Source: Acidobacteriota bacterium
GTDB lineage: Bacteria > Acidobacteriota > Blastocatellia > RBC074
Direction of reading: 5' to 3'
Length of the DNA: 64,000 nucleotides
NCBI GenBank assembly: GCA_016196035.1
Contig: JACPYM010000125.1
Span: 62,001 to 126,000, forward strand
Each line of letters begins with the position of its first letter. Positions within the stretch are counted from its first letter, which is position 1. The notes beneath the pieces are model-generated. The model made no database searches and was not told the DNA's origin. It saw nothing but the letters and a program-made list of their open reading frames with translations. The translations under genes and the position numbers were made by a program. Shown here piece after piece: positions 1 to 64,000 of this stretch.

Positions 1-87
1 AAGGAATTGCGCGTCTTGCAGGCGGCCAATCCGGACGCGGCCAGCGTGCGGCGGTTGCTGGCGAATGTGCAGGCCTTGCGGCGCTGA
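1..87 (+). CDS. C-terminal end of an unidentified protein (partial)
   Basis: The first 28 codons of the window read openly in frame 1 and end at TGA (85-87). The peptide is rich in Leu, Ala and Arg and looks like a terminal helix, possibly from a tetratricopeptide-type protein, but too little is present to identify a family. The gene starts upstream of the window. It converges with the minus-strand rpoZ operon that ends at 132. Confidence 0.5.
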   Translation, partial: KELRVLQAANPDAASVRRLLANVQALRR

Positions 88-131
88 AGCTGTCTTGATT
101 GAGCGCCACGCCGTGCGTTTTCTGTGCGGAT

Positions 132-365
132 TTACTGGCGAGTTGCGTCGCTGAGCGCGATGACGCGTTTGAGTTCTTTGCCCGCCAAGCCAAAAAAGAC
201 GGCCATCTGCTTGAGTTGTTCCGGGCCTTTGTAATCGGCGGGTGAGGCGCAAAAACGCTCGATGCCAGGTGTGAACCCAGGGCATTTCATTTTCTTGGGG
301 ATGGTGTGTCCGGCGGAACACTTGTCTACCTCTTGTTGTAAGAGGCAAAAGTCGCACAGTTTCAT
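132..365 (-). CDS. small cysteine-rich protein, unrecognised
   Basis: A 77-residue protein with an N-terminal CDFC pair, further cysteines near residues 16, 28 and 39, and a GHTIPKKMKCPGF stretch. The spacing suggests a small metal-binding (probably zinc) knuckle followed by a helical C-terminus, but I do not recognise the family. Its start codon overlaps the stop of the upstream 66-residue gene (ATGA overlap at 362-365), and a GGAGGG sequence precedes it. This indicates translational coupling, as the last gene of the rpoZ operon. Function unknown; coding status is supported by the overlap, ribosome site and cysteine pattern. Confidence 0.6.
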   Translation of the reverse strand: MKLCDFCLLQQEVDKCSAGHTIPKKMKCPGFTPGIERFCASPADYKGPEQLKQMAVFFGLAGKELKRVIALSDATRQ

Positions 366-562
366 CGGCCCTCCGCTGCGTGGTCCGTTTCCGCCTGCGC
401 CTCGGTCTGCGCCTGGGCCGCTGGCGCTGGCAGTCCCGCCACTTCATCGCGTTCAGACTGGGTGACCAGCCGTTTCAGGGCGCGCAGCACGGGTTTTTGG
501 TCGGGCGGATAACTGACGGTTGGTTTGGGGGATTCAGCCTTGGCGGGCGGTGGTTTCTCCAT
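362..562 (-). CDS. small proline/alanine-rich protein, unrecognised
   Basis: A 66-residue, low-complexity protein: a Pro/Lys-rich N-terminus, a short helix containing VLRALKRLVTQSERDEVAGL, and an Ala/Gln/Glu-rich tail. There are no known domains or membrane segments. An AAAGGAAG ribosome site lies 8-10 bases before the ATG. It sits 20 bases after the 83-residue gene and overlaps the cysteine-rich gene by 4 bases, so it is an internal cistron of the rpoZ operon. Function unknown. Confidence 0.5.
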   Translation of the reverse strand: MEKPPPAKAESPKPTVSYPPDQKPVLRALKRLVTQSERDEVAGLPAPAAQAQTEAQAETDHAAEGR

Positions 563-582
563 GTGCTTTACTTCCTTTCCGC

Positions 583-834
583 TTAATTCTGCTCGCGCTT
601 GACGAACCAGATGCCTGTGACGATGGCATTTTTGGCACGGGCCATCTCACTGGCTTCCTCAATGCTCTCGGCGTACAAGCCCTCTTTGCGATAGCTTTGC
701 AGCAGCGAAGCGCCGAATTTGCAGGCTGGCCCCAGCAGCCGCAGTTGCGGGTCATCGGTCATGAATTCATAGGGCAATTCACCGGCGGCCAGCCGCGCTA
801 GCGCATCATTGAGATCAATGAGAGTGACGATCAT
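583..834 (-). CDS. small conserved-looking protein downstream of rpoZ
   Basis: An 83-residue soluble protein with no cysteines apart from one near residue 38, a mixed alpha/beta pattern and a C-terminus reading IVTGIWFVKREQN. I do not recognise it. It begins 34 bases after the rpoZ stop and precedes two further small cistrons, so it is co-transcribed with the omega subunit. Genes beside rpoZ are often coaBC or gmk in other bacteria, but this is neither. Confidence 0.55.
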   Translation of the reverse strand: MIVTLIDLNDALARLAAGELPYEFMTDDPQLRLLGPACKFGASLLQSYRKEGLYAESIEEASEMARAKNAIVTGIWFVKREQN

Positions 835-868
835 GATTTTGCCAACCTTCTGCTTCCGCTGCGTGCGG

Positions 869-1072
869 TTAGGCGCGGCCTGCCGCTACTTCTTCCGTGC
901 TCGGCAAGAGTTCATATCCGATCAACCCGGCTTCGACTTCTTGAACGGCGATGAGCGTGACTTTGTTATTCCCGACTTGCACGAGTGGGCGCGCGCCTTT
1001 TTCCAATTGTCTGGCGCGTTGCGAAGCCACCAGCACTTTGCGGTACTTGTTTTCAATAATGTGTGGTTGCAT
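869..1072 (-). CDS. rpoZ: DNA-directed RNA polymerase omega subunit
   Basis: A 67-residue protein matching the omega family. Residues 8-25 (NKYRKVLVASQRARQLEK) contain the conserved arginine/lysine helix that clamps the C-terminal tail of beta-prime. The following segment, NNKVTLIAVQEVEAG, is the usual second element. Omega aids assembly of beta-prime into core RNA polymerase. The ATG at 1072 is preceded by GGAG at suitable spacing. It is the first of four closely spaced minus-strand cistrons. The 156-base gap to the radical SAM gene upstream probably holds its promoter. Confidence 0.85.
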   Translation of the reverse strand: MQPHIIENKYRKVLVASQRARQLEKGARPLVQVGNNKVTLIAVQEVEAGLIGYELLPSTEEVAAGRA

Positions 1073-1228
1073 TGATCTTTTACTCCTTGGCGGGCCACAT
1101 AGCCAGCCTGGAACGGATTTTGAAATGCCACTTTGTGTCCAAACTATGGACTCGGCAAAGTGGCGCGAACCGCCTGTGGCGGTCAGGGAGAGAACTGTTT
1201 TCGCACGACTCGATTGCGGCGCTGCGCC

Positions 1229-2716
1229 TCAGGTTTTGGAACAGCCTTCGGTGAGTTTGCGAAAGTGATAACCCAGCGCGGCCAGCCTGACCGCTTCGGC
1301 GAATTTGGCGCGGTGGGCGATAAACGCCTGGCGCAGGTACCGCCAAAACGCACCGCGCGCCGGGTCGCGCACACCCAGCGCCAGTACCACGCGCGCGAGG
1401 GTCACGACATCGCTGAGGAAGCCGGTGCGGCGTGGCTCCTTTGATCCCACGGTGACGCGCGCCAGGCTATCGAGCGCGCGTTGATAGTATTCGCCTGGGC
1501 TGTAGATGGTGCGCAGAATGGTCTGGTAGCCAGCGAGCAACCGCGTCGCCTCCATCTTGGGGATGAAGTTCAATGTGCCGTCGGTGTTGTTGCCCGTGCT
1601 TTCCATCAGCAAGCGCCCTTCGCGTTCGAGCCGCCGCCAGAGTTGCGTCTGCGGCAACGCTGTGAGCAAGCCAACCATGGCCAGCGGGATGGCGCTGGCG
1701 CGAATGAATTCGATCTGCCGCGCGAAAATGTCGGGCGGATCGTTGTCGAAACCGACGATGAACCCCGCCATCACTTCCATGCCGTAACGCTGAATCTTTT
1801 GCACCGAAGCCAGCAAGTCACCGCGCGTGTTCTGTCCCTTTTGCGCTTCGATCAAACTGGCTTCCACCGGCGTCTCGATGCCGAGGAAGACGCGCCGGAA
1901 CCCCGCGCGCTGCATCCCCGCCAGCAATTCGTCATCATCCGCCAAATTCACGCTGGCTTCGGTGATGAAGGAAAACGGCTGGCCGTGCTGCGTTGACCAC
2001 TCCGCCAATTCAGGCAAGAACTTTTTGACGTTGCGCTTGTTGCCGATGAAGTTGTCATCCACGATGAAGACCATGCCGCGCCAGCCCAAATCGAAAAGCA
2101 CATCCAGTTCGGCCAGCATCTGCGCATTGCTTTTGGTGCGCGGCGCGCGGCCATAAATTTCGATAATGTCGCAGAACTCGCATTGAAACGGACAGCCGCG
2201 CGAAAACTGCACCGACAGCGCGCTGTATTTGCTCAGCTCGGCGAGTTTGAAATCCGGCAGCGGGGTCAGCGCCAGCGCGGGCCGCTCAGCCGCCTCATAG
2301 ATACGCTTGGCCGCGCCGCGTTCGAGATCGCGCACAAACTCCGGCAACGTGGTTTCGGCTTCGCCCAGAAAAAGATGATCGGCTTCGGGCAGTTCGGCGG
2401 CACTGGTCGTCGCATACGGCCCGCCCACGACGACGCGCTTGCCCAGCGCTTTGCAACGGGCGATCACGCGCGCCAGCGCCTCTTTCTGCGTGAGCATCGC
2501 GCTGACAAAAACCAACTCGGCCCAGGCGATGTCCGCCGTCTTGAGCGCTTGCACGTTCATGTCCACCAGCCGCCGCTCCCACGCCTGCGGCAAGAGCGCC
2601 GCCACCGTCAGCAAGCCGAGCGGCGGGAAGGCGGAACGCTTGCCTTCAAAAGAAAGCGCGTGCCGGAAGCTCCAGTACGTGTCGGGAAATTCAGGATAAA
2701 CGAGCAGCACTCGCAT
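1229..2716 (-). CDS. B12-binding-domain radical SAM protein
   Basis: A 495-residue enzyme. Residues 1-130 form a Rossmann-like cobalamin-binding domain ([11 protein letters not shown] start, VVVGGPYAT). The radical SAM core follows, with the cluster motif CPFQCEFC (C-x3-C-x2-C) and a GIETP strand. The C-terminal third resembles the DUF4070 region of this superfamily. Related enzymes perform radical methylations or ring rearrangements on lipids, hopanoids or natural products; the substrate here is not predictable. The usual DxHxxG cobalt-ligand motif is not evident (the corresponding stretch reads LVDMNVQAL), as in several non-methylase members. I chose the ATG at 2716 because the family begins with this beta strand. 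It overlaps the STAS gene by 26 bases, so the two are probably translationally coupled. Confidence 0.85.
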
Positions 2717-3077
2717 TGCCGGACGTCTCACTTTCTGCCAGCGTGGTAAAGCTGGCCACAGCCGCCGCTTCGGTGTCGAACATTTCAAACACAGTATGGA
2801 GTTTCGTGATCGTTAGCAAATGTTGCAACCGCTGGTTGAGTTGAAGCAGCGTCAGGCGTCCCCCCAATTTTTTCAGCGTGGTATAGCAAGAGATCAATTC
2901 GCCCAACCCGCTGCTGTCCATGTATTGGACTTTTGCGAGGTTGACGATCAGCTTGCGCGCGCCTGCGTCAAAGGCGGCGTTGGCCTTTTTGCGGAATTGG
3001 GCGTTGTGATCCAGCGCCAGTTCGCCTTCGAGTTCCAGCACGGTGATGTCGTTCACTGTGCGTTCGGTAATTGTCAT
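2691..3077 (-). CDS. STAS-domain protein (anti-anti-sigma factor-like)
   Basis: A 128-residue protein of the SpoIIAA/STAS family. The core runs from the first strand [10 protein letters not shown] to the phospho-acceptor loop [11 protein letters not shown] near residues 53-62, whose serine is normally phosphorylated by an anti-sigma kinase. The C-terminal extension of about 25 residues overlaps the start of the radical SAM gene. I chose the ATG at 3077 over the longer upstream frame because it begins the first STAS strand and an AGGTAGAGG stretch precedes it. Such proteins act in partner-switching control of sigma factors or of membrane enzymes. No kinase or sigma partner is adjacent, which leaves its role open. 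Confidence 0.8.
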
Positions 3078-3102
3078 TAGTTTGCCTCTACCTAGTATGG
3101 AG

Positions 3103-3215
3103 GCGACCCTGGGTACGCACCGCTTCCAGCGTGCAGGACTGATTGACAGACACAGTGGCTTTGACCGGATCAATCGCCAAGCCTGCACGCTGGAAGCGGT
3201 GCGTACCCAGGTCGC
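3103..3215. repeat. inverted-repeat element, GCACGCTGGAAGCGGTGCG family
   Basis: Two arms of about 34 bases, 3103-3137 and 3182-3215, are reverse complements with a single-base difference, separated by 44 bases. The core of each arm is CGCACCGCTTCCAGCGTGC. A lone, diverged arm of the same family lies at 9631-9660. It sits between groEL and the STAS gene and could act as a hairpin in the transcript. Confidence 0.9.
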
Positions 3216-3241
3216 GCTACCCCTCCCGAAACCTACTCGCG

Positions 3242-5058
<1,817 letters not shown>

Positions 5059-5280
5059 GGTTCTCCTTGGTGTACCAATGCAGGCCTGCGACAGACTAAA
5101 GTCCGTCCTGCGCTTGGTTGCGGTTGTTTTACTCGGAAATCTTGCAGGCGTTGAAGGGAACTCTCTTGGGTGCTGAGCCTACAGAATTGAAGGGGTAACA
5201 GATCACCGGCGTGAGACTAACACATTTGAGGGCAACAAGCACTGCGGTGCGCTGGGGCCGCAAGCGTTTGCGAAAAAGAG

Positions 5281-5436
5281 TCAGTCAAACCATGCGCTGC
5301 GATAAGCCAGCCACCAGCAGCCAATCAGCAGCGGCAGCGTCAGGACAACACCCCACACCAAAGGTAAGGCCACGTCCGCGCAAAGCCCCAGAACCGTGAA
5401 GCTGATCCAGAAGACTTTCTTTTGCATGCCGGTCAT
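5281..5436 (-). CDS. small membrane protein (51 residues)
   Basis: A short frame encodes a peptide with two hydrophobic stretches, VFWISFTVLGLCADVALPLV and a following LTLPLLIGCWWLAY, flanked by QKK at the start and a Trp-rich end. This is typical of a small integral membrane protein. AGAGGA precedes the first ATG (5436) directly; the ATG three codons later (5427) has better spacing and may be the true start. It lies on the same strand as groEL but is separated from it by more than 200 bases. Family unknown. Confidence 0.5.
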   Translation of the reverse strand: MTGMQKKVFWISFTVLGLCADVALPLVWGVVLTLPLLIGCWWLAYRSAWFD

Positions 5437-5515
5437 TCCTCTGCTTGGTATAAGCGTGAATTAGCCTTGGTTGGGCGGAGGGCGGGCGATTTTCAAACAT
5501 GCCGCAGCGGGTTGC

Positions 5516-5824
5516 TCAAGAGCGCCGTCCGCGTTGTGGCCCCGTGCGCCGTTTCTGTGCCGGGCGGGCCTTGCGCGGTTGCACGGAATTGGAGCGGGGC
5601 TGCGTGGCATTGGAATGCGTGGCATTGGAATGCGTGTTGGTCCGCAGGCGGGGAATTAGTTTTTCGGCCTCCGGGATGACCTCTTCGGTTTGCAAGAGGG
5701 AATATTCTTTGGGCCATTGGCGCCAGCAAGTGCGGGCAAACGCGTTTTCGTCTTCATTGACGAACTGCCCCAGCTTGCCGCGCAGTAAAATCGCCTTTAG
5801 TTTTGCTCTCGTTTCTGTATCCAT
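5516..5824 (-). CDS. small hydrophilic protein with repeated NATHS motif
   Basis: A 102-residue frame from the ATG at 5824 (MDTETRAKLKAIL). The N-terminal 60 residues look like a compact helical domain. The C-terminus is low complexity, with two tandem NATHS units encoded by 15-base repeats near 5600-5635, then an Arg/Lys/Pro-rich tail. An AGAGG sequence about 12 bases upstream may serve as ribosome site. It lies in the TTTGACCTCTAGG direct repeat pair at 5829-5865. The function is not recognised. A longer start at 5884 is open but less likely. Confidence 0.45.
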   Translation of the reverse strand: MDTETRAKLKAILLRGKLGQFVNEDENAFARTCWRQWPKEYSLLQTEEVIPEAEKLIPRLRTNTHSNATHSNATQPRSNSVQPRKARPAQKRRTGPQRGRRS

Positions 5825-6185
5825 ATTTTCTTTGACCTCTAGGGGTTCTCTTTGACCTCTAGGCTGTTGCGGTTTTGTGTTCAACTATGAGTCGTGTCGC
5901 GGTTGATTCGTAAGGCTGCTAGACGGATTCAGCGCTGTCAGGCACATTGGTTCAGCAAGCGGGTAGGGAAAGTGGCTCATCAATTTGGGCTATTTAGTGG
6001 CCAGACCCATTGGCAGATTGCTTACCTGCTCAGTTTTTCAGCACGAACGAAACCTTCAGGATTACACGATACTCGGTAAGTTTGCCTTTCACAACCGCAT
6101 CCTCTGTTCTTCGCCCCAGATGCCGCACACATTTTCAAGGTCTTAGATCAGTTTGTAATTGAATGTACGGGCGGCGCGGTGGGGT

Positions 6186-6273
6186 CAGTACCGCGCGCGT
6201 GAGCAAGCGCTGCGTCAACGCTGGCGGCTTATGGCATACCCGGAGTCTCTGCTTGCTGACGCGCGCGGTACTG
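6186..6273. repeat. inverted-repeat element, GTACCGCGCGCGTGAGCAAGC family (copy 1 of 3)
   Basis: Arms at 6186-6209 and 6251-6273 are reverse complements with one mismatch around a 41-base core. The same arm sequence recurs at 36601-36710 and 60130-60220 with unrelated cores. It is intergenic in every case. Confidence 0.9.
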
Positions 6274-6402
6274 CCCGGGAGCGCGCCTTTTCCCGTACAC
6301 CGCTCTGCCATCCGATCTAAAGGTGACTGATGAGCCGATTGGTGAGGGGGGGCCGCCCAGTCTGGAACAAGGTCGAAAAGCATTTGCGCGTTTGCACGAG
6401 AC

Positions 6403-6459
6403 AAGGCGATCTGCGCGAGACAGGCCGTGAGTTCCGTTTATGGTGTTTTTTGAATCATG
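6403..6459 (-). pseudogene. collapsed remnant of a Crp/Fnr-type regulator gene
   Basis: Read on the minus strand, 6459-6443 begins ATG ATT CAA AAA ACA CC, matching the first codons of the intact regulator at 13404 (MIQETP). After a stop codon it runs directly into bases matching the last codons of that gene (TELTACLAQIA against NKLAAYLTQIA). The roughly 620 internal bases are missing. The upstream flank (6460-6560) also matches the intact gene's leader. This is best explained as a duplicated regulator gene with a large internal deletion. Nucleotide similarity is high at both ends. Confidence 0.7.
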
Positions 6460-6909
6460 GTCGCCCCCTCGCGTGATTGCTGCTTACCGTGCTTTCCTTG
6501 CCGCGCCGCGCCATCATCCCACCCCCCTTTCCTGTCACGCCAGCCACGCGCAGGTTTCATCACACCATGCATTAGCCCGCCCCTCTCTATGGCTGCTTCC
6601 GCTGGGGCCAGGCGCAGAGAGTTTGCGTTGCACAGCTTGCGAAAAAGCGCGCGGGCACCAAATTGTTGGTTTGGCGCCCGCGTAATCGTGACTTCTGTTC
6701 GCTTCGTGGCCGCGGCGCTAAATCAGCGCACGCAACATTAGTACGGCGGGTTTAACCACGGGGGCACGAGGCACACAGGGAGGCTTTTGGCGCTTGGTTT
6801 TCCCCGTGTTCCCCGCAGTCTGTCAGTGTCAGTCTTTGTTGTTCAGATTTAGTGCAACGTCGGGCGGCTCCAGGCTGGTTATTGCTCGCCAATGGCGTGT
6901 CTATCCGGG

Positions 6910-9459
6910 CTATCTCAGGCGTGAGGGCCGCCGCTGGACACGCGCACGCCGCCCCATCAAGCGCCGCTTGACGAGTTCGACCAAGAGCAAATACGTTAGC
7001 ACCGCAGCGCCCAGAAAGAGGAAAAACGTAATCGGCAATGGGATGAATCCAAAAATTGCGGCCAGCGGAGACCACGGCAACAGGATGCCAATCACGACGA
7101 TTAGCACGGTCGTTATTGCTAACGGCAGACTGGGGCGGCTGCGAAACGGATTCCCAGCGGTGCGAATCACAAAGAGGACGAGCGTTTGTGTGGCGAGCGA
7201 TTCGACAAACCAGCCGGTGTGAAACAACGCTTCGGAAGCGTGAAAGATTTTTAGCAGTGCGTAGAAGGTCAGGAAATCGTAGATCGAACTGAGCGGGCCA
7301 ATGTAGATCATAAAATCACGGATCAGTTTGATGTCCCAGCGCCGTGGCTTGTCGCTGTAGGTTTGATCCACGTTGTCCGTGGGAATCGTGATCTGAGCCA
7401 GATCATAGAGAAAGTTGTTGAGCAGAATCTGCGTCGGCAGCATCGGCAAAAATGGCAGGAACACGGCGGCGGCGGCCATGCTGAACATGTTGCCGAAGTT
7501 GGAACTGGTACCCATAAGTAGATACTTCATGACATTGCCAAAGGCTCTGCGTCCTTCGAGGATGCCTTGATGCAGCACGCGCAGGCTGCGCTCCAGCAGA
7601 ATAATATCAGCAGCGTCTTTGGCGACATCCACCGCCGTGGCGACCGAGATCCCGACATCCGCCGCGTGCAGCGAAGGCGCGTCATTGATCCCGTCGCCGA
7701 GATAGCCGACGACGTGGCCGCGCCCCTTGAGCGCGAGGATGATGCGGTGTTTCTGCATCGGTGAGACGCGGGCAAACACAATCGTCTTCTCCGCCACGTG
7801 CGCGAGGGCTGCATCGCTCATGCGGTCGAGTTCATCGCCGAGGACGATGTGTTTGGCGTCCAACGCGACTTGCGAGCAGATATGCTGGGCGACCAATTCA
7901 CTGTCTCCGGTCAAGATTTTTACTCGCACGCCATCGCGGCGCAGCGCTTCAAGCGATTCAGCGGCATCCGCCAGCGGCGGATCGGAGAAGGCGAGAAAGC
8001 CAGCGAGCACCAAGTCCTTCTCATCAGCTAGGCGATAGACCTCTTGTTGTGGGACAGTCCGAGAAGCGACGGCTAACACGCGATACCCCGCCGCGCTCAA
8101 TCCATCATAGGTTGTCTGACACTTGGCGCGCGTCTCACTGTCCAATGGCTGCGCCTGTCCATTCACTTCATACTGGGAGCAGCAGGTCAGAACGCTTTCT
8201 GGCGCACCCTTGGTAATCAACAGAATCTCGCCCTTCGCCTCCGTAACGACGGAGAGCCGCCGCCGTTCGAAATCAAAGGGGATTTCATCTACCTTGCGAT
8301 AGGCACTGATGTCGAGCGGATCGTGCTTGAGAATCGCCACGTTGATCGGATTCTTCACGCCTGATTCATAAGTGCCGTTGAGATAGCCCAACAGCAAGGC
8401 ATGGTCTGACGGGTTGCCGAGCGCGTCCGAATGCTGGCTGAGCGTCATCTCGCCGCTGGTCAGCGTGCCGGTCTTATCGCTGCACAGCACGTCCATACTG
8501 CCGAAGTTTTGAATCGCCTCCAGGTGTTTGACGATGACCTTTTGCCGCGCCATGTGCAGCGCGCCGCGACCGAGCGTGACCGTCGTGATCATCGGTAAAA
8601 ACTCCGGCGTCAACCCCACCGCCAGCGCCAGCGCAAAGAGGACGGATTCCAGCGGATTGTGCCGCAGTACAATGCTGACCAGCAGCACGAAGAAGACCAG
8701 AAAGAAGATGGTCTTCATAATCAGGTAACCGAACTGTTTTGTGCCGCGTTCAAATTCGGTCTCTGGTGGCCGCGCCGCCAGACGTGCAGCAATGTCGCCA
8801 AACGCGGTCGCCGGGCCGGTGGCTGTGACGAATGCGGTCGCGGTTCCGCTCACTACCGAAGTGCCCAGAAAGACCGCGTGACGATCATGGGCGGAGTTTT
8901 CCGCCGCCGCCTCGCTCACTGCGCCTTTGGCGGCGGCTTCTTTTTCGACCGGCAGCGATTCGCCGGTGAGGGCGGCTTGATTGACGTGCAGGTCTTTCGC
9001 TTGCAGCAGGCGCGCATCGGCGGGCACCAGGTCTCCGGCAGAAAGCCTGAAGACATCGCCCGGCACTACTTCGCGCCAGGGCAACTCCGTCCATTTACCA
9101 TCGCGTAAAATTGTAGCGGTGGGTGCGACCTGCCCGCGCAAGCGTTCAGCCGCGCGTTGCGAATGCCAAGTCTGAAAGAAGTTGATGACAATGCTGACCA
9201 CAACCATCAACGCGATAATCATGGCGTTGACGAACTCGCCGACGAAGGCTGAGACAGCGCTGGCAATCAACAGAATGATGACTAAGGGATTGGCAAACAG
9301 CAGCAACACCTGGATCAAGCCGGCTGCCCGTCGCACTGGCGCCTGTTCATTCGGGCCGGCCTTGGCCAACCGCGCTTTGGCTGCTGGCGTGGTCAGGCCG
9401 TCTTCGTCCGGGATAGGTCTTTCGGTTGTGGCGACAGCGACAATTTCTGGCATACGCAT
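6910..9459 (-). CDS. mgtA: Magnesium-transporting P-type ATPase (MgtA/MgtB type)
   Basis: An 849-residue P3-type ATPase. It has an N-terminal cation-ATPase domain, membrane helices M1-M2 near 50-110, and the actuator-domain motif LTGES. The phosphorylated aspartate is D328 in DKTGTLT, followed by the hinge motif GDGINDAPSL and about six C-terminal membrane helices, including GTSSNFGNMFSMA in M5, typical of MgtA. It imports Mg2+ at the cost of ATP. Two in-frame ATGs lie two codons apart (9459 and 9453); the AGAGAAG site fits the second better. No M-box or leader peptide is evident upstream. It heads the stress block together with UPF0182 and a Crp/Fnr regulator. Confidence 0.92.
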   Translation of the reverse strand: MRMPEIVAVATTERPIPDEDGLTTPAAKARLAKAGPNEQAPVRRAAGLIQVLLLFANPLVIILLIASAVSAFVGEFVNAMIIALMVVVSIVINFFQTWHSQRAAERLRGQVAPTATILRDGKWTELPWREVVPGDVFRLSAGDLVPADARLLQAKDLHVNQAALTGESLPVEKEAAAKGAVSEAAAENSAHDRHAVFLGTSVVSGTATAFVTATGPATAFGDIAARLAARPPETEFERGTKQFGYLIMKTIFFLVFFVLLVSIVLRHNPLESVLFALALAVGLTPEFLPMITTVTLGRGALHMARQKVIVKHLEAIQNFGSMDVLCSDKTGTLTSGEMTLSQHSDALGNPSDHALLLGYLNGTYESGVKNPINVAILKHDPLDISAYRKVDEIPFDFERRRLSVVTEAKGEILLITKGAPESVLTCCSQYEVNGQAQPLDSETRAKCQTTYDGLSAAGYRVLAVASRTVPQQEVYRLADEKDLVLAGFLAFSDPPLADAAESLEALRRDGVRVKILTGDSELVAQHICSQVALDAKHIVLGDELDRMSDAALAHVAEKTIVFARVSPMQKHRIILALKGRGHVVGYLGDGINDAPSLHAADVGISVATAVDVAKDAADIILLERSLRVLHQGILEGRRAFGNVMKYLLMGTSSNFGNMFSMAAAAVFLPFLPMLPTQILLNNFLYDLAQITIPTDNVDQTYSDKPRRWDIKLIRDFMIYIGPLSSIYDFLTFYALLKIFHASEALFHTGWFVESLATQTLVLFVIRTAGNPFRSRPSLPLAITTVLIVVIGILLPWSPLAAIFGFIPLPITFFLFLGAAVLTYLLLVELVKRRLMGRRARVQRRPSRLR

Positions 9460-9522
9460 CTTCTCTGAAGTAGCACCTCACCTTTTCAATGCGGCGCATG
9501 AAAAAAAATCGGTGAGATAAAT

Positions 9523-9584
9523 TCAGCGTTCACGCTTCAGTGTGGCAGCTTCATACCCCTGACACGCTGAAGCGTGAACGCTGA
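9523..9584. repeat. inverted-repeat element CAGCGTTCACGCTTCAG
   Basis: Arms 9523-9543 and 9562-9584 are near-perfect reverse complements around an 18-base loop, giving a strong hairpin between the UPF0182 gene and mgtA. The diverged arm of the 3103-3215 family follows at 9631-9660, immediately beyond the UPF0182 stop codon. Confidence 0.85.
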
Positions 9585-9662
9585 GCTTGCGTTATGGACG
9601 CCGGTGATTTCATTGCGCCCCCTGCCAAAGCTGCACGCTGGAAGCAGTGCGCACCCAGGCGG

Positions 9663-12515
9663 CTATTTCTGCTTCGACATCTGTTCCAGCACCGCGCCGA
9701 GTTGCTTCAACTCTTCGCCGTAACGCCCCCAGTCGCCGTCGCGCTGCGCCTGAAGCGCGCGGTCGTAATGTTGCTTGGCTTGCGTTGCGAGGCTTTGCGT
9801 GCCTTCCGTTAGTTGAGCGGCGGGCGGCGCGCTCGCATTTGGCGCGGGCGCTTGGGCGGCGCTTGCCGGTGCCGCGTTCCCGAAGACGCGGGCCAGGCTG
9901 GCTTCGAGCGTCGGTTCCATCGCAATACGATTTTCGGCGGCGACGATGACGCGTTTGAGTTCGGGAATCTTGCCGGACTCCGCACGCAGGTAAAGCGGCT
10001 GGACGTAAATGAGCGATTCCTTGATCGGGATCACCAGCAGCGTGCCGAAGATGACTTCAGAGCCGCGCTGATCCCAGAGCGAGATTTGGCGTGAAATGTC
10101 AGGGTCCTGGTTGATACGTGCGACGATCTGTTTGGGGCCGTAAATCAGTTTCTGTTTGGGGAAACGGTACACCAGCAAATGGCCGTAATGCGCACCATCG
10201 GCGCGCGCCACCATCCAGGCCGCCAGATTGTCTTTGCTTTTCGGCGTGAAGGGCAGCAGCAGCATGAATTCCTCGGTTTGCTCGCTGGGCAGTTTCATAA
10301 TCGCGTAATAGGGATTCATCACCCGCGATTGTGTGGCCGCGCCAGAGCCTGCCGGATCCAACCCCTGCGCTTCGGCTTTCCCCTGCTTTTCAGGCATGGC
10401 AACCACCGACCATTGGTCTTCTTTGTTGTAAAAGACCTGCGGCTGACTCATGTGCCAAGTCGAATAAACCTCCGCCTGCAACCGGAAGATGTCTTCGGGA
10501 TAACGCAGATGCGCGCGCAAATCGGCGGGCATCTCGGCGAGCGGTTTCAGAATGCCGGGGAAGATGCGTGCCCAGGTTTGAATCAGCGGATCGCGTTCGT
10601 CGGCGAGATATAGCCGCACGTCGCCCTGATAGGCATCCACGACAGCTTTGACCGAATTGCGAATGTAGTTGATGCCGTTGACCGGTTGCGAATAAGGATA
10701 GCGGTCGCTCACCGTGTAGGCATCGGCGATCCAGAAAAGCCTTCCCTCGGAGATGACCAGATACGGATCGCTGTCGAAGGTCAGAAAGGGCGCGACCTGC
10801 GCGAGCCGCTCCTTGATGTTGCGAACGTAAAGCACGCGGCTCTCTGGCGTCAGATCATTCGACAGCAACAACTTCATATCGCCGAATCTGGAGGCAAACA
10901 ACATCTGCCGCCACGTCGAGGCAATGCTGACACCGCCCGTCCCGGTGTAACTGGCAAAGACATTCTCTTCGCCCGCCGGATAGTTGAACTCCTTCGCGGT
11001 GGTCTTGACGTAAACACGGTCATTCGACAATTCGCCGAAATAGATTTCAGGCCGTTCGACCTTGAGCACAGGCACCGACGAAACCGGCGGAATGTTTTTG
11101 ACGAAGAGCACCGGCAAGCCTTCGGGCGTCACCTGATTGACCGGGCCGAGCGTCAGGCCAAAGCCGTGCGTGAAGGTCAGTTGCTCATTGATCCAGTTGC
11201 GGTTGGGCAGGCTCGCCGTGGACAACTCGCGCGCCGAGAGCATGACCTGTTGTAACTCGCCATTGATGCGGTAGCGGTCATTGTCCACCGATTGAAAATC
11301 GTAGTAGGTGCGAATCTCTTGCAGTTGGGAAAAGGTGTCGAGCAGCGGCTTCTGATCCCAGAGGCGGATGTTATTGATGGTCGGTTGATTCTCTTGAATG
11401 TCTTTGGCGGTGAGCACGGTGTCGCCCGGCAACTCGCGCTCTTCGACATGATCCAGCCCGAAGGCTTTGCGCGTCGCGGCGATGTTGTGCGTGATGTAAG
11501 GCGTTTCTTTGACCAACTCGTTCGGCCCGACCGAGAACCGCTGCACGAGCGCCGGATACATCAAGCCCACAGCCAGCGTCAGCACGTAAAGACCCAATCC
11601 CGCCCACAGCAAGCTCGTCTTGGCGCGCAATAAGCTGGCGGCGGCCAGCACGGCCACCAGCACCGCCGCGCAAACCTGCACATAGAGCAGCGGCAGCGTG
11701 GCATTGAGATCGGTGTAACTGGCGCCCGCGTTAGGCCCGTTGGTGGAGTAGAGCAGATTCGGGATGCCCAAATATGTTTGCCCGGCCAACACCAGAAACA
11801 GCGCCGCCACCAGACCCAGCAAGTGTGTGCGCGGCCCTGGCCCCAGTTCAATCCGGCGCAGCTTGAGAAACGTCTCGGCCCCGCGCGCGGCATAGATGGC
11901 TGCCGTCCCCAGTAGGCAAATTCCCACCAGCGTGAGCAACAGACTGGCGAGCGTTTCGAGTGCTGGCAGCGTAAAGAAATAGAACGCGAGGTCACGCCCG
12001 AAGATCGGATCAACCTCGCCAAAGGGTGTCTGGTGACGATAGCGCAGCCAAATCTCCCACGCGCCCCACGCCGACAAACCGACAAAAGCGCCCAACGCCA
12101 ACGCGGCAGGCAGCGCCAAGCGTCCCGCTAGCTCGGCAAAATCCGGCGCAGGTATCTGCTGTCCCTCGATATTTAAGAAGCGCGGGTTTGCCTCCGCGCG
12201 GGGCGCCGGGACAGGGCTTTGGTGCAACGCCAATTTGAAGTTGAGCCAGATGAATGCCGCAGCCAGCAGAGCGGCGCTGAGTCCCAGCGTCACTTTGGTC
12301 AGGAGCACCGTCGAAAAGATGGTTTGGTAGCCGAGCGACTGAAACCAGAGCCAGTCCGTATAAAACACCGCCCAGGCAGGCCAGGCAAAAATAGCGATGA
12401 AGGCGATGACCGCCACAATCAATAGCCAGCGTGGGCGTCTGCGCTGCTGTCCAGAGCCTCCCAGCATGTTTGTTGCGTTGATGATTGGTTCGTCAAATTC
12501 TTCTTCTTGTTGCAT
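9663..12515 (-). CDS. UPF0182 family integral membrane protein
   Basis: A 950-residue protein of the UPF0182 (COG1615) family, at the usual length. The first 330 residues hold about seven hydrophobic helices, starting with [20 protein letters not shown]; the rest is a large extracytoplasmic domain. The C-terminal 90 residues are Ala/Pro-rich and end in a helical segment. The family's biochemical role is unknown; it is widespread in actinobacteria, cyanobacteria and acidobacteria. The ATG at 12515 has a weak GAGAAAAG site. It sits between mgtA and the Crp/Fnr regulator on the same strand, with repeat elements on both sides. Confidence 0.88.
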
Positions 12516-12585
12516 ACGCTTTTCTCTCAGTCGGGGCGTTCATCCGCTTAGATCGGCTTGCATTTGGATCTACAGGGCGGCGCGT

Positions 12586-12676
12586 GGTGCGGTACGCGCG
12601 AGCGGTAGCGACCTGGTGACTCTGAGTGCGCACAATTCGGAGTCACCAAGTCGCTACCGCTCGCGCGTACCGCACC
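12586..12676. repeat. inverted-repeat element with GCGAGCGGTAGCGACCTGGTGA arms
   Basis: Arms 12586-12622 and 12640-12676 are reverse complements with a few mismatches around a 17-base centre. The hairpin lies between the regulator stop (12724) and the UPF0182 start (12515), so it would form in a read-through transcript. Confidence 0.88.
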
Positions 12677-12723
12677 GGTGGAATGCCGGCATGTCCGGTC
12701 AGGATGAAATAAATTGCCATGGG

Positions 12724-13404
12724 CTAGGCGATCTGCGTGAGGTAAGCCGCGAGCTTGTTTTCTTTGATCACGAGGAAGTTATTTTCGTTGATCTCAATCA
12801 GCCCCAGATTCTTAAAACGCTGCATAAAGACGCTGATGCGGGGCCGCGTCGTGCCCACCATCTCCGACAATTCTTCGTGCGAAATTTTCGGTTCGAGGCG
12901 GATGCTGCGCGGGTCTTTCTTACCCATGGTGCGCGCCAGCCGTAACAACGTCTTGCCCAGGCGCTGTTCGCTATCCACCGTGACCAGGTCGGCGATGACC
13001 TGTTGTTGGTCGGCAATCCGCACGGCCAGGTACTGTACGAAGCCCTGGTACAAGGCGTCGCGCTCCAGGCGCGCAAAGAATTTGGGACAAGGGATTTGTT
13101 TTAAGTGCGTGTCTTCCATCGCCGTCGCGGTTTCCAGCCGTGCGCCTAAGCCGGACAGGCACAACTCACCGAAGATATCGCCCGCCGTATGGACAGCCAG
13201 CAGGCATTCTTTCCCTTCCGGCGAGAGCATGAGCAGTTTGATCTGTCCGCTCTCGATGAAATAAACCAACTCATCATTGTCGCCACACGTATAAACGTTA
13301 TCGTGCTTCGGAATCATGATGGCGCGTGAATGCAGGGTCTCTTGCCGCAGCGATTCACCCATTTGTACTTTGAACAGGTCAGATTGAGGTGTTTCTTGAA
13401 TCAT
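12724..13404 (-). CDS. Crp/Fnr family transcriptional regulator
   Basis: A 226-residue protein. It has an N-terminal cyclic-nucleotide-binding-type beta barrel (about 25-140, containing GDIFGELCLSG, the phosphate-binding cassette position), a dimerisation helix, and a C-terminal winged helix (about 165-215, ISHEELSEMVGTTRPRISVF). The conserved Crp cAMP contact pair RLE...T is only partly matched, and no Fnr iron-sulfur cysteine cluster is present, so the ligand is unknown. A GAGAGG sequence precedes the ATG. It is followed on the same strand by UPF0182 and mgtA, and preceded by the stress genes. A collapsed copy exists at 6403-6459. It is a good candidate for the local regulator of the block. 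Confidence 0.88.
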   Translation of the reverse strand: MIQETPQSDLFKVQMGESLRQETLHSRAIMIPKHDNVYTCGDNDELVYFIESGQIKLLMLSPEGKECLLAVHTAGDIFGELCLSGLGARLETATAMEDTHLKQIPCPKFFARLERDALYQGFVQYLAVRIADQQQVIADLVTVDSEQRLGKTLLRLARTMGKKDPRSIRLEPKISHEELSEMVGTTRPRISVFMQRFKNLGLIEINENNFLVIKENKLAAYLTQIA

Positions 13405-13861
13405 GATTGCCTCTCCTTGTGGTTGCTGCTTACCGTTCTGTCTTCACCGCATCGCCTTGCCTATCATCCCACACCTCTTTCCTCTCCCGCCAGTGGCGCG
13501 CGCGTTGATTTAGCAGGGTTTTCATATCACTGTGCGGTAGCCAGTCCAGTCTGCCGAAGGTTCCGCCTGCACCAGACGCCGGTAGGTTACGCTAAATGGC
13601 CTGTTGGCCTCCGTCGAAGAACACTGTCTCGATCAACGGGCGTTGTTCGGGTGTGAGTTGACCAACGTGATGTGCTAGAGCAAACATTGGCTCGCTGGCG
13701 AGTGAATTGAAGGGAAAGCGCGTCAATATTTCTGAAATATGACTATTTGAAATCCTATGATCGGCTGGTTGGCAATAGGCTGCTGTCCAATATTGAACGT
13801 GTTCGAGAAAAAAAGTGGCGGGCGCACAAATGACTGTTATTGCGTCCGCTCAACCGTGACT
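13405..13861. promoter_or_regulatory. regulator upstream region, 457 bases without a gene
   Basis: No ORF with coding character is seen. The first 95 bases next to the regulator start match the flank of the regulator remnant at 6460-6560, including GCTGCTTACCG and ATCATCCCA. This segment was therefore duplicated together with the gene. An AT-richer stretch at 13720-13820 is the likely promoter area. I could not define -10/-35 boxes with confidence. Confidence 0.4.
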
Positions 13862-14218
13862 TCAGTTCGCTTGATGGCTCGCCAAGCGTTGCAGGCCAAG
13901 CACGGAAACGATGTATGCCAAGGCGTTATTGACAGGTATTTTTCCCGCCGCAAGCCACGCCTTGAACGGAGAGCTGCGCGGCTGGGATGGGTGGGAAACC
14001 GTAGCAGTACGGGTTGCCGCTGGCGCTTGCCGTGCCACGCTTGAGTCAGCTTCCAACCAACGCTGTTTGGTTTCAGCATTGACAGCCAGTTGCTCTAGCA
14101 GCCGCGCGCTCCGCTCGCGCTGCCAATGTTTCGTTAACACTTCCGCTTTGCGTGTTAGCGCGTCAACCCGCGCGCGGCTGAAGTTCGTCAAGTTGAACTG
14201 TGCTTTGCGCGCCATCAT
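13862..14218 (-). CDS. small helical protein, unrecognised
   Basis: A 118-residue protein beginning MMARKAQFNLTNFSRARVDA. The first 70 residues are predicted helical, with many Arg/Lys/Glu. The C-terminus has an Ala-rich linker and a hydrophobic end (NNALAYIVSVLGLQ). A very strong AAGGAGG ribosome site abuts the double ATG. It lies between the Crp/Fnr regulator and the PRC-barrel gene in the stress block. No known domain; possibly a small DNA- or membrane-associated accessory protein, but this is a guess from composition. Confidence 0.6.
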   Translation of the reverse strand: MMARKAQFNLTNFSRARVDALTRKAEVLTKHWQRERSARLLEQLAVNAETKQRWLEADSSVARQAPAATRTATVSHPSQPRSSPFKAWLAAGKIPVNNALAYIVSVLGLQRLASHQAN

Positions 14219-14276
14219 CCCTCCTTCTCCTGGGCAATCGAATGTTCTTGCTGATCACAGACTTCGGACTATTGCG

Positions 14277-15101
14277 CTAGTTCACCCAATAGCCGGGTTG
14301 ACCATAATGCCCATACAGATATTCCTCGTATTTGCGCGTAATCAGCTTGGCGCTGTTGTAGCTGGGACTTTGCTCAACCCCCTCGCGTGAGAGCCGCACG
14401 CGGACTTTGGCCTGCGCCCAATCTATCGCCGCAATCCATTGCGGTGAGATCATCACTTTCTTGCCGGGCAACCATTTGTGCGTGTCAATCGCCAGGTAGC
14501 GAATCGCCCAACTCTCATCGTCCAGGATGAAATCTTCGACGATCCCGATCTCGCCATCCGTCGCCTCAATCGAATATGTGGACACCTCTTGCGTGCTCCG
14601 CAAATGCACGTCTTCCGAAACGACGGCGCGCACGGTGGCGGCAGTCCCGGCACTGCTACCAGCACTGGTTGAACGTCCTACTGAGGCCGCACCTGCCGCG
14701 ACCGGGGATGCCGTCGCGGCGAGGGATTGCTGCGCTGCCAGAGCAGGACGTTCCTCAGCTCCCCACAGGAATGGGCTGCCCCAATAGTAGGGAAAACCGT
14801 AGTAATCCGCATAATGCGCTTCCATCTGCCGCGAGACCGGCTTGCGGGTGTCAATGTCCGGGCTTTTCTCCACCTGACTTTTGGTCAGGGCGACATGAAG
14901 CTGGCGGTGCTCATGATCCACCTGCATCACTGAGAAAGGCGATACCAGCACCTGCTTGCCTGCTAGCCAGTTACCCGTATTGACGACCATATAGCGCAAG
15001 GCCCAGCGTTCATCATCGAAATAGAACTCCTCGACATTCCCAATCTCGCCATCTAGGGCGGCGATTTTGAAACCGCTCAGTTCATTTACACTGCGTAACA
15101 T
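14277..15101 (-). CDS. tandem PRC-barrel domain protein
   Basis: A 274-residue protein with two PRC-barrel domains. The first covers roughly residues 1-90 (LSGFKIAALDGEIGNVEEFY). The second covers about 175-265 and repeats the pattern (IEATDGEIGIVEDFILDDES). They are joined by a Tyr/Trp-rich and Ala/Ser-rich linker. PRC-barrels are small beta barrels found in photosynthetic reaction-centre H subunits, RimM and many stress proteins. No signal peptide is visible. I chose the ATG at 15101 because the first PRC strand starts there and AGAGAGA precedes it. It is followed by CsbD, BON and SH3 genes on the same strand. Confidence 0.85.
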   Translation of the reverse strand: MLRSVNELSGFKIAALDGEIGNVEEFYFDDERWALRYMVVNTGNWLAGKQVLVSPFSVMQVDHEHRQLHVALTKSQVEKSPDIDTRKPVSRQMEAHYADYYGFPYYWGSPFLWGAEERPALAAQQSLAATASPVAAGAASVGRSTSAGSSAGTAATVRAVVSEDVHLRSTQEVSTYSIEATDGEIGIVEDFILDDESWAIRYLAIDTHKWLPGKKVMISPQWIAAIDWAQAKVRVRLSREGVEQSPSYNSAKLITRKYEEYLYGHYGQPGYWVN

Positions 15102-15162
15102 AGGTTGTCTCTCTTTTCTGCTACCGTTCCGCTGACTGCCGCCGGGCTTATGCTCCGTTGCG

Positions 15163-15372
15163 TTAAAGATCGGCAAGCACTTTGCCCGCTTGTTCTAATG
15201 CCTCACCGGCCTTCCGGCGCACTTTGCCGGCTTGCTGTTGAACTTGTCCTTCCACTTGCTCTGTTTCGCCTTCGGCTTCGAGTTGCGGATCGTGGATAAA
15301 CTCCCCGACATTGGCATTGATCGCGCCGGTGATTTGTTTCTTCTTGCCGATGACCTCGTCTTTATTCCACAT
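15163..15372 (-). CDS. CsbD-like stress protein (copy 1)
   Basis: A 69-residue CsbD-family protein: MWNKDEVIGKKKQITGAINA, then a Gln/Glu/Lys-rich helical region. The family is hydrophilic, often sigma-B- or stress-induced, and of unknown mechanism. The ribosome site GGAGGCAAGT precedes the ATG at 15372. The same 10-base leader occurs before copy 2, so the two genes arose by duplication with their translation signals. The copies share the MW.KDEV.G start but differ elsewhere. Confidence 0.85.
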   Translation of the reverse strand: MWNKDEVIGKKKQITGAINANVGEFIHDPQLEAEGETEQVEGQVQQQAGKVRRKAGEALEQAGKVLADL

Positions 15373-15513
15373 ACTTGCCTCCTTGCCATGATTGCTTGAG
15401 TCATACTGGATGTTACGCCGCAAATAATTGGACTTGGACTTGAGCGCCCCAAGTCAGCTTTCAATCATTTTGCCGCGTAACGTCCGTTGCTCAGCTTGCC
15501 GGGGAATTCCGGG

Positions 15514-15622
15514 CTAGTACTCCATCAAGCTGAAAATGAGGGATGTAGGGCGGGATTTAATCCCGCCCTACATCCCGGATGCGCTCTCAGCATCCATCAC
15601 TTACAGCTTGATGGAGTACTAG
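15514..15622. repeat. nested inverted-repeat element between the two csbD genes
   Basis: Outer arms 15514-15532 and 15604-15622 (CTAGTACTCCATCAAGCTG and complement) enclose an inner, perfect hairpin of 18-base arms at 15540-15557 and 15559-15576 (GGGATGTAGGGCGGGATT). The outer right arm contains the TAG stop codon of csbD copy 2 (15619-15621). Confidence 0.92.
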
Positions 15623-15828
15623 GCTTTGCCGGCCAGCGCTTTGCCCGCCTCGACTGCCTCAGCGGCTTTGCGCAGCCCGGTGCCGACTTTCTCCTGAATT
15701 TTTCCGGCCAGGCGTTCAACTTCGCCTTCGGCTTCTAGGCTTGGGTTGTTAGTCACTTCCCCAACTTTGTCTTTGATTGCGCCCTTGACCTGGTTGGACA
15801 TGCCTTTAACTTCGTCCTTACTCCACAT
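15619..15828 (-). CDS. CsbD-like stress protein (copy 2)
   Basis: A 69-residue CsbD-family protein, MWSKDEVKGMSNQVKGAIKD at the start and an Ala/Lys-rich helical end (EAGKALAGKA). The ATG at 15828 has the same GGAGGCAAGT ribosome site as copy 1. The stop codon lies inside an arm of the neighbouring hairpin element, so the final codons may have been remodelled by its insertion. It is probably induced together with the adjacent PRC-barrel and BON genes. Confidence 0.85.
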   Translation of the reverse strand: MWSKDEVKGMSNQVKGAIKDKVGEVTNNPSLEAEGEVERLAGKIQEKVGTGLRKAAEAVEAGKALAGKA

Positions 15829-15968
15829 ACTTGCCTCCATGAAATGATCGCTTCCTACAAAGAAGGATCGGTTTGAGTGTTGCTTGTTACTTGAGGTTCG
15901 CATTCTCAGTCAGACTGAAGTGACGCGCCGTCCCGTATTGGACAGGCTTGAAAAGAAAAGCGGCTGGC

Positions 15969-16568
15969 TTACCTCAACTCGTTTGTTACTTGTGTTACGG
16001 CCAAAGCCTGCGACTCCACCTTGCGGACATTCGTGATTGCCCGTGCGGCTGCTTCGGCGGCGGTTTTCTGCGCGGCGGTTTGGACGCTCCCACTCAGCTT
16101 GATCTCGCCATTGCTGACCTCGACTTTAAGCTGTTGCGTTTTCAAGTCCGGGTTATTCAGGATGGATTCCAACACGGCGGTTTTGATTTCAAGGTCGGTG
16201 ACGTATTGCTTGGCGGCCGTGGCCGCTAACATCTTTGGGTCAACCTGTAGGTTATTCACTACGTTGGCCACGCCTTTGGTGCTACGGGCAACCTCTTCCG
16301 CGATGCGCTTGTCCTCAACGGTCGGCACCTGACCCGTCAGCGTCACGTCGTTGTTGCTGGTCTCAACGTGGATGTCGAAGGAAGCAACGTTGTTATTCAA
16401 GGCCAGCGCGGTTTTGACTGCGGTGGTTGTGGCCGTGCCGGACGTGCTGTCCACCATGGCATTGAAGTTAGCGGAGATGGCTTGGCTACGATACCCATAA
16501 AAATAATAACACGCGGATGCCACAATAAAGATCACGACGAACGCGCCGATAATTGTTCTTGGTCGCAT
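15969..16568 (-). CDS. BON-domain membrane-anchored protein
   Basis: A 199-residue protein with an N-terminal membrane anchor (IIGAFVVIFIVASACYYFYG, about 5-24) and two BON domains, about 45-115 and 125-195. Each holds the characteristic V.V..G.V.L.G.V pattern (VETSNNDVTLTGQV; VEVSNGEIKLSGSV). BON domains bind phospholipid or membranes and are common in OsmY-type periplasmic stress proteins. The ATG at 16568 has an AGAGGAG site. It belongs to the stress block. The anchored form suggests action at the inner-membrane outer face. Confidence 0.88.
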   Translation of the reverse strand: MRPRTIIGAFVVIFIVASACYYFYGYRSQAISANFNAMVDSTSGTATTTAVKTALALNNNVASFDIHVETSNNDVTLTGQVPTVEDKRIAEEVARSTKGVANVVNNLQVDPKMLAATAAKQYVTDLEIKTAVLESILNNPDLKTQQLKVEVSNGEIKLSGSVQTAAQKTAAEAAARAITNVRKVESQALAVTQVTNELR

Positions 16569-16658
16569 GATTTCTCCTCTATGAGATGGCATGAGATTGG
16601 TCAGCCTATCCCACTTAAATTGTTACTTTGCGCCACGCGCTGAAGCGCAACGCGCGAG

Positions 16659-17093
16659 TTATTCGAGGTATTGTTGATTCACCCACCCAATCCGCCTGCC
16701 CCTGAATGTTTCAACGCGCACCTTAAACCAAACAGCGCCTGCGGTCTCTTGCTGGGTGTTGCCGAGTAATACGACTTTGGTTCCTCTGGGTAGCGCATAA
16801 CTGGCGCGGGCCAGACGGCTTGGTTTTTTGCGCAACGCCAGGTTGTCCGCAGTTACGTGCCATGTCGCGGTGTTATTTCCTGTTCTTGAAGTTTCAGCGG
16901 GCAAAGCCGTTGGATTATGGTTGCCGCTTATCCAATTGCTGAGATTATTCCGCAGCGGCGCCAAGTCGGCCCAGAAAAAGAACATCAACAGGATAACGAT
17001 GGCTAACAAAACGGTGCCACCGGTATACCTTGGGTGATTGTACCCTCCCGAATCGTAATAAGACGGTCCTTCGTTGTCGTAAATGACGCCCAT
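16659..17093 (-). CDS. membrane-anchored bacterial SH3-domain protein
   Basis: A 144-residue protein: a Tyr/Gly-rich N-terminus (about 1-25), one transmembrane helix (GGTVLLAIVILLMFFFWADL), a linker, then a C-terminal SH3-like barrel (about 75-144) ending GRRIGWVNQQYLE. Bacterial SH3 domains usually bind peptidoglycan or peptides in the periplasm. I chose the ATG at 17093, preceded by ACGGAAAA, because residues upstream in the longer frame lack domain character. The longer frame would overlap the neighbouring Thivi_2564-like gene. Confidence 0.72.
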   Translation of the reverse strand: MGVIYDNEGPSYYDSGGYNHPRYTGGTVLLAIVILLMFFFWADLAPLRNNLSNWISGNHNPTALPAETSRTGNNTATWHVTADNLALRKKPSRLARASYALPRGTKVVLLGNTQQETAGAVWFKVRVETFRGRRIGWVNQQYLE

Positions 17094-17182
17094 ATTTTCC
17101 GTTTCCCAAAGCTCCCCCAAATAAATAACTGGGTAGCCTGCTGGGGTGGATTGCCACCAGTGTGCATTGCCAACAAGTGCCG

Positions 17183-17365
17183 CTAGGTTAGCCGCATCGG
17201 AATGTGCACGATGCCGAAGGCATTCAACGGCCAGATGCATAACGCCAAGATCACGACGACTCGCAGTACCGTTTTGATGGGCGGTGACATGGGCACGTAA
17301 TTTTCGATCAGATAAAGCACTAAGCCGATAACGACTAACACGACGATGATGCTCAGTATGGGCAT
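17183..17365 (-). CDS. Thivi_2564-like small membrane protein
   Basis: A 60-residue protein with two hydrophobic helices: a first one from ILSIIVVLVVIGLVLYLIE, then the conserved-looking PMSPPIKTVLRVVVIL turn and second helix. This pattern matches the Thivi_2564 family of small membrane proteins, whose function is unknown. AAGGAG precedes the ATG. It sits between the SH3 protein and a YflT-like protein within the stress block. Confidence 0.75.
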   Translation of the reverse strand: MPILSIIVVLVVIGLVLYLIENYVPMSPPIKTVLRVVVILALCIWPLNAFGIVHIPMRLT

Positions 17366-17389
17366 TGTTTCTCCTTGTTATGCGCAGCC

Positions 17390-17950
17390 TTATGCGCCGG
17401 AGGTGTGTTCTCGCACACCTTGATGTTTAGTTACCGCAAAGGCCGCTTGGGCTTTGCTTACTTCGTCGAACGAGCCGTGCGCGATCACCACGAACTTGCC
17501 GGCTTTGATCTGGGTTTCGTATTCGATGACGCTGTCTTTGGGAACCCCCAAACTGATCAGGCCCGCGCCCAAGGCGCTCACTCCCCCCATGATTGCCGCG
17601 CCTTCCAAGGCGCCGACGATGCAACCGACGAGCGGGCCGGCGGCCAGCAGCGGGCCGATGCCCGGAATGACGAGAAATGCCGACCCGAACAATAGCCCCC
17701 AGACGCCACCCCAGAAGGCTCCCAACTTGCCCCAGGCTTTCATACGGTCGCCGGTCGTGTAGTAACCGACCACTTCTTCTTCGGTGTAGTAGTCCTTGCC
17801 GACGATGGACAGCTTCTGCATGTCGAATCCCGACTTTTGGAGTTCGCGGACAGCTTCCTCTGCCTCAGCGTGCGTTTCGTAGAGAGCCACGACGGCACTC
17901 AGTTCTTTCTGCTCGACCTGCTCGGTGCTAAGTGCTGGCTGTGCTTGCAT
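17390..17950 (-). CDS. YflT-like general stress membrane protein
   Basis: A 186-residue protein. The N-terminal domain (about 15-70: AVVALYETHAEAEEAVRELQ) resembles the heat-induced YflT domain of general stress proteins. A glycine-rich hydrophobic segment (about 75-135: GAFWGGVWGLLFGSAFLVIP, further Gly/Ala-rich helix) resembles a glycine-zipper membrane region. The C-terminus holds another alpha/beta unit with FVVIAHG. Related proteins are stress-induced; the mechanism is unknown. AAGGGGAT precedes the ATG. It is co-directional with its block neighbours. Confidence 0.75.
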   Translation of the reverse strand: MQAQPALSTEQVEQKELSAVVALYETHAEAEEAVRELQKSGFDMQKLSIVGKDYYTEEEVVGYYTTGDRMKAWGKLGAFWGGVWGLLFGSAFLVIPGIGPLLAAGPLVGCIVGALEGAAIMGGVSALGAGLISLGVPKDSVIEYETQIKAGKFVVIAHGSFDEVSKAQAAFAVTKHQGVREHTSGA

Positions 17951-17974
17951 ACGTTATCCCCTTTTGAATGGGCC

Positions 17975-18011
17975 GTCCGACGAGCTGCCAGTGCTAACAG
18001 CTTGTCGGACG
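17975..18011. repeat. short palindromic element, GTCCGACAAGCTGCCAGCTTGTCGGAC family (copy 1)
   Basis: GTCCGACGAGCTG at 17975-17987 and CAGCTTGTCGGAC at 17999-18011 form an imperfect hairpin with an 11-base loop between the OmpA-family gene stop and the YflT-like start. Related copies lie at 19757-19793 and 37988-38077. Confidence 0.75.
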
Positions 18012-18020
18012 GATTCGTCT

Positions 18021-19727
18021 TTACTGATTACCGGCTTTCGCCTGCGCCTGGGGTTGATCGGCAATGACGATCTCCACGCGCCGATTGACCTGACGGCCCG
18101 CCGCCGTGTTGTTGTCGGCGACGGGATTTGCTTCGCCAAAGCCGCGCGCCGCGATGATGCGCTCTGACTTGATGCCGTTTTGCGTCAAGTAATCGCGCAC
18201 CGCTTCGGCGCGCCCGCGCGACAGATTGAGGTTCGACTCCTCCGAGCCAACTGAATCGGTGTGCCCTTCAATCTCGATCTGGTAAGCGCCGGGATAAGCC
18301 AACAGAATGCCGGAGAGCTTGCTGAGCTTTTCGCGCGCGCCGGGTTTGAGCGTCGCTTTGCCGGTGTCGAATAAGACATCCGAAAGATTGACGATCAGCC
18401 CACGCGCGTCGCGGCGGGTTTCGAGCACCGCTGAGAGCGAGACGTAGAGGCTTTGTTGGGCCGCGTCCCGTTCACGCTGCGCCGCGGCGGTTTGCAGGCG
18501 CGCGCTGTCTGCGTCGTTGCGTGCCAGCCCTTCATTCGCTTTGGCTTTTTCAGTTTCGGATTGCGCCTGCGCAACGCGTTCCCGCGCCAGCGCGGCTTCG
18601 TTGGCAGCGCGCGCTGTCCCTTCGCGTTCGGCTGACTGCGCGCGCTCCGCTTCCATTTTCGCGCGTTCAGCCTCAGTGCGAGCGCTGCCTGCGTCCGTGC
18701 GGGCGCGTTCCGCTTCCGTTTTCGCGCGTTCAGCATCGGTGCGAGCGCTGCCTGCTTCAGCTCTGGCGCGTTCAGCGTTCATGGTGGCGCGCGCGGCGGC
18801 GTTGCGCGCACGCTCGGCTTCGGATTGAGCTTGGGCAATGTTATTGCCGGCCTGCTGGCGCTCGGCGTCGAGGCGCGCTTGATCGCTGCGTTCGACGCTC
18901 AATTTGCGGGCTTGTTCGGCGATGCGCATTACGTCGTGCGCCAGGCCGCTGTTTTTCTTCGCGTTATCGCGCAAGTCCGAAGGTTTGCGCGAACGCGGCC
19001 AGGCCTGTTCCAGCGTGGCGAGCTTTGTTTCGGCGTCGCGCAACTCCACCTCAGCGAACCGTTTCGCGTCGGCCCGCTGCGCAATCTCGACGGCGCGACG
19101 CGCGCCCAAGATCAACAGCGGCGTGGTGTAATCGGGATTGGCCGCCGGCGCGTTGGGCAGGAAGATCGCGTAAAACGTGCCAGGGTCGCCGCTGTATTCG
19201 ATTTTGCTCGTGGTGAGCGCGCCTGTCGTCGCTTTGCCCAGGGTGTTCTCGGCCACGATCATCGAACTCGGCAGCTCCACCCGGGAATGCGGCTCGGCAG
19301 TAATGATCAGCCCGAAGGTCTGAAATTTCGCCGTGGACTCAATCTTGAAATTCTTCTGGATCGGTAACTCCATCAGGTTCTCGGCCTGCCCCTCTGGCGC
19401 CACGGCCCACAGCACGTAGCAGGTGTAGAAAGCGCCGAGTGATTGTGGGTTGGCGAAGCTGCCCATCTCGAGCCGGACATTCGTGCGGCCCTGTTTGAAT
19501 TCCACATCGGCCTTGCCTGTCACGCGCGGCGCAATGGCCGTACCCGACATGATGACAGTTGTCTGTTTGTTTTCGTTGTACTTGACCGCCAGCACTTGCC
19601 GCTTGGCGGCAATCCATTGCGTGGGCCATTGTGTGGGTAATGTGGTCGTGGCGGTTTGCGCCGCAACCGTGCCAACGAGCGTCAGCAGAAACAGCGCGCT
19701 CGCGGTAATCAATCTGGTAATCTTCAT
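18021..19727 (-). CDS. OmpA-family outer-membrane-associated protein with long coiled coil
   Basis: A 568-residue secreted protein: a signal peptide ([20 protein letters not shown]), an N-terminal domain to about 270 (unrecognised, beta-rich), and a long coiled coil from about 275 to 435. The coil is built of repeated A-E-R-A-R/K-T-D/E-A units. The C-terminal OmpA peptidoglycan-binding domain (about 450-560) carries [16 protein letters not shown] and the [11 protein letters not shown] signature. It likely anchors the outer membrane to the wall through the coil. The start at 19727 has a TGGAGAA ribosome site and gives the signal peptide; the longer frame does not. It follows the YSC84 gene and a palindrome. 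Confidence 0.88.
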
Positions 19728-19756
19728 TTGTTCTCCATCTGAAAGTTCGTAGTCCC

Positions 19757-19793
19757 GCAATGTCCGACAAGCTGCCAGCTTGTCGGACATTGC
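19757..19793. repeat. perfect 37-base palindrome between YSC84 and OmpA genes
   Basis: The sequence from 19757 to 19793 is its own reverse complement, centred on GCTGCCAGCTTG. It belongs to the family also at 17975-18011 and 37988-38077. As RNA it would form a long hairpin in the intergenic region. It might attenuate or stabilise the message, but it has no U-run and so is not a classic terminator. Confidence 0.92.
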
Positions 19794-19834
19794 TAATTCA
19801 ACCGCATTGGCCTTTAGGCGGAAGGTCTGTTGTC

Positions 19835-20548
19835 TTACTTCTCAGCCATGCGCGAAGAGTAACGGCCCAGCGTGTTGGGGAACGCCCGGATCGAAGCGGG
19901 CGCAGTGATCTTGTTCTCCTGCAACACTTCTTTGGCCGTCACGTTTTCGCCGTAAACATCGCGCATATCATCTTTGTCCGGCTTGATGACGACGCCTTTG
20001 AGTTCGAGTCCGGCAAACAACCCTTTGCTGCGCGAATAGGAGAGAATCTGCGCATTCATCTTCAGATCGGTCGAAGCGCCGGCTTGGCGCCCGACCGGCC
20101 CGGCGGCCACCGAAGCGTCGCCGCCCAGCGTGAAGCCGTCTGACAGCAAACTGTTCAGCCCGTCCTTGTTCATGAACAGCATCACGAAATCAGTGGATTG
20201 CGCGCCGATCTGCAAGCCGAAGCTGCCGCCGCCCAAATTGAAAAAGGCCGGGGCGCTCCAGCCACTTGCCGTGCGGCAACTCGCCACGCCGCGCCCGCCG
20301 CGTCCGCCGATGATGAAGCCGGCTTTAAGCACGGAAGGGAAGACCGCGACGCATTCGGCGTGCTCCAGTAATTCCACGGGAATCCCTTTGTCCGGGGTGC
20401 CCATAATCTCGTTAAAGACGCGCGCGGCCTTGTCGGATTGGCTAATCTTATCTTTGAGATTCTTCTGCGCCTGCGCTTGCGCCACGGCGCTGACCGCCAG
20501 CGCCAGGCAGAAAGTTACTAACAACCTGCTGATCAACTTACTTTTCAT
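19835..20548 (-). CDS. YSC84/SYLF-domain exported lipid-binding protein
   Basis: A 237-residue protein with a signal peptide ([20 protein letters not shown]) and a full YSC84/SYLF domain (about 45-225), including [20 protein letters not shown], a [20 protein letters not shown] stretch, and a C-terminal [15 protein letters not shown] domains bind phosphoinositides in eukaryotes; bacterial members are exported and associated with membranes. AAAGGAT precedes the ATG. It is followed by the OmpA-like gene and preceded by DUF1003. Confidence 0.88.
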
Positions 20549-20747
20549 AACTATCCTTTCGAGTAATTCGTCTCCCAGCTCGCACGCGTTCGAGGTCGGG
20601 CGAGGATTCGCCGCCTGTGTTACTTGCTTTGCAGAACGAAGGGAGTGGCAGCATCTTCGTTCAGTTCGAAAAAGATTGCTGTGCAGTAATGAACGTGGTT
20701 GGAAAGAATTATGGCTGAACTGAGAGTGAAAGTTAGGGTAAGCGAAA

Positions 20748-21305
20748 TTAGGGTTTGGGCGCGCGGTCTGTTGCTACTAACCGTTCGAGCATTTCGATCT
20801 GCTGCTGTTGCATACGCACCAGGTCTACCCATAACGAATCGCGCAACTCATTGAATTTTTCGTGCAACTGCATAATCTCCAACTCGGCTTTCAGGTTGAC
20901 CTCGTAATCGTTCTTCGCTTGCTGATGATCTTTTTCGGCCTGGCGGTTCTGGCTCATCATCAAAATCGGCGCGGCATAGGCGGCCTGAAATGACATGGCG
21001 AGGTTGAGCAGGATGAAAGGATACGGATCCCAGCGGTAAACATACGCCGTGATATTCAACACAATCCACACCAGCAGCAACACGCTTTGAATGATGATGA
21101 AGCGCCACGAACCGATGATCTGCGCGAAACGATCCGCGACCCGTTGCCCAAAGGTCAGTTGCTCTTCGAACTCGTGCGCGACGTTGCGCGCGACGCGGCC
21201 GTGCTTGATGAAGCTTTCGACGATCTGGCGCTCGTGCTCAGAGAGCTTGTCGAGTTCTTTTGCCAACAGGCGTTGGGCGGTCGCGGTTCTATTTACGGTA
21301 GTCAT
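20748..21305 (-). CDS. DUF1003 family membrane protein
   Basis: A 185-residue protein with two membrane helices near residues 65-105 (FIIIQSVLLLVWIVLNI; PYPFILLNLAMSFQAAYAAP) and the DUF1003 signature APILMMSQNRQAEKD, followed by a basic/amphipathic helical tail. The family is widespread and of unknown function, often next to other membrane stress genes. The ATG at 21305 lacks a strong ribosome site. It is the upstream neighbour of the YSC84 gene in the stress block. Confidence 0.88.
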   Translation of the reverse strand: MTTVNRTATAQRLLAKELDKLSEHERQIVESFIKHGRVARNVAHEFEEQLTFGQRVADRFAQIIGSWRFIIIQSVLLLVWIVLNITAYVYRWDPYPFILLNLAMSFQAAYAAPILMMSQNRQAEKDHQQAKNDYEVNLKAELEIMQLHEKFNELRDSLWVDLVRMQQQQIEMLERLVATDRAPKP

Positions 21306-21328
21306 ACGTTGCAGCCCGCTCGTTGTTT

Positions 21329-22270
21329 TTAGGCGCTCCGTTCAAGCCATTCAAGCAGCGCGCGCAAACTGCCCGTCGCCAGACCAATGCTCGTGTCCGC
21401 CGCGCCGTAATACAGGTGCAGCGTGTCGCCATCCGCCGCCAGCGTGTAACCGCACGGGAAGACGACGTTGCCTACATCGCCGTGCTGTTCGTATGGTTCC
21501 ACCGGGCCGAAGACCCATTCGTCGCCGCGCTTGATACAGCGTTCCGGCGCGTGCAAATCAAAGAGCGCAAGGCCGAGCCGGTAAATACAGCCAGCCGCCG
21601 TGTGTTTGACGCCGTGATAGATCACCAGCCAGCCTTGCGGTGTTTCAATGGGCGGGGGCGAAAGCCCGATCTTGTTCGCGTCCCACCACGCGCCGCGCCG
21701 TGCTTCCATCATCAACTTATGACTGCCCCAATGCAGCAGGTCGGGCGAATAGCTGATCCACATGTGCGCACGCGGCGCGCTGACCGGGCGATGAATCAAG
21801 GCCCAATTGCCGCCGATGCGATGCGGCAGCAACGCCGCGTCTTTGTCTTCCGGCGGCATGATTACGCCGAACCGCTCGAAGGCGCGGAAGTCTTCGGTGA
21901 AGGCGAGCGCCACGCCCGGCCCGTCGCGCGTGTAAGCCGTGTAAACAAGCGCGTACTTTTTCAGTTCGGGGATGAAGGTGATGCGCGGGTCTTCGATGCC
22001 CCACAACTCTTCGGGATGCTTGCCCGGCTCGGCCAACATCGTCGGCTGCGCATCAATCTGCCAGTCATCCACGCCATTGGCCGAACGCGCGGCGGTCAAA
22101 TGCGAATGCCCGCGCCGATCTTCGACGCGGCAGAGCAGCAGCGTCGTGCCGTCGGGCAGCAATGCGGCGGCGGGATTGAATACACTGTTGATCGGGTATG
22201 GCCAATCGGCGGCGGTCAGAATGGGATTGAGTTTGTGCCGCTTGAAAAGTTCGGGTGCTTGGTTGTTCAT
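21329..22270 (-). CDS. glycoside hydrolase family 130 phosphorylase/hydrolase
   Basis: A 313-residue five-bladed beta-propeller enzyme of family GH130 (beta-mannoside phosphorylases and related hydrolases). Family-like features: the start FKRHKLNPILTAADWP, VFNPAAA, LLCRVEDRRG, WGIEDPRIT (carrying the conserved aspartate of the family), and the C-terminal HLYYGAADTSIGLATG. It may cleave or phosphorolyse beta-mannosidic linkages in the cytoplasm. The next gene upstream is a two-domain glycosyltransferase, so both may act on the same mannose-containing glycan. The exact linkage is not predictable. Confidence 0.88.
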   Translation of the reverse strand: MNNQAPELFKRHKLNPILTAADWPYPINSVFNPAAALLPDGTTLLLCRVEDRRGHSHLTAARSANGVDDWQIDAQPTMLAEPGKHPEELWGIEDPRITFIPELKKYALVYTAYTRDGPGVALAFTEDFRAFERFGVIMPPEDKDAALLPHRIGGNWALIHRPVSAPRAHMWISYSPDLLHWGSHKLMMEARRGAWWDANKIGLSPPPIETPQGWLVIYHGVKHTAAGCIYRLGLALFDLHAPERCIKRGDEWVFGPVEPYEQHGDVGNVVFPCGYTLAADGDTLHLYYGAADTSIGLATGSLRALLEWLERSA

Positions 22271-22280
22271 TTCGTTACCG

Positions 22281-22399
22281 AAAAGTGAAAAGTGAAAAGT
22301 GAAAGGTGATGAGTTGTTGTTGCCGATTAAAGAGGGGCTTCTTCATCGGCGAGGAATTTGTTTGAACCAATCAGGCTTCACTTTTCACTTTTCACTCGT
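22281..22399. repeat. inverted-repeat element AAGTGAAAAGTGAAAAGTGAAA
   Basis: Left arm 22281-22307 is three near-perfect units of AAAAGTG. The right arm 22376-22399 is the complement (CTTTTCACTTTTCACTCG). The right arm overlaps the end of the glycosyltransferase gene, whose TGA stop (22385-22387 on the minus strand) lies within it. An inverted copy of GTTACCG adjoins both arms. Confidence 0.8.
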
Positions 22400-24670
22400 T
22401 ACCGCTTGCAACGTGTTTTCAGCCAGCCGCAATTCCAGCAAAGATTGTAGAAAGGCTAGCGTAGATTCCGCGCCCTGATTTTCGTTCGTGCGGTCGGAAT
22501 GCAAGCCGTCGCGGCAACCGCCGGTCGTCGGGTCATAAATCGTGCGGTTCAGATCGTTGCGTCCGAGGAACCATTGAAAGGCGCGGCGCGCTTCGTTGCG
22601 CCAGCGTTTGTCGCCGGTGATGCGATAGGCTTCGAGACAGGCCGAGACTGTCACTTGCGCCTCGACCGGCTGTTGATCGAAGCGGGCGCGTTTGCCTTTG
22701 CGTGTATAAAAACCATTCGAGCCGATGGGGACGAAATGCCCGCCCGCCGGTTCAGAGCGTTGCAAGTCCGTCAGCCAACTCAGCGATTCCAGCCCGGCCT
22801 CGGTCATGGCCTGATTGGGAATCCATTGCCCGCACATCAGCAAGGCTTGCGGTAAGGCCGCGTTGCTGTATGTCAGCCCGGCTTCAAACCAGCGCCACTT
22901 GTCCGTGCGGCAATGTTGATACAAAGCCAATAAGCGCTGGGCTAACTCTTCACGAACTTGATTGGCCATGCTGTCGCCGGAGTAACGTTTCAAGTATTCG
23001 TGGATGCCGATGAGCGCGAAGGCCCAGGCGCGCGGGCTGGTCGTGGCGCTTATGGCGGGCAACGATTGCTCGAAAACCCAGCCAGCCATGCTTTGCAACG
23101 CGGGCGTGTTGGAGCGGCCCAACACTGTGCCCAGCGCCAACAACGTGCGGCCGTGACTGTCTTCTGAGCCGCTCTCTTCCAGCCAGTTACGTTGGTAGCC
23201 CATGAAATTGCGAAAGCGCCCGTTCTCAGGATTGTAGGCATACCAGACGAAGGCCAAATAACGCGTCGCCAGGTCTTCGGCTTCGCTGTTGCCGGCTTCT
23301 TCGAGCAGCACGCTTACTTGCAGCGCGCGCGCGTTGTCATCAATCGTGTAGCCTTCGTGATAGTTGGGCACGGTGAAAATGGCGTGCTGCAACATGCCGG
23401 TGTCATCGGTCAGGCGGCGCAAATGATCGAGTTTGAGCGGCGGCAATTCGCCGGGCCGTTTATCGAGCGGCTTCACCGCCAAGCCGTGTTGCGTGTAATG
23501 ACGGCGTTCGGCGCGCGCGCGTTCAAAGCTCTCGACGTAGCGGCGCGCCACCTGCGGCCAGATCATCTCGCGTCCGAACATGTAAGCCCGCTTGCGCATC
23601 GCGTGACGTTTGGCCTCGTTGTCCAGCAAGTCAATCACTTGCTCGGCCAAGGCCGCCGGATTGCGGAACGGCACCAGCGCGCCGCGTTCATCGGCCAGCA
23701 TTTCTTCGGCATACCAATACGGCGTCGAGATCACGGCCTTGCCCGCGCCGACCGTGTAAGCCAGCGTGCCCGACGTGATCTGCGCTTCGGTCAGATAAGG
23801 CGTGATGTAAATATCCGCCGCGCCGATGAACTGCACGAGTTCTTCCAAATCAACAAAACGGTTGTAGAAGATCACGCTGCCCTCGACGCCTTTTTCCTGC
23901 GCCAGCCATTGCAGCGACAAACGATAGGTTTCGCCTTCGTGGCGCAGCACGTGCGGGTGCGTCGCGCCGACCACGATGTAAACCACGTTCGGATGACGCT
24001 CCAAAATCGCGGGCAGCGCGTTGATGACCGTTTCGATGCCTTTGTTGGCAGAGAGTAAGCCGAAGCTGAGCAGCACGATTTTGCCTTCGACGCCAAACAG
24101 GTCTTTGTGGAAGCTGGGATCAACAAAAGGCAGATCGGGGATGCCGTGCGGGATGAAATCAATCTTCGCGGCGGGCACGTGATAAATGTCTTTGAGGAAT
24201 TCCGCGCCGCGCTCGCTCATCACGACCAGGCGGTCTGACAAGCCCGCGACTTGTTCCAGCACGCGCCGCTGCTCGGCGTCCGGCTCGCGCAACACGGTGT
24301 GCAACGTGGTGACGATGGGCATGTTCAATTCGTGCAGCAGCGTCAGCACATGGCTGCCCGCGCGTCCGCCGAAGATGCCATATTCGTGTTGCAGACAGAC
24401 CAAGTCTACGTTGTTAATGTTCAGGAAGTCGGCGGCGCGCCGGTATGAATCAAGGTCTTTTTCCGTCAGCTCAAAGCGCACACGGGGCGGATAATCATAG
24501 CCCGCTTCGGTGTCGTTGACGGGCACCGCGATGCACTTGATGCCGCTGTATTCGGCGGCGATGGCTTCGCACAGGTCGGTGGTGAAGGTGGCAATGCCGC
24601 ATTGGCGGGGCAGGTAATTGCCGATGAAGGCGAGGCGATTGATCAAATTGGTTGGGCCGGAGTCGGTCAC
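22385..24670 (-). CDS. GT4-type glycosyltransferase with C-terminal toroid domain
   Basis: A 761-residue two-domain enzyme. Residues 10-400 are a GT-B glycosyltransferase of the GT4 type (FIGNYLPRQCGIATFTTDLC at the start; AYTVGAGKAVISTPYWYAEE is the donor-binding glycine-rich region). Residues 410-750 are a helical toroid resembling six-hairpin glycosidases/epimerases (MLQHAIFTVPNYHEGYTIDD; SRNDLNR and YDPTTGGCRDGLHSD). Probably GDP-mannose- or similar-sugar-dependent glycan synthesis with a processing domain. The frame begins with GTG at 24670, with AAAGGAA upstream. It lies directly upstream of GH130 and suggests a mannan-type glycan function. The toroid's activity is inferred. Confidence 0.85.
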   Translation of the reverse strand: MTDSGPTNLINRLAFIGNYLPRQCGIATFTTDLCEAIAAEYSGIKCIAVPVNDTEAGYDYPPRVRFELTEKDLDSYRRAADFLNINNVDLVCLQHEYGIFGGRAGSHVLTLLHELNMPIVTTLHTVLREPDAEQRRVLEQVAGLSDRLVVMSERGAEFLKDIYHVPAAKIDFIPHGIPDLPFVDPSFHKDLFGVEGKIVLLSFGLLSANKGIETVINALPAILERHPNVVYIVVGATHPHVLRHEGETYRLSLQWLAQEKGVEGSVIFYNRFVDLEELVQFIGAADIYITPYLTEAQITSGTLAYTVGAGKAVISTPYWYAEEMLADERGALVPFRNPAALAEQVIDLLDNEAKRHAMRKRAYMFGREMIWPQVARRYVESFERARAERRHYTQHGLAVKPLDKRPGELPPLKLDHLRRLTDDTGMLQHAIFTVPNYHEGYTIDDNARALQVSVLLEEAGNSEAEDLATRYLAFVWYAYNPENGRFRNFMGYQRNWLEESGSEDSHGRTLLALGTVLGRSNTPALQSMAGWVFEQSLPAISATTSPRAWAFALIGIHEYLKRYSGDSMANQVREELAQRLLALYQHCRTDKWRWFEAGLTYSNAALPQALLMCGQWIPNQAMTEAGLESLSWLTDLQRSEPAGGHFVPIGSNGFYTRKGKRARFDQQPVEAQVTVSACLEAYRITGDKRWRNEARRAFQWFLGRNDLNRTIYDPTTGGCRDGLHSDRTNENQGAESTLAFLQSLLELRLAENTLQAVTSEK

Positions 24671-24716
24671 GAACAGTTCCTTTCGAGGTTTCCTGGCGGG
24701 AATCCTCAGCGCCCGG

Positions 24717-25217
24717 CTAAGCGCTCACCACGCTGCGTTTTTGCAGCGCTTCGTTGATAAGTTCTTCGGCGGCGCTTTTGGGTTTGCTAATCACTTCGGC
24801 GATTTCGCTGACTAGCAAGCGGCGCGCCTTTTCCAGCATTTGCCCTTCGCGAAACGAGAGTTCTTTGGTGGCGCTCAACACCGTGAGTGACTCGACGACT
24901 TCGGCCAGGTCGAAGGCGGAACCGGAGGCCAGCCGTTTCGAGTTTTCGTTGGCCCGTTGCTTCCAGTCCTTGGCCGCGCTGACGCCCTGTTTGAAGCGGC
25001 TGAGCAATTGCGACAGTTCAGTCTGACTCAGCAAGCGCCGTAACCCACTGGCTTGGGCTTTCTCGACAGGCACGAACAATTCGCCGCCGCTCTCGTCCAG
25101 CAGCGCCAATTGATAGAAGCTGACGGGTTGGCCGCCGATCTCTTTCTGCACGATTGAGTCAATCAGGCAAGGCCCCTGACTCGGGTAAATCACTTTGGTT
25201 CCCACCGTCAATGTCAT
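24717..25217 (-). CDS. CarD/CdnL-family RNA-polymerase-binding regulator
   Basis: A 166-residue CarD family protein. The N-terminal Tudor-like RNA polymerase interacting domain begins GTKVIYPSQGPCLIDSI, with beta strands to about 60. The C-terminal helical domain (about 70-155) contains the FDLAEVVESLTVLSATKELS helix. CarD binds beta and stabilises open complexes, often at rRNA and stress promoters. AGGAGGAT precedes the ATG. It is the first gene of the minus-strand stress block, 46 bases before the glycosyltransferase start. Confidence 0.88.
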   Translation of the reverse strand: MTLTVGTKVIYPSQGPCLIDSIVQKEIGGQPVSFYQLALLDESGGELFVPVEKAQASGLRRLLSQTELSQLLSRFKQGVSAAKDWKQRANENSKRLASGSAFDLAEVVESLTVLSATKELSFREGQMLEKARRLLVSEIAEVISKPKSAAEELINEALQKRSVVSA

Positions 25218-25922
25218 TTGTTCATCCTCCTATCAACAATTCATCAGCGCTCGGCAACTCATCTTTCCTTCAGCCTGCTGTGGAAGGCGCATACATCTTG
25301 CTTGAGTTGGGCGCGAATCTGATTGGTTCCTTGTCAGGTGAGCTATTGACTTCAGGTGGTCTGACGAATTCAGAAAATCTGAGAAGGGAGTAAGCTAAGC
25401 TCTTTTCATCAGTACACTAGGCTTCTAAAGCACCTTTGTCAATTTAGCGATTTTCAAGGGAGCGCCCGTCCAGGGCTTTTGCAAAGTCCTTAAAACATCT
25501 GCCAAAGACCTTTGACTGACTCCTGATTCCTGGTTCCTGATTCCTGCTAAACTGAAAATATCGGCTGATTTTCAATTTGTCAGGTATCAGGAGTCAGGAA
25601 TCGGGGGCAGTCAAACCGTTCGAGCGCCCGCGCTGGCGACTTGGCAAACACCCTGAGTGCCCGTCAGGCCAGCGCTTTGCAAAACTGTCCAAGCGCGTCG
25701 CGGCCAGGCCGCCAGCCGCCGCGCCAATTCCTCTCTAACCAAACAATCTTTCCGCATTTCTTTGGCACCGGTAATACGGCGCGGCTTTCAGCAACTTCCC
25801 CCGCCGAGCGCGGAGTTATGCCTGGTGCGAGCGGCGCGAGGCGAAGAAACCGCGCCGGTCTGCTGAATATTCGCGGGAGCGATCATTTGGCAGGCCCTCA
25901 TCAACCACGAAGGAGAAAGACT
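25218..25922. other. 705-base intergenic region between divergent genes
   Basis: This contains the upstream regions of carD (minus) and the metalloprotease (plus). An inverted-repeat element lies at 25511-25615. The 282 bases before 25923 are open in the frame of the metalloprotease but lack coding character; the gene is better started at 25923. No other gene or RNA was recognised. Confidence 0.5.
25511..25615. repeat. inverted-repeat element GACTGACTCCTGATTCCTGG
   Basis: Arms 25511-25546 and 25581-25615 are imperfect reverse complements containing tandem GATTCCTG units. They enclose a shorter palindrome (TGAAAAT...ATTTTCA) at 25553-25574. It belongs to the same architectural class as the other elements of this window. 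Confidence 0.8.
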
Positions 25923-28900
25923 ATGAAAAGGCTTAGTTTTGCAATGACATTCGTTTTAGCAATCAGCGCATTCATTCTTTGGCCGGGCGGTTCTCGCCCG
26001 CAAGCGGCACCGGCAGCGCCGGTAGTAATTGATTTCGAGAATTTAGCCTCAGGCAGCCCCGTGACCGGTCAATATGCGGCGCAGGGCATTACCTTCAACA
26101 GTGTGAAGGTGCTGCGTTACCCCAGCATCCCTGGCTTTACGCATTCGGGCGTGCAAGCGGTTGAGCAATGTTTTGCGCAGGAGTTTTGCAGCGCGCCCAT
26201 TGATATGAGCTTTACCGCCGCCCAGCGCCGCGTCAAGGTGTGGGTCGGGTTATCAACGCCATTCAGCGTGAGCACCACCGTGCTTTTGCGCGTGCTGGAT
26301 GCGAACGGCGCGCAAATCGGACAAGCGACCGCCGCGTTCAATGCAAGCAACAGTCCGCAGTTGATCCGCACGCCGTTGGAAGTCACGGTATCGAGCGCCC
26401 GCATCCGGCGCGCCATTGTGAGCTTTTCGCCCACCACCAGCGCCACCAATTCGTTGGCTGTGGACGACATTGAGTTCGACAGCGCCGGGCCGCCGCCGCC
26501 TTGCCCAAGCACACAACCGCCGACGCTGAACTTCATTCAACCCGCGAACGGGCAGACAGTGCAATTCAACGGCTTCATGCTGGAAGCGCAAGTCAATTCG
26601 CTGGATACGCTCGCGACGGCGTTGACGTTGACGGCCAATGGGCCGAACGGCGCGACGCGCTCCACGGTGTTGACGCTCAACAATGGCAAGTATGGCCCCA
26701 TCCACTTCAATGATTTCCTGTTTGTTGGTGTCAACACACTCACGCTCAAATACCAGGATTGCAAAGGCACGGTGCAAAGCAGCAGAACGATCACCTACGC
26801 GCCGATTCCGGCAGGCACGCGGTTCGAGTTAATGAGCATCGAAGTCACGCAGGCGACACAGGATGCCCGGAACGGTGTGCCGTTGATCGCGAATAAACCA
26901 GCGGTGGCGCGCGTCTTTTTGCGCATTCAACCGCCCGCCGGGCAAAACGTCGCGATCAACGACGTGCGCGGCTTCCTGACGGCGCAACGCCGCAACGGGA
27001 AAGTTTTGGGCGATTTTTTGGCGCCGGGCAGTTTGCGTCCGTTGAATCTGATCACGGCCACGGCTTCGACTGACCTGAACGCGCGGCGGCAGAGTTTTAC
27101 GGCGAGTTTGAATTTTGAATTGCCCGCCGCCTGGACGGCTGCCGGGGATTTGCACTTGAGCTTCCGCCCCGACATCAAGGACAGCCCGACCAGCCCGTCG
27201 AATCTGCCTTGCACGAACTGCGACAACGGCAACCCCTTAAACACCTCGCTGCCCCTGTTCGTGAAATTCTCGCCCACGCGCCCGATGAATCTGATTCTCG
27301 TGCCATTTGTCTATCAGCCTCGCAACGAGCCGCCGTTCCCGCTTTCGGCAGAGCTTTTGTTTACGCCCGCCGGGGCGCTGCAATGGACGAACAACGTCTA
27401 TCCGCTGCCGGGAAACTTCCCCTCGGATAGCGCAGGCATCAACCTGATTCGCATCCTGCCGCGCCGCACGACGACGCGTAACCTGCAAACGCAAAGCGGC
27501 AAAGATGCCTTCCTGGCTGACCTGCAAAGCCTGCTCGCCAGTTTGCAAAGCCAGAGCGGGTCGAACATTCCTTCGGACACGCGGCTGTTAGGCATGGTTC
27601 CCTGCGGTTGCGGCGGCGAAGCCTATTTGAATGGGCGCGCCGGGTTCGTTGACACCTGGGCCGAAGAGAATGGCCCCGTGCCCGCCGCCAATTTTGAAGG
27701 CTACGGCACGACCTGGGCGCACGAACTGGGTCACACCTTTGGGCGCAGTCATGCGGGCAATTGGCACGGTGAAGCGGGCGGCGGCGGCTTCGATGCGAAT
27801 TACCCCAACTTCCACGGCGGCATCGGGCAACCGGGCCTGGCGTTGATTACCGAATGGTGGCGCGCTGGCGGCACGCCTTATTTCATCGCGCCGGGCGCGG
27901 CGAATCCGGAGGCCTTGGGGCCGCACGCGCATGACTTTATGTCTTATGGTCAGAACGATCCGTTGAACACCGGCTTTTGGGTTTCGCCCTACACGTACAC
28001 GGCTTTGTTCAGCAAGTTCAAACTCAGCACGAGTCTGAAAGTTGGATTTGTCACTGACCAGACGCTCGCGCAACGCAGCCTGCCGGAAGAGAAGCCCGCA
28101 GAGAAACTGGTTGCCAGCGGACAGCTTGGCGCCGACGGCACGGTTGAACTGCAACCGTTCTATCGCACCAGCACGGCGTTTAGTTCCGGCGACGGCGCGA
28201 CAGGCGAATTCAGTCTGGAGTTGTTGGACGCCAAAGACCGCGTGCTGATCGCGCATCACTTCGACGCGCAAGCGGTTTCGCACGACGAAGCAGGCACGCT
28301 GGGTTTCACGGAATTCGTGCCTTGGAACGCTGACGCCCAGCGCATCGTGCTCAAACGCAAAGACGCGATCCTGGCCGTGCGTTCGGTGAGTTCACACGCA
28401 CCGAGCGTGCAAGTGATCTCGCCCAACGGCGGCGAATGGCTGAGCAATAAAGCCGTCATCGAATGGGAAGCCAGCGATGCCGACGGCGACGCGCTCAGTT
28501 ACGACGTGCTTTACAACAACGGTGTTGACGCGACGTGGTGGCCGCTGGCGACGGGCGTCACAGCGACCTCGCTCAGCGTTGACACCGCGCTCTGGCCCGG
28601 CTCAGACCAGGGCCGCGTGATGGTGCGCGCGACGGATGGCGTCAACAGCACTGAAGCCGTATCGGATAAGCCTTTTGTCGTGCCGCAGAAGGCTCCGTTG
28701 GTCGGCATTCTCAATGCGGACGCCGCGCAATTGACCGCCATTGCCTATGATGCCGAAGACGGCTTGCTGCCGGCGGCGAACCTCACCTGGACTTCGGATC
28801 GTGACGGACGGCTCGCGCCGGGCCGTCAGGTGAAGTTGCAGGGGCTTTCCAGCGGCAATCACGTAATCACGCTCACGGTGACTGACAGCCAGGGCCACAC

Positions 28901-28934
28901 GGCCACGGCCCAGGTCACGAAGCTCGTGAAATAG
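25923..28934 (+). CDS. large secreted zinc metalloprotease
   Basis: A 1003-residue protein. It starts MKRLSFAMTFVLAISAFILW, a signal peptide; ribosome site AAGGAGA precedes the ATG. Residues 35-190 form a beta-sandwich. A metzincin-type zinc site HELGHTFGRSH is at 600-610, with H600, E601, H604 and a third histidine at H610, followed by two further domains. The C-terminal part is Ig/cadherin-like, with SDADGDALSYDVLYNNG and NGGEWLSNKAVIEWE. The domain order N-sandwich/protease/Ig suggests a surface or released protease acting outside the cell. No Ca-binding or sorting motif is seen. It is not assigned to a particular MEROPS family from sequence alone. Confidence 0.85.
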   Translation: MKRLSFAMTFVLAISAFILWPGGSRPQAAPAAPVVIDFENLASGSPVTGQYAAQGITFNSVKVLRYPSIPGFTHSGVQAVEQCFAQEFCSAPIDMSFTAAQRRVKVWVGLSTPFSVSTTVLLRVLDANGAQIGQATAAFNASNSPQLIRTPLEVTVSSARIRRAIVSFSPTTSATNSLAVDDIEFDSAGPPPPCPSTQPPTLNFIQPANGQTVQFNGFMLEAQVNSLDTLATALTLTANGPNGATRSTVLTLNNGKYGPIHFNDFLFVGVNTLTLKYQDCKGTVQSSRTITYAPIPAGTRFELMSIEVTQATQDARNGVPLIANKPAVARVFLRIQPPAGQNVAINDVRGFLTAQRRNGKVLGDFLAPGSLRPLNLITATASTDLNARRQSFTASLNFELPAAWTAAGDLHLSFRPDIKDSPTSPSNLPCTNCDNGNPLNTSLPLFVKFSPTRPMNLILVPFVYQPRNEPPFPLSAELLFTPAGALQWTNNVYPLPGNFPSDSAGINLIRILPRRTTTRNLQTQSGKDAFLADLQSLLASLQSQSGSNIPSDTRLLGMVPCGCGGEAYLNGRAGFVDTWAEENGPVPAANFEGYGTTWAHELGHTFGRSHAGNWHGEAGGGGFDANYPNFHGGIGQPGLALITEWWRAGGTPYFIAPGAANPEALGPHAHDFMSYGQNDPLNTGFWVSPYTYTALFSKFKLSTSLKVGFVTDQTLAQRSLPEEKPAEKLVASGQLGADGTVELQPFYRTSTAFSSGDGATGEFSLELLDAKDRVLIAHHFDAQAVSHDEAGTLGFTEFVPWNADAQRIVLKRKDAILAVRSVSSHAPSVQVISPNGGEWLSNKAVIEWEASDADGDALSYDVLYNNGVDATWWPLATGVTATSLSVDTALWPGSDQGRVMVRATDGVNSTEAVSDKPFVVPQKAPLVGILNADAAQLTAIAYDAEDGLLPAANLTWTSDRDGRLAPGRQVKLQGLSSGNHVITLTVTDSQGHTATAQVTKLVK

Positions 28935-28938
28935 CCGA

Positions 28939-29024
28939 AAGGGAGCCGCGCGAAGCGGCGCTCCTTGACCAGCGGTGAAATAGCAAAATGGCGGCAGGAA
29001 GCAGCGCGCGCGGTTCCTGCCGCC
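28939..29024. terminator. two hairpins between convergent genes (likely bidirectional terminator)
   Basis: Two separate stem-loops lie in the 162-base gap: AGGGAGCCGC / GCGGCGCTCCTT (28939-28966) and GGCGGCAGGAA / TTCCTGCCGCC (28990-29024). The genes on either side converge (metalloprotease on plus, CHAT protein on minus), so they could terminate both. U-runs are weak, so this is an inference. Confidence 0.5.
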
Positions 29025-29096
29025 ACTCTGTGTTGCCTTGCCTCAGGCGCGAAGCAGTTGCTTGTGCCTCAGTTACGCCAAAGTTACGCCAAAGTC

Positions 29097-32000
29097 TCAC
29101 CGGCCATTGCCTACGAGCACAAATCCCGCCCAGTAAAATGGATGACTTGTATCGGGCTGTTTCAGCAGCTTCAACGCCGCCTGGCGCAAGGCCGTCGCTT
29201 TTGTCGTCTTGCCCGGCGCGAGCAATTGGCGGTGGAAGTCGAGCAGCAGGTCGCGCGTCCCGGCGGATTCGACTTTCCATTGACTGACGACGGTCGCGGG
29301 GACGCCCGCGACAAAGAGCGCCCAGGTCAGGCCGATCACGCCTTCGCCTGCGCCGATGCGGCCACGCGCCGTTTCGCAGGCCGAGAGCACGGCCAAGTCA
29401 GCGTTCAGATCGAGTTGCAGCAGTTCCCAGGCTTCGAGCAAGCCATCGTCCTGTGCGCCGTTGTGCACCTCGCCTTGCGCCAGTACCAGATAGGAATAGA
29501 GCGGCGCGGCGTTGTTCAGGACGCCGTGCGTGGCGAAATGCAGTACGCGGGCGTTGCCAGCCTCGGCTTTGGCGCGGTCTTCGCGCGCGGCGGCGCCGAC
29601 ATAAATTTTGCTGTGCGCCGCGCCATAAAGCTGGCCCAGCGCTTTCACTTCGCGTTCGGCGGCGGGCAAGGGGGCCAGCCTTTCAGCGCGCCGCGTCAGG
29701 GCCGTGCGCGCGATGGTTTCCTGACCGAGCGCCGGATTGCCGAACGCCAGCAGAGTGGGCGGCGCGGTTGCTGCCTGTTGTCCGGCCCGCCCGCGCGACA
29801 TCTCGCGCAACACGGTTAGGGAAGGCGCATAAGTGATTGCAGCGTCTTCCAGCACGAAGCGTTGTGCGCCAGTCAGCAGCGCTTGAAACGGCAAATCCCA
29901 CAGCTTGTCATCCGGCACAATGATCAGATTGGTTTTGCCTTTGAGTTGCGCCTGCGCCGGTTTGAGCAGCAGCGTGTAAAGCTGCGCCGCCGCCGCGCGA
30001 AAGCCCAATTCACGATTGGCGAGTTGCTGGCGAAAGCTTTCGACCTGGCGGGCGAGTTCCGCGCGCGGCACTGGCAAGGTGAAAACGCGCACGTCGGCTT
30101 GCTGCGCAGTGTTGCGGGTCACGGTGAAAAGGTAGGTCGCGTGTTTGGTCACGACGAATTCGAGCAAGGCGCTGGTGGTGGCGGGCAGCAGCGCGGCGAG
30201 TTCGGCTGCTTGAATGACGGGCGCTTCACCGCGTTGGGTTTTCAATTCGGGATGCGCGGCATAGAGCGAAGTTTGAAAGGCTTCGTAAGCCAGCCGTGCT
30301 CTGTCCTGGCGCTGTTTCAGTTCGTTGATGAGTTGCGGCGCGGGCTTGTCCGCCTGTGTCGCTTCGGCCAGTTGGGCGTTGAGTTGGGTGAGTTGCGCTT
30401 TCAAGCGGCGTTCCTCTTCGCGCTCGGCTGGCGTCATTGCTTTCTGGATGCCGATGCGCCCGCCGTGCAGCACATCCAGCAAGGCGCGCGATTTGGCGCG
30501 TTCGGCAAAGGCCAACGCCTCAGCCGGATGGTCTTGCGTGCTGAGCAAACTCACCAGCGCGTGATAGGGCGCGAGTTTGGATTCAAAGTAACGTTGCTGT
30601 TCCACTTCATTGCCCGCGACCTGCTGGCGCAAGGTTTCGACGATGGCAATGGCTTCTTCAAACGCTTGCCGGGCTTGGGCGGGTTGGTTGAGCGCACGAT
30701 GAATCGTCCCGGCGGTGTAGCGGATTTGCCGCAGCAGATCGGCCTCGCCGCGCGCGCGCGCCAGCGTTTCGGCGCGTTCGACATTTTCCAACGCGCGTGT
30801 GTATTGGCCTTGCTTCTCATACACGCTGCCCAGAAAACCGAGGGCCGTGATGATGCCGGTTTTGTAATCCAGCGCCTCGCTTTTCTCCAGGCTGCGTTGC
30901 AGGTAATCACGGGCTTGGGTGAAATTGCCCTGGTGATAATGAATCCCACCCAGATTGTGCAGCGCGTCGGCGATACCTTGTTTGTCGCCCAACGTTTCGC
31001 GCAACGCCAGACTGCGCTGGTAATACTCAAGGGCCTGCGGGTAATCCTCCTGCGCGTAATAAATGTCCCCGATGCCGGCCAGCGTGTAGGCGATGCCGGG
31101 TTTGTCGCCCAGCGTTTCGCGGACGGCCAGACTCTTGTGGCTGTATTCCAACGCCTGTGCGTAGTCGCCTTGCGCGTTATAAACGAGCGCCAGGTTATGC
31201 AAGGTGCGCGCGCTGCCCGCCTGATTGCCCAATGCCTCAAAGAGCGTCAGACTGCGCTGGTTATAGGTCAGCGCCAGCGCGAAGTTGTCCTGTTCCAGAT
31301 AAACGATGGCGAGGTTGCCCAAGGTGCGCGCCTGACCAGCTTGATCTTTCAAGGCTTCAAATTGCTTGAGGCCCTGCTGGTAGTAATCCAACGCACGCGC
31401 GTAATCGCCTTGCGCGTCGGTCACGACGCCGAGGCTGCCCAAGCCTCGCGCCACACCCAGCCGGTCGCCCAACTCTTCGCTCATTTGCGTGCCCCGGCGA
31501 AACAGGTCGGCGGCCTGCTCCCAATTGCCTTGCACGTATTGCAGGTTGCCCAGATTGCGCAGCGTGCCCGCGACGGCCAGTTTGTCGCCGAGCGATTCGC
31601 TGAGCGCCAGACTTTGTTGAAAATGAAGCTGCGCGGGTTCGTAATCACCTTGCGCCCAATAAACGTTCCCCAGGCTGTTGAGCGCGCGCGCAATGCCAGG
31701 TTGATCGCCAAGTTGTTCGGCCAGTTTGCGCGCCAGTTGATGCAGCGGCAGCGCCTGCTGAAAGTTGCCTTGCTCAAACGCGCGATTGCCTTGCTCCACC
31801 AGCGCGCGCGCCAGGGCAGGCGTCGCCAACTCTTTTTCTTCGACTTGGATTTTCGTCAGCAAGGCCATGCGTTCCGGCTCGCTAGGCAGCGCGGCTAAGG
31901 CGGCGGCCACTTCATCATAGGTCGAAAGCTCGCGCCAAACCTTCCACGCGCCGTCTTCCTTTACCCATTCGAGCGTGCGCGCCCGTGTGTCGTAGCCGGG

Positions 32001-32366
32001 TTTCTCGCGGCCCGTTTGCGCTTCGAGCACTTGCAACTCGACCATCACGCGCACGCTGGCTTTAGCGTCTGCGACCTTGATTTGGCCGACGGCGAAGCTT
32101 TTCAACACCAGCCGCGCGCCGCTCGCAAACAACTCGGCGTCGGCCTTCCGGCGGGCTTCCAATTCGGGCGCTTGTGCGCTCCACAATCGCAAAAAGCCGT
32201 CCACGTCTTTGGCCGTCCAGGTTTTGAAAAAGGATTCCGCGCCCGTGCGCAAGGCCGCTTCATCGGCTGAACTTTGGCTGCTCGCAGCCGCCAGCGTTGG
32301 CTGAAGGCTGTAAAAACTCAGGCTGAATACAATGGCCCACCATTGCAGACGTGATTCCAACCACAT
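29097..32366 (-). CDS. exported TPR-CHAT protease-like protein
   Basis: A 1089-residue protein. An N-terminal signal or anchor (RLQWWAIVFSLSFYSLQPTL) is followed by an NTF2/SnoaL-like region at about 35-150, then about ten TPR units (residues 180-600, repeats such as LGNLQYVQGNWEQAADLF) and a C-terminal CHAT caspase-like domain (about 720-1089). The catalytic dyad is visible as H947 (HFATHG) and C997 (LSACETA). Such proteins are often seen with proteolytic substrates; known systems are cytoplasmic, but here the signal suggests export. A good GGAAGGAG ribosome site precedes the ATG. The next gene upstream is the TIGR03437/BNR protein. Its substrate is unknown. Confidence 0.88.
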   Translation of the reverse strand: MWLESRLQWWAIVFSLSFYSLQPTLAAASSQSSADEAALRTGAESFFKTWTAKDVDGFLRLWSAQAPELEARRKADAELFASGARLVLKSFAVGQIKVADAKASVRVMVELQVLEAQTGREKPGYDTRARTLEWVKEDGAWKVWRELSTYDEVAAALAALPSEPERMALLTKIQVEEKELATPALARALVEQGNRAFEQGNFQQALPLHQLARKLAEQLGDQPGIARALNSLGNVYWAQGDYEPAQLHFQQSLALSESLGDKLAVAGTLRNLGNLQYVQGNWEQAADLFRRGTQMSEELGDRLGVARGLGSLGVVTDAQGDYARALDYYQQGLKQFEALKDQAGQARTLGNLAIVYLEQDNFALALTYNQRSLTLFEALGNQAGSARTLHNLALVYNAQGDYAQALEYSHKSLAVRETLGDKPGIAYTLAGIGDIYYAQEDYPQALEYYQRSLALRETLGDKQGIADALHNLGGIHYHQGNFTQARDYLQRSLEKSEALDYKTGIITALGFLGSVYEKQGQYTRALENVERAETLARARGEADLLRQIRYTAGTIHRALNQPAQARQAFEEAIAIVETLRQQVAGNEVEQQRYFESKLAPYHALVSLLSTQDHPAEALAFAERAKSRALLDVLHGGRIGIQKAMTPAEREEERRLKAQLTQLNAQLAEATQADKPAPQLINELKQRQDRARLAYEAFQTSLYAAHPELKTQRGEAPVIQAAELAALLPATTSALLEFVVTKHATYLFTVTRNTAQQADVRVFTLPVPRAELARQVESFRQQLANRELGFRAAAAQLYTLLLKPAQAQLKGKTNLIIVPDDKLWDLPFQALLTGAQRFVLEDAAITYAPSLTVLREMSRGRAGQQAATAPPTLLAFGNPALGQETIARTALTRRAERLAPLPAAEREVKALGQLYGAAHSKIYVGAAAREDRAKAEAGNARVLHFATHGVLNNAAPLYSYLVLAQGEVHNGAQDDGLLEAWELLQLDLNADLAVLSACETARGRIGAGEGVIGLTWALFVAGVPATVVSQWKVESAGTRDLLLDFHRQLLAPGKTTKATALRQAALKLLKQPDTSHPFYWAGFVLVGNGR

Positions 32367-32616
32367 AACCAGACTCCTTCCCGATTGCCCGATTGCATAA
32401 TTTGCCGATGACGCCAGGCCAAATTATTCCGGCGGGCCGTCGCCATAGGCAAAGGTCAGTAAATTCTCTCTGTGCGTTCAAGCATTATTTCGCTAGGGGG
32501 AATAAATCCTGCTGCTGGGTTAAGTCTGGCGCGGAGTGTACTCCGCTTTCTTGAAATCGCAAGGCATGTTTGGACTCGTGTGCATTGCGCCGATTGGTCA
32601 GGCTGAGCTTGATAAT

Positions 32617-32785
32617 TATAGCGATTTGCACTTGAGTGCGACCCGGCGTAGGGGCAGACCTGCGTGTCTGCCCCGGTGGCCTTTGTAGCCTTCGATTCCA
32701 TCTGACGCGACCGGGGCAGACACGCAGGTCTGCCCCTACGTTCCATGAGGTTGCTACAGGTCGCACTCAACTGTAAACCGCTATA
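32617..32785. repeat. nested inverted-repeat element CGTAGGGGCAGACCTGCGTG
   Basis: Outer arms 32617-32643 and 32759-32785 (with a 7-base TATAGCG end and GTGCGACC) enclose inner 30-base arms at 32647-32676 and 32711-32740, CGTAGGGGCAGACCTGCGTG and complement. The inner arms are perfect. The element fills most of the 474-base gap between two giant secreted-protein genes, with a GC-rich hairpin at about 32788-32823 just beyond it. No gene is present in this gap. Confidence 0.9.
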
Positions 32786-32840
32786 AGTGCGCCCGCATCT
32801 TCACCGGCAAGACGCGGGCGCGCGGCATTTTTAACTCGGC

Positions 32841-35800
32841 TCAATTCGCCGCCAGATTGCGCGTGAAAATGCGCGTCGTGAGCGTCTGTTGCGTTCCGTC
32901 ACTTATGCCTATGCCGGTATTGGCGGTTACCGCGTACAGCCGGTTGCCTGCCGCGAAGAGTTGGCGGATGTTCGGCTCATCCAAGCCCTGATTGAGCGGC
33001 AGCCAATCGCTGCCGTCTTCGCGCGAGGCATAAACGCCGCTGCCATAGGGCGCGAGATACAGCTTTCCGTTCACCGCCACCGGCGGCAGGGACGGCAGCA
33101 CCAGCAACGCTGGCACGCCGATGATGATCTGGTTGAGCAAGGGCGGCGCGGCTTCGGTGGCCAGCGCTTGCCGCAAACTGGCGAACGACACGGTCGGAAG
33201 GCCGAAGAGATTCGGGAAAGGCGTGGGTACGCGCTGCCAACGTTCGCCCTGATTGGCGGAACGGAAGAGGCCGAAACTGGTGTTGGCATAAAGCGTCGTG
33301 CCGCTGACCGTCAGATTGGCGACGCCATAGAGGGGTAAATTGCTGCTGAGCGGCAAACCCAAGCCCCGATTGACCGGCGTCCAGGTCACGCCGTTGTCGG
33401 TGGAGCGAAAGACGCCTTCGACGGGTTCGGTTTGTTGCATCAGGTCAGCTTCGCTCTCGCCTTCAGTTTGCGCGGCAAAGGTGGCTGCGACTTCCGCCGG
33501 GTCTGGCATGGCGGCGGCGAGAATGCCGATGCTACGTCCGACGATGCTGGCAAACAGCGTGTCGCCGTTAAAGACCACCGAAGTTACCACCGAGATGGTG
33601 AAGAGAGATTGTTCACCCGCGAGTGCGGGCAGCGGCAGATTGCCGTTGATGGACGTCCAACTCGCGCCCTGATTCGTCGAGAGAAACAGCCCGAAGAGCG
33701 TGGCGATGACCAGTTTGTTATCACGCACGGCCAGGCTGGTGATGGCGCGTATCACCGGCAAGCCAGTGTTGATCGCCGTCCAACTGGGTGTGCCATCGGC
33801 AGCGGGAACAGGGCTGCGGAACACGCCTTGGTCGGTGCCGACAAAGAGCATGTTTCCGGCGCGCGCCAACACCGTGGGCGTGCCGGATAGTCCGTTGCCG
33901 GCGTCTTTCCACGTTGCGCCGCCATCGGTCGAACGCCAGAAACCAGGTGGTGGCACGGGGCTGCCCAAGACCGCGAATTCATTGGTGACGGCGTAAAGAT
34001 CGCTGCCGTCGGCGAATAGATTGCTGATGAGATCGGTGCGCGGCGGGCGCACGGGTGAATTGACCGGCGTCCACGCACCTTTCTCAGGGTTGTCGGCGAC
34101 ACGCAAGGTGACGGATTGCGTCGTACTCAAGGGCGGCGCGCCGTCATCGCTGACAGTGAAATTGATCGTGTAGCTTCCCGGCGTCGTCGGCACCCAAAGC
34201 AAACGGCGCGTGTCGAAGGGTTGGCCGGGAACGACTTGGCTGGGCGTGACGACGAAGGTTTGCGGCGGGCTGATACGCGCGCCTTCGGGCAAGCCGGTCG
34301 CGGTCAAGGTCAAACGCGGCGGCAGGCTGAGACCCAGCCAGTCGGGATCACCCAACTGGATCGGCAAATTGCTGAACTGCCCGGCCAGCAGCAAGCGCTC
34401 GCCGCTGAATTCAAGCTGCGGCGGATCGTTGACCGGGTTGATGGTGAAACGCACGACGGCGGCGCGGCTGCCGATCTTGCCATCGTTCACGCGGAACTCA
34501 AATTGATCTGCGCCAAAATAATCGTCATTCGGGATGTACGCCAGATTCGGCGCTGTCCCGCGCAAGTACCCGTGCGCAGGCCCGCGCACGATGTCGTAAC
34601 GCAACCTATCGCCATCGGGATCCGTGCCCGCCAGGGTCAGGGACTTCGTGCTGTCTTCGTCCAGCGTGAGGGATTGGCTTTCGGCCAGTGGCGCGCGGTT
34701 GAGGTTGGCGGTGATCGTCGCGCCGAACACGCCTGCCGAAGTGCCCGCCAGCAAACGATTGCCATCCACTGTCAACGCCAGCACGTTCGGATTTGTCAGG
34801 CCCGTGCCCAGCGCTTGCCAGCGCGCGCCACCGTCCGTCGAAACCAGCACGCCTTCTGTCGTTGTGCCTGCCAGCACGGTCGTGCCATAGAGCGCGAACG
34901 CATTGATTGCGGCATTGGCCGCCACGCCCTCGGTCACGCGCGTCCAACTCGCGCCGTTGTCGGTCGAGCGATACAACCCGTTCGCCGTGCCCGCCAACAG
35001 CGTGTTGCCGCCGGGTCGCACTAACGCGCGGACTTCAGCCGTGAGGGGAATGCCGCCGTTGTTTTGCGCCCAGGTGTTGCCGTTGTCCGTGGAAAGAAAC
35101 AGGCCATTGGCCGCCGTGCCTGCAAAAATACGCGCGCCGTTGGCGGCCAGGGCATTGACGCGCGGCGCGAAAACCGCACCGGCTGGTTCCCAGGGCCGAT
35201 TGCAACAATTGAGGCGCGCGACACTGAGGTCGTCGCCACCGGCAAAGACGTATGTGGTGTTGGCGGCGAAGGCCCGCACTTTTTTGCCGTTCAACACCGG
35301 CACGGTCGTGATCGGTGTGTCTACCCAAACGTCGCCCGTCGCGCCGAACGCCGATAATACTGCGCCGCCACTCTCGACCCCCGCCAGCAAGAGCAGGCCG
35401 GGATTGGGGAAAAAGTTCGAGACCGCAAACAAAGCAGTGACGCGCCGCACGCCGGGAAGCGAATAGTTGACCAGCCGCCAGTCAGTGGTGGCGTTCGGCG
35501 TGCGGAAGATGCCTTCCTCGGTACCGGCGAACGTTGTGCTCGCAGTAGAAAGTAGCGCCGTGATGCGTTTGCCGTCCAGCCCCGCCAAGCGCCACGTCAA
35601 CGCGCCAAGCGGCGGCAGGGCCAGTGGCAGTTCGAGCGCCTGCGTCGTGGGTGCTGCACCGTTGACTTCGAGCGCGAGTTCCAAGCGCGCCTGTCCAAGC
35701 AGGCTGCGCGGGATTTCCCAATTGATTTGCTCGACGCCGGGGAAGCCGGGCGCGACGCCCACAAAATCCGGCGCGGTTTCATAGCCGTTGGCCAGCAGGC

Positions 35801-36488
35801 GCACGCTCTCGTTCAAATTGCCATCCGCATTGGCGTCCGGCGCATTGCGCAACCCGGTGGCAAAGAGCGTCAGAATGAGCCGGTCAGTGGCCGGCCCCAG
35901 TTCCACCGGCAGCGGGAAGACCACGCCATTCTCAACCGTAAAGAGCGGTTCGTTCACGCGCGTTCCATCGGCGCGCACGCGCAACGCCGTGCCGGCAGGC
36001 AAGCCTTTGCCCGAACCGTTGGCCGTGAATACGCCCGGCGCGCTGTCAGCAAATTCCGCCGTGCCCGCACTGAACGTGCTGTCGCCCGCCAGTACCTCAA
36101 TCAGCAAGCTGTCTTTGTAGGTCGGATGAAGGTTGAGCGAATCCGGCAGCACGAGGTTGACTTGTTGCGGCGACACGAACAGCAACTGCGCCAATTGCCC
36201 CGCCACGCGCACCGTTGTGCCGCCCAGGCTGTAGGGCAATTGCACGCCCGGCTGAGCAGGGTCGGTATCAACGGCCACGGCGGTCGTCGTCGCCAGTTTG
36301 CTGCCGAACAACGAGACCAGCGAGCCGCGCGCCAAGGGGCCGTGTTGCAAGGTGGCGGCGGAAACGGCCACCAGATTGAGCGGTGCTGACTGTGCCGCGG
36401 CTGAGCGTCTGGCGAACAGGCAAGGGACAAGGCTGGCGCAGAGTGCCAACAGCGCGCTGCACAACACTCGTGACAATGACGGTTTCAT
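32841..36488 (-). CDS. giant secreted protein: TIGR03437 domain plus BNR/sialidase-like repeats and Ig domain
   Basis: A 1215-residue protein with a signal sequence (RVLCSALLALCASLVPCLFA). Residues 35-290 match the TIGR03437 domain typical of acidobacterial secreted proteins (LFVSPQQVNLVLPDS, PGVFTANGSGKG). The following regions contain many BNR-type beta-propeller repeats (STDNGNTWAQNNGG, RSTDNGVTWTPVN, RSANQGERWQRV). A cadherin/Ig-like region lies near 600-790 (DEDSTKSLTLAGTDPDGDRL and SYTINFTVSDDG). TGGAGGT precedes the ATG. It probably serves as a surface adhesin or glycan-binding protein. No catalytic residues are evident. This is the strongest taxonomic marker in the window. Confidence 0.87.
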   Translation of the reverse strand: MKPSLSRVLCSALLALCASLVPCLFARRSAAAQSAPLNLVAVSAATLQHGPLARGSLVSLFGSKLATTTAVAVDTDPAQPGVQLPYSLGGTTVRVAGQLAQLLFVSPQQVNLVLPDSLNLHPTYKDSLLIEVLAGDSTFSAGTAEFADSAPGVFTANGSGKGLPAGTALRVRADGTRVNEPLFTVENGVVFPLPVELGPATDRLILTLFATGLRNAPDANADGNLNESVRLLANGYETAPDFVGVAPGFPGVEQINWEIPRSLLGQARLELALEVNGAAPTTQALELPLALPPLGALTWRLAGLDGKRITALLSTASTTFAGTEEGIFRTPNATTDWRLVNYSLPGVRRVTALFAVSNFFPNPGLLLLAGVESGGAVLSAFGATGDVWVDTPITTVPVLNGKKVRAFAANTTYVFAGGDDLSVARLNCCNRPWEPAGAVFAPRVNALAANGARIFAGTAANGLFLSTDNGNTWAQNNGGIPLTAEVRALVRPGGNTLLAGTANGLYRSTDNGASWTRVTEGVAANAAINAFALYGTTVLAGTTTEGVLVSTDGGARWQALGTGLTNPNVLALTVDGNRLLAGTSAGVFGATITANLNRAPLAESQSLTLDEDSTKSLTLAGTDPDGDRLRYDIVRGPAHGYLRGTAPNLAYIPNDDYFGADQFEFRVNDGKIGSRAAVVRFTINPVNDPPQLEFSGERLLLAGQFSNLPIQLGDPDWLGLSLPPRLTLTATGLPEGARISPPQTFVVTPSQVVPGQPFDTRRLLWVPTTPGSYTINFTVSDDGAPPLSTTQSVTLRVADNPEKGAWTPVNSPVRPPRTDLISNLFADGSDLYAVTNEFAVLGSPVPPPGFWRSTDGGATWKDAGNGLSGTPTVLARAGNMLFVGTDQGVFRSPVPAADGTPSWTAINTGLPVIRAITSLAVRDNKLVIATLFGLFLSTNQGASWTSINGNLPLPALAGEQSLFTISVVTSVVFNGDTLFASIVGRSIGILAAAMPDPAEVAATFAAQTEGESEADLMQQTEPVEGVFRSTDNGVTWTPVNRGLGLPLSSNLPLYGVANLTVSGTTLYANTSFGLFRSANQGERWQRVPTPFPNLFGLPTVSFASLRQALATEAAPPLLNQIIIGVPALLVLPSLPPVAVNGKLYLAPYGSGVYASREDGSDWLPLNQGLDEPNIRQLFAAGNRLYAVTANTGIGISDGTQQTLTTRIFTRNLAAN

Positions 36489-36927
36489 CGAAGTACCTCC
36501 AAAGAATCAACGCAGTCTGGGATTCGGTGCTTACTTGCGGGGCGGACAGTGACACTGGGGCAAAGGCATTGGATCGGATTTGCGTGTCGGGCAGGGCCTG
36601 CGGCGCCGGGACGGTACCGCGCGCGTGAGCAAGCGGAGACTGGACGACTGCACCAGTCCGCCAGACTTGACGCGCCGCTTGCTGACGCGCGCGGTACTGT
36701 CCCGGCGCCGCAGCTTTTGCCCTACGTCGAAGTGAAATTGATCCGAAATGCCGGGGTTTGTTCGCTTACTCAAAACGCCGCCGGGTTGCTGAAGTTCCGT
36801 CACTCGCGCGGATTAATAGCTATCGCCCCGTGCGCTTGGGCCGGCCCTTCCAAGGCGCTGTAGTTTTTGCCAAACGGCAGCGCCAAATACGTACCGTGGG
36901 CTGCGCTTCGTGTAAACTGTGCGCACC
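36489..36927. other. 439-base intergenic region between divergent genes
   Basis: This is the upstream region of the TIGR03437/BNR gene (minus) and the MobB-like gene (plus). It is occupied mainly by the inverted-repeat element at 36601-36710. I see no other gene or RNA. Promoters could not be assigned with confidence. Confidence 0.45.
36601..36710. repeat. inverted-repeat element, GTACCGCGCGCGTGAGCAAGC family (copy 2 of 3)
   Basis: Arms 36601-36636 and 36675-36710 are reverse complements with two or three mismatches around a 38-base core. The same arm core occurs at 6186-6273 and 60130-60220. The outer ends here carry an additional CGGCGCCGGGAC extension, so copies differ in boundary. Confidence 0.9.
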
Positions 36928-37539
36928 ATGCGCGAAAATTTTTCACCCGGATTGCAACTCATCACGATTGCGGGCACCGCTTCCAACACGGGCAAAACAA
37001 CGCTGCTTTGTGAATTGTTGCGGCACTTCACGCCGCACGAGAGTTGGGAAGCGATCAAGCTGACGCGCGGCCATTACCGTTCGTGCGGCAAAGACCCGCA
37101 CACTTGCTGCGTCAGTCCATTGCTGGGGGCCGAACCGCTGGTGCGTTCGGGCCGCGAGGCCACGTATGTGGCGGGCAAAGACACCGGGCGTTATTGGGAG
37201 GCGGGCGCCAGCAATGTGCATTGGGTGATTGCGACGAATGAGCAGGTCGAGGCCGGCGTGCGGCAGGCGCTGGCGCGTGTGCAAACGGGGCGTGTGCTGC
37301 TCGAAGGCACCAGTTTGTTGCAGTATGTGCAGCCTGATTTTGCCTTGCTAGTCGGCGCACACGAACCGGTGAAAATCAAAGCCTCCGCGCGGCAGGCGTT
37401 GCGCGCGGGTTGGATTGATGCGTTGTATTTGCTTGAGGCCGAGCACGCACGGGCAGTCGTGCCTGATTTGCCAATCTTCACGCCGCCCATCTTCGCCGCT
37501 CTGGTGGAACACCTGCGCGGGACAATTCAGTTGGCCTGA
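36928..37539 (+). CDS. MobB-like P-loop NTPase
   Basis: A 203-residue protein. A P-loop GTASNTGKTTL lies at residues 12-22 (Walker A), then helix LLCELLRHFT, with a Cys cluster CGKDPHTCC near residues 55-63. LLEGTSLLQYVQPDFALLVG and a C-terminal basic region follow. The overall plan resembles MobB, the GTPase used in molybdopterin guanine dinucleotide synthesis, but other Mo-cofactor genes are absent nearby and the family assignment is provisional. Start at ATG 36928; an in-frame GTG at 36919 is also open. It converges with the response regulator, overlapping it by 13 bases (37527-37539). Confidence 0.7.
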   Translation: MRENFSPGLQLITIAGTASNTGKTTLLCELLRHFTPHESWEAIKLTRGHYRSCGKDPHTCCVSPLLGAEPLVRSGREATYVAGKDTGRYWEAGASNVHWVIATNEQVEAGVRQALARVQTGRVLLEGTSLLQYVQPDFALLVGAHEPVKIKASARQALRAGWIDALYLLEAEHARAVVPDLPIFTPPIFAALVEHLRGTIQLA

Positions 37540-37907
37540 GCCGCGAGCAACGCGGCGATGCGGATTTTCAAGTGGTCGAAGTCGAGCGGCTTGGTCACAT
37601 AATCGTTCGCGCCTGCCGCGCGTGCCTGCGCCTGCGTTTCCGGAGCGTCGTAAGCCGAAACCATGATGACCGGCATTGACGCCCCCGCCGCGCGCAACTC
37701 GCGCACAGCTTGCAAACCATCTATTTCCGGCAACGACAAATCCATCAGCACCAGCGCCGGCTGTTCACGCAAGGCCGTCTCGACCGCCGCGCGTCCATCG
37801 GCAGCTTCCAAACAGGCAAAGCCCGCAAATTTCAACAGCAGTTTGAGCGCCTCACGATTTTCCGCTACGTCCTCGGCAATCAGAATTTGATTCAGGGGCT
37901 TGGTCAT
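37527..37907 (-). CDS. single-domain response regulator
   Basis: A 126-residue CheY-like receiver. Features are QILIAEDVAEN (acidic pocket), phospho-acceptor D56 in LVLMDLSLPEIDG, VIMVSAYD, and conserved lysine in YVTKPLDF. There is no output domain. The start at 37907 is chosen because the receiver begins there, although the frame is open to 38090; that extension runs through the palindromic element and has no domain character. It probably relays a histidine kinase signal located elsewhere. The 3' end overlaps the convergent MobB-like gene by 13 bases. Confidence 0.88.
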   Translation of the reverse strand: MTKPLNQILIAEDVAENREALKLLLKFAGFACLEAADGRAAVETALREQPALVLMDLSLPEIDGLQAVRELRAAGASMPVIMVSAYDAPETQAQARAAGANDYVTKPLDFDHLKIRIAALLAAQAN

Positions 37908-37987
37908 GATGCATCCGGTTATAGCCGCCACTGGGCAGACTGGCAACCGTGCAGGTCCATTCATTCTCGCCGGGCAGGTTGCTCTGG

Positions 37988-38077
37988 TGTCCGACAAGCT
38001 GCCAGCTTGGCGCGGTCGTGGCGGTAAACCCGCTGGCTCGCCAGCCCAGACGCCGACAAGCTGGCAGCTTGTCGGAC
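37988..38077. repeat. palindromic element, GTCCGACAAGCTGCCAGCTTG family (copy 3)
   Basis: Left arm TGTCCGACAAGCTGCCAGCTTGG at 37988-38010 and right arm 38053-38077 (CCGACAAGCTGGCAGCTTGTCGGAC) are both imperfect palindromes in themselves. Related to 17975-18011 and 19757-19793. It lies upstream of the response-regulator start. Confidence 0.85.
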
Positions 38078-38128
38078 GTTTTCCGAGCATGAATAGACCA
38101 TGAGCAACCGTGCGGCGCCTGTGTCGCG

Positions 38129-38500
38129 TTACGCCTTCAATTGCGCCAGCGAGAGCAGATTACCGTCGGGGTCTTTGAACCAAGCCACTTTGTCACCGCC
38201 GGATTCCCAGACGCCCCACTCATCCTGTTGCATAAAATCGTAGCGTTCGAAGGTGACGCCTTTGCCGGTCAGTTCGCGGATCGTGGCGTGAATGTCCGTG
38301 ATTTGCCAACCCAGCACGGTGAAGGGCAGCGGCGTGTGCGCTTTCATTTTTTGCAGGCGCAAAAGATTCCCGCCCGTCTCGAACACCAGCGCGTAGCCAT
38401 CGTCCGCGACGAATTTCAAACCGAGTTGCTCTTCGTAAAAGGCTCTGGCGCGCGCTGCATCGGTGATGGCGGCAAAGCCCATCAGTTTGGCGTTGTTCAT
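38129..38500 (-). CDS. VOC-superfamily (glyoxalase-like) protein
   Basis: A 123-residue single-domain VOC protein. It has two beta-alpha-beta-beta-beta halves with AITDAARARAFYEEQLGLKF at the N-terminus and DKVAWFKDPDGNLLSLAQLK at the end. Members act as glyoxalases, dioxygenases or resistance proteins; the metal-binding pattern is only partly visible (E109 near the end, H54 possibly), so the substrate is unknown. AAGGAGT precedes the ATG. It begins 12 bases after the prolyl oligopeptidase stop and is likely its operon partner. Confidence 0.83.
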   Translation of the reverse strand: MNNAKLMGFAAITDAARARAFYEEQLGLKFVADDGYALVFETGGNLLRLQKMKAHTPLPFTVLGWQITDIHATIRELTGKGVTFERYDFMQQDEWGVWESGGDKVAWFKDPDGNLLSLAQLKA

Positions 38501-38512
38501 CAGCTTGACTCC

Positions 38513-40669
38513 TTATAGTTTGAGGTTCGGCACAAAGTTCAGCACCTTGACGAGAAAGCCCCATTCGTCAGCGATTTCTTCGATCTGCTTGGTCGTCGGT
38601 TTGCCCGCGCCGTGACCTGCTTTGGTCTCGATGCGAATCAGCGTAGGCGCGTCGCCGCCTTGTGCCCCTTGCAGAGCCGCCGCGAATTTGAAGCTGTGCG
38701 CGGGGACGACTCGGTCATCGTGATCAGCGGTCGTGATCAGCGTCGGCGGATATTTCGCGCCCGGTTTCAAATTGTGCAGCGGCGAGTAGGCGCGCAAGGC
38801 CGGGAACTCGGCGGCGTTGTCGGGCGAGCCGTAATCCGATGTCCAGGCCCAGCCGATGGTGAATTTGTGGAAGCGCAGCATGTCCATTACGCCCACCGCC
38901 GGCAACGCCGCGCCGAACAGTTCAGGGCGCTGCGTCATACACGCGCCGACCAGCAATCCGCCGTTCGAGCCGCCGTGAATCGCCAGCTTCGGCGTTGAGG
39001 TGTACTTGTTCGCGATCAGCCATTTCGCCGCTGCGATGAAATCATCGAAGACGTTTTGCTTTTGCGCCTTGGTGCCCGCGATGTGCCACTCTTCGCCGTA
39101 TTCGGCCCCGCCGCGCAGGTTGGGTTGCGCATAGACGCCGCCCAATTCCATCCACACCAGATTCTTGATCGAAAAGGCGGGCGTGAGTGAAACGCTGAAA
39201 CCGCCGTAGCCATACAGCAGCGTCGGGTTCTGCCCGTCGAGCTTCAAACCATTTTTGTGTGTGATGAACATCGGGACGCGCGTGCCGTCCTGGCTGGCGT
39301 AAAAGACCTGTTTGGTTTCGTAATCCGCCGGATTGAAATCCACCTTGGGCTGGCGGTAGACGGTGCTCTGCGCCGTTTTCAGATCGTAGCGATAGATCGT
39401 CGTCGGCGTCGTGAAGCTGGTGAAGGCGTAAAAGGTTTCCGTGTCCGTGCGTTTGCCGTTGAAGCCCGTGGCCGTGCCGATGCCGGGCAGCGCCAGTTCG
39501 CGAATGAGCTTGCCTTGCAGATCGAACAGCTTGATCTGCGTGCGCGCGTCTTTCAGATACGAGGCGAAAAACTGATCGCCAATGAGCGAGACGCCTTCGA
39601 GCGCCTCGGCGGCTTGCGGCACCAATTCGCGCCAGGCGGCTTTGTCTGGCTTGGCGGTGTCAATCGCAATGACGCGGCCACGCGGCGCGTTGAGGTCGGT
39701 GCGAAAATAGAAAACCGCGCCGTCATTGCCGATGAAGTTATAGGCGGCTTCAAAGTTCGGAATAAGTTCGACGACCTTGGCCTCTTTGTTCGACAGGTCT
39801 TTATAAAAAAACCGATTGCGTGGATCGGTGCCTTGCCAGACGCTGATGAGCAAATAGCGGCCATCTTCGGTGACGTCGCCGCTGAAGCCCCATTCCTTTT
39901 GATCTTTGCGTTCATAAACCAGCACGTCTTCGCTCTGCGGCGTGCCCAGCCGGTGAAAGTACAGCTTCTGAAAATAGTTCACGTCTTCCAGCTTCGTCTT
40001 CGCGTTCGGTTCGTCATAGCGGCTGTAAAAAATCCCCTGGCCGTCTTTTGTCCAGGCCGCGCCCGAAAACTTCACCCACTTCAGGTGATCGTCGAGGTCT
40101 TTGCCGGTCGTGATGTCGCGCACCTTCCACTCGTTCCAATCCGAACCCGAGGCGGCCAACCCATACGCCAGATACTTGCCATCGTGGCTGATGGCGTAAC
40201 CCGACAACGCGACGGTGCCATCCGCCGAGAGCGTATTCGGGTCGAGCAGCACAGCGCCCGCATCGCTCAACGACTTCGTCGAGTAAAGCACCGCCTGATT
40301 CTGCAAGCCGTCGTTCTTTTGATAGAAGTACAAGCCGCCCTCTTTGACCGGCGGGCTGTAGCGTTCGTAATTCCACAGCTTGGTCAGCCGCGCCTTGAGT
40401 TGCGCGCGTTGCGGAATCTGGTCAAGAAAACCGAAGGTCAGTTTGTTCTGGGCTTCGATCCAGGCGCGCGACTCGGCGCTGTCAGGGTCTTCGAGCCAGC
40501 GGTACGGATCGGCGATTTTCGTGCCGTGATAATCGTCAACTTGCTCGGCTTTGCGGGCGGGCGGATAGGTGTATTGCTTGTTCATTTGCGCGAAGGTGTT
40601 GGTGGAAAGCAGCCACGCCACGAGCGCGAAGCTGGCGGCGTGTAAGCGAATGGGATGGCGGGAATTCAT
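38513..40669 (-). CDS. prolyl oligopeptidase (S9A family), exported
   Basis: A 718-residue enzyme with an N-terminal signal-like sequence (LHAASFALVAWLLSTNTFAQ). It has the S9 N-terminal seven-bladed propeller (about 60-430), starting AEQVDDYHGTKIADPYRWLE, and the C-terminal alpha/beta hydrolase domain. The catalytic serine S568 sits in IHGGSNGGLLVGA, with the aspartate in TADHDDRVVPAHS and the histidine in KAGHGAGKP. It cleaves short peptides after proline. The ribosome site is TGGAGCC. It is followed by the VOC gene, 12 bases downstream. The export signal suggests it degrades peptides outside the cytoplasm. Confidence 0.93.
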   Translation of the reverse strand: MNSRHPIRLHAASFALVAWLLSTNTFAQMNKQYTYPPARKAEQVDDYHGTKIADPYRWLEDPDSAESRAWIEAQNKLTFGFLDQIPQRAQLKARLTKLWNYERYSPPVKEGGLYFYQKNDGLQNQAVLYSTKSLSDAGAVLLDPNTLSADGTVALSGYAISHDGKYLAYGLAASGSDWNEWKVRDITTGKDLDDHLKWVKFSGAAWTKDGQGIFYSRYDEPNAKTKLEDVNYFQKLYFHRLGTPQSEDVLVYERKDQKEWGFSGDVTEDGRYLLISVWQGTDPRNRFFYKDLSNKEAKVVELIPNFEAAYNFIGNDGAVFYFRTDLNAPRGRVIAIDTAKPDKAAWRELVPQAAEALEGVSLIGDQFFASYLKDARTQIKLFDLQGKLIRELALPGIGTATGFNGKRTDTETFYAFTSFTTPTTIYRYDLKTAQSTVYRQPKVDFNPADYETKQVFYASQDGTRVPMFITHKNGLKLDGQNPTLLYGYGGFSVSLTPAFSIKNLVWMELGGVYAQPNLRGGAEYGEEWHIAGTKAQKQNVFDDFIAAAKWLIANKYTSTPKLAIHGGSNGGLLVGACMTQRPELFGAALPAVGVMDMLRFHKFTIGWAWTSDYGSPDNAAEFPALRAYSPLHNLKPGAKYPPTLITTADHDDRVVPAHSFKFAAALQGAQGGDAPTLIRIETKAGHGAGKPTTKQIEEIADEWGFLVKVLNFVPNLKL

Positions 40670-40725
40670 AATGGCTCCAGCGGTTGCAGTGCGTGAAACA
40701 TGAGCACTTTTAAGAGATTGCCCAC

Positions 40726-40907
40726 AGCCCTGAAAGGGCGAAATTCAATGGCCCAGGGCAGCGCCCTGGGAAAGTGGCGAGGTGTCGTACAAGCTCTGAA
40801 AGGGCGCAATTGCGAGTCAGGATTGCGCCCTTTCAGGGCTTGCCAACCTCACGATGCCGGTACCAGGGGCGTTGCCCCTGGCTATTGAATTTCGCCCTCT
40901 CAGGGCT
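40726..40907. repeat. nested multi-hairpin inverted-repeat element (AGCCCTGAAAGGGCGAAATT)
   Basis: Outer arms 40726-40749 and 40884-40907 contain AGCCCTGAAAGGGCGAAATT and complement. Two more pairs lie inside: a central stem AAGCTCTGAAAGGGCGCAAT (40791-40810) with 40822-40841, and flanking hairpins at 40751-40770 (GCCCAGGGCAGCGCCCTGGG) and 40863-40881 (CCAGGGGCGTTGCCCCTGG). A 180-base structured element of this type fills the 290-base gap upstream of the prolyl oligopeptidase gene. Confidence 0.92.
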
Positions 40908-40959
40908 TTGCGGTTTAACTGAATCCTCTTGTGCCATCACGCGAGCGGATTGAATTTTG

Positions 40960-41385
40960 TCAGACCAGCCTGGCGTTGAGCTTGATCGTCACGCCCGTTA
41001 GTGCGCGCGAAACGGGGCAAGTCTGCTTCGCCGTTTCGGCCAGTTCCTGAAACTTATCGTTCTCGATGTCGGGGATTTCGGCTTCGGTTTCCAGGTCAAT
41101 CGCGGAGATGACGAAGCCCGTGCCATTTTTGATCAGATGGACTTTGGCTTCGGTCTGGACGCGGGTTGGATTGAATCCGTTGCGTCCGAGCGTCGCCGCC
41201 AGCGCCATCGAAAAACAACCGGCGTGGGCCGCACCGATCAGCTCTTCAGGGTTGGTGCCCGTGCCTTCTTCAAAGCGCGAGGCGAACGAGTATTGGCCTT
41301 CAAACGCGCCGCTGCCCAGCGCGATGCTGCCTTGGCCTTTTTGCAGGTCGCCGTTCCAAACGGCTTTTGCAGTGCGAACTGCCAT
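40960..41385 (-). CDS. OsmC-family peroxiredoxin
   Basis: A 141-residue OsmC/Ohr-type protein starting MAVRTAKAVWNGDLQKGQGS. The two conserved cysteines are in AAHAGCFSMAL and KQTCPVSRAL. It reduces organic hydroperoxides with thiol chemistry. I chose ATG 41385, with AGGAGG upstream, since the longer frame lacks family similarity. It begins 32 bases after the cysteine-desulfurase-like gene stop and is probably co-transcribed, a link between thiol metabolism and peroxide defence. Confidence 0.9.
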   Translation of the reverse strand: MAVRTAKAVWNGDLQKGQGSIALGSGAFEGQYSFASRFEEGTGTNPEELIGAAHAGCFSMALAATLGRNGFNPTRVQTEAKVHLIKNGTGFVISAIDLETEAEIPDIENDKFQELAETAKQTCPVSRALTGVTIKLNARLV

Positions 41386-41417
41386 AACGTTGTTCCTCCT
41401 CACAAATTGAGCGGTTG

Positions 41418-42683
41418 TTAGTTTGCCTGTGCGATAGCGCGCACGCCGTCGAGCAGGCGTTCGATTTCTTCCGCCGTAGTGTAGCAAGCGCAGCCCGCCC
41501 GTACCACGCCATGCTCAGTCTGGCCCAATCGTTCGATCACGGTCATGGCATAAAAGTCACCGTGCGAAGTAAAGACGCCGCGTTCAACCAGTTGTTTGGT
41601 GACCTCTTCCGCCGGAATGCCGTTGACGATGAACGAGACGGTCGGTGTGCGCGCTTCGTCAGGGCCAGGGCCAAAGACGGTCACGCCAGGAATCGCGTGC
41701 AAGCCGTCCCACAACCGTGTCAGCAAGGCGTGACCGCGCGCGTGCAGCGCGGCGAAACTGCTGACCAAGCGTTCACGCCGCGTTGCGCCTTCCGCAAAAC
41801 CTTCGGCAAAACCTTCAGCAAAAGAAGCCACGAAGTTGACCGCCGCCGCCGCGCCGCAGATGCCTTCGTGATTTTGCGTGCCGGTTTCCAAGCGGTCGGG
41901 CGCTTCGTTGGGCGAAGGTTCGAGTTTGGGCACATCGAGCGTTTCGAGCAATTCGTGTTTGCCATACAGCACGCCGATGTGCGGGCCGTAAAACTTGTAA
42001 GCCGAACAGGCCAGGAAATCGCAATCCAGGTCTCGCACGTCCACCAACTCGTGCGGCGCGTAATGCACGGCGTCCACGTAAACGAGCGCGCCCACGGCAT
42101 GCGCCAATTCAACCGCGCGTTTGATGTCGTTGATGGTGCCCAGCGCATTGGAGGCCGCGCCGATGGCGAGGACTTTGGTTTTGTCGTTGAGCTTGCTGGC
42201 GAGATCGTCCCAATCGAGTTGGCCCGTCTCAGTCAGCATCCGCACGGTGCGAATCGTCACGCCGCGCTCTTTTGCCAACGCCTGCCAAGGCGCGTTGTTG
42301 GCGTGGTGATCGAGTTCGGTGATGACGATCTCGTCGCCAGGGCCGAACCCTCTGCCTAAGGCGCGCGCGATGTGAAAAGTGATCGTCGTCATGTTCGCGC
42401 CGAATGAAACTTCGTCAGGCGCGCAGTTGAAAAAGTCGGCCAGTGTCTGGCGCGCTTTGGCGATCAACTCGTCTGTTTCGGCGCTCGTCGGATAGGCCCA
42501 ATGCGTGTTGGCGTTGTGATGGAAGAGATAATCGCTCATCGCCTCGGCGACTTGCCGGGGGACTTGCGTGCCGCCGGGGCCATCGAAATAAGCGACGGGG
42601 AAGCCGTTGTGCTGGCGTTGTAGGGCGGGGAAGTAGGCGCGAATCGCTTCGGTCGAAGCCACGGAAGAGGTCGGATTACTCAT
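41418..42683 (-). CDS. cysteine-desulfurase-like class V aminotransferase
   Basis: A 421-residue PLP enzyme of the class V aminotransferase fold, closest to cysteine-desulfurase-like (TIGR01976) proteins. It contains a substrate-recognition N-terminus (YFDGPGGTQVP), THWAYPTSAETDELI, ITELDHHANNAPW, and the PLP lysine in CSAYKFYGPHIGVL. The C-terminus has AGCACYTTAEEIERL, whose cysteine is a possible but unproven catalytic one. An insert FAEGFAEGFAEG (3 units of a 12-base repeat) lies around residue 288-299. Possibly supplies sulfur or acts on cysteine conjugates. The ribosome site is weak. OsmC follows. Confidence 0.87.
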   Translation of the reverse strand: MSNPTSSVASTEAIRAYFPALQRQHNGFPVAYFDGPGGTQVPRQVAEAMSDYLFHHNANTHWAYPTSAETDELIAKARQTLADFFNCAPDEVSFGANMTTITFHIARALGRGFGPGDEIVITELDHHANNAPWQALAKERGVTIRTVRMLTETGQLDWDDLASKLNDKTKVLAIGAASNALGTINDIKRAVELAHAVGALVYVDAVHYAPHELVDVRDLDCDFLACSAYKFYGPHIGVLYGKHELLETLDVPKLEPSPNEAPDRLETGTQNHEGICGAAAAVNFVASFAEGFAEGFAEGATRRERLVSSFAALHARGHALLTRLWDGLHAIPGVTVFGPGPDEARTPTVSFIVNGIPAEEVTKQLVERGVFTSHGDFYAMTVIERLGQTEHGVVRAGCACYTTAEEIERLLDGVRAIAQAN

Positions 42684-42718
42684 AATTTTTCAGTGCTAAT
42701 AACATCAGAAAAGCTTTT

Positions 42719-42801
42719 ACCACGAAGAAACAAAGAGCACGAAGAAAGAATAGAGCAAAGCGGTCGGCTAATCCTTCGTGTTCTTCGTTGCTTCGTGGTT
42801 T
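42719..42801. repeat. inverted-repeat element ACCACGAAGAAACAAAGAGC
   Basis: Arms 42719-42747 and 42773-42801 are reverse complements with a few mismatches. The CACGAAGAAAC core recurs at 63937-63963 and, in reverse-complement form, around 49021-49049, so it is a dispersed family. Confidence 0.85.
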
Positions 42802-42819
42802 CACTCTTTTGCAGTCAGA

Positions 42820-44085
42820 TCAGTTTTGGAGATAGGGAATGGTCAGCGGGCCTTCAGGTAGCACCGCAATCGGCGCGTCCGGGCCGATACGTTGCAATTC
42901 AGCCGCGACATACGCCGCGATGTCGGTCACGGGTTCCAGATGCGCCCGGCGCACTTCATCCGCCGGGATGTCGCTCAACAAACCGACGCGGGCTTTCAGG
43001 CGAATGATGGCGAGCAGTTGCGCCTCCCATTGATCATAAAGCGAAAAGCCGGGCGCGAGAATGGTGTCGAGAATCGCTTGCGGCGAGTCGTGGTCAAAGA
43101 GCAGCGTTTTGAAATTGCCGTGTTCAGGAAAGCCGTCGTTGCATTTCGAGGCCTGCACGATCAGCCCGTCCTGCTGGACGATTTGGGCGGCGGCGGACAT
43201 GCCTTTGACGGCCTGGTACAGATTCTGATCGAGCGGATAGCCGCTGTTGGTCGTGATGACAATCGGGAACAGCTTTGCGCAGGGCAGCATCACCGTCGCT
43301 TTGGAAAACTCGCAACCTTTGGCGTGCGCGGCCAGCACTTCGCCGCAAAAGAAACCGGTGATGTGGCGCTGCCGATTGATCGTCACGTTGATGCAAAAAT
43401 CCACCGGCAGCAATGCGCCATTGTGCCGAATCTGCGCTTGTGTCGGATTGCCTTCGAGTACGCCCCAGGTGCTGTTGGCGTCGCCGATCACGTCGGCACG
43501 GTGGTAATACATGATCGCGTCAATGTCAGCCACGGCGGGGAAGATGCCTTTGTAGCCGCCCGAAAACCCCGCCATGAAATGCGGCTCGATGAAGCCCAGC
43601 ACGATGCGTTTGTCGGCTTCGACATAATCACGATTGAAATAGACCTCGCGCCCGTCGGTCGTTTTCCCCGCCAATGCCAGCGTCGCGGCGTCGTGCGAAT
43701 TGTGATTGACGATGCGGTAATACTTGAAAACCTCCGCGCCGACCATCCCCTGCAACTCTTCCGGTGTGTTCACGCGGTGCGAACCGGTGCCGTTGATGAT
43801 GACGAAATTCGCCGCTGGCACATGGTTCAATTCGGCGAACAACCACGGCAGCAGACGCTCGGTCGGCAGCGGGCGCGTGATGTCCGGGATGACGATGGCA
43901 ACGCGGTCGGTCGCGGCGATCAGTTCTTTCAACGGCCTGGCCTTGATGGGTGCACGCACGGCCTGGCGAAATTCGGCGGCTTCATCCGCCAGGCCGGAAA
44001 TAAAGTGCGGCGCAAGGAGCGTGACGTGGTTGGATGGCAGGTCAACATGCAGCCCGTCTTTGCCGTATTGCAGATGTGTTTGCAT
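42820..44085 (-). CDS. LarA-like nickel-pincer racemase (DUF2088)
   Basis: A 421-residue protein of the lactate racemase LarA family. The N-terminal domain bears VIPDITRPLPTERLLPWL (substrate loop), GTGSHRVNTPEEL, and the histidine near IVNHNSHD. FIEPHFMAGFSGGYKGIFP carries the cofactor-binding lysine and His typical of LarA, where the nickel-pincer nucleotide is bound. Members racemise lactate or other 2-hydroxyacids. LarB/C/E cofactor genes are not in the window. It begins 11 bases after an MFS transporter stop. The transporter-racemase pair may import and interconvert a hydroxyacid. Confidence 0.88.
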   Translation of the reverse strand: MQTHLQYGKDGLHVDLPSNHVTLLAPHFISGLADEAAEFRQAVRAPIKARPLKELIAATDRVAIVIPDITRPLPTERLLPWLFAELNHVPAANFVIINGTGSHRVNTPEELQGMVGAEVFKYYRIVNHNSHDAATLALAGKTTDGREVYFNRDYVEADKRIVLGFIEPHFMAGFSGGYKGIFPAVADIDAIMYYHRADVIGDANSTWGVLEGNPTQAQIRHNGALLPVDFCINVTINRQRHITGFFCGEVLAAHAKGCEFSKATVMLPCAKLFPIVITTNSGYPLDQNLYQAVKGMSAAAQIVQQDGLIVQASKCNDGFPEHGNFKTLLFDHDSPQAILDTILAPGFSLYDQWEAQLLAIIRLKARVGLLSDIPADEVRRAHLEPVTDIAAYVAAELQRIGPDAPIAVLPEGPLTIPYLQN

Positions 44086-44096
44086 GGTTATTTCGG

Positions 44097-45374
44097 TTAT
44101 TTGGGTTTGGGTTCGCTATCGAGCGCCCCATAGTTGCGCAATTCAGGCGATAGCATAGCGATGGAGAGCACAACGAGCAACGTCCCGATGCCGCCGCCCA
44201 CCACTGAAATCATGGGCGTCGTCAGCGCTGCCACCGCGCCCGATTCAAAACGGCCCAGTTCGTTTGAAGCGTTGATGAACATGCCATTGACGGCGGAAAC
44301 GCGCCCGCGCATCTCATCAGGCGTCAGTACCTGCACCAACACGTGCCGCACGACGACGCTGATGTTGTCGAGCGCGCCGGTCAGAAAGAGCATCACCAGC
44401 GACAACCAATAATGACGCGAAAAGCCAAACACGATGGTGGTTAGACCGAAACCTGCCACCGCAAATAAGAGCGTCTTGCCAGCTTGTTTGAACGGCGGCA
44501 AGTGCGCCGTGACCAGCGCCATCGTGACGGCGCCCAGCGAAGGCGCAGCCTGCAACCAGCCCAAGCCGGTCGGCCCGACGCGCAAAATGTCTTTGGCATA
44601 AACCGGGAGCAAGGCCACTGCGCCGCCCAACAGCACAGCGAACATGTCCAGGCTAATGGCGGCGAAGAGGGCTTTCGTTTTGGACAAATAGGCGAAACCC
44701 GCGAGAATGGTCTGCCAATTCGGCGTGGCTTTATTCTCTTCAGTGCTGGCCGCCACAGACGTTTTATTCGTCATCGCCGACAGAAAGGCCAAGTACCAGA
44801 CGCTGCCCAAGCCGCCCAAGACATAGACCCATTTTGCGCCGCCCAATAACGCAATGAGCCAGCCACCTAAAGCTGGCCCCGTCAGCGAGGCTAATTCAAA
44901 CACGCTGACATTCCACGAGACGGCGTTGCTGAACAGATGGCGCGGGACTAGCTGCGGCACCAAGGCCGAACGCGCTGGCCCTTGAAAGGCGCGGGCCATC
45001 CCACTCAGAAACAGGCAAGCGTAAATCATCCAAAGCTGTCCGCGTGTTGCGGCAATGGCCAAGCCGAAGGCCGCGACTACGGCCAGCAAGGTGGCATTCA
45101 TCAGCACTTTGCGCCGGTCATACCGATCCGCCACTTGTCCGGCGATCAACGAAAAGCCAAGCATGGGCGCGAACTGCGCCAAGCCGACCATGCCCAGCGC
45201 CCAGGCCGAGCGTGTTTGCTCATAGAGTTGCCAACCGACAGCCACCGTTTGCATTTGCACGCCCAGGACGGATACGACATGACCAATGAGAAAAAGCCGG
45301 TAAGCGCGCACGCGCAAGACGCCATAGGCATCGCGTTTGGCCGCAGTCTCAGTGAGCGCCGAATCCGTATCCAT
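44097..45374 (-). CDS. MFS transporter (EntS-like)
   Basis: A 425-residue transporter with about twelve hydrophobic helices. It starts MDTDSALTETAAKRDAYGVL, then RLFLIGHVVSVLGVQMQTVA (TM1), and has the A-motif GQVADRYDRRKVLMNATLLA between TM2 and TM3. It resembles enterobactin exporter-type MFS proteins (MFS_3/EntS-like family). The start at 45374 lies at the family N-terminus; the frame continues upstream only through the tRNA-Leu gene and is not coding there. It is followed by LarA, 11 bases downstream. Substrate unknown. Confidence 0.85.
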   Translation of the reverse strand: MDTDSALTETAAKRDAYGVLRVRAYRLFLIGHVVSVLGVQMQTVAVGWQLYEQTRSAWALGMVGLAQFAPMLGFSLIAGQVADRYDRRKVLMNATLLAVVAAFGLAIAATRGQLWMIYACLFLSGMARAFQGPARSALVPQLVPRHLFSNAVSWNVSVFELASLTGPALGGWLIALLGGAKWVYVLGGLGSVWYLAFLSAMTNKTSVAASTEENKATPNWQTILAGFAYLSKTKALFAAISLDMFAVLLGGAVALLPVYAKDILRVGPTGLGWLQAAPSLGAVTMALVTAHLPPFKQAGKTLLFAVAGFGLTTIVFGFSRHYWLSLVMLFLTGALDNISVVVRHVLVQVLTPDEMRGRVSAVNGMFINASNELGRFESGAVAALTTPMISVVGGGIGTLLVVLSIAMLSPELRNYGALDSEPKPK

Positions 45375-45417
45375 ACGAAGAAGTGCAAAGCAGGTTGAAT
45401 AAGTGTTGGGAAAGCGA

Positions 45418-45444
45418 AAAGGGCGACCAGCTTGGTCGCCCTTT
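45418..45444 (-). terminator. Rho-independent terminator after tRNA-Leu
   Basis: A perfect 12-bp stem AAAGGGCGACCA (45418-45429) with TGGTCGCCCTTT (45433-45444) and a 3-base loop, followed on the minus strand by a run of four T (45417-45414). It stands between the tRNA-Leu gene and the MFS start, so it separates them. Confidence 0.75.
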
Positions 45445-45454
45445 ATTTCGCTGA

Positions 45455-45538
<84 letters not shown>

Positions 45539-45798
45539 GTATCAGTGCTCTCAGTGTTGAGACGGCGTGCATAGTAGCGACCGAACTATAGCCTGTCAAG
45601 CAGCGGACAGGCGCATAAATACACCCTGTCTTCAGCTTTTATAAGGATTGTTTTCTCGCACCATTGCTTGAATTTATGCACGGTCGGGGTCTTGACGAGG
45701 GCTACCTTCTATGGAACTATACGCCTCGCTCGCGGGCTTCTACATGAAGCCCTTTTTCTCGGATAGCGAGCCTTCTTTCCAACTTACGAGTCAGATTA

Positions 45799-45883
<85 letters not shown>

Positions 45884-45961
45884 GAATTTGCAGGGTTTGC
45901 AGTTCGCGTCAAAATAGCCGCTGTGGGGGCTATTCGCACTTCTTCGGAATCAGCCCTGCCA

Positions 45962-46500
45962 TCAATTGACCGTCTCAGCATTACCAACCTGAAATTCTGA
46001 CATCGCAAGCTCCCGGTTCCAATCTTCCATTTTCCAAATAGGGTTGATCTTGTGTTCTTCTGACGAGTGAGCGTAGCGCGGCACCATTTGCATACGGCTG
46101 TGTCCCAGCAATGCCGCGAGCGTGACGAAATTAGTTCCGCTCATTGCCGCACGACTGGCGAAGATCTGGCGCAAGCTGTAAATGGTGCATTTGGCGATGC
46201 CGCTACGTCTGAGTGCCCCGTCATGGGCGTGATTGGCCTTCAGCATCGGTTTGTTCAAGTTTTCCTTGTGAGGGAATGGGTCAGTGCCTTCGCTTCGGCT
46301 TCGTTAATGCGTTTCTCAAGGACTTCACTTGCGGTTTAGGTGAGCGGGATGCGGCGACGTGCGGCTTTGGTTCTGCCTTTTGTGACCTGGGGGAAGCCTT
46401 CGACAAGATTCACGTTGGTTGCTGTCAGCGGATAGATTTCCTCTGGACGGCAGCCGGTCTGCAAGATTAAGGCGGCGATGTCGTGCAAGGGTTGGGAAGC
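45962..46500 (-). pseudogene. decayed tyrosine recombinase/integrase beside tRNA-Cys
   Basis: The coding remnant is broken. The N-terminal catalytic part in one frame reads AALILQTGCRPEEIYPLTAT (box I arginine) and VTKGRTKAARRRIPLT, ending at an in-frame stop (TAA, about 46333). After the stop the same frame continues with TASEVLEKRINEAEAKALT. It then shifts to another frame, where SLRQIFASRAAMSGTNFVTL and HSRMQMVPRYAH contain the LR arginine and the nucleophilic tyrosine of box II. So at least one stop and one frameshift inactivate it; the N-terminus is absent. Family integrases usually lie next to their target tRNA, as here. Confidence 0.78.
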
Positions 46501-46519
46501 GTCCGCGAGATAACACCGC

Positions 46520-46918
46520 GGCAGTTTTGCCACAATCCTGGGTTCACCGTCGGCGAGCGCAACTACCACACGGCAACGGAAGAGCTTGAGCTGGCGTTGC
46601 GCAATGCGAGCGCCGATCCGTTCTGGCGCGGCTGGGGCAGCCTCATCCTGGTCGAAACAAACACCGGCAAGCCCCGCGCGGCGGCAAGAATGAAGACGTG
46701 CAGTTTTACCGCAGGCTCGAAACGCGCGGTGGATAGTGCCCGTTGGGTTTCCTGATCTGCACCGAATAGCCGAGACCTTGCACCGCGAAGCCTTGCGCGA
46801 TAGCAAAGACAGCTTGCGCGTCGTGCCGATTGACGGCGAAGACTTGCGCCGCCTGGTTGAAGCGCAAGAGCGTGAGCCGGTGTTGCGGGCGTTGGTGGAG
46901 CGGGCGGTGTTAGCGTGA
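46520..46918 (+). pseudogene. unidentified gene fragments on the plus strand
   Basis: Two overlapping-frame segments have coding-like content but are not one gene: 46550-46690 (TATEELELALRNASADPFWR, GWGSLILVETNTGK) and, in a different frame, 46736-46918 (HRIAETLHREALRDSKDSLR, VVPIDGEDLRRLVEAQ). A frame break around 46690-46735 separates them. The family is not recognised. They lie between the integrase remnant and the toxin-antitoxin remnant and are likely leftovers of the same mobile region. Confidence 0.35.
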
Positions 46919-46970
46919 TGAGTGGAAGTTGCCGTCTGTGCTATGCTGAAAGCAAGGTGGTAAACAATGA

Positions 46971-47234
46971 ATGATGACTGTACAGGTTGAGCTACCGGCT
47001 GAGTTGTTAGACGCTGCCCGCATTCAGGCGAGTGAAACGCCCAAGCTGCTGGCGTTGGAATTGTTCCGCGAGGATGCCGTGTCGCTGGGGGGCGCGGCAG
47101 AACTGGGCGGCGTGTTAGTCGCCGAGTTTATGGACTTCGCCGCTGAACGTGCCGTGCCGTTGCATTATGCGCAGGAAGATTACGAACAAGATCAGTTGAG
47201 CATCGGAAAACTCTTGCCGCAAATTTCCTCGTGA
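46971..47234 (+). CDS. UPF0175 family antitoxin-like protein
   Basis: An 87-residue UPF0175 protein: VQVELPAELLDAARIQAS, then LALELFREDAVSLGGAAELG, and the conserved GGVLVAEFMDFAAERAVPLHY. The helix-turn-helix-like core resembles antitoxins paired with DUF3368 toxins. A double ATG starts the gene. Its TGA overlaps the GTG start of a truncated toxin frame (47231-47317), as in the usual antitoxin-toxin operon. The toxin is broken, so the antitoxin is probably orphaned. Confidence 0.78.
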   Translation: MMTVQVELPAELLDAARIQASETPKLLALELFREDAVSLGGAAELGGVLVAEFMDFAAERAVPLHYAQEDYEQDQLSIGKLLPQISS

Positions 47235-47317
47235 TTGCTGTCTCAAATGCCTCCCCTTTGATCCTGTTAGCGGAACTCGGCGAATTCGATAATCCGCCCT
47301 ATCAAGCTAAAATATGA
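47231..47317 (+). pseudogene. truncated DUF3368 (PIN-like) toxin N-terminus
   Basis: GTG at 47231 overlaps the UPF0175 stop by 4 bases. The 28-residue frame begins IAVSNASPLILLAELGEFD, which matches the DUF3368 N-terminus (VSNASPLI..LA), then ends at TGA 47315-47317. Full family members are about 150-170 residues, so 80 percent is missing. The remnant stop overlaps the start of the adenosine deaminase gene, suggesting a deletion joined the toxin 5' end to this gene. Confidence 0.7.
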
Positions 47318-48876
47318 ACCCCACTACTTCTTCCCGCGCTTCCTTTAAGCAATACCTCGTCGATCTCCTCTGGCTGCTACTGTTCGTTTGGCCTGCCCAG
47401 GCGCAAGCAGTCAAGCCGCCCGTCCGCTTGGGGACGCCAGAACAACGCGCCGCCCGCTACTTTGAATCCATTCGCCGTGCGCCGCCGCAGATGCTGGCCT
47501 TTTTGTTGCGCATGCCGAAGGGCGGCGATTTGCACAATCATCTGTCGGGAGGCATTTACGCCGAAACGTTTATCCAGTGGGCGGCGGAGAAAAATCTGTG
47601 TGTGAATCAGGCGACGGGCGTGCTGACGCAACCATCCTGTGACCCCGACAAGGGCGTGCCGCCGGTGAGCAAGGCGCTGACGGATGGGATGTTGTACCGG
47701 CAATTGATTGACGCCTGGTCTATGCGATATTGGCAACCGGGGCCGTTGTCGGGGCAGAACGGGCACGATCATTTCTTTGATGCCTTTGGCAAATTCGGCG
47801 CGGCGACCGCCGGGCAGACGGGGCAGATGCTGGCCGAAGCGGCGGCGCGGGCGGCCAGGGGGCGGGTCAGTTACTTGGAAGTGATGCTGACACCGGCGAG
47901 CGGGCAATCTACGGCGTTGGGCTTGAAGGTCGGCTGGGATGGTGATTTCGCGGGCACTTTGGACAAATTGAAAAGCAACGGCCTCGCCGACGCGGTAGCC
48001 GAAGGCGTCAAGGCGTTGCAGCAAGCCGAAGCCGAAAAGGACAAGGTGTTGCAATGTGGCACCCCGCAAGCCGCTGCCGGATGCAAGGTGACGTTGCGTT
48101 ATGTCGCGCAGGTTTCGCGTGGCGCGGCGCTCGGTGTCGTGTTTGCGCAAATGGCGACAGGCTTGGCGCTGGCGAATGATCCAAATTCCAAAGTCGTCGG
48201 GGTGAATCTGGTGCAGCCGGAAGACGGCTTGCTCTCGATGCAAAATTTCGCGTTGCACATGGAGATGCTGGCCTTCCTGCGTCCGCGCTATCCACAGGCG
48301 CATTTGAGCTTGCACGCGGGCGAACTCGCGCCCGGCAGCGTACCTCCCGCCGGGTTGTCGTTTCACATTCGTGATTCGGTGCTGAAGGCGCAGGCCGAAC
48401 GCATCGGGCACGGTGTAGACATCATGCACGAAGACGAGCCGTACCAGTTGCTGCGCGAAATGGCGCGCCGCCGCGTGCTGGTGGAAATCTGCCTGACGAG
48501 TAATGAGGTGATTCTGGGCGTGCGGGGCGCACAGCATCCGCTGGCGACCTATCTGCAATTCGGCGTGCCGGTGGCGTTGGCGACCGATGACGAAGGCGTC
48601 TCGCGTTCTGAAATTTCGCGCGAATTTTTGAAAGCTGCTGAAGAGCACGGGCTGGGTTATCTGCAACTCAAGGCGCTGGCGCGCCACAGCCTGGAACATG
48701 CTTTCTTGCCGGGCAAAAGTTTGTGGGCCGATGCGCGCCGCTTTCAGCCCGTGCCGGCGTGCGCCAACGGGGCAACGAACGCCCGTCAGCAATTTTTGAA
48801 TGGCAATGAAAAAGCCCGGCTGCAATGGCAACTCGAAGAGGACTTGCGGCAATTCGAGCGCGCGCTGCCGCAGTAA
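47314..48876 (+). CDS. exported adenosine deaminase family protein (ADGF-like)
   Basis: A 520-residue protein with an N-terminal hydrophobic segment (LVDLLWLLLFVWPAQAQA) typical of a signal peptide and a catalytic TIM barrel of the adenosine/AMP deaminase superfamily. Metal ligands are visible in GGDLHNHLSGGIY (HxH), LSLHAGELAPG (His and catalytic Glu), ERIGHGVDIM, and LATDDEGVSRS (Asp pair). It is long compared with cytosolic Add (about 340 residues), resembling the secreted ADGF type. Its ATG overlaps the TGA of the toxin remnant. It would deaminate adenosine outside the cytoplasm; the substrate is inferred. Confidence 0.87.
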   Translation: MNPTTSSRASFKQYLVDLLWLLLFVWPAQAQAVKPPVRLGTPEQRAARYFESIRRAPPQMLAFLLRMPKGGDLHNHLSGGIYAETFIQWAAEKNLCVNQATGVLTQPSCDPDKGVPPVSKALTDGMLYRQLIDAWSMRYWQPGPLSGQNGHDHFFDAFGKFGAATAGQTGQMLAEAAARAARGRVSYLEVMLTPASGQSTALGLKVGWDGDFAGTLDKLKSNGLADAVAEGVKALQQAEAEKDKVLQCGTPQAAAGCKVTLRYVAQVSRGAALGVVFAQMATGLALANDPNSKVVGVNLVQPEDGLLSMQNFALHMEMLAFLRPRYPQAHLSLHAGELAPGSVPPAGLSFHIRDSVLKAQAERIGHGVDIMHEDEPYQLLREMARRRVLVEICLTSNEVILGVRGAQHPLATYLQFGVPVALATDDEGVSRSEISREFLKAAEEHGLGYLQLKALARHSLEHAFLPGKSLWADARRFQPVPACANGATNARQQFLNGNEKARLQWQLEEDLRQFERALPQ

Positions 48877-49100
48877 TACAGTTTTTCCCTTTAACGTGAG
48901 CGGCGCTGACTTGTGAGCTTCAGTTGCCGGTGCCTCTCAGGTGATAGATTTCAAGATAATGATTTTCCCCTCGACGCCACACGAAGCTTCCACCAAGAAA
49001 GAAATACAAATCAATCCGGCTTCGTGTTTTCTTCGTGTAGCTTCGTGGGAGAATTTCTTTTTCTTGAAAGCTGTAGTTTCACGCATTGCTGTGCCGTAAA
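48877..49100. other. intergenic region with an imperfect inverted repeat
   Basis: Between the convergent deaminase and lipase genes is an imperfect inverted repeat. CGCCACACGAAGCTTCCACC (48975-48994) and the AAGAAAGAA that follows pair loosely with TTCGTGTTTTCTTCGTGTAG (49021-49040) and CTTCGTGGGA. The arms resemble the CACGAAGAAAC family of 42719-42801. No gene is evident. Confidence 0.5.
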
Positions 49101-49934
49101 TTACAGCAGGTCTTTATCGAGATTGGCTTTGAGATGCTCGACGTAATGTGCCATCCCGTGATCGTTGAGGCCGGCGATCTGATGAACGTTGGCGGCGCGC
49201 ACGTCTTTGACCGCCGCCATAATTAGGTTGGCGAAACGCTGCATCGCCGTGGTCTCCGAATTCACGCGGCCCTCGCCGTCGAAATAAAGCAAGCGCCCGA
49301 CGTGTCGGAACGTCGCCATCAACAAGCGCGGCACGGCATCGTTGTTGTTGACGAAGCGGAAGGTGCGCGATTGCAGTTCCTTGTCATACGCATTGGCAAA
49401 CGCGTGATCGCCCACGCAAGGCGAGCCGAAGGTGTAAACGCCCTGCGGCCAATGCACGTTTTTGCTGGCGAATTGCACGCGCCGCGCCGCCAGCGTTGCC
49501 AGCGCCGCACCCAGGCTGTGGCCGGTGTAAAAGATCGGTTGACCGTTATCACGGAACCGGCTGATGACTTGTACCAGTTCGTCAATGATTGGTGCGAGGG
49601 CAAATTCAAATCCACTGTGTACAAAGCCAATCGAATTTGGCCCTGGCACCGGCAGGAACTTGGCGTCAGTCAGCCAATCCAATTTATCTCTGGTGCCGCG
49701 AAAGGCGACGATGATCGCTTCCTCGTTGCTGAACACATAGCCCTGCGTGTCCACCGGTGGAAGCAAGACATGCTTGTGGAAGTGGTGGATGCGGTCGGGC
49801 GCAAAGCCCCAACCCTGGACGCATTTGTTGATTTCATCCGGGTCGGCATAGGCCAATTGGGCGGCTTCGCCCAGCGTCAGCGCATTTTGGGGATTGTAAG
49901 TTTCGTCTTTAGCATTGAACGCAAAGGTAGGCAT
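49101..49934 (-). CDS. class 3 lipase-family alpha/beta hydrolase
   Basis: A 277-residue lipase-fold protein. Its nucleophile elbow is GHSLGAALATLAARR, the preceding oxyanion strand is IIVAFRGTRDKLDWLTDAK, and the acid/His region includes FRFVNNNDAVPRLL and a C-terminal NDHGMAHYVEHL. It fits the fungal-type lipase_3 family. I start at 49934 (GGAGACCATT before ATG) rather than at 50000 in the same frame, which has no ribosome site. No signal peptide is visible, so cytoplasmic or non-classical export. It is divergently oriented from the L,D-transpeptidase gene. Confidence 0.87.
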   Translation of the reverse strand: MPTFAFNAKDETYNPQNALTLGEAAQLAYADPDEINKCVQGWGFAPDRIHHFHKHVLLPPVDTQGYVFSNEEAIIVAFRGTRDKLDWLTDAKFLPVPGPNSIGFVHSGFEFALAPIIDELVQVISRFRDNGQPIFYTGHSLGAALATLAARRVQFASKNVHWPQGVYTFGSPCVGDHAFANAYDKELQSRTFRFVNNNDAVPRLLMATFRHVGRLLYFDGEGRVNSETTAMQRFANLIMAAVKDVRAANVHQIAGLNDHGMAHYVEHLKANLDKDLL

Positions 49935-50050
49935 AATGGTCTCCGCTGCAAAAAGGTTGTGGGTGTAATCGGTCAGCGTGCTGCCGAATTGATCTGCCAT
50001 GCTGGGGCGAACGCGACGCGGAGTCTAGCAACAGTAATTGAGGATGTCGA

Positions 50051-50857
50051 ATGAAAGCCTTGCAAACATTGAGCGGCGCGCTTTGCGCCAGCTTGCTCGT
50101 GATCATGACCAACGGAACATCAACGCCCGTCTATGGACAAGCGGCCAAGTCGCCGCTCACCCAGTCGCGGCAAATGATTGTCGTGACGACGAAGGATTGG
50201 CAGACCGTGCCCGGTACCTTGCAACGCTACGCCCGCCGCACCACGCGCAGCGCCTGGCAACCTGTCGGTAAACCCGTTCCCATCGTTGTCGGGCGCAGCG
50301 GCCTGGCCTGGGGCGCAGGGCTGCACGGCGAACCGGCCACGCTGGCGCAAGGTAACGATCCGTTAAAACAGGAAGGCGATGGCAAATCTCCGGCGGGCGC
50401 GTTTCGGCTGAATGCGGCGTTTGGTTATGCGCCGAAAGGGAAGGCGGGCCAGTTGAAAATGCCTTACGTCGCGTCAACCGCGACGATGCAATGCGTGGAC
50501 GACGCGCAATCGGCCTATTACAACCGCGTCGTAAATCGCGCCGACCTCAAACAACCCGATTGGCAAAGTCACGAAGACATGCTGCGCAAAGATGAGTTGT
50601 ACCGCTGGGGCGTCGTCGTCGAACACAACGCGGGCGGCGTCGGTCAAAGCAGTGTGAAAGCCAAACCACGCGGCGGCTCGTGCATCTTCCTGCACATCTG
50701 GGGCGGCCCGAAGTCCAGCACATCCGGTTGCACGGCGATGGAAGCCAGCTTGATGGAAGAGGTCTTGCGCTGGCTGGATGCACGACAGCAGCCGGTGCTG
50801 GTGCAATTGCTGGTTAGCGAATATGCGCGGTTGAAAGGGGCGTGGCGGTTGCCGTAG
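50051..50857 (+). CDS. L,D-transpeptidase (YkuD) family exported protein
   Basis: A 268-residue exported protein with a hydrophobic N-terminus (LQTLSGALCASLLVIMTNGT) and a YkuD-type catalytic domain in the second half. The catalytic signature is HIWGGPKSSTSGCTAM, with histidine, serine and nucleophile cysteine in the family pattern (HxxxxxxxxSxGC). It cross-links or trims peptidoglycan or attaches proteins to it. A GAGGAT ribosome site lies just upstream. Divergent from the lipase; the next downstream gene is on the other strand. Confidence 0.87.
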   Translation: MKALQTLSGALCASLLVIMTNGTSTPVYGQAAKSPLTQSRQMIVVTTKDWQTVPGTLQRYARRTTRSAWQPVGKPVPIVVGRSGLAWGAGLHGEPATLAQGNDPLKQEGDGKSPAGAFRLNAAFGYAPKGKAGQLKMPYVASTATMQCVDDAQSAYYNRVVNRADLKQPDWQSHEDMLRKDELYRWGVVVEHNAGGVGQSSVKAKPRGGSCIFLHIWGGPKSSTSGCTAMEASLMEEVLRWLDARQQPVLVQLLVSEYARLKGAWRLP

Positions 50858-50870
50858 CGGAAGAGAAAAT

Positions 50871-50961
50871 AAAGCAAAGGGCAAAAGGCAAAAGGCAAAA
50901 ATCAAAAGGGTGGCGCCAGGCTTCCCCCCATTTTTGCCTTTTGCCTTTTGCCTTTTGCTTT
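50871..50961. repeat. inverted-repeat element AAAGCAAAGGGCAAAAGGCAAA
   Basis: Arms 50871-50901 and 50931-50961 are tandem GCAAAAG units and their complement (TTTTTGCCTTTTGCC). It lies between the convergent transpeptidase and flavoprotein genes and may terminate both. Confidence 0.85.
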
Positions 50962-50969
50962 CAGGCCCG

Positions 50970-52139
50970 TCAGGCTGCCAGCCCCGCCGCATAACCACTC
51001 GCCCAAGCCCACTGAAAGTTATACCCGCCCAGCCAGCCCGTCACATCCACGACTTCGCCAATGAAATACAAGCCAGGCACGCGCCGCGCTTCCAGCGTTC
51101 GCGAGGACAGTTCGTCTGTATCCACGCCGCCCGCCGTAACTTCGGCTTTGCGGAAGCCAGCGGTGCCGTTGGGCCTGAGCCGCCAGCGCTGGATGCATTC
51201 GGCGATGCTTTGCAATTCCTTGTTCGAGTATTGCCGCAACGGTTTGGCTGTGGCGTTGAGCTGTGCCCACGCCTGCGCGAAACGTTGGGGCCAGTATTGG
51301 CCAAGCAGCGTTTGCAGCTCCTTTTGGCTGCCGCGCGCGGCGCTCAGCAATTCCGCCGCGTCGGTATCAGGCAACAGATCAATGCTGATGGCCGCGCCCG
51401 GTTGCCAGTACGAAGAGATTTGCAGGATGGCCGGGCCGCTCAAGCCCTGATGCGTGACCAGAATGTTTTCGCGGAAGGCTTGATTATCCAGGCTCACCAG
51501 CGCATCTACTGAAACGCCGCTCAGCGGGCTGAGCACGCGGCGGTCAGCTCCGTCCAGCGTGAAGGGCACCAAGGCCGGGCGCGTCTGCACCAGCTTCAAG
51601 CCGAACTGCTTGGCAACGCGGTAGCCAAAATCGGTCGCGCCCATCTGCGGAATCGAAAGTCCGCCCGTCGCGATGACCAGCGCGGCACTTTCAAAACGGC
51701 CCTGATTGGTCGTGAGGACGAAACGTCCGTGCTGTTGATCCACCGTCTCAACGCGGCAGCCCGTGCGAATGGTCACGCCCGCACGTTCGCCTTCGCGCAA
51801 CAGCAACTCGACGATCTCTTGCGCCGAGCCGTCGCAAAACAACTGGCCCAGCTTCTTTTCGTGATAGCGGATGCCGTGGCGTTCGATCAGTTCGATGAAA
51901 TCGTGCGGCGTGTAGCGGGCCAGCGCTGATTTATGAAAGTTCGGATTGCGGCAGATGAAATTTTCGGGCGCGGCGTACAGGTTGGTGAAATTGCAGCGCC
52001 CGCCACCGCTGATCAAAATCTTCTTGCCGACTTGCCCCGCGTGTTCGATGAGCAAGACCTTGCGCCCGCGCCGCCCCGCCGTGAACGCGCAGAACAAACC
52101 CGCCGCGCCGCCGCCGATGATAATGATGTCAGGTTGCAT
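50970..52139 (-). CDS. BaiN/HI0933-family NAD(P)/FAD-dependent oxidoreductase
   Basis: A 389-residue flavoprotein of the HI0933/BaiN family. The dinucleotide motif IIIGGGAAGLFCAFTAGRRG starts near residue 5. GGGRCNFTNL is near residue 45. VIATGGLSIPQMGATDFGY lies near the end of the domain, and the C-terminus carries the second FAD motif GEVVDVTGWLGGYNFQWAWA. Members include the bile-acid-dehydrating BaiN, but most are of unknown substrate. The ATG at 52139 has no clear ribosome site; the alternatives are not better. Convergent with the transpeptidase gene. Confidence 0.9.
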   Translation of the reverse strand: MQPDIIIIGGGAAGLFCAFTAGRRGRKVLLIEHAGQVGKKILISGGGRCNFTNLYAAPENFICRNPNFHKSALARYTPHDFIELIERHGIRYHEKKLGQLFCDGSAQEIVELLLREGERAGVTIRTGCRVETVDQQHGRFVLTTNQGRFESAALVIATGGLSIPQMGATDFGYRVAKQFGLKLVQTRPALVPFTLDGADRRVLSPLSGVSVDALVSLDNQAFRENILVTHQGLSGPAILQISSYWQPGAAISIDLLPDTDAAELLSAARGSQKELQTLLGQYWPQRFAQAWAQLNATAKPLRQYSNKELQSIAECIQRWRLRPNGTAGFRKAEVTAGGVDTDELSSRTLEARRVPGLYFIGEVVDVTGWLGGYNFQWAWASGYAAGLAA

Positions 52140-52197
52140 ATGTCAGGGTCAGTTTACCAAACGCTGCCGCGTAGCTTATCCTGCCCGCCTTAATTCA

Positions 52198-52266
52198 GCC
52201 GCAAAGAAGCACAAAACGCGCAAAAACTGTTTGGCAAAGTTTGCGTCTTGTGCGCCTTTTTGCGGC
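52198..52266. repeat. inverted-repeat element GCCGCAAAGAAGCACAAAAC
   Basis: Arms 52198-52224 and 52240-52266 are reverse complements with a few mismatches (CGCAAAGAAGCACAAAACGC against GCGTCTTGTGCGCCTTTTTG). It sits immediately upstream of the efpL-like gene and overlaps its probable leader region. Confidence 0.83.
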
Positions 52267-52288
52267 ACATCCTTCTTTCGAGGTTGAT

Positions 52289-52861
52289 ATGGCACTGATT
52301 GGAGCAAACGAACTCAAACGCAAAATGTTTATCGCGGTCGAAGGCCAGCCTTACGCCGTGGTCGAGGTCTCTTTCGCCTCGCCCTCGGCGCGCGGCGCTT
52401 CGACGATGGTGCGCACGAAGCTGCGCAACCTGCTGACCGACAACGTGCTGGAAAAATCCTTCAAGACCAGCGAGAAATTCGAGGAACCCGATGTCGAATT
52501 GAAACCCGCCTCGTTCCTGTACGGCGATGGCGACGGCTTCCATTTTATGGATGACGAGAGTTATGAACAGTTCGCCCTGTCGGAAGAGCAACTGGGCGAC
52601 GAGCGGCTCTATTTGAAAGACGGCATGAATTTGCAGATTCGCAAATACAACGGCGACCCGATCTCGATTCAATTGCCGACGATGGTGGATTTGACGATTA
52701 AGGAAACCGAACCCGCGCTGAAAGGCGATTCGGCTTCGGGCGGCACCACTAAAGCCGCCACGCTCGAAACCGGTCTCGTCGTGCGCGTGCCGTTGTTTAT
52801 CAAAGAAGGCGAAGTCGTGCGCGTGAACACCGAGACGGGCGAGTTTGTGAGCCGTGCATAA
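52289..52861 (+). CDS. elongation factor P family protein with EfpL-like loop
   Basis: A 190-residue protein with the EF-P domain order: KOW-like N-terminal domain (1-65), OB domain II (about 65-130) and C-terminal OB domain (130-190). The acceptor loop reads SPSARGAST with arginine at position 35, a loop like that of E. coli YeiP/EfpL (SPTARGAAT) and two residues longer than the lysine-bearing EF-P loop. The C-terminal domain (GLVVRVPLFIKEGEVVRVNT) is normal for the family. It likely relieves ribosome stalling on proline-rich sequences. GAGGT precedes ATG 52289; the longer frame is only part of the leader. Position 35 is arginine, so lysyl modification does not apply. Confidence 0.85.
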   Translation: MALIGANELKRKMFIAVEGQPYAVVEVSFASPSARGASTMVRTKLRNLLTDNVLEKSFKTSEKFEEPDVELKPASFLYGDGDGFHFMDDESYEQFALSEEQLGDERLYLKDGMNLQIRKYNGDPISIQLPTMVDLTIKETEPALKGDSASGGTTKAATLETGLVVRVPLFIKEGEVVRVNTETGEFVSRA

Positions 52862-52972
52862 GATACAGTACGGGGAGCGTGAGCGACCTGAGCCTCGGTC
52901 GTTAAAGCATTGAGCAGCAACCACACCGCCTAACTCCGCGGCTCAGGTCGCTCACGCTCCCCGTACTGTATC
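52862..52972. repeat. inverted-repeat element GATACAGTACGGGGAGCGTG
   Basis: 33-base arms at 52862-52894 and 52940-52972 are perfect reverse complements around a 45-base core (CGGTCGTTAAAGC and similar). The left arm abuts the stop codon of the EF-P gene and the right arm is just before the Gfo/Idh/MocA gene, so it falls in a co-directional gap. Confidence 0.93.
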
Positions 52973-53002
52973 AACGTTCCTTGTCTTCATTGGAAATAAG
53001 CC

Positions 53003-53980
53003 ATGCAAAAACTCAACTGGGGCCTGATCGGTTGCGGCGACATCGCGCGCAAACGCGTCGCGCCCGCCTTACGCGACTTGCCGAATTGCGAATTGACCGC
53101 CGTCAACCGCGCCAGCTTCCACTTGGCCGAAGAGTTCGCCCGCGAATTCGGCGCGCGCCGCTGGTACCGCGACTGGCGCGAGTTGCTGGCCGATCCGGAA
53201 GTCCAAGCCGTTTACATCGCCACGCCCGTGAGTTTGCACGCTGAACAAACCATCGCCGCCGCCGAAGCGGGCAAGCACGTGCTGTGTGAAAAACCGATGG
53301 CGCTGAACACCGCCGAATGCGACCTCATGATCGCCGCCTGCGCGGCCCACGGCGTCAAACTCGGTATCGCCTATTACCGCCACTTTTACCCCGTCATTCA
53401 ACGCATCAAAGAAATTCTCGCCGCTGGGGCCGCCGGAGAAATCGGCGTGCCCGTGCTGGCGCAGATCAATGCCTTCGAGCGTTTCAACCCCGCGCCCGAT
53501 CAGCCGCGTTACTGGTTCGTGCAAAAAGAATTCGCGGGCGGCGGCCCGATGATGGACTTCGGCTGCCATCGCATCGAAGTGTTGCTCAACCTGCTCGGCC
53601 CGATTGCTGGCGTTCACAGCTCAATCGGCAGCGTGCTGTTTGAAAGGGAAGTCGAAGACACCGCCGTGGCCGTCTTTGATTTTGCCAGTCAAGCGCGCGC
53701 GGTGTTGAATGTCTCGCACGCGGCGTGGCAGTCGCAGGATACGCTGACGATCTTCGGCAGCGCAGGTTCGCTGCACGTGCCCGCGCTCAATCAAGGCGCA
53801 CTGCACATACAAACTGCTCAGGGTGAACGCAACGAGATTCACCCGCCACATCCCAACATTCACCAGCCCCTGCTTGCCGAATTTACCGAGGCCGTGCTGG
53901 CGCAACGCGAACCCGCTGTCGGTGGCGCCATAGGCCGCGAGGTTGCACGGTTAGAAGAAAAGATTTACGCCGTCAATTAA
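53003..53980 (+). CDS. Gfo/Idh/MocA-family oxidoreductase
   Basis: A 325-residue NAD(P)-dependent oxidoreductase. It has the Rossmann start LNWGLIGCGDIARKRVAP (GxGxxA), VYIATPVSLHAEQTIAAAEA, and the catalytic EKPMALN motif. GGGPMMDFGCHRIEVLLNLL carries the conserved metal/substrate-binding histidine. Members oxidise or epimerise sugars and myo-inositol. Substrate unknown. The ATG at 53003 has GGAAAT upstream, 10 bases away. The gene follows the efpL-like gene on the same strand after a hairpin element. Confidence 0.9.
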   Translation: MQKLNWGLIGCGDIARKRVAPALRDLPNCELTAVNRASFHLAEEFAREFGARRWYRDWRELLADPEVQAVYIATPVSLHAEQTIAAAEAGKHVLCEKPMALNTAECDLMIAACAAHGVKLGIAYYRHFYPVIQRIKEILAAGAAGEIGVPVLAQINAFERFNPAPDQPRYWFVQKEFAGGGPMMDFGCHRIEVLLNLLGPIAGVHSSIGSVLFEREVEDTAVAVFDFASQARAVLNVSHAAWQSQDTLTIFGSAGSLHVPALNQGALHIQTAQGERNEIHPPHPNIHQPLLAEFTEAVLAQREPAVGGAIGREVARLEEKIYAVN

Positions 53981-54009
53981 TAAAGGCGAGGCGTACACGC
54001 AGGAAAAGA

Positions 54010-54082
54010 GCATGGAGTTCAAGCTTTAGCTTGTTTGGTGCGCGTTGCGCGCCGCAGACAGCCTGAAGGCTGAACTCCATGC
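54010..54082. repeat. inverted-repeat element GCATGGAGTTCAAGCTTTAG
   Basis: Arms 54010-54034 (GCATGGAGTTCAAGCTTTAG) and 54061-54082 (GCCTGAAGGCTGAACTCCAT) are imperfect reverse complements with a central hairpin of CGCGTTGCGCG. It lies after the Gfo/Idh/MocA stop. Confidence 0.83.
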
Positions 54083-54146
54083 CCTTGTTGCTTGACGAGC
54101 TTTGTTTATGACTGTTTTATGCCTCAAGCACAAAAAGTGGCGTGTG

Positions 54147-54207
54147 GCCGCCCCGCCGCCCGCTGTCACATTCAACAACGCCGACGCCGGCAGCCGCACG
54201 CCCGCAC
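54147..54207 (-). pseudogene. remnant copy of the 3' end of the ATP-grasp gene (direct repeat with 58736-58796)
   Basis: These 61 bases are about 88 percent identical to 58736-58796 in the same orientation. On the minus strand both encode GVRL.ASALLNVTAGG; the changes are mostly synonymous or conservative (for example S to P), so the copy diverged as coding sequence before it was truncated. The rest of the gene is absent. The two copies bracket 4.5 kb carrying two secreted-protein genes and a sigma/anti-sigma pair. Confidence 0.72.
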
Positions 54208-54253
54208 AGGTTGCGGTCGCGCCGCGTTCAAATGAATTGGCGCTGGCCTCGTT

Positions 54254-55777
54254 CTACCGGTCGTCCGCGTCGCGCGGGACAGAGGCCGGTACTGAGGGTC
54301 GCACGAGGGTCAACGAGCCGCTCAGAACGTAAGCGCGTTGGAAGGGCGCGAAGCGGGGCGCCAGCAAGCCGTCGTTGATCTCGCGCGTGACCGCGAAGCG
54401 ATTGAACGCGCTCGGCGGAAGGTACAGGCGCCGGTTTGATTGACCGCCGTCCGAGAAGCCGTTGATGTCCGCTTCTTGAAAAGAGATGACGCCGTCGCCG
54501 TTCTGATCCACTCTGGCGATTTCCTGCGCGTAGGACATAAACAGCCGCATGCCCACGTCAGTCACGTCCGGCTTAAAGGACTTCACCCGCAGGAAGGCGT
54601 TCAGCAGCACTTCCTGATCCAGGGCGCTGGGAATGAAACGGTTGCGCGACTCCCGCTGGGCCGGGTTGGTGGCTTCCGTGCGATCCGGGTCACGCGGGTT
54701 GTCCGGGTTGTCGCCGTAGATCAGTTTGTTATTCACTACGCCTGCCGGGCCTGAACCGGGAATCACCGATTGCAGGCCGTATTGCAGCCCCGCCGCAAAG
54801 GTGCCGGGCACGCCGCCGGTGAAGGGCAGTTCGTAGTGTGGGAAGACCCAGTTGGTGCCCGCATTGAACTCCCAGTAGGCATGTACATCGCTCTGCTGTA
54901 GCGCGTTGAAGGCGCCCATGCTCACCGGATGCGGGACGGTGTTGGGCTGGCGCGCCGGGTCCGGGAAAACATCGTTGACACTGCCCAGGCGCGGGGCGTT
55001 GCCGTCCGCCGTAAAGATGTTGCCGACGACTCGGTTGTTACCTCTCCCGCGCGCCGCGATGGCGTCATAGTCGGCCTGCGTCAGCGTGCCGAACTGCGCC
55101 GTGCCGTCAGCGCGCGGCGGGGCGACACGCGGCACGCGCAGGTCGCTGATCATCCAGCCTTCGTACCAGCCGGCCTCATTGTTGATCACGAACAGCCCGG
55201 AGAAATCCATGAACACATCAATGAACGCGCCGGGATCATTGGGATCGGTCGGCAGACCGGCTTTGGGTTCAATCACGACCCGGACGGAGCCGAGCGTCGG
55301 CAAGCCGCCGTTGGCGGCATTGGCCGCAGTCGGGATGGCCGTGTCGTTGAGACCCGGGACGACGCTGGTGAAGACGTTGGGCTGGAAATGGTTCGTGTCC
55401 AGCAGGTAGTACTGAAAGAGCTGGCTCGGGTCGGCGGCCTCGGCGAAGGCCGTGGTCGGTTCGAAGGTGTGTGGCCGCGCCGCGAGTTCGATCAGCCGCG
55501 CTTTGAGCAGTGGAGGCAAGTGGCTAATGTCTCCGCGCCTGGCAAAGGCTTCCGTCTCATTGCGGGGTCTGGCCTGGCGCGCGGAGCGGGCTTTTGCGCT
55601 CTGGGGCGTCGTTGCCACCTCGCGCGCGGGGGCGCTGCTGCGATCCTGCGCGGCCCGCGCGGAAGTTCCGCTCCGCTCCTGCGCGAAGGTCTTGTTCTGG
55701 GTGAATAGCGCCAGTGCAAAGGCCCCCAGCGCCAGCAGGCAAACCCAGGTTGCGAAGTTGTGGACTTTTTTGCTCAT
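54254..55777 (-). CDS. secreted protein with EF-hand-like motif, unrecognised
   Basis: A 507-residue exported protein. Signal peptide ATWVCLLALGAFALALFTQN is followed by a low-complexity Ser/Arg/Ala-rich segment, then a folded region with SLV- and DP-rich loops from about residue 100. Near residues 440-455 the sequence DQNGDGVISFQEADINGF matches a calcium-binding EF-hand loop (DxNxDGxIxxxE). No known fold is recognised. GGAGTAGAGAAT precedes the ATG. It faces the ECF sigma gene cluster and might be one of its targets; this is inferred. Confidence 0.68.
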   Translation of the reverse strand: MSKKVHNFATWVCLLALGAFALALFTQNKTFAQERSGTSARAAQDRSSAPAREVATTPQSAKARSARQARPRNETEAFARRGDISHLPPLLKARLIELAARPHTFEPTTAFAEAADPSQLFQYYLLDTNHFQPNVFTSVVPGLNDTAIPTAANAANGGLPTLGSVRVVIEPKAGLPTDPNDPGAFIDVFMDFSGLFVINNEAGWYEGWMISDLRVPRVAPPRADGTAQFGTLTQADYDAIAARGRGNNRVVGNIFTADGNAPRLGSVNDVFPDPARQPNTVPHPVSMGAFNALQQSDVHAYWEFNAGTNWVFPHYELPFTGGVPGTFAAGLQYGLQSVIPGSGPAGVVNNKLIYGDNPDNPRDPDRTEATNPAQRESRNRFIPSALDQEVLLNAFLRVKSFKPDVTDVGMRLFMSYAQEIARVDQNGDGVISFQEADINGFSDGGQSNRRLYLPPSAFNRFAVTREINDGLLAPRFAPFQRAYVLSGSLTLVRPSVPASVPRDADDR

Positions 55778-55945
55778 ATTCTCTACTCCTTATTTTTCAG
55801 TTATAGATTATGGCGGCGCCGGGGCGCTCGCCAGTTCGTGGTTGTGAATTGCGCGTGCAGGCGCGTGGGTGGCCGCAGACACACCACGCGCCTGGCGGGA
55901 CCGAAAAACAATCCGGCCATCCGGCGCTGAACTGTTCGCACCGAA

Positions 55946-56812
55946 CTAAGGCTTTATCAGGGAGGTCGCGGGAAGCTGCACCTCCAAATTCCCCTCAGCC
56001 ACATTCGTCCCGCCTCCGGTGGTGAAGGCGTTAGTTCCGCGGAAGCCTGCCGTGAAACTGGCCAGATTGTTTTCTCTGAAAATGTTGTTGATCGAACCTG
56101 CACTGACAGAAACCGCGAAGCCGAATCTGGCGATATGATTGTTGTAAATCAGATCACCACGCGGCCCAGCGGGGTCTTCGCCCGGGGCGGGGTTGTAGCA
56201 GATGCCAAGCAGGTTGTTGGCCGGAATGGCTCCACCGACAATTGTGTTGCCGAAGATACGATTGCCGGTGGATTCGCCGCCACGCACGAAGATGCCTAGA
56301 TTCACCGAACTGATGTTGTTGTCCCGCACCATTCCGCCACGTGAATTGAGCAACTGGATTCCCACTTCACTGGGGCCGCCGCCATTCAGCCCGGGCTGAA
56401 AGCCGCCGCCGGTAATCTGCAAATTTTCGACGTTGACGTTGACCGAGTTCATCACCATCACATTCGAGGCAAACCCGGCGACGCGGCCATTGATCACGCG
56501 AACGCCGGTAGCACCGTTGACGAAGATGCCGCGCCCGGTGTGAGCCGCTTGTGTTGACACGGTGTGGCCGTCCAGATCGAGCGTTACGCTGTCTGCCGTA
56601 ATCGTGATCGCATCGCCGCTTTGAACCTGAATGCTGCGTTTGAGTTTGTAGAGGCCTGAATTGCCGATCGTGAGCGGCAGCGTGGCAAAATCGCGCGAGC
56701 TTTCGATAATGCTGGAATCGAGGTGGTCTTGCGCAAGAGTTGGGTTGGAAATTGCCAGCAGAGTTACGGAGAAAACGCATGCGAAGAGCGCCCCTTTGAA
56801 CAGAAGTTTCAT
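55946..56812 (-). CDS. exported right-handed parallel beta-helix protein
   Basis: A 288-residue protein with signal sequence KLLFKGALFACVFSVTLLAI and a parallel beta-helix (NosD-like) repeat pattern: ITITADSVTLDLDGHTV, GRGIFVNGATGVRVINGRVA, GGMVRDNNISSVNLGIFVRG, IFGNTIVGGAIPANNLLG, and IFRENNLASFTAGFRGT. Such proteins are often polysaccharide lyases or cell-surface adhesins, but no lyase residues can be identified. AAGGAG precedes the ATG. That ribosome site is the last copy of a tandem ATTAAGG repeat (56822-56849). Confidence 0.82.
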   Translation of the reverse strand: MKLLFKGALFACVFSVTLLAISNPTLAQDHLDSSIIESSRDFATLPLTIGNSGLYKLKRSIQVQSGDAITITADSVTLDLDGHTVSTQAAHTGRGIFVNGATGVRVINGRVAGFASNVMVMNSVNVNVENLQITGGGFQPGLNGGGPSEVGIQLLNSRGGMVRDNNISSVNLGIFVRGGESTGNRIFGNTIVGGAIPANNLLGICYNPAPGEDPAGPRGDLIYNNHIARFGFAVSVSAGSINNIFRENNLASFTAGFRGTNAFTTGGGTNVAEGNLEVQLPATSLIKP

Positions 56813-56821
56813 TTGATGTCT

Positions 56822-56849
56822 CCTTAATCCTTAATCCTTAATCCTTAAT
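56822..56849. repeat. four tandem 7-base repeats before the beta-helix gene
   Basis: On the plus strand CCTTAAT is repeated four times at 56822-56849, directly upstream of the beta-helix start on the minus strand (reading ATTAAGG). The unit closest to the start ends in the ribosome-binding sequence AAGGAG. Copy number could vary by slippage. Confidence 0.85.
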
Positions 56850-57246
56850 TTTTTATGGATTCGACCTTCGTTGAACCCGGGGTTGATTGAATGACTCCAG
56901 CGGTTTTGCAGTGGCTATCGTAATTTTGCTTTGCTAACGCTTTGAATTGCGCGCGGCCATCAACGTAGCGTAGCTCCTGCAACAACTATTGGGTCAGCCA
57001 TTAAATTGCCGCTTCCGTGCTTTCGCTTTACCACAACGCGGATGAGTGGCTTGCAAAGCAAAAGCAGCGGTACATTGGGTTCAACAATCTGGAGACAGGG
57101 AAAAGTTCCCGCGCGGAAAAGAAAATGCCTGCTAGGGGAATAAGGCTGAGTGAAAAATAGATTCAGTGATGGGGCGTAGCTTAAAATTCAAACTACAGCG
57201 CCGCCTTTGAAGGTCCGATTCGCGGTTTCATTCAACAGCTTTCCTC
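56850..57246. promoter_or_regulatory. divergent intergenic region between beta-helix and sigma genes
   Basis: About 400 bases of lower GC separate the minus-strand beta-helix gene from the plus-strand ECF sigma gene. It must hold both promoters. ECF -35-like AAC boxes could not be assigned reliably. No ORF with coding character is seen. Confidence 0.4.
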
Positions 57247-57837
57247 ATGATGGATTTGCCCGTAATCAACCAGGCGTGGGCCGAGAATAAAAGGGTTCAA
57301 TTCGAAGCGGCAGCTCTGCCCTTCACGAAATCCCTTTACAATACGGCCTTGCGCTTAACTCATCGTGCTGAGAATGCCAGCGACCTGGTTCAGGAAACCT
57401 ACCTGCGCGCTTACCGCACTTTTCACAATTTCACGCCGGGAACCAATTGCAAGGCCTGGCTGTTTACCATTATGTATTCCGTCTTTGCGAATAAATATCG
57501 CAAGGAACAGCGGGAACCTGAAGCTGTTTCTATTGACGAGCTGGAGGAAAAATTCCAGCGTTGCCTGACGGCGGCGGACTGGGATCCGCAGCGGGCGCTA
57601 AATCCGCGGGGGGTCGGAACGGAAGTAGAGCAGGCGCTCAACCGGTTGCCTGAAGTGTTCCGCTTAGTAGTCCTGCTGGTGGACGTGGAAGAGTTGTCTT
57701 ACGAAGAGGCCGCCGCTATTTTGAATTGTCCGGTAGGGACGGTGCGCTCCCGCCTGTTTCGCGCGCGGAAGTTGTTGTTTTTGGAGTTACAGCAGTACGC
57801 TCTGAAGAAAGGTTACGTTCAAAAGGCGCAAGTATAA
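57247..57837 (+). CDS. ECF-type RNA polymerase sigma factor
   Basis: A 196-residue sigma-70-family ECF factor. Sigma2 region: ASDLVQETYLRAYRTFHNF (about 45-63) and the NCKAWLFTIMYSVFANKYRK helix. Sigma4 HTH: ELSYEEAAAILNCPVGTVRSRLFRARK (about 150-178). There is no region 1 or 3, as expected for this class. The anti-sigma gene follows 2 bases downstream. It begins with double ATG at 57247, without an obvious ribosome site. It likely controls the adjacent secreted-protein genes and its own operon; this is inferred from position. Confidence 0.9.
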   Translation: MMDLPVINQAWAENKRVQFEAAALPFTKSLYNTALRLTHRAENASDLVQETYLRAYRTFHNFTPGTNCKAWLFTIMYSVFANKYRKEQREPEAVSIDELEEKFQRCLTAADWDPQRALNPRGVGTEVEQALNRLPEVFRLVVLLVDVEELSYEEAAAILNCPVGTVRSRLFRARKLLFLELQQYALKKGYVQKAQV

Positions 57838-57839
57838 GA

Positions 57840-58688
57840 ATGCCGCTTGAGACCCGACATTTTAAGGATGAAATTCAGGAGTTGCTGGATAACCGGCTGA
57901 ACCACGAAGCGTGTCTTGAGGTGGAGCGTCATCTGGAAGCGTGCGCGGAATGCCGGCGAGAGTTGGAGGCCCTGCGTTGGACCAGGCAAATTGCCCGGCA
58001 ACAATATGCGGCTGCCTCCGCGCCCGCGAAACTGGAAGAAAACATTTTGGCGGCGTTGGCCCTGGAAGACCGCGAGTCTAGCGCCCCGCCAGTTTTCTCC
58101 TGGGTATGGTGGCGGCAACGGAGCGCGCTCTTGGCTTACGGTTTCGTCCTCTTTGCCGGTGTGGCCCTGGCGTTGTCTTACTTTATGCTCGGCACGCAAC
58201 TGCGTAAGTCACTTGAGCTGCCTACAGCATCGGCGTCATTGCTAACAGCAGTCGCGCGGGATTATCGGAATTACCAGGCTGAAAAATTGCCCCTGATGTT
58301 GCAGACCGGCGCGGTCAATGAACTGGAGCGGTTTTTCTCCGCCGGTGGCATCGCTTTCAACACGCGGGTCTTTGACCTGGCTATGATGAACTACCATTTA
58401 GTGGGCGGACGCGTCCATCAACTGATCGAGCGCCCGAGCGCGCTATTCGTTTACCGTGGGGAAGGCAGCAAGATTTTGATCTGTCAGATGTATCCAGGCC
58501 AGGTGAGGGAGCTACCGCCGGCAGGCGTCAGCTTGCGCGAAAATAAAGGAATCCGGTTCTACATTTACCAGGCGAATGGCTTGACTGTCGTGTTCTGGCA
58601 GGAGGGGGTGATCACGTGTGTGCTGACTTCAGACAGCGCTGCCGAAGAAGTGCTCCAACTTGCTTTTGCGAAGGCCGTGAAGATTTAG
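57840..58688 (+). CDS. anti-sigma factor with zinc-finger (zf-HC2) and transmembrane helix
   Basis: A 282-residue protein. The N-terminal zf-HC2 domain holds the H-x3-C-x2-C motif HLEACAEC near residues 30-38. One transmembrane helix (SALLAYGFVLFAGVALALSY) lies at about 95-115. The extracytoplasmic C-terminal half (about 120-282) is of unrecognised fold. Start at 57840, two bases after the sigma stop, so they are translationally coupled; the longer frame overlaps the sigma gene. It probably sequesters the sigma factor and releases it on an envelope signal sensed by the C-terminus. Confidence 0.86.
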   Translation: MPLETRHFKDEIQELLDNRLNHEACLEVERHLEACAECRRELEALRWTRQIARQQYAAASAPAKLEENILAALALEDRESSAPPVFSWVWWRQRSALLAYGFVLFAGVALALSYFMLGTQLRKSLELPTASASLLTAVARDYRNYQAEKLPLMLQTGAVNELERFFSAGGIAFNTRVFDLAMMNYHLVGGRVHQLIERPSALFVYRGEGSKILICQMYPGQVRELPPAGVSLRENKGIRFYIYQANGLTVVFWQEGVITCVLTSDSAAEEVLQLAFAKAVKI

Positions 58689-58710
58689 GCTGCGCTGCAG
58701 TGTCAGCAGG

Positions 58711-60072
58711 TCATTCCAGCAGCAACAGCGGCGTCGCCGAACCGCCCCCCGCCGTCACATTCAACAACGCCGATGCCGACAGCCGCACGCCCGCGCCGAC
58801 GACGTCTTCGCCGCCCCAGGTGTAGGGATCGAAATCCACATAGCGGTCTTCATACGAGATGCCATTGCCGGTTAGTGTCGGGAAGCTCTGGCTCAGTACT
58901 TCCACGCGTTCCTGCAAAACGAATGAACCGTCGAGCGCGTCGTACAACGCCCCTTGCCAGCGCGCTTCGTCGCCATCCCAGCCGAGCACGACGCCTTTGC
59001 CGCCATAATCGCTGTTGGGTTTGAGCACCAGTTTCTCGCGGTTGGCGGCGGCGAAATCGAGCAGGTCAATCGTTTTGCCGCGATACGTCGTCACGCCATC
59101 GCGTAGCTTGCGCGTCCAGGGAATGTGGCGGCGCAGGGCTGAAATCTCTTCGACGGAATAGAGGTGCGCATACTCAGGATCGTCGAGCAGGGCGAAGGTG
59201 GCCTTTTTGAAAAGCATCTGCACGCGGAAGGAATTGGCAACGCAGACGGCGTGGTCGCGCGCGGCCCGCACCAGCGGAGTTTGCAGGCCGCAACGCTCGA
59301 TCAATTCGCCGACGACTACGCGTTTGTAAACCAGGTTGATTTTGAAATCGCCTGCGCGCAACCAGCCGCCGCGATATTCCAGTTCGCGCGGGTCAACGAT
59401 GATGGTGGGGTAGCCTTGCGACTCGAAATAGTCGCGGCAGATTTCAAACTCGGCGTAAGTCGCGGCTTCGTTCCAATCTACGATGGCGATGCGCGGGCGT
59501 TCCTGCCAGCCCCATTGCCGGTAGGTGTCGAGCAGCGTTTGCAGCAACTGCGGTTTCATTGGCACGCGGCGGACGGGGAAGCGGCGGCTGAATTCTTTGA
59601 GCAACTGCATCTCGCTGAAAATTTCGCCCAGCGTGTCGCCGTACAAAATGCCGCCGGGGCTGTCGGCGTTGTATTCGACGAAGCTGAAATCGGCGTGCGA
59701 ATTCTGAAAGGCATCCAGCCGCCCGCTGGCATCCGGCGCGCGAAAGCCCGGCTCGATCTGAATGATTTGCTCTTCGTTCGGCGACAAATCCAATTCGGCG
59801 CGTAACCGTGCATCACGCATCAGCGCGGCATACAGTTTTTCAATCGCCGACAACACCAACGCTGATTCGCGCCGCATGTATTCGTATTGCCAGGCGGTGA
59901 CAAACAGGGGCCGCAGCACATTACAAATCGGGCGCTTGCCGAAACGCAGTCGGTGGCGCGCGGTGCCTTCCACCAGTTTGGCTTGCGCGTCAGCGGCCAG
60001 CGAGCCGTTGAGCAGGGAATGATAGTAATCTGTTGCGTCTGTAAGAATGGGTTGAAGGGATGGTTGGGGCAT
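58711..60072 (-). CDS. ATP-grasp-type ligase-like protein
   Basis: A 453-residue protein. The N-terminal half (about 1-200) begins DYYHSLLNGSLAADAQAKLV and includes FVEYNADSPGGILYGDTLGE. The C-terminal half carries the ATP-grasp features: EKLVLKPNSDYGGKGVVLGW (lysine and glycine-rich phosphate loop) and FVLQERVEVLSQSFPT. It resembles glutathionylspermidine-synthase/carboxylate-amine ligase families, forming a peptide or amide bond, but the substrate is unknown. Its 3' end is duplicated at 54147-54207. No clear ribosome site; ATG 60072 chosen. It precedes a MacB-type permease on the same strand. Confidence 0.75.
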   Translation of the reverse strand: MPQPSLQPILTDATDYYHSLLNGSLAADAQAKLVEGTARHRLRFGKRPICNVLRPLFVTAWQYEYMRRESALVLSAIEKLYAALMRDARLRAELDLSPNEEQIIQIEPGFRAPDASGRLDAFQNSHADFSFVEYNADSPGGILYGDTLGEIFSEMQLLKEFSRRFPVRRVPMKPQLLQTLLDTYRQWGWQERPRIAIVDWNEAATYAEFEICRDYFESQGYPTIIVDPRELEYRGGWLRAGDFKINLVYKRVVVGELIERCGLQTPLVRAARDHAVCVANSFRVQMLFKKATFALLDDPEYAHLYSVEEISALRRHIPWTRKLRDGVTTYRGKTIDLLDFAAANREKLVLKPNSDYGGKGVVLGWDGDEARWQGALYDALDGSFVLQERVEVLSQSFPTLTGNGISYEDRYVDFDPYTWGGEDVVGAGVRLSASALLNVTAGGGSATPLLLLE

Positions 60073-60129
60073 GCAGGTAAGTTCACATAGATCGGTTTCA
60101 CTTCAGCGGATAGGAAAACCGCGCAGCGG

Positions 60130-60220
60130 TACGGTAACGCGCGCGTGAGCAAGCGGAGCGGTGGCGGTTCAGTCAATGACATAAACTTGAAGAGCCGCTT
60201 GCTCACGCGCGCGGTACCGT
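60130..60220. repeat. inverted-repeat element, GTACCGCGCGCGTGAGCAAGC family (copy 3 of 3)
   Basis: Arms 60130-60156 (ACGGTAACGCGCGCGTGAGC plus AAGCGG) and 60195-60220 are reverse complements with one mismatch around a 38-base core. Related copies: 6186-6273 and 36601-36710. It lies between the permease stop and the ATP-grasp start. Confidence 0.9.
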
Positions 60221-60281
60221 ATCAGTGCCTATGCGCCGTAAACGCATTTGCAAACTGATCTGAAATCCTAAAACTGATTGT

Positions 60282-61577
60282 TCACCGCTCGTAACGTAAT
60301 GCTTCAATCGGGTTGAGTCGTGCCGCGCGCCAGGCGGGCCACAGCCCGAAAAATAGGCCCACGCTGACCGAAACCAGCAACCCGGCAGTAACCGCACCCG
60401 GTGAAATGGTCGCCGCAAAATTCGGTTGTGCCCATTGAATCAGCAGCGCCAATGCCACGCCGGTTAGCACACCCGCCACACCGCCCAGCAAGGTCAACAT
60501 AACGGCTTCGAGCAGAAACTGCCAGAGCACATCGCGCCGCCGCGCGCCCACCGCTTTGCGCAATCCTATCTCCGCCGTGCGCTCGGTCACACTGACCAGC
60601 ATGATATTCATCACGCCGATGCCGCCGATCAACAAACCAAGCGAAGAGACGCCGATCAACAAGATCCAAATGCCGCTCGAAGCCTGCGTCCAAATGTCCA
60701 CCATTTGATTTGACGCGAAGACCGCAAAGGTGTCCGGCGCATTGAGCGGCAGACGGCGGCGGCGACGTAACCACTCGCGCACTTCATTCATGCCTTGCTC
60801 GACGGCTTCGGGTGAGGCGGCGAGGCAGAAGAATTGCAGAAACTCTTTCTCGCGCTCGGAATAGTATTTGTCGAAGGTGCCGAATGGAATCAGGATGAGT
60901 TGATTCTCGCTCGGTGCGCCGAAGAACGTATCACGCCGTTCGATCAAGCCGATCACTTCGTAACTCTGCCCATCAATGTGCAACAGCTTGCCGAGTGGGT
61001 CTTCGGCGCTGAAAAGTCCATCGGCGATGGCTTGCCCGATCACGACCACGTTGCGCCGATGCGTCGAATCGCTTTGCGTGATGAAGCGGCCCCGTTCCAC
61101 CAGAATGCCGGTGGCGTCGGTAAAGAACTGCTCGACGCCGCGCATAATCGGCCCTTGCGCCTCGATGCCTTTGTACCAGACGTGCAGCGGCTCGAACGGC
61201 ATCTTGGCGTAAAACGGGCTGAGCACGCGCACCGACGGGCAATTGGCGCGGATGTCCTGTGCGTCCTCGACGGTCAGCGGCGGACGCTTTTTGAGCAGCG
61301 CCATGAAATCGGGATTGCCCATGTCTGAAAAACCCATGCGCCCGACGATGAAGCTGCTCGGATTCAACCGCGTCAGCGCGCGCTTGACCATGCCATCCAG
61401 CCCCTGAATCAACGCCACCACGACGATGACCGTCGCGACGCCCATAATGATGCCGGCCAGCGTGAGCGAAGATTGAAAGCGGTGTTGATTGATCGAACTG
61501 AGCGCCAGCGTAAAGGCTTCGCTGAACTCGGTCGTGCGGTGAGTACTGAGCAGCGGTTTGTAATGTTCCGATTTCAT
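60282..61577 (-). CDS. MacB-type ABC transporter permease (FtsX-like)
   Basis: A 431-residue permease with the MacB_PCD/FtsX organisation. The N-terminal helix is [21 protein letters not shown] periplasmic domain (about 60-290) follows, including [16 protein letters not shown]. Three C-terminal helices contain [20 protein letters not shown], the FtsX core [20 protein letters not shown] and a final helix. There is no ATPase in the same gene. It resembles permeases of the MacB family that export peptides or lipoproteins through a partner. The next permease (62652-63872) probably belongs to the same cluster. I start at 61577 since the longer frame runs into a hairpin element. Confidence 0.86.
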
Positions 61578-61592
61578 TGCAGGGCAAGTGCT

Positions 61593-61690
61593 GTACAGCA
61601 GGCTGCCAGCCTGCTGCTGTTGCGCCAATGGTAGAGTCAAAATGACTGCGTTCTCGGCTACGTTCCCAGCAGGCTGGCAGCCTGCTGTAC
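61593..61690. repeat. inverted-repeat element GTACAGCAGGCTGCCAGCCTGCTG
   Basis: Arms 61593-61616 and 61667-61690 each are internally palindromic (GCAGGCTGCCAGCCTGC) and are reverse complements of each other. It is intergenic, between the BtpA-family stop and the permease start. Confidence 0.88.
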
Positions 61691-61707
61691 ATCCGAATCA
61701 AAGCTGC

Positions 61708-62511
61708 TTAATGCCGCAAGCGCGCGACGCGCGTCATCAACTGTTCGACGCGCTGCGGGTCAACCGTGTTCGCCCAATGCCCAGCCACTTTGAAATACGA
61801 GCCGATGATGAAACCGTCAGCGGCGGCATAAAAGCTTTCAAGATTATCTGGCCCCACGCCTGAACCGAGCAGCACCGGCAAACTGCCGTGCGCTTTGGCT
61901 TCAGCCACATCGGCCAGTTGCGGCGGCTGCCCCGTGACGCTGCCCGTGATGATGACGGCGTCACCGCGCATGAACGCCACCGCTTCCGCCGTTGCGCCCA
62001 ATCCGACATCCGCCGTGAGCGCGTGCGCGGCGTGTTTCTTTTTCACGTCCGCCCAGACCTGCACGCGTTCGGCCCCGATCAGCTTGCGATAGCGCAGCAA
62101 GCGCGCGGCGGACGATTCGATCAAGCCTTCATCGGCGACGTGGGCGAAGACGTAACCTTCGACGCGGATGAAATCCAGCTTGGCCGCGTGCGCCACGGCC
62201 ATTGCTTCAAGATTGGCGCCCGCCAGAATTTGAATACCGGTGGGCAGGCCGCTGGCGTTTTTGACCGCCTGTCCGATCACGGTCATGGCGGCGACGATCT
62301 CTGGCCCGACGCTGCCGCGCAAATAGGGCACGTCGTGCATGTTCTCGATGCCGATGCCGTCTACGCCGCCGTCCCGATACAAGCGGGCTTCGCGTTCGGC
62401 GAGCGCGACGAGTTCGGCGATGCTTTGCGTCTGCGCGGGCGTGCCGGGCAACGCGCCGACGTGAATCATGCCAATGATGGGTTTGGGTTTTGGGAAAAGG
62501 GAAGTCAGCAT
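61708..62511 (-). CDS. BtpA/SgcQ-family protein
   Basis: A 267-residue BtpA-family TIM-barrel protein. It contains IIGMIHVGALPGTPAQTQSI at the start, GGVDGIGIENMHDVPYLRG, and the GSGVGPDNLESFYAAADGFI phosphate-binding end. Cyanobacterial BtpA stabilises photosystem I, but this family is wide; non-photosynthetic members such as SgcQ have unknown sugar-related roles. No photosynthesis genes occur here, so the cyanobacterial role is unlikely. It lies between two permeases, with hairpin elements on both sides. Confidence 0.87.
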   Translation of the reverse strand: MLTSLFPKPKPIIGMIHVGALPGTPAQTQSIAELVALAEREARLYRDGGVDGIGIENMHDVPYLRGSVGPEIVAAMTVIGQAVKNASGLPTGIQILAGANLEAMAVAHAAKLDFIRVEGYVFAHVADEGLIESSAARLLRYRKLIGAERVQVWADVKKKHAAHALTADVGLGATAEAVAFMRGDAVIITGSVTGQPPQLADVAEAKAHGSLPVLLGSGVGPDNLESFYAAADGFIIGSYFKVAGHWANTVDPQRVEQLMTRVARLRH

Positions 62512-62548
62512 TTTATTTAGCAGGGCTCACGCAATAGCCGGAAAGTTC

Positions 62549-62633
62549 GCCACAGAGTCACGGAGCCACAGAGCGAGAGCGGTAATTTCCCGGTCTTTCA
62601 AGCCTTTCCTCTGTGGCTCCGTGACTCTGTGGC
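62549..62633. repeat. inverted-repeat element GCCACAGAGTCACGGAGCCA
   Basis: Arms 62549-62573 and 62609-62633 are reverse complements (GCCACAGAGTCACGGAGCCA and CTCTGTGGCTCCGTGACTCT). It lies between the second permease stop (62652) and the BtpA start (62511). Confidence 0.88.
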
Positions 62634-62651
62634 AATGCTTCTGCCTGAGTC

Positions 62652-63872
62652 CTATTCATAACGTAACGCTTCAATGGGCGACATCTGGGCTGCGCGCCGC
62701 GCCGGATAAACGCCCGCGACAACACCGACCAACGACGAAACCGCGAAACCGAGCAGCGCCACAAATGGGCGCGAGCTAAAGGGCAGCGCCGTCAGCCAGG
62801 CAATCGAACGCGCGACCAGCAAACCCGTTGACGTGCCCACTAGGCCACCGAACAGACAGAGCAACACCGTTTCGGCTAGGAATTGCCGCAGCACATCGCG
62901 TTGGCGCGCGCCCAGCGCTTTGCGCAAGCCGATCTCGCGCGTGCGTTCGCGCACACTGACCAGCATGATGTTGGTCACGCCCAGTCCGCCGACCGTCAGC
63001 GCGATGCCCGAAATCAAAATCGTCGCCAGATAAAACCCGCCGATCACGGCTTGATAAATCGCCAGCGCCGAATCGGAAGTGATGATGAAGAACGTGTCTT
63101 CTTCTCCGAAAAGCAAGTGGCGCTGTTTGCGCATCAGCCCGCGCACTTCGTCAATGGCCGAGGCGGCATTCGTCGCCGCGCGTTGCTGGCAATAGATGGT
63201 CAGCGCTTGATGCGCGCCGAAACGGTGCAGCAGCGTGGTGAGCGGCAACACAATGAACCGATCTTGTGAGCGTCCAAACAGCGCACCGCGCCGCGCCATC
63301 ACGCCAATCACAGTGAAAGGTTTGCCCAGCACGCTCAACTCCGCGCCCAGCGGATTGGTGTCGCCGAACAGATCATCCACAATGTCCGCGCCCAACAGGC
63401 AAACTGAAGCATGTCCGCTTTCTTCCGAAGCAGTGAAAAAGCGCCCCTGGGCAACTTCGATGCGCTCAATGTCAAACTGGCTGGCGGTCAGGCCGCGCAA
63501 TTGCACGCTGCCGGTCGTGGTGCCGCGATATTTCAAGCGGCCCGCGAAATTCGCTTCGGCCCCAACCGCGCCGCATTCGCGCGAACTCTCGCGCAGGGCG
63601 GCGAAATCCTCATACTCGATGCGCTTCCATTTCGAAGCTTTGATGAAATCGTTGACGTTGAGAATGCTGGCCGGCAGTTGCGAAACCTGAAAGACATCGG
63701 GTTGCAAGGTCACAAGCTTGTCGGTGATGTAGCCGCTCGCTCCATCAATCAGCGCGACAATCGCCACCAGCGCGCTGATGCCGACCACGATGCCCAGGAT
63801 CGCCAGCGCCGAACGCAGCTTGTTGGCGAGCAACGACCTGAGCGCAGTGGCGAGAATTTCGCTTCGATTCAT
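62652..63872 (-). CDS. MacB-type ABC transporter permease (FtsX-like), second copy
   Basis: A 406-residue permease. It has N-terminal helix [20 protein letters not shown], a periplasmic domain (about 55-265) with FLLGEEDTFF-like loop absent of lipobox, and C-terminal FtsX core [20 protein letters not shown]. It shares the family core sequence with the permease at 60282 but is otherwise diverged, so the two are paralogues. It begins at ATG 63872, where the family N-terminus starts. The upstream region to the window end has no ATPase gene; it may lie beyond the window. Confidence 0.86.
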
Positions 63873-64000
63873 AGCGGTTGGTTGAACGACGATGCGCGTG
63901 GTTAGCCGCCATAGCATGCAAGAAAAAGAAGGCTCACCACGAAGAAACGAAGAGGACGAAGAAGCCGCTGGAACCACAGTAAATGCAAGTTCTGCCAGCT
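63873..64000. other. window end; sequence upstream of the permease
   Basis: The last 128 bases contain a single arm of the CACGAAGAAAC repeat family (63937-63963) and no gene that can be supported. The matching arm of the repeat, if any, lies beyond the window. Confidence 0.5.

Follow-up and report, generated by a model that had tools for sequence, protein, structure and literature searches.

In an acidobacterial genome of 9.6 Mb (G000), the 3′ end of an ATP-grasp gene occurs a second time on the far side of genes for a sigma factor, an anti-sigma factor and two exported proteins, which raises the question of how these four genes came to lie between two versions of one gene end. The locus occupies positions 54006-60072 of the window, i.e. 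the whole stretch of 64,000 nucleotides analysed, and holds the cassette, the repeat and the ATP-grasp gene. A preliminary description had proposed that the cassette was inserted or, alternatively, that a tandem duplication had lost one of its copies; the presence of the unit in unrelated contexts and its GC3 speak for the former, whereas the tail is not simply a recent duplicate of the gene end now present. The four-gene unit, a regulatory switch with two exported proteins, was probably acquired beside the enzyme gene. The locus amounts to fairly ordinary gene turnover, though the exported partners of its switch seem to be exchangeable.

A sigma/anti-sigma switch facing two exported proteins

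The cassette (54254-58688) has gene-precise borders, with the sigma and anti-sigma genes on the forward strand and the two exported-protein genes on the reverse strand. The first gene of the switch (57247-57837, forward) encodes an ECF sigma factor of 196 aa with Sigma70_r2 and Sigma70_r4_2 domains above cut-off (PF04542 at residues 29-89 and PF08281 at residues 126-177) and no long region 3; among the best 25 of 92 NCBIfam matches, the one above its cut-off is TIGR02937, a superfamily model. The second (57840-58688, forward) encodes a zinc-binding-type membrane anti-sigma factor of 282 aa, with an N-terminal zf-HC2 domain (PF13490, 25.4 bits against a cut-off of 22.2), one hydrophobic segment at about residues 94-121 (hydrophobic 19-residue windows start at residues 94-103) and a C-terminal domain. 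This pair had been described as divergent; the pair is present, but its two genes are co-directional, and it is from both exported-protein genes that they diverge.

In such pairs, the membrane anti-sigma factor tethers the ECF sigma factor through its cytoplasmic zf-HC2 domain, and an envelope signal at its outer domain releases the sigma factor, whose own operon and divergent genes are then transcribed. By analogy, the zf-HC2 domain here would hold the sigma factor at the membrane until an envelope signal, sensed by the outer domain of the anti-sigma factor, freed it to activate its own operon and the divergent exported-protein genes, perhaps through candidate sites in the 434-bp region that separates the divergent genes. 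Two exact copies of the candidate promoter/operator motif GGGTTCAAC lie in this region and nowhere else in the 64 kb: one upstream of the 288-aa exported-protein gene (56870-56878, reverse), with one change in G009, a genome of the same family, and one upstream of the sigma gene (57077-57085, forward), exact in G009 and conserved at 6 of 9 bases in G072, from another family of the class. The motif was chosen after the alignment had been inspected, and 8 of 100 shuffled versions of the window likewise contain at least two copies. No exact copy precedes the gene of the other exported protein.

The two exported proteins noted earlier in these 4.5 kb, together with the ECF pair, are indeed there, both with N-terminal hydrophobic, signal-like segments. 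The 288-aa protein (55946-56812, reverse) is distantly NosD-like, with all models below their cut-offs (TIGR04247, 32.1 bits against 300; PF05048, 21.9 against 23.6), and is probably a parallel beta-helix. The 507-aa protein (54254-55777, reverse) reaches the cut-off of no model in Pfam or NCBIfam, and its one EF-hand-like loop scores below cut-off. Its family profile finds no Pfam model above cut-off in one member considered in full (best E 0.019 among 9 members) and has one match in the PDB, taken as chance (E 0.59); a structure predicted from the single sequence has a mean pLDDT of 35 and was set aside. Relatives of the 507-aa protein are scattered: none in the 37 other relatives searched, matches in 2 of 161 other genomes of the class (81-82% over residues 57-507) and, in a sample of the phylum, in 8 of 395 other genomes (55-63%, with at most three candidates scored per genome). 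Plasmid and phage collections yielded no match, and no match to viral contigs was confirmed.

A second, separately evolved ATP-grasp gene end

The intact gene (58711-60072, reverse) encodes an ATP-grasp-like protein of 453 aa, closest to the circularly permuted type 2. Its earlier assignment is weak by Pfam (PF14403, 16.5 bits against a cut-off of 32, E 0.0043) and is supported by a solved relative, the putative glutathionylspermidine synthase 3n6x, which matches residues 119-447 (E 7.9e-7). The repeat of its 3′ end in the same orientation is real, with 62 nt at 89% identity between 54144-54205 and 58733-58794, including two stretches of perfect identity, 20 and 15 nt long. A search of the genome with the ATP-grasp DNA, in which 40 of 118 initial candidates were scored, gave three matches with E of at most 0.001. 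One is the gene itself; another is the tail, corresponding to gene nt 1279-1358 (83%, E 1.1e-15), a value that rules out chance similarity; the third, on contig 59, is weak (68% over 142 nt). The homology also extends beyond the 61 bases first noted, continuing with a 2-nt gap towards the copy's stop. The remnant of this second ATP-grasp gene end thus spans 89 nt (54117-54205, reverse), with a 2-nt frameshift and, after the shift, an in-frame stop at 54117-54119.

Between tail and live gene, 13 of 81 sites differ, nearly as many as for the nearest orthologue from another genus (14 of 81), and 10 of the 13 differences are at third codon positions. On sequence grounds, the tail represents the last piece of a once-coding ATP-grasp gene end with an evolutionary history of its own, not a fresh duplication. 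A recent duplication of the gene end, by replication slippage or as a long target-site duplication followed by neutral decay, would account for the position and orientation of the repeat; it is nevertheless highly improbable given this divergence and given that 7 of 9 changes assigned to the tail branch, polarised by the majority of seven relatives, are at third positions (P 0.008). More generally, a gene-end repeat need not be a target-site duplication, and the codon positions of the differences can separate an older end from a fresh copy.

Could the tail instead be what remains of a native neighbour? Two tandem ATP-grasp paralogues from an old duplication may have diverged under selection, the left copy being almost entirely deleted by or with the arrival of the cassette. 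This reading is possible though somewhat unlikely. It fits a tail that evolved as coding sequence and in the same orientation as the gene, the older paralogue retained on contig 59 (38%), and an Ala codon common to tail and gene where all seven family relatives compared have Ser, although G014, from another family, also has Ala. On the other side, the ATP-grasp DNA search detected no additional fragment of a second copy in the 4.5 kb between the repeats. A pattern drawn from these tails, which may miss distant ones, matches 10 of 38 genomes, and a second tail occurs in none of the other nine; two copies only in G000 also led us to reject recurrent insertion at ATP-grasp ends. As for a full second paralogue in relatives, no other genome of the 38 has two ATP-grasp matches within 50 kb; pairs on the same contig lie farther apart.

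The surroundings give no picture of the locus before the cassette. In the proposed comparison with relatives, seven family loci around the oxidoreductase gene provide no empty site, as the ATP-grasp gene adjoins the oxidoreductase gene in no fetched relative. EF-P adjoins the latter in 5 of 7 fetched family loci, with an NAD-binding gene also beside it in 3 of 7; the permease pair is kept in all four fetched loci, again without an adjoining ATP-grasp gene. Between the oxidoreductase gene and the remnant lies a dispersed palindromic repeat element (54006-54086; 39-nt arms, 77% complementarity), with 57 matches across the genome, many of them both strands of one place.

The cassette in other genomes

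The unit is found in other contexts, with sharp borders. In G072 the order is the 507-aa gene, divergent from sigma followed by anti-sigma, without the beta-helix gene; its DNA matches 54250-58688 in pieces at 74-78%, with borders at the outer stop codons. In G009 the switch faces the beta-helix protein only, whereas G000 has both exported proteins; the match (73-80%) covers 55945-58687 except 120 nt and ends at the outer gene ends, and none of nine other window genes tested is on the 4.7-kb contig. Narrow junctions remain in G000. On the left, 48 nt (54206-54253) have no clear homology to the ATP-grasp gene and no homologue, G072 homology beginning only at 54250; on the right, 22 nt (58689-58710) run from the anti-sigma stop to the ATP-grasp stop, with homology ending at 58687 in G009 and 58688 in G072.

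The gene trees conflict. In the beta-helix tree (six rows, the partial G099 row excluded), G000 joins G009 with support 94/94, just under the usual 95, whereas the ATP-grasp tree places G000 with G001, a member of the same genus (97/98), and puts G009 in the genus to which it belongs (96/94). Together with the unrelated contexts, these trees support horizontal transfer, which we infer in preference to paralogy with differential loss, a process that could mimic the conflict. Codon use, another comparison proposed earlier, also sets the cassette apart: GC3 is 0.805 in the 507-aa gene and 0.63-0.67 in the beta-helix, sigma and anti-sigma genes, against 0.69-0.76 in eight neighbouring genes. Separate acquisition of the 507-aa gene and the beta-helix/sigma unit was considered and dropped, since G072 shows the 507-aa gene and the switch as one unit. 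The beta-helix gene has no detected sigma neighbour in three of six other genomes (G006, G007 and G122).

Another reading is that the cassette may be an integrative element that entered by site-specific recombination at the gene 3′ end, the repeats being attL and attR and the integrase lost. The intact gene end with a displaced tail on the far side, the identical runs and the direct-repeat score at the borders (93, where 30 shuffles did not exceed 22) fit this idea. However, profile searches of the four cassette products turned up no recombinase, and in G009, G072 and G134 the 296-522 nt on each side of the cassette show no repeats (direct scores 22, 20 and 20 against shuffled maxima of 23, 20 and 25). 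Integrase att sites are thus distinctly improbable, the more so as the similarity continues towards the stop codon with third-position-biased changes.

Origin of the locus

We consider it somewhat probable that 54254-58688 is a horizontally acquired signalling unit that landed by an ATP-grasp gene end, the second copy of which was lost except for its tail. The cassette would have arrived next to such an end, and the tail would be the residue of another version of it that had evolved independently. Most simply, the tail would be the displaced end of the resident gene and the present end would have been brought in by the cassette, or the roles would be swapped; the frameshift in the tail would have arisen at some point. 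A caution is the shortness of the tail: in resamplings of 57 ungapped nt, its nearest sequence is the live gene in 92%, but the two are mutually nearest in only 69%. The genomes searched yielded no donor in which an ATP-grasp gene adjoins the cassette, nor an ATP-grasp tail near the 507-aa gene in eight distant loci (tail motif) or in the G134 and G072 loci (blastn, tblastn).

A broader proposal, which we regard as quite doubtful, is that a recombinase-free cassette circulates among families of Acidobacteriota, with a fixed ECF switch, an exported cargo that can be exchanged (the 507-aa protein, the beta-helix protein or the two together) and borders at outer stop codons, settling beside gene 3′ ends by local gene-end homology and leaving displaced tails as footprints. 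If the preferred reading of the locus is right, it provides a small worked example in Acidobacteria of how a switch and its exported targets may move together and have their cargo swapped.

Comparison with known systems

None of the paper titles that literature searches listed treats this cassette unit. The switch resembles ECF sigma factors with zinc-binding-type (class I) membrane anti-sigma factors in its Sigma70 regions 2 and 4, a zf-HC2 anti-sigma factor directly downstream with one membrane segment, and divergent candidate targets, but here the facing genes are exchangeable exported proteins without assigned function. Integrative elements can sit at gene 3′ ends, and integrase-less remnants of them occur; the locus is like them in its gene-3′-end direct repeats around probably foreign genes, and differs in that no integrase was found and no such repeats surround the cassette in three other genomes. 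A review in this area is PMC5704250. ECF sigma/anti-sigma pairs of this kind are the subject of PMC7406223. For the large acidobacterial genome of Solibacter Ellin6076, PMC3174227 describes gene acquisition and old, scattered paralogues. The 9.6-Mb genome of the same phylum studied here likewise combines probably acquired genes with an old diverged copy, but what is a genome-wide trend there is seen here at a single small locus.

The repeated gene end and its divergence

The cassette encodes, on the minus strand, an exported 507-aa protein (54254-55777) and an exported 288-aa protein (the beta-helix gene, 55946-56812) and, on the plus strand, an ECF sigma factor (57247-57837) and a zf-HC2 membrane anti-sigma (57840-58688); for the 288-aa protein, neither the two NosD models nor the parallel beta-helix repeat model reaches its cut-off. 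The preliminary description held that the end of the intact ATP-grasp-like gene to its right (58711-60072, minus strand) is repeated on its left, and this is borne out: 54144-54205 matches 58733-58794 over 62 nt at 89% identity. When a 2-nt gap is allowed, the match extends towards the stop codon of this remnant, or tail, at 54117-54119, and on the upstream side the clear match stops at 54205, leaving 48 nt before the 507-aa gene's stop codon. Searched against its own genome, the ATP-grasp gene DNA gave three matches. Besides the gene itself, these are the tail (E 1.1e-15) and a weak match to contig 59, the site of a distant ATP-grasp paralogue (38% protein identity). The tail pattern was matched in 10 of 38 genomes, twice only in the genome under study (G000).

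Over 81 aligned nt (27 codons, without the 2-nt insertion), the tail and the intact gene differ at 13 sites, of which three are first, none second and ten third codon positions (P 0.0016 for at least ten of 13 at third positions). Polarised by the state that most of seven family relatives share, nine changes fall on the tail's branch, seven of them at third positions (P 0.008), and four on the intact gene's branch, three at third positions. Compared with the seven relatives' orthologues, the intact gene shows 14 to 23 differences in the 81 sites, the lowest count being against G010, which belongs to another genus; the tail shows 20 to 28. The third-position bias, together with this orthologue-like distance, argues that the tail diverged mostly while protein-coding, to roughly the extent seen between genera. 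A fresh copy of the gene end is very unlikely, given the codon-position pattern and the genus-level divergence. In resamplings of 57 ungapped nt, a small sample, the tail lies closest to the intact gene in 92%, and the two are mutually nearest in 69%; a tandem ATP-grasp paralogue is a possible source of the tail.

The cassette in other genomes

In G009, of the same family, the beta-helix, sigma and anti-sigma genes form one unit (DNA identity 73-80%), and the match spans 55945-58687 apart from 120 nt at 56893-57012, a stretch of the divergent promoter region present in G000 and absent from G009. None of nine other window genes tested lies on G009's cassette contig. The unit of G072, which is from another family in the class, lacks the beta-helix gene and consists of the 507-aa gene facing the sigma and anti-sigma genes. 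Its anti-sigma (L141 2756-3775) exceeds that of G000 by 57 residues, which form a proline/lysine-rich linker from membrane segment to outer domain. In G134 (L140 923-3317), an intact 507-aa gene adjoins an anti-sigma gene cut short, and no sigma gene was detected at this locus of a draft genome 75% complete, which may be either a decaying cassette or an assembly fault.

The beta-helix gene occurs in six other genomes and adjoins a sigma gene in three (G009, G124, G099); in G124 and G099 the sigma is more distant (40-43% identity), an anti-sigma is present and all genes run in the same direction. No sigma match was found near the beta-helix gene in G006, G007 or G122. Among eight distant 507-aa loci, a sigma-like gene (29-35% identity) adjoins the 507-aa gene in one, and with these queries none was detected beside it in the other seven. 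The exception is G328 (L092 5567-7677): there the sigma-like gene lies directly upstream of the 507-aa gene in the same orientation, a hint that the association of the two may be older.

The intergenic region separating the beta-helix and sigma genes holds both exact copies of GGGTTCAAC in the 64-kb window, at 56870-56878 (minus strand, beta-helix side) and 57077-57085 (plus strand, sigma side). The expected count is 0.40 per window and two or more occurred in 8 of 100 shuffles, so the placing rather than the number is the telling feature. The sigma-side copy is unchanged in G009, where the other copy has one change; in G072, 6 of 9 bases of the sigma-side copy are retained. Picked post hoc from an inspected alignment, GGGTTCAAC is only a candidate regulatory motif.

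Transfer or paralogy

Cassette distribution is patchy: of 161 other class genomes, 2 gave a match to the 507-aa protein and 6 to the beta-helix protein; of 37 relatives, one has a close anti-sigma and a further 25 have weaker matches. Sigma of G000 is 80% identical to that of G009 and 74% to that of G072, and anti-sigma 65% and 59%; the 507-aa protein is 81-82% identical to those of G072 and G134. The ATP-grasp protein shows 69% between G000 and G009, with a best cross-family match of 54% in a search over genomes other than G072 and G134, so that the same-pair comparison with a core gene applies to G009 alone. For the beta-helix protein, G000-G009 identity is 81% and G006-G009 71%; for ATP-grasp, G006-G009 is 86% against 69% for G000-G009, and the two trees (G099, a partial protein, omitted) conflict in line with these values. 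Paralogy with loss is the possible alternative to transfer. Cassette GC3 differs from that of eight neighbouring genes, some cassette genes being higher and some lower.

Neighbourhood and arrival

The oxidoreductase gene left of the tail is kept in family members (seven loci fetched), with EF-P beside it in five and an NAD-binding gene too in three, and the right-hand permease pair is kept in all four fetched family loci. These MacB/FtsX-type genes (60282-61640 and 62652-63998) have adjacent relatives in the four loci and are separated in the window by a gene at 61708-62511. Between the oxidoreductase gene and the tail lies a palindromic element (54006-54086) dispersed in the genome, with 57 matches at E <= 0.001, both strands counted; further near-perfect inverted repeats (arms 25-37 nt) at 52862-52972, 50871-50961 and 61592-61691 are possibly other dispersed palindromic families.

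In the fetched family loci the ATP-grasp gene is beside neither the oxidoreductase gene nor the permease pair and is located elsewhere, although both flanks are kept, so this neighbourhood was probably assembled within this lineage. Att-type insertion of the cassette is unlikely, because its four products include no recombinase and no repeats flank the cassette in G009, G072 or G134 (296-522 nt compared per side). We favour a reading in which the cassette would have come in adjoining an ATP-grasp gene end, and the second ATP-grasp version would have been lost except for the tail.
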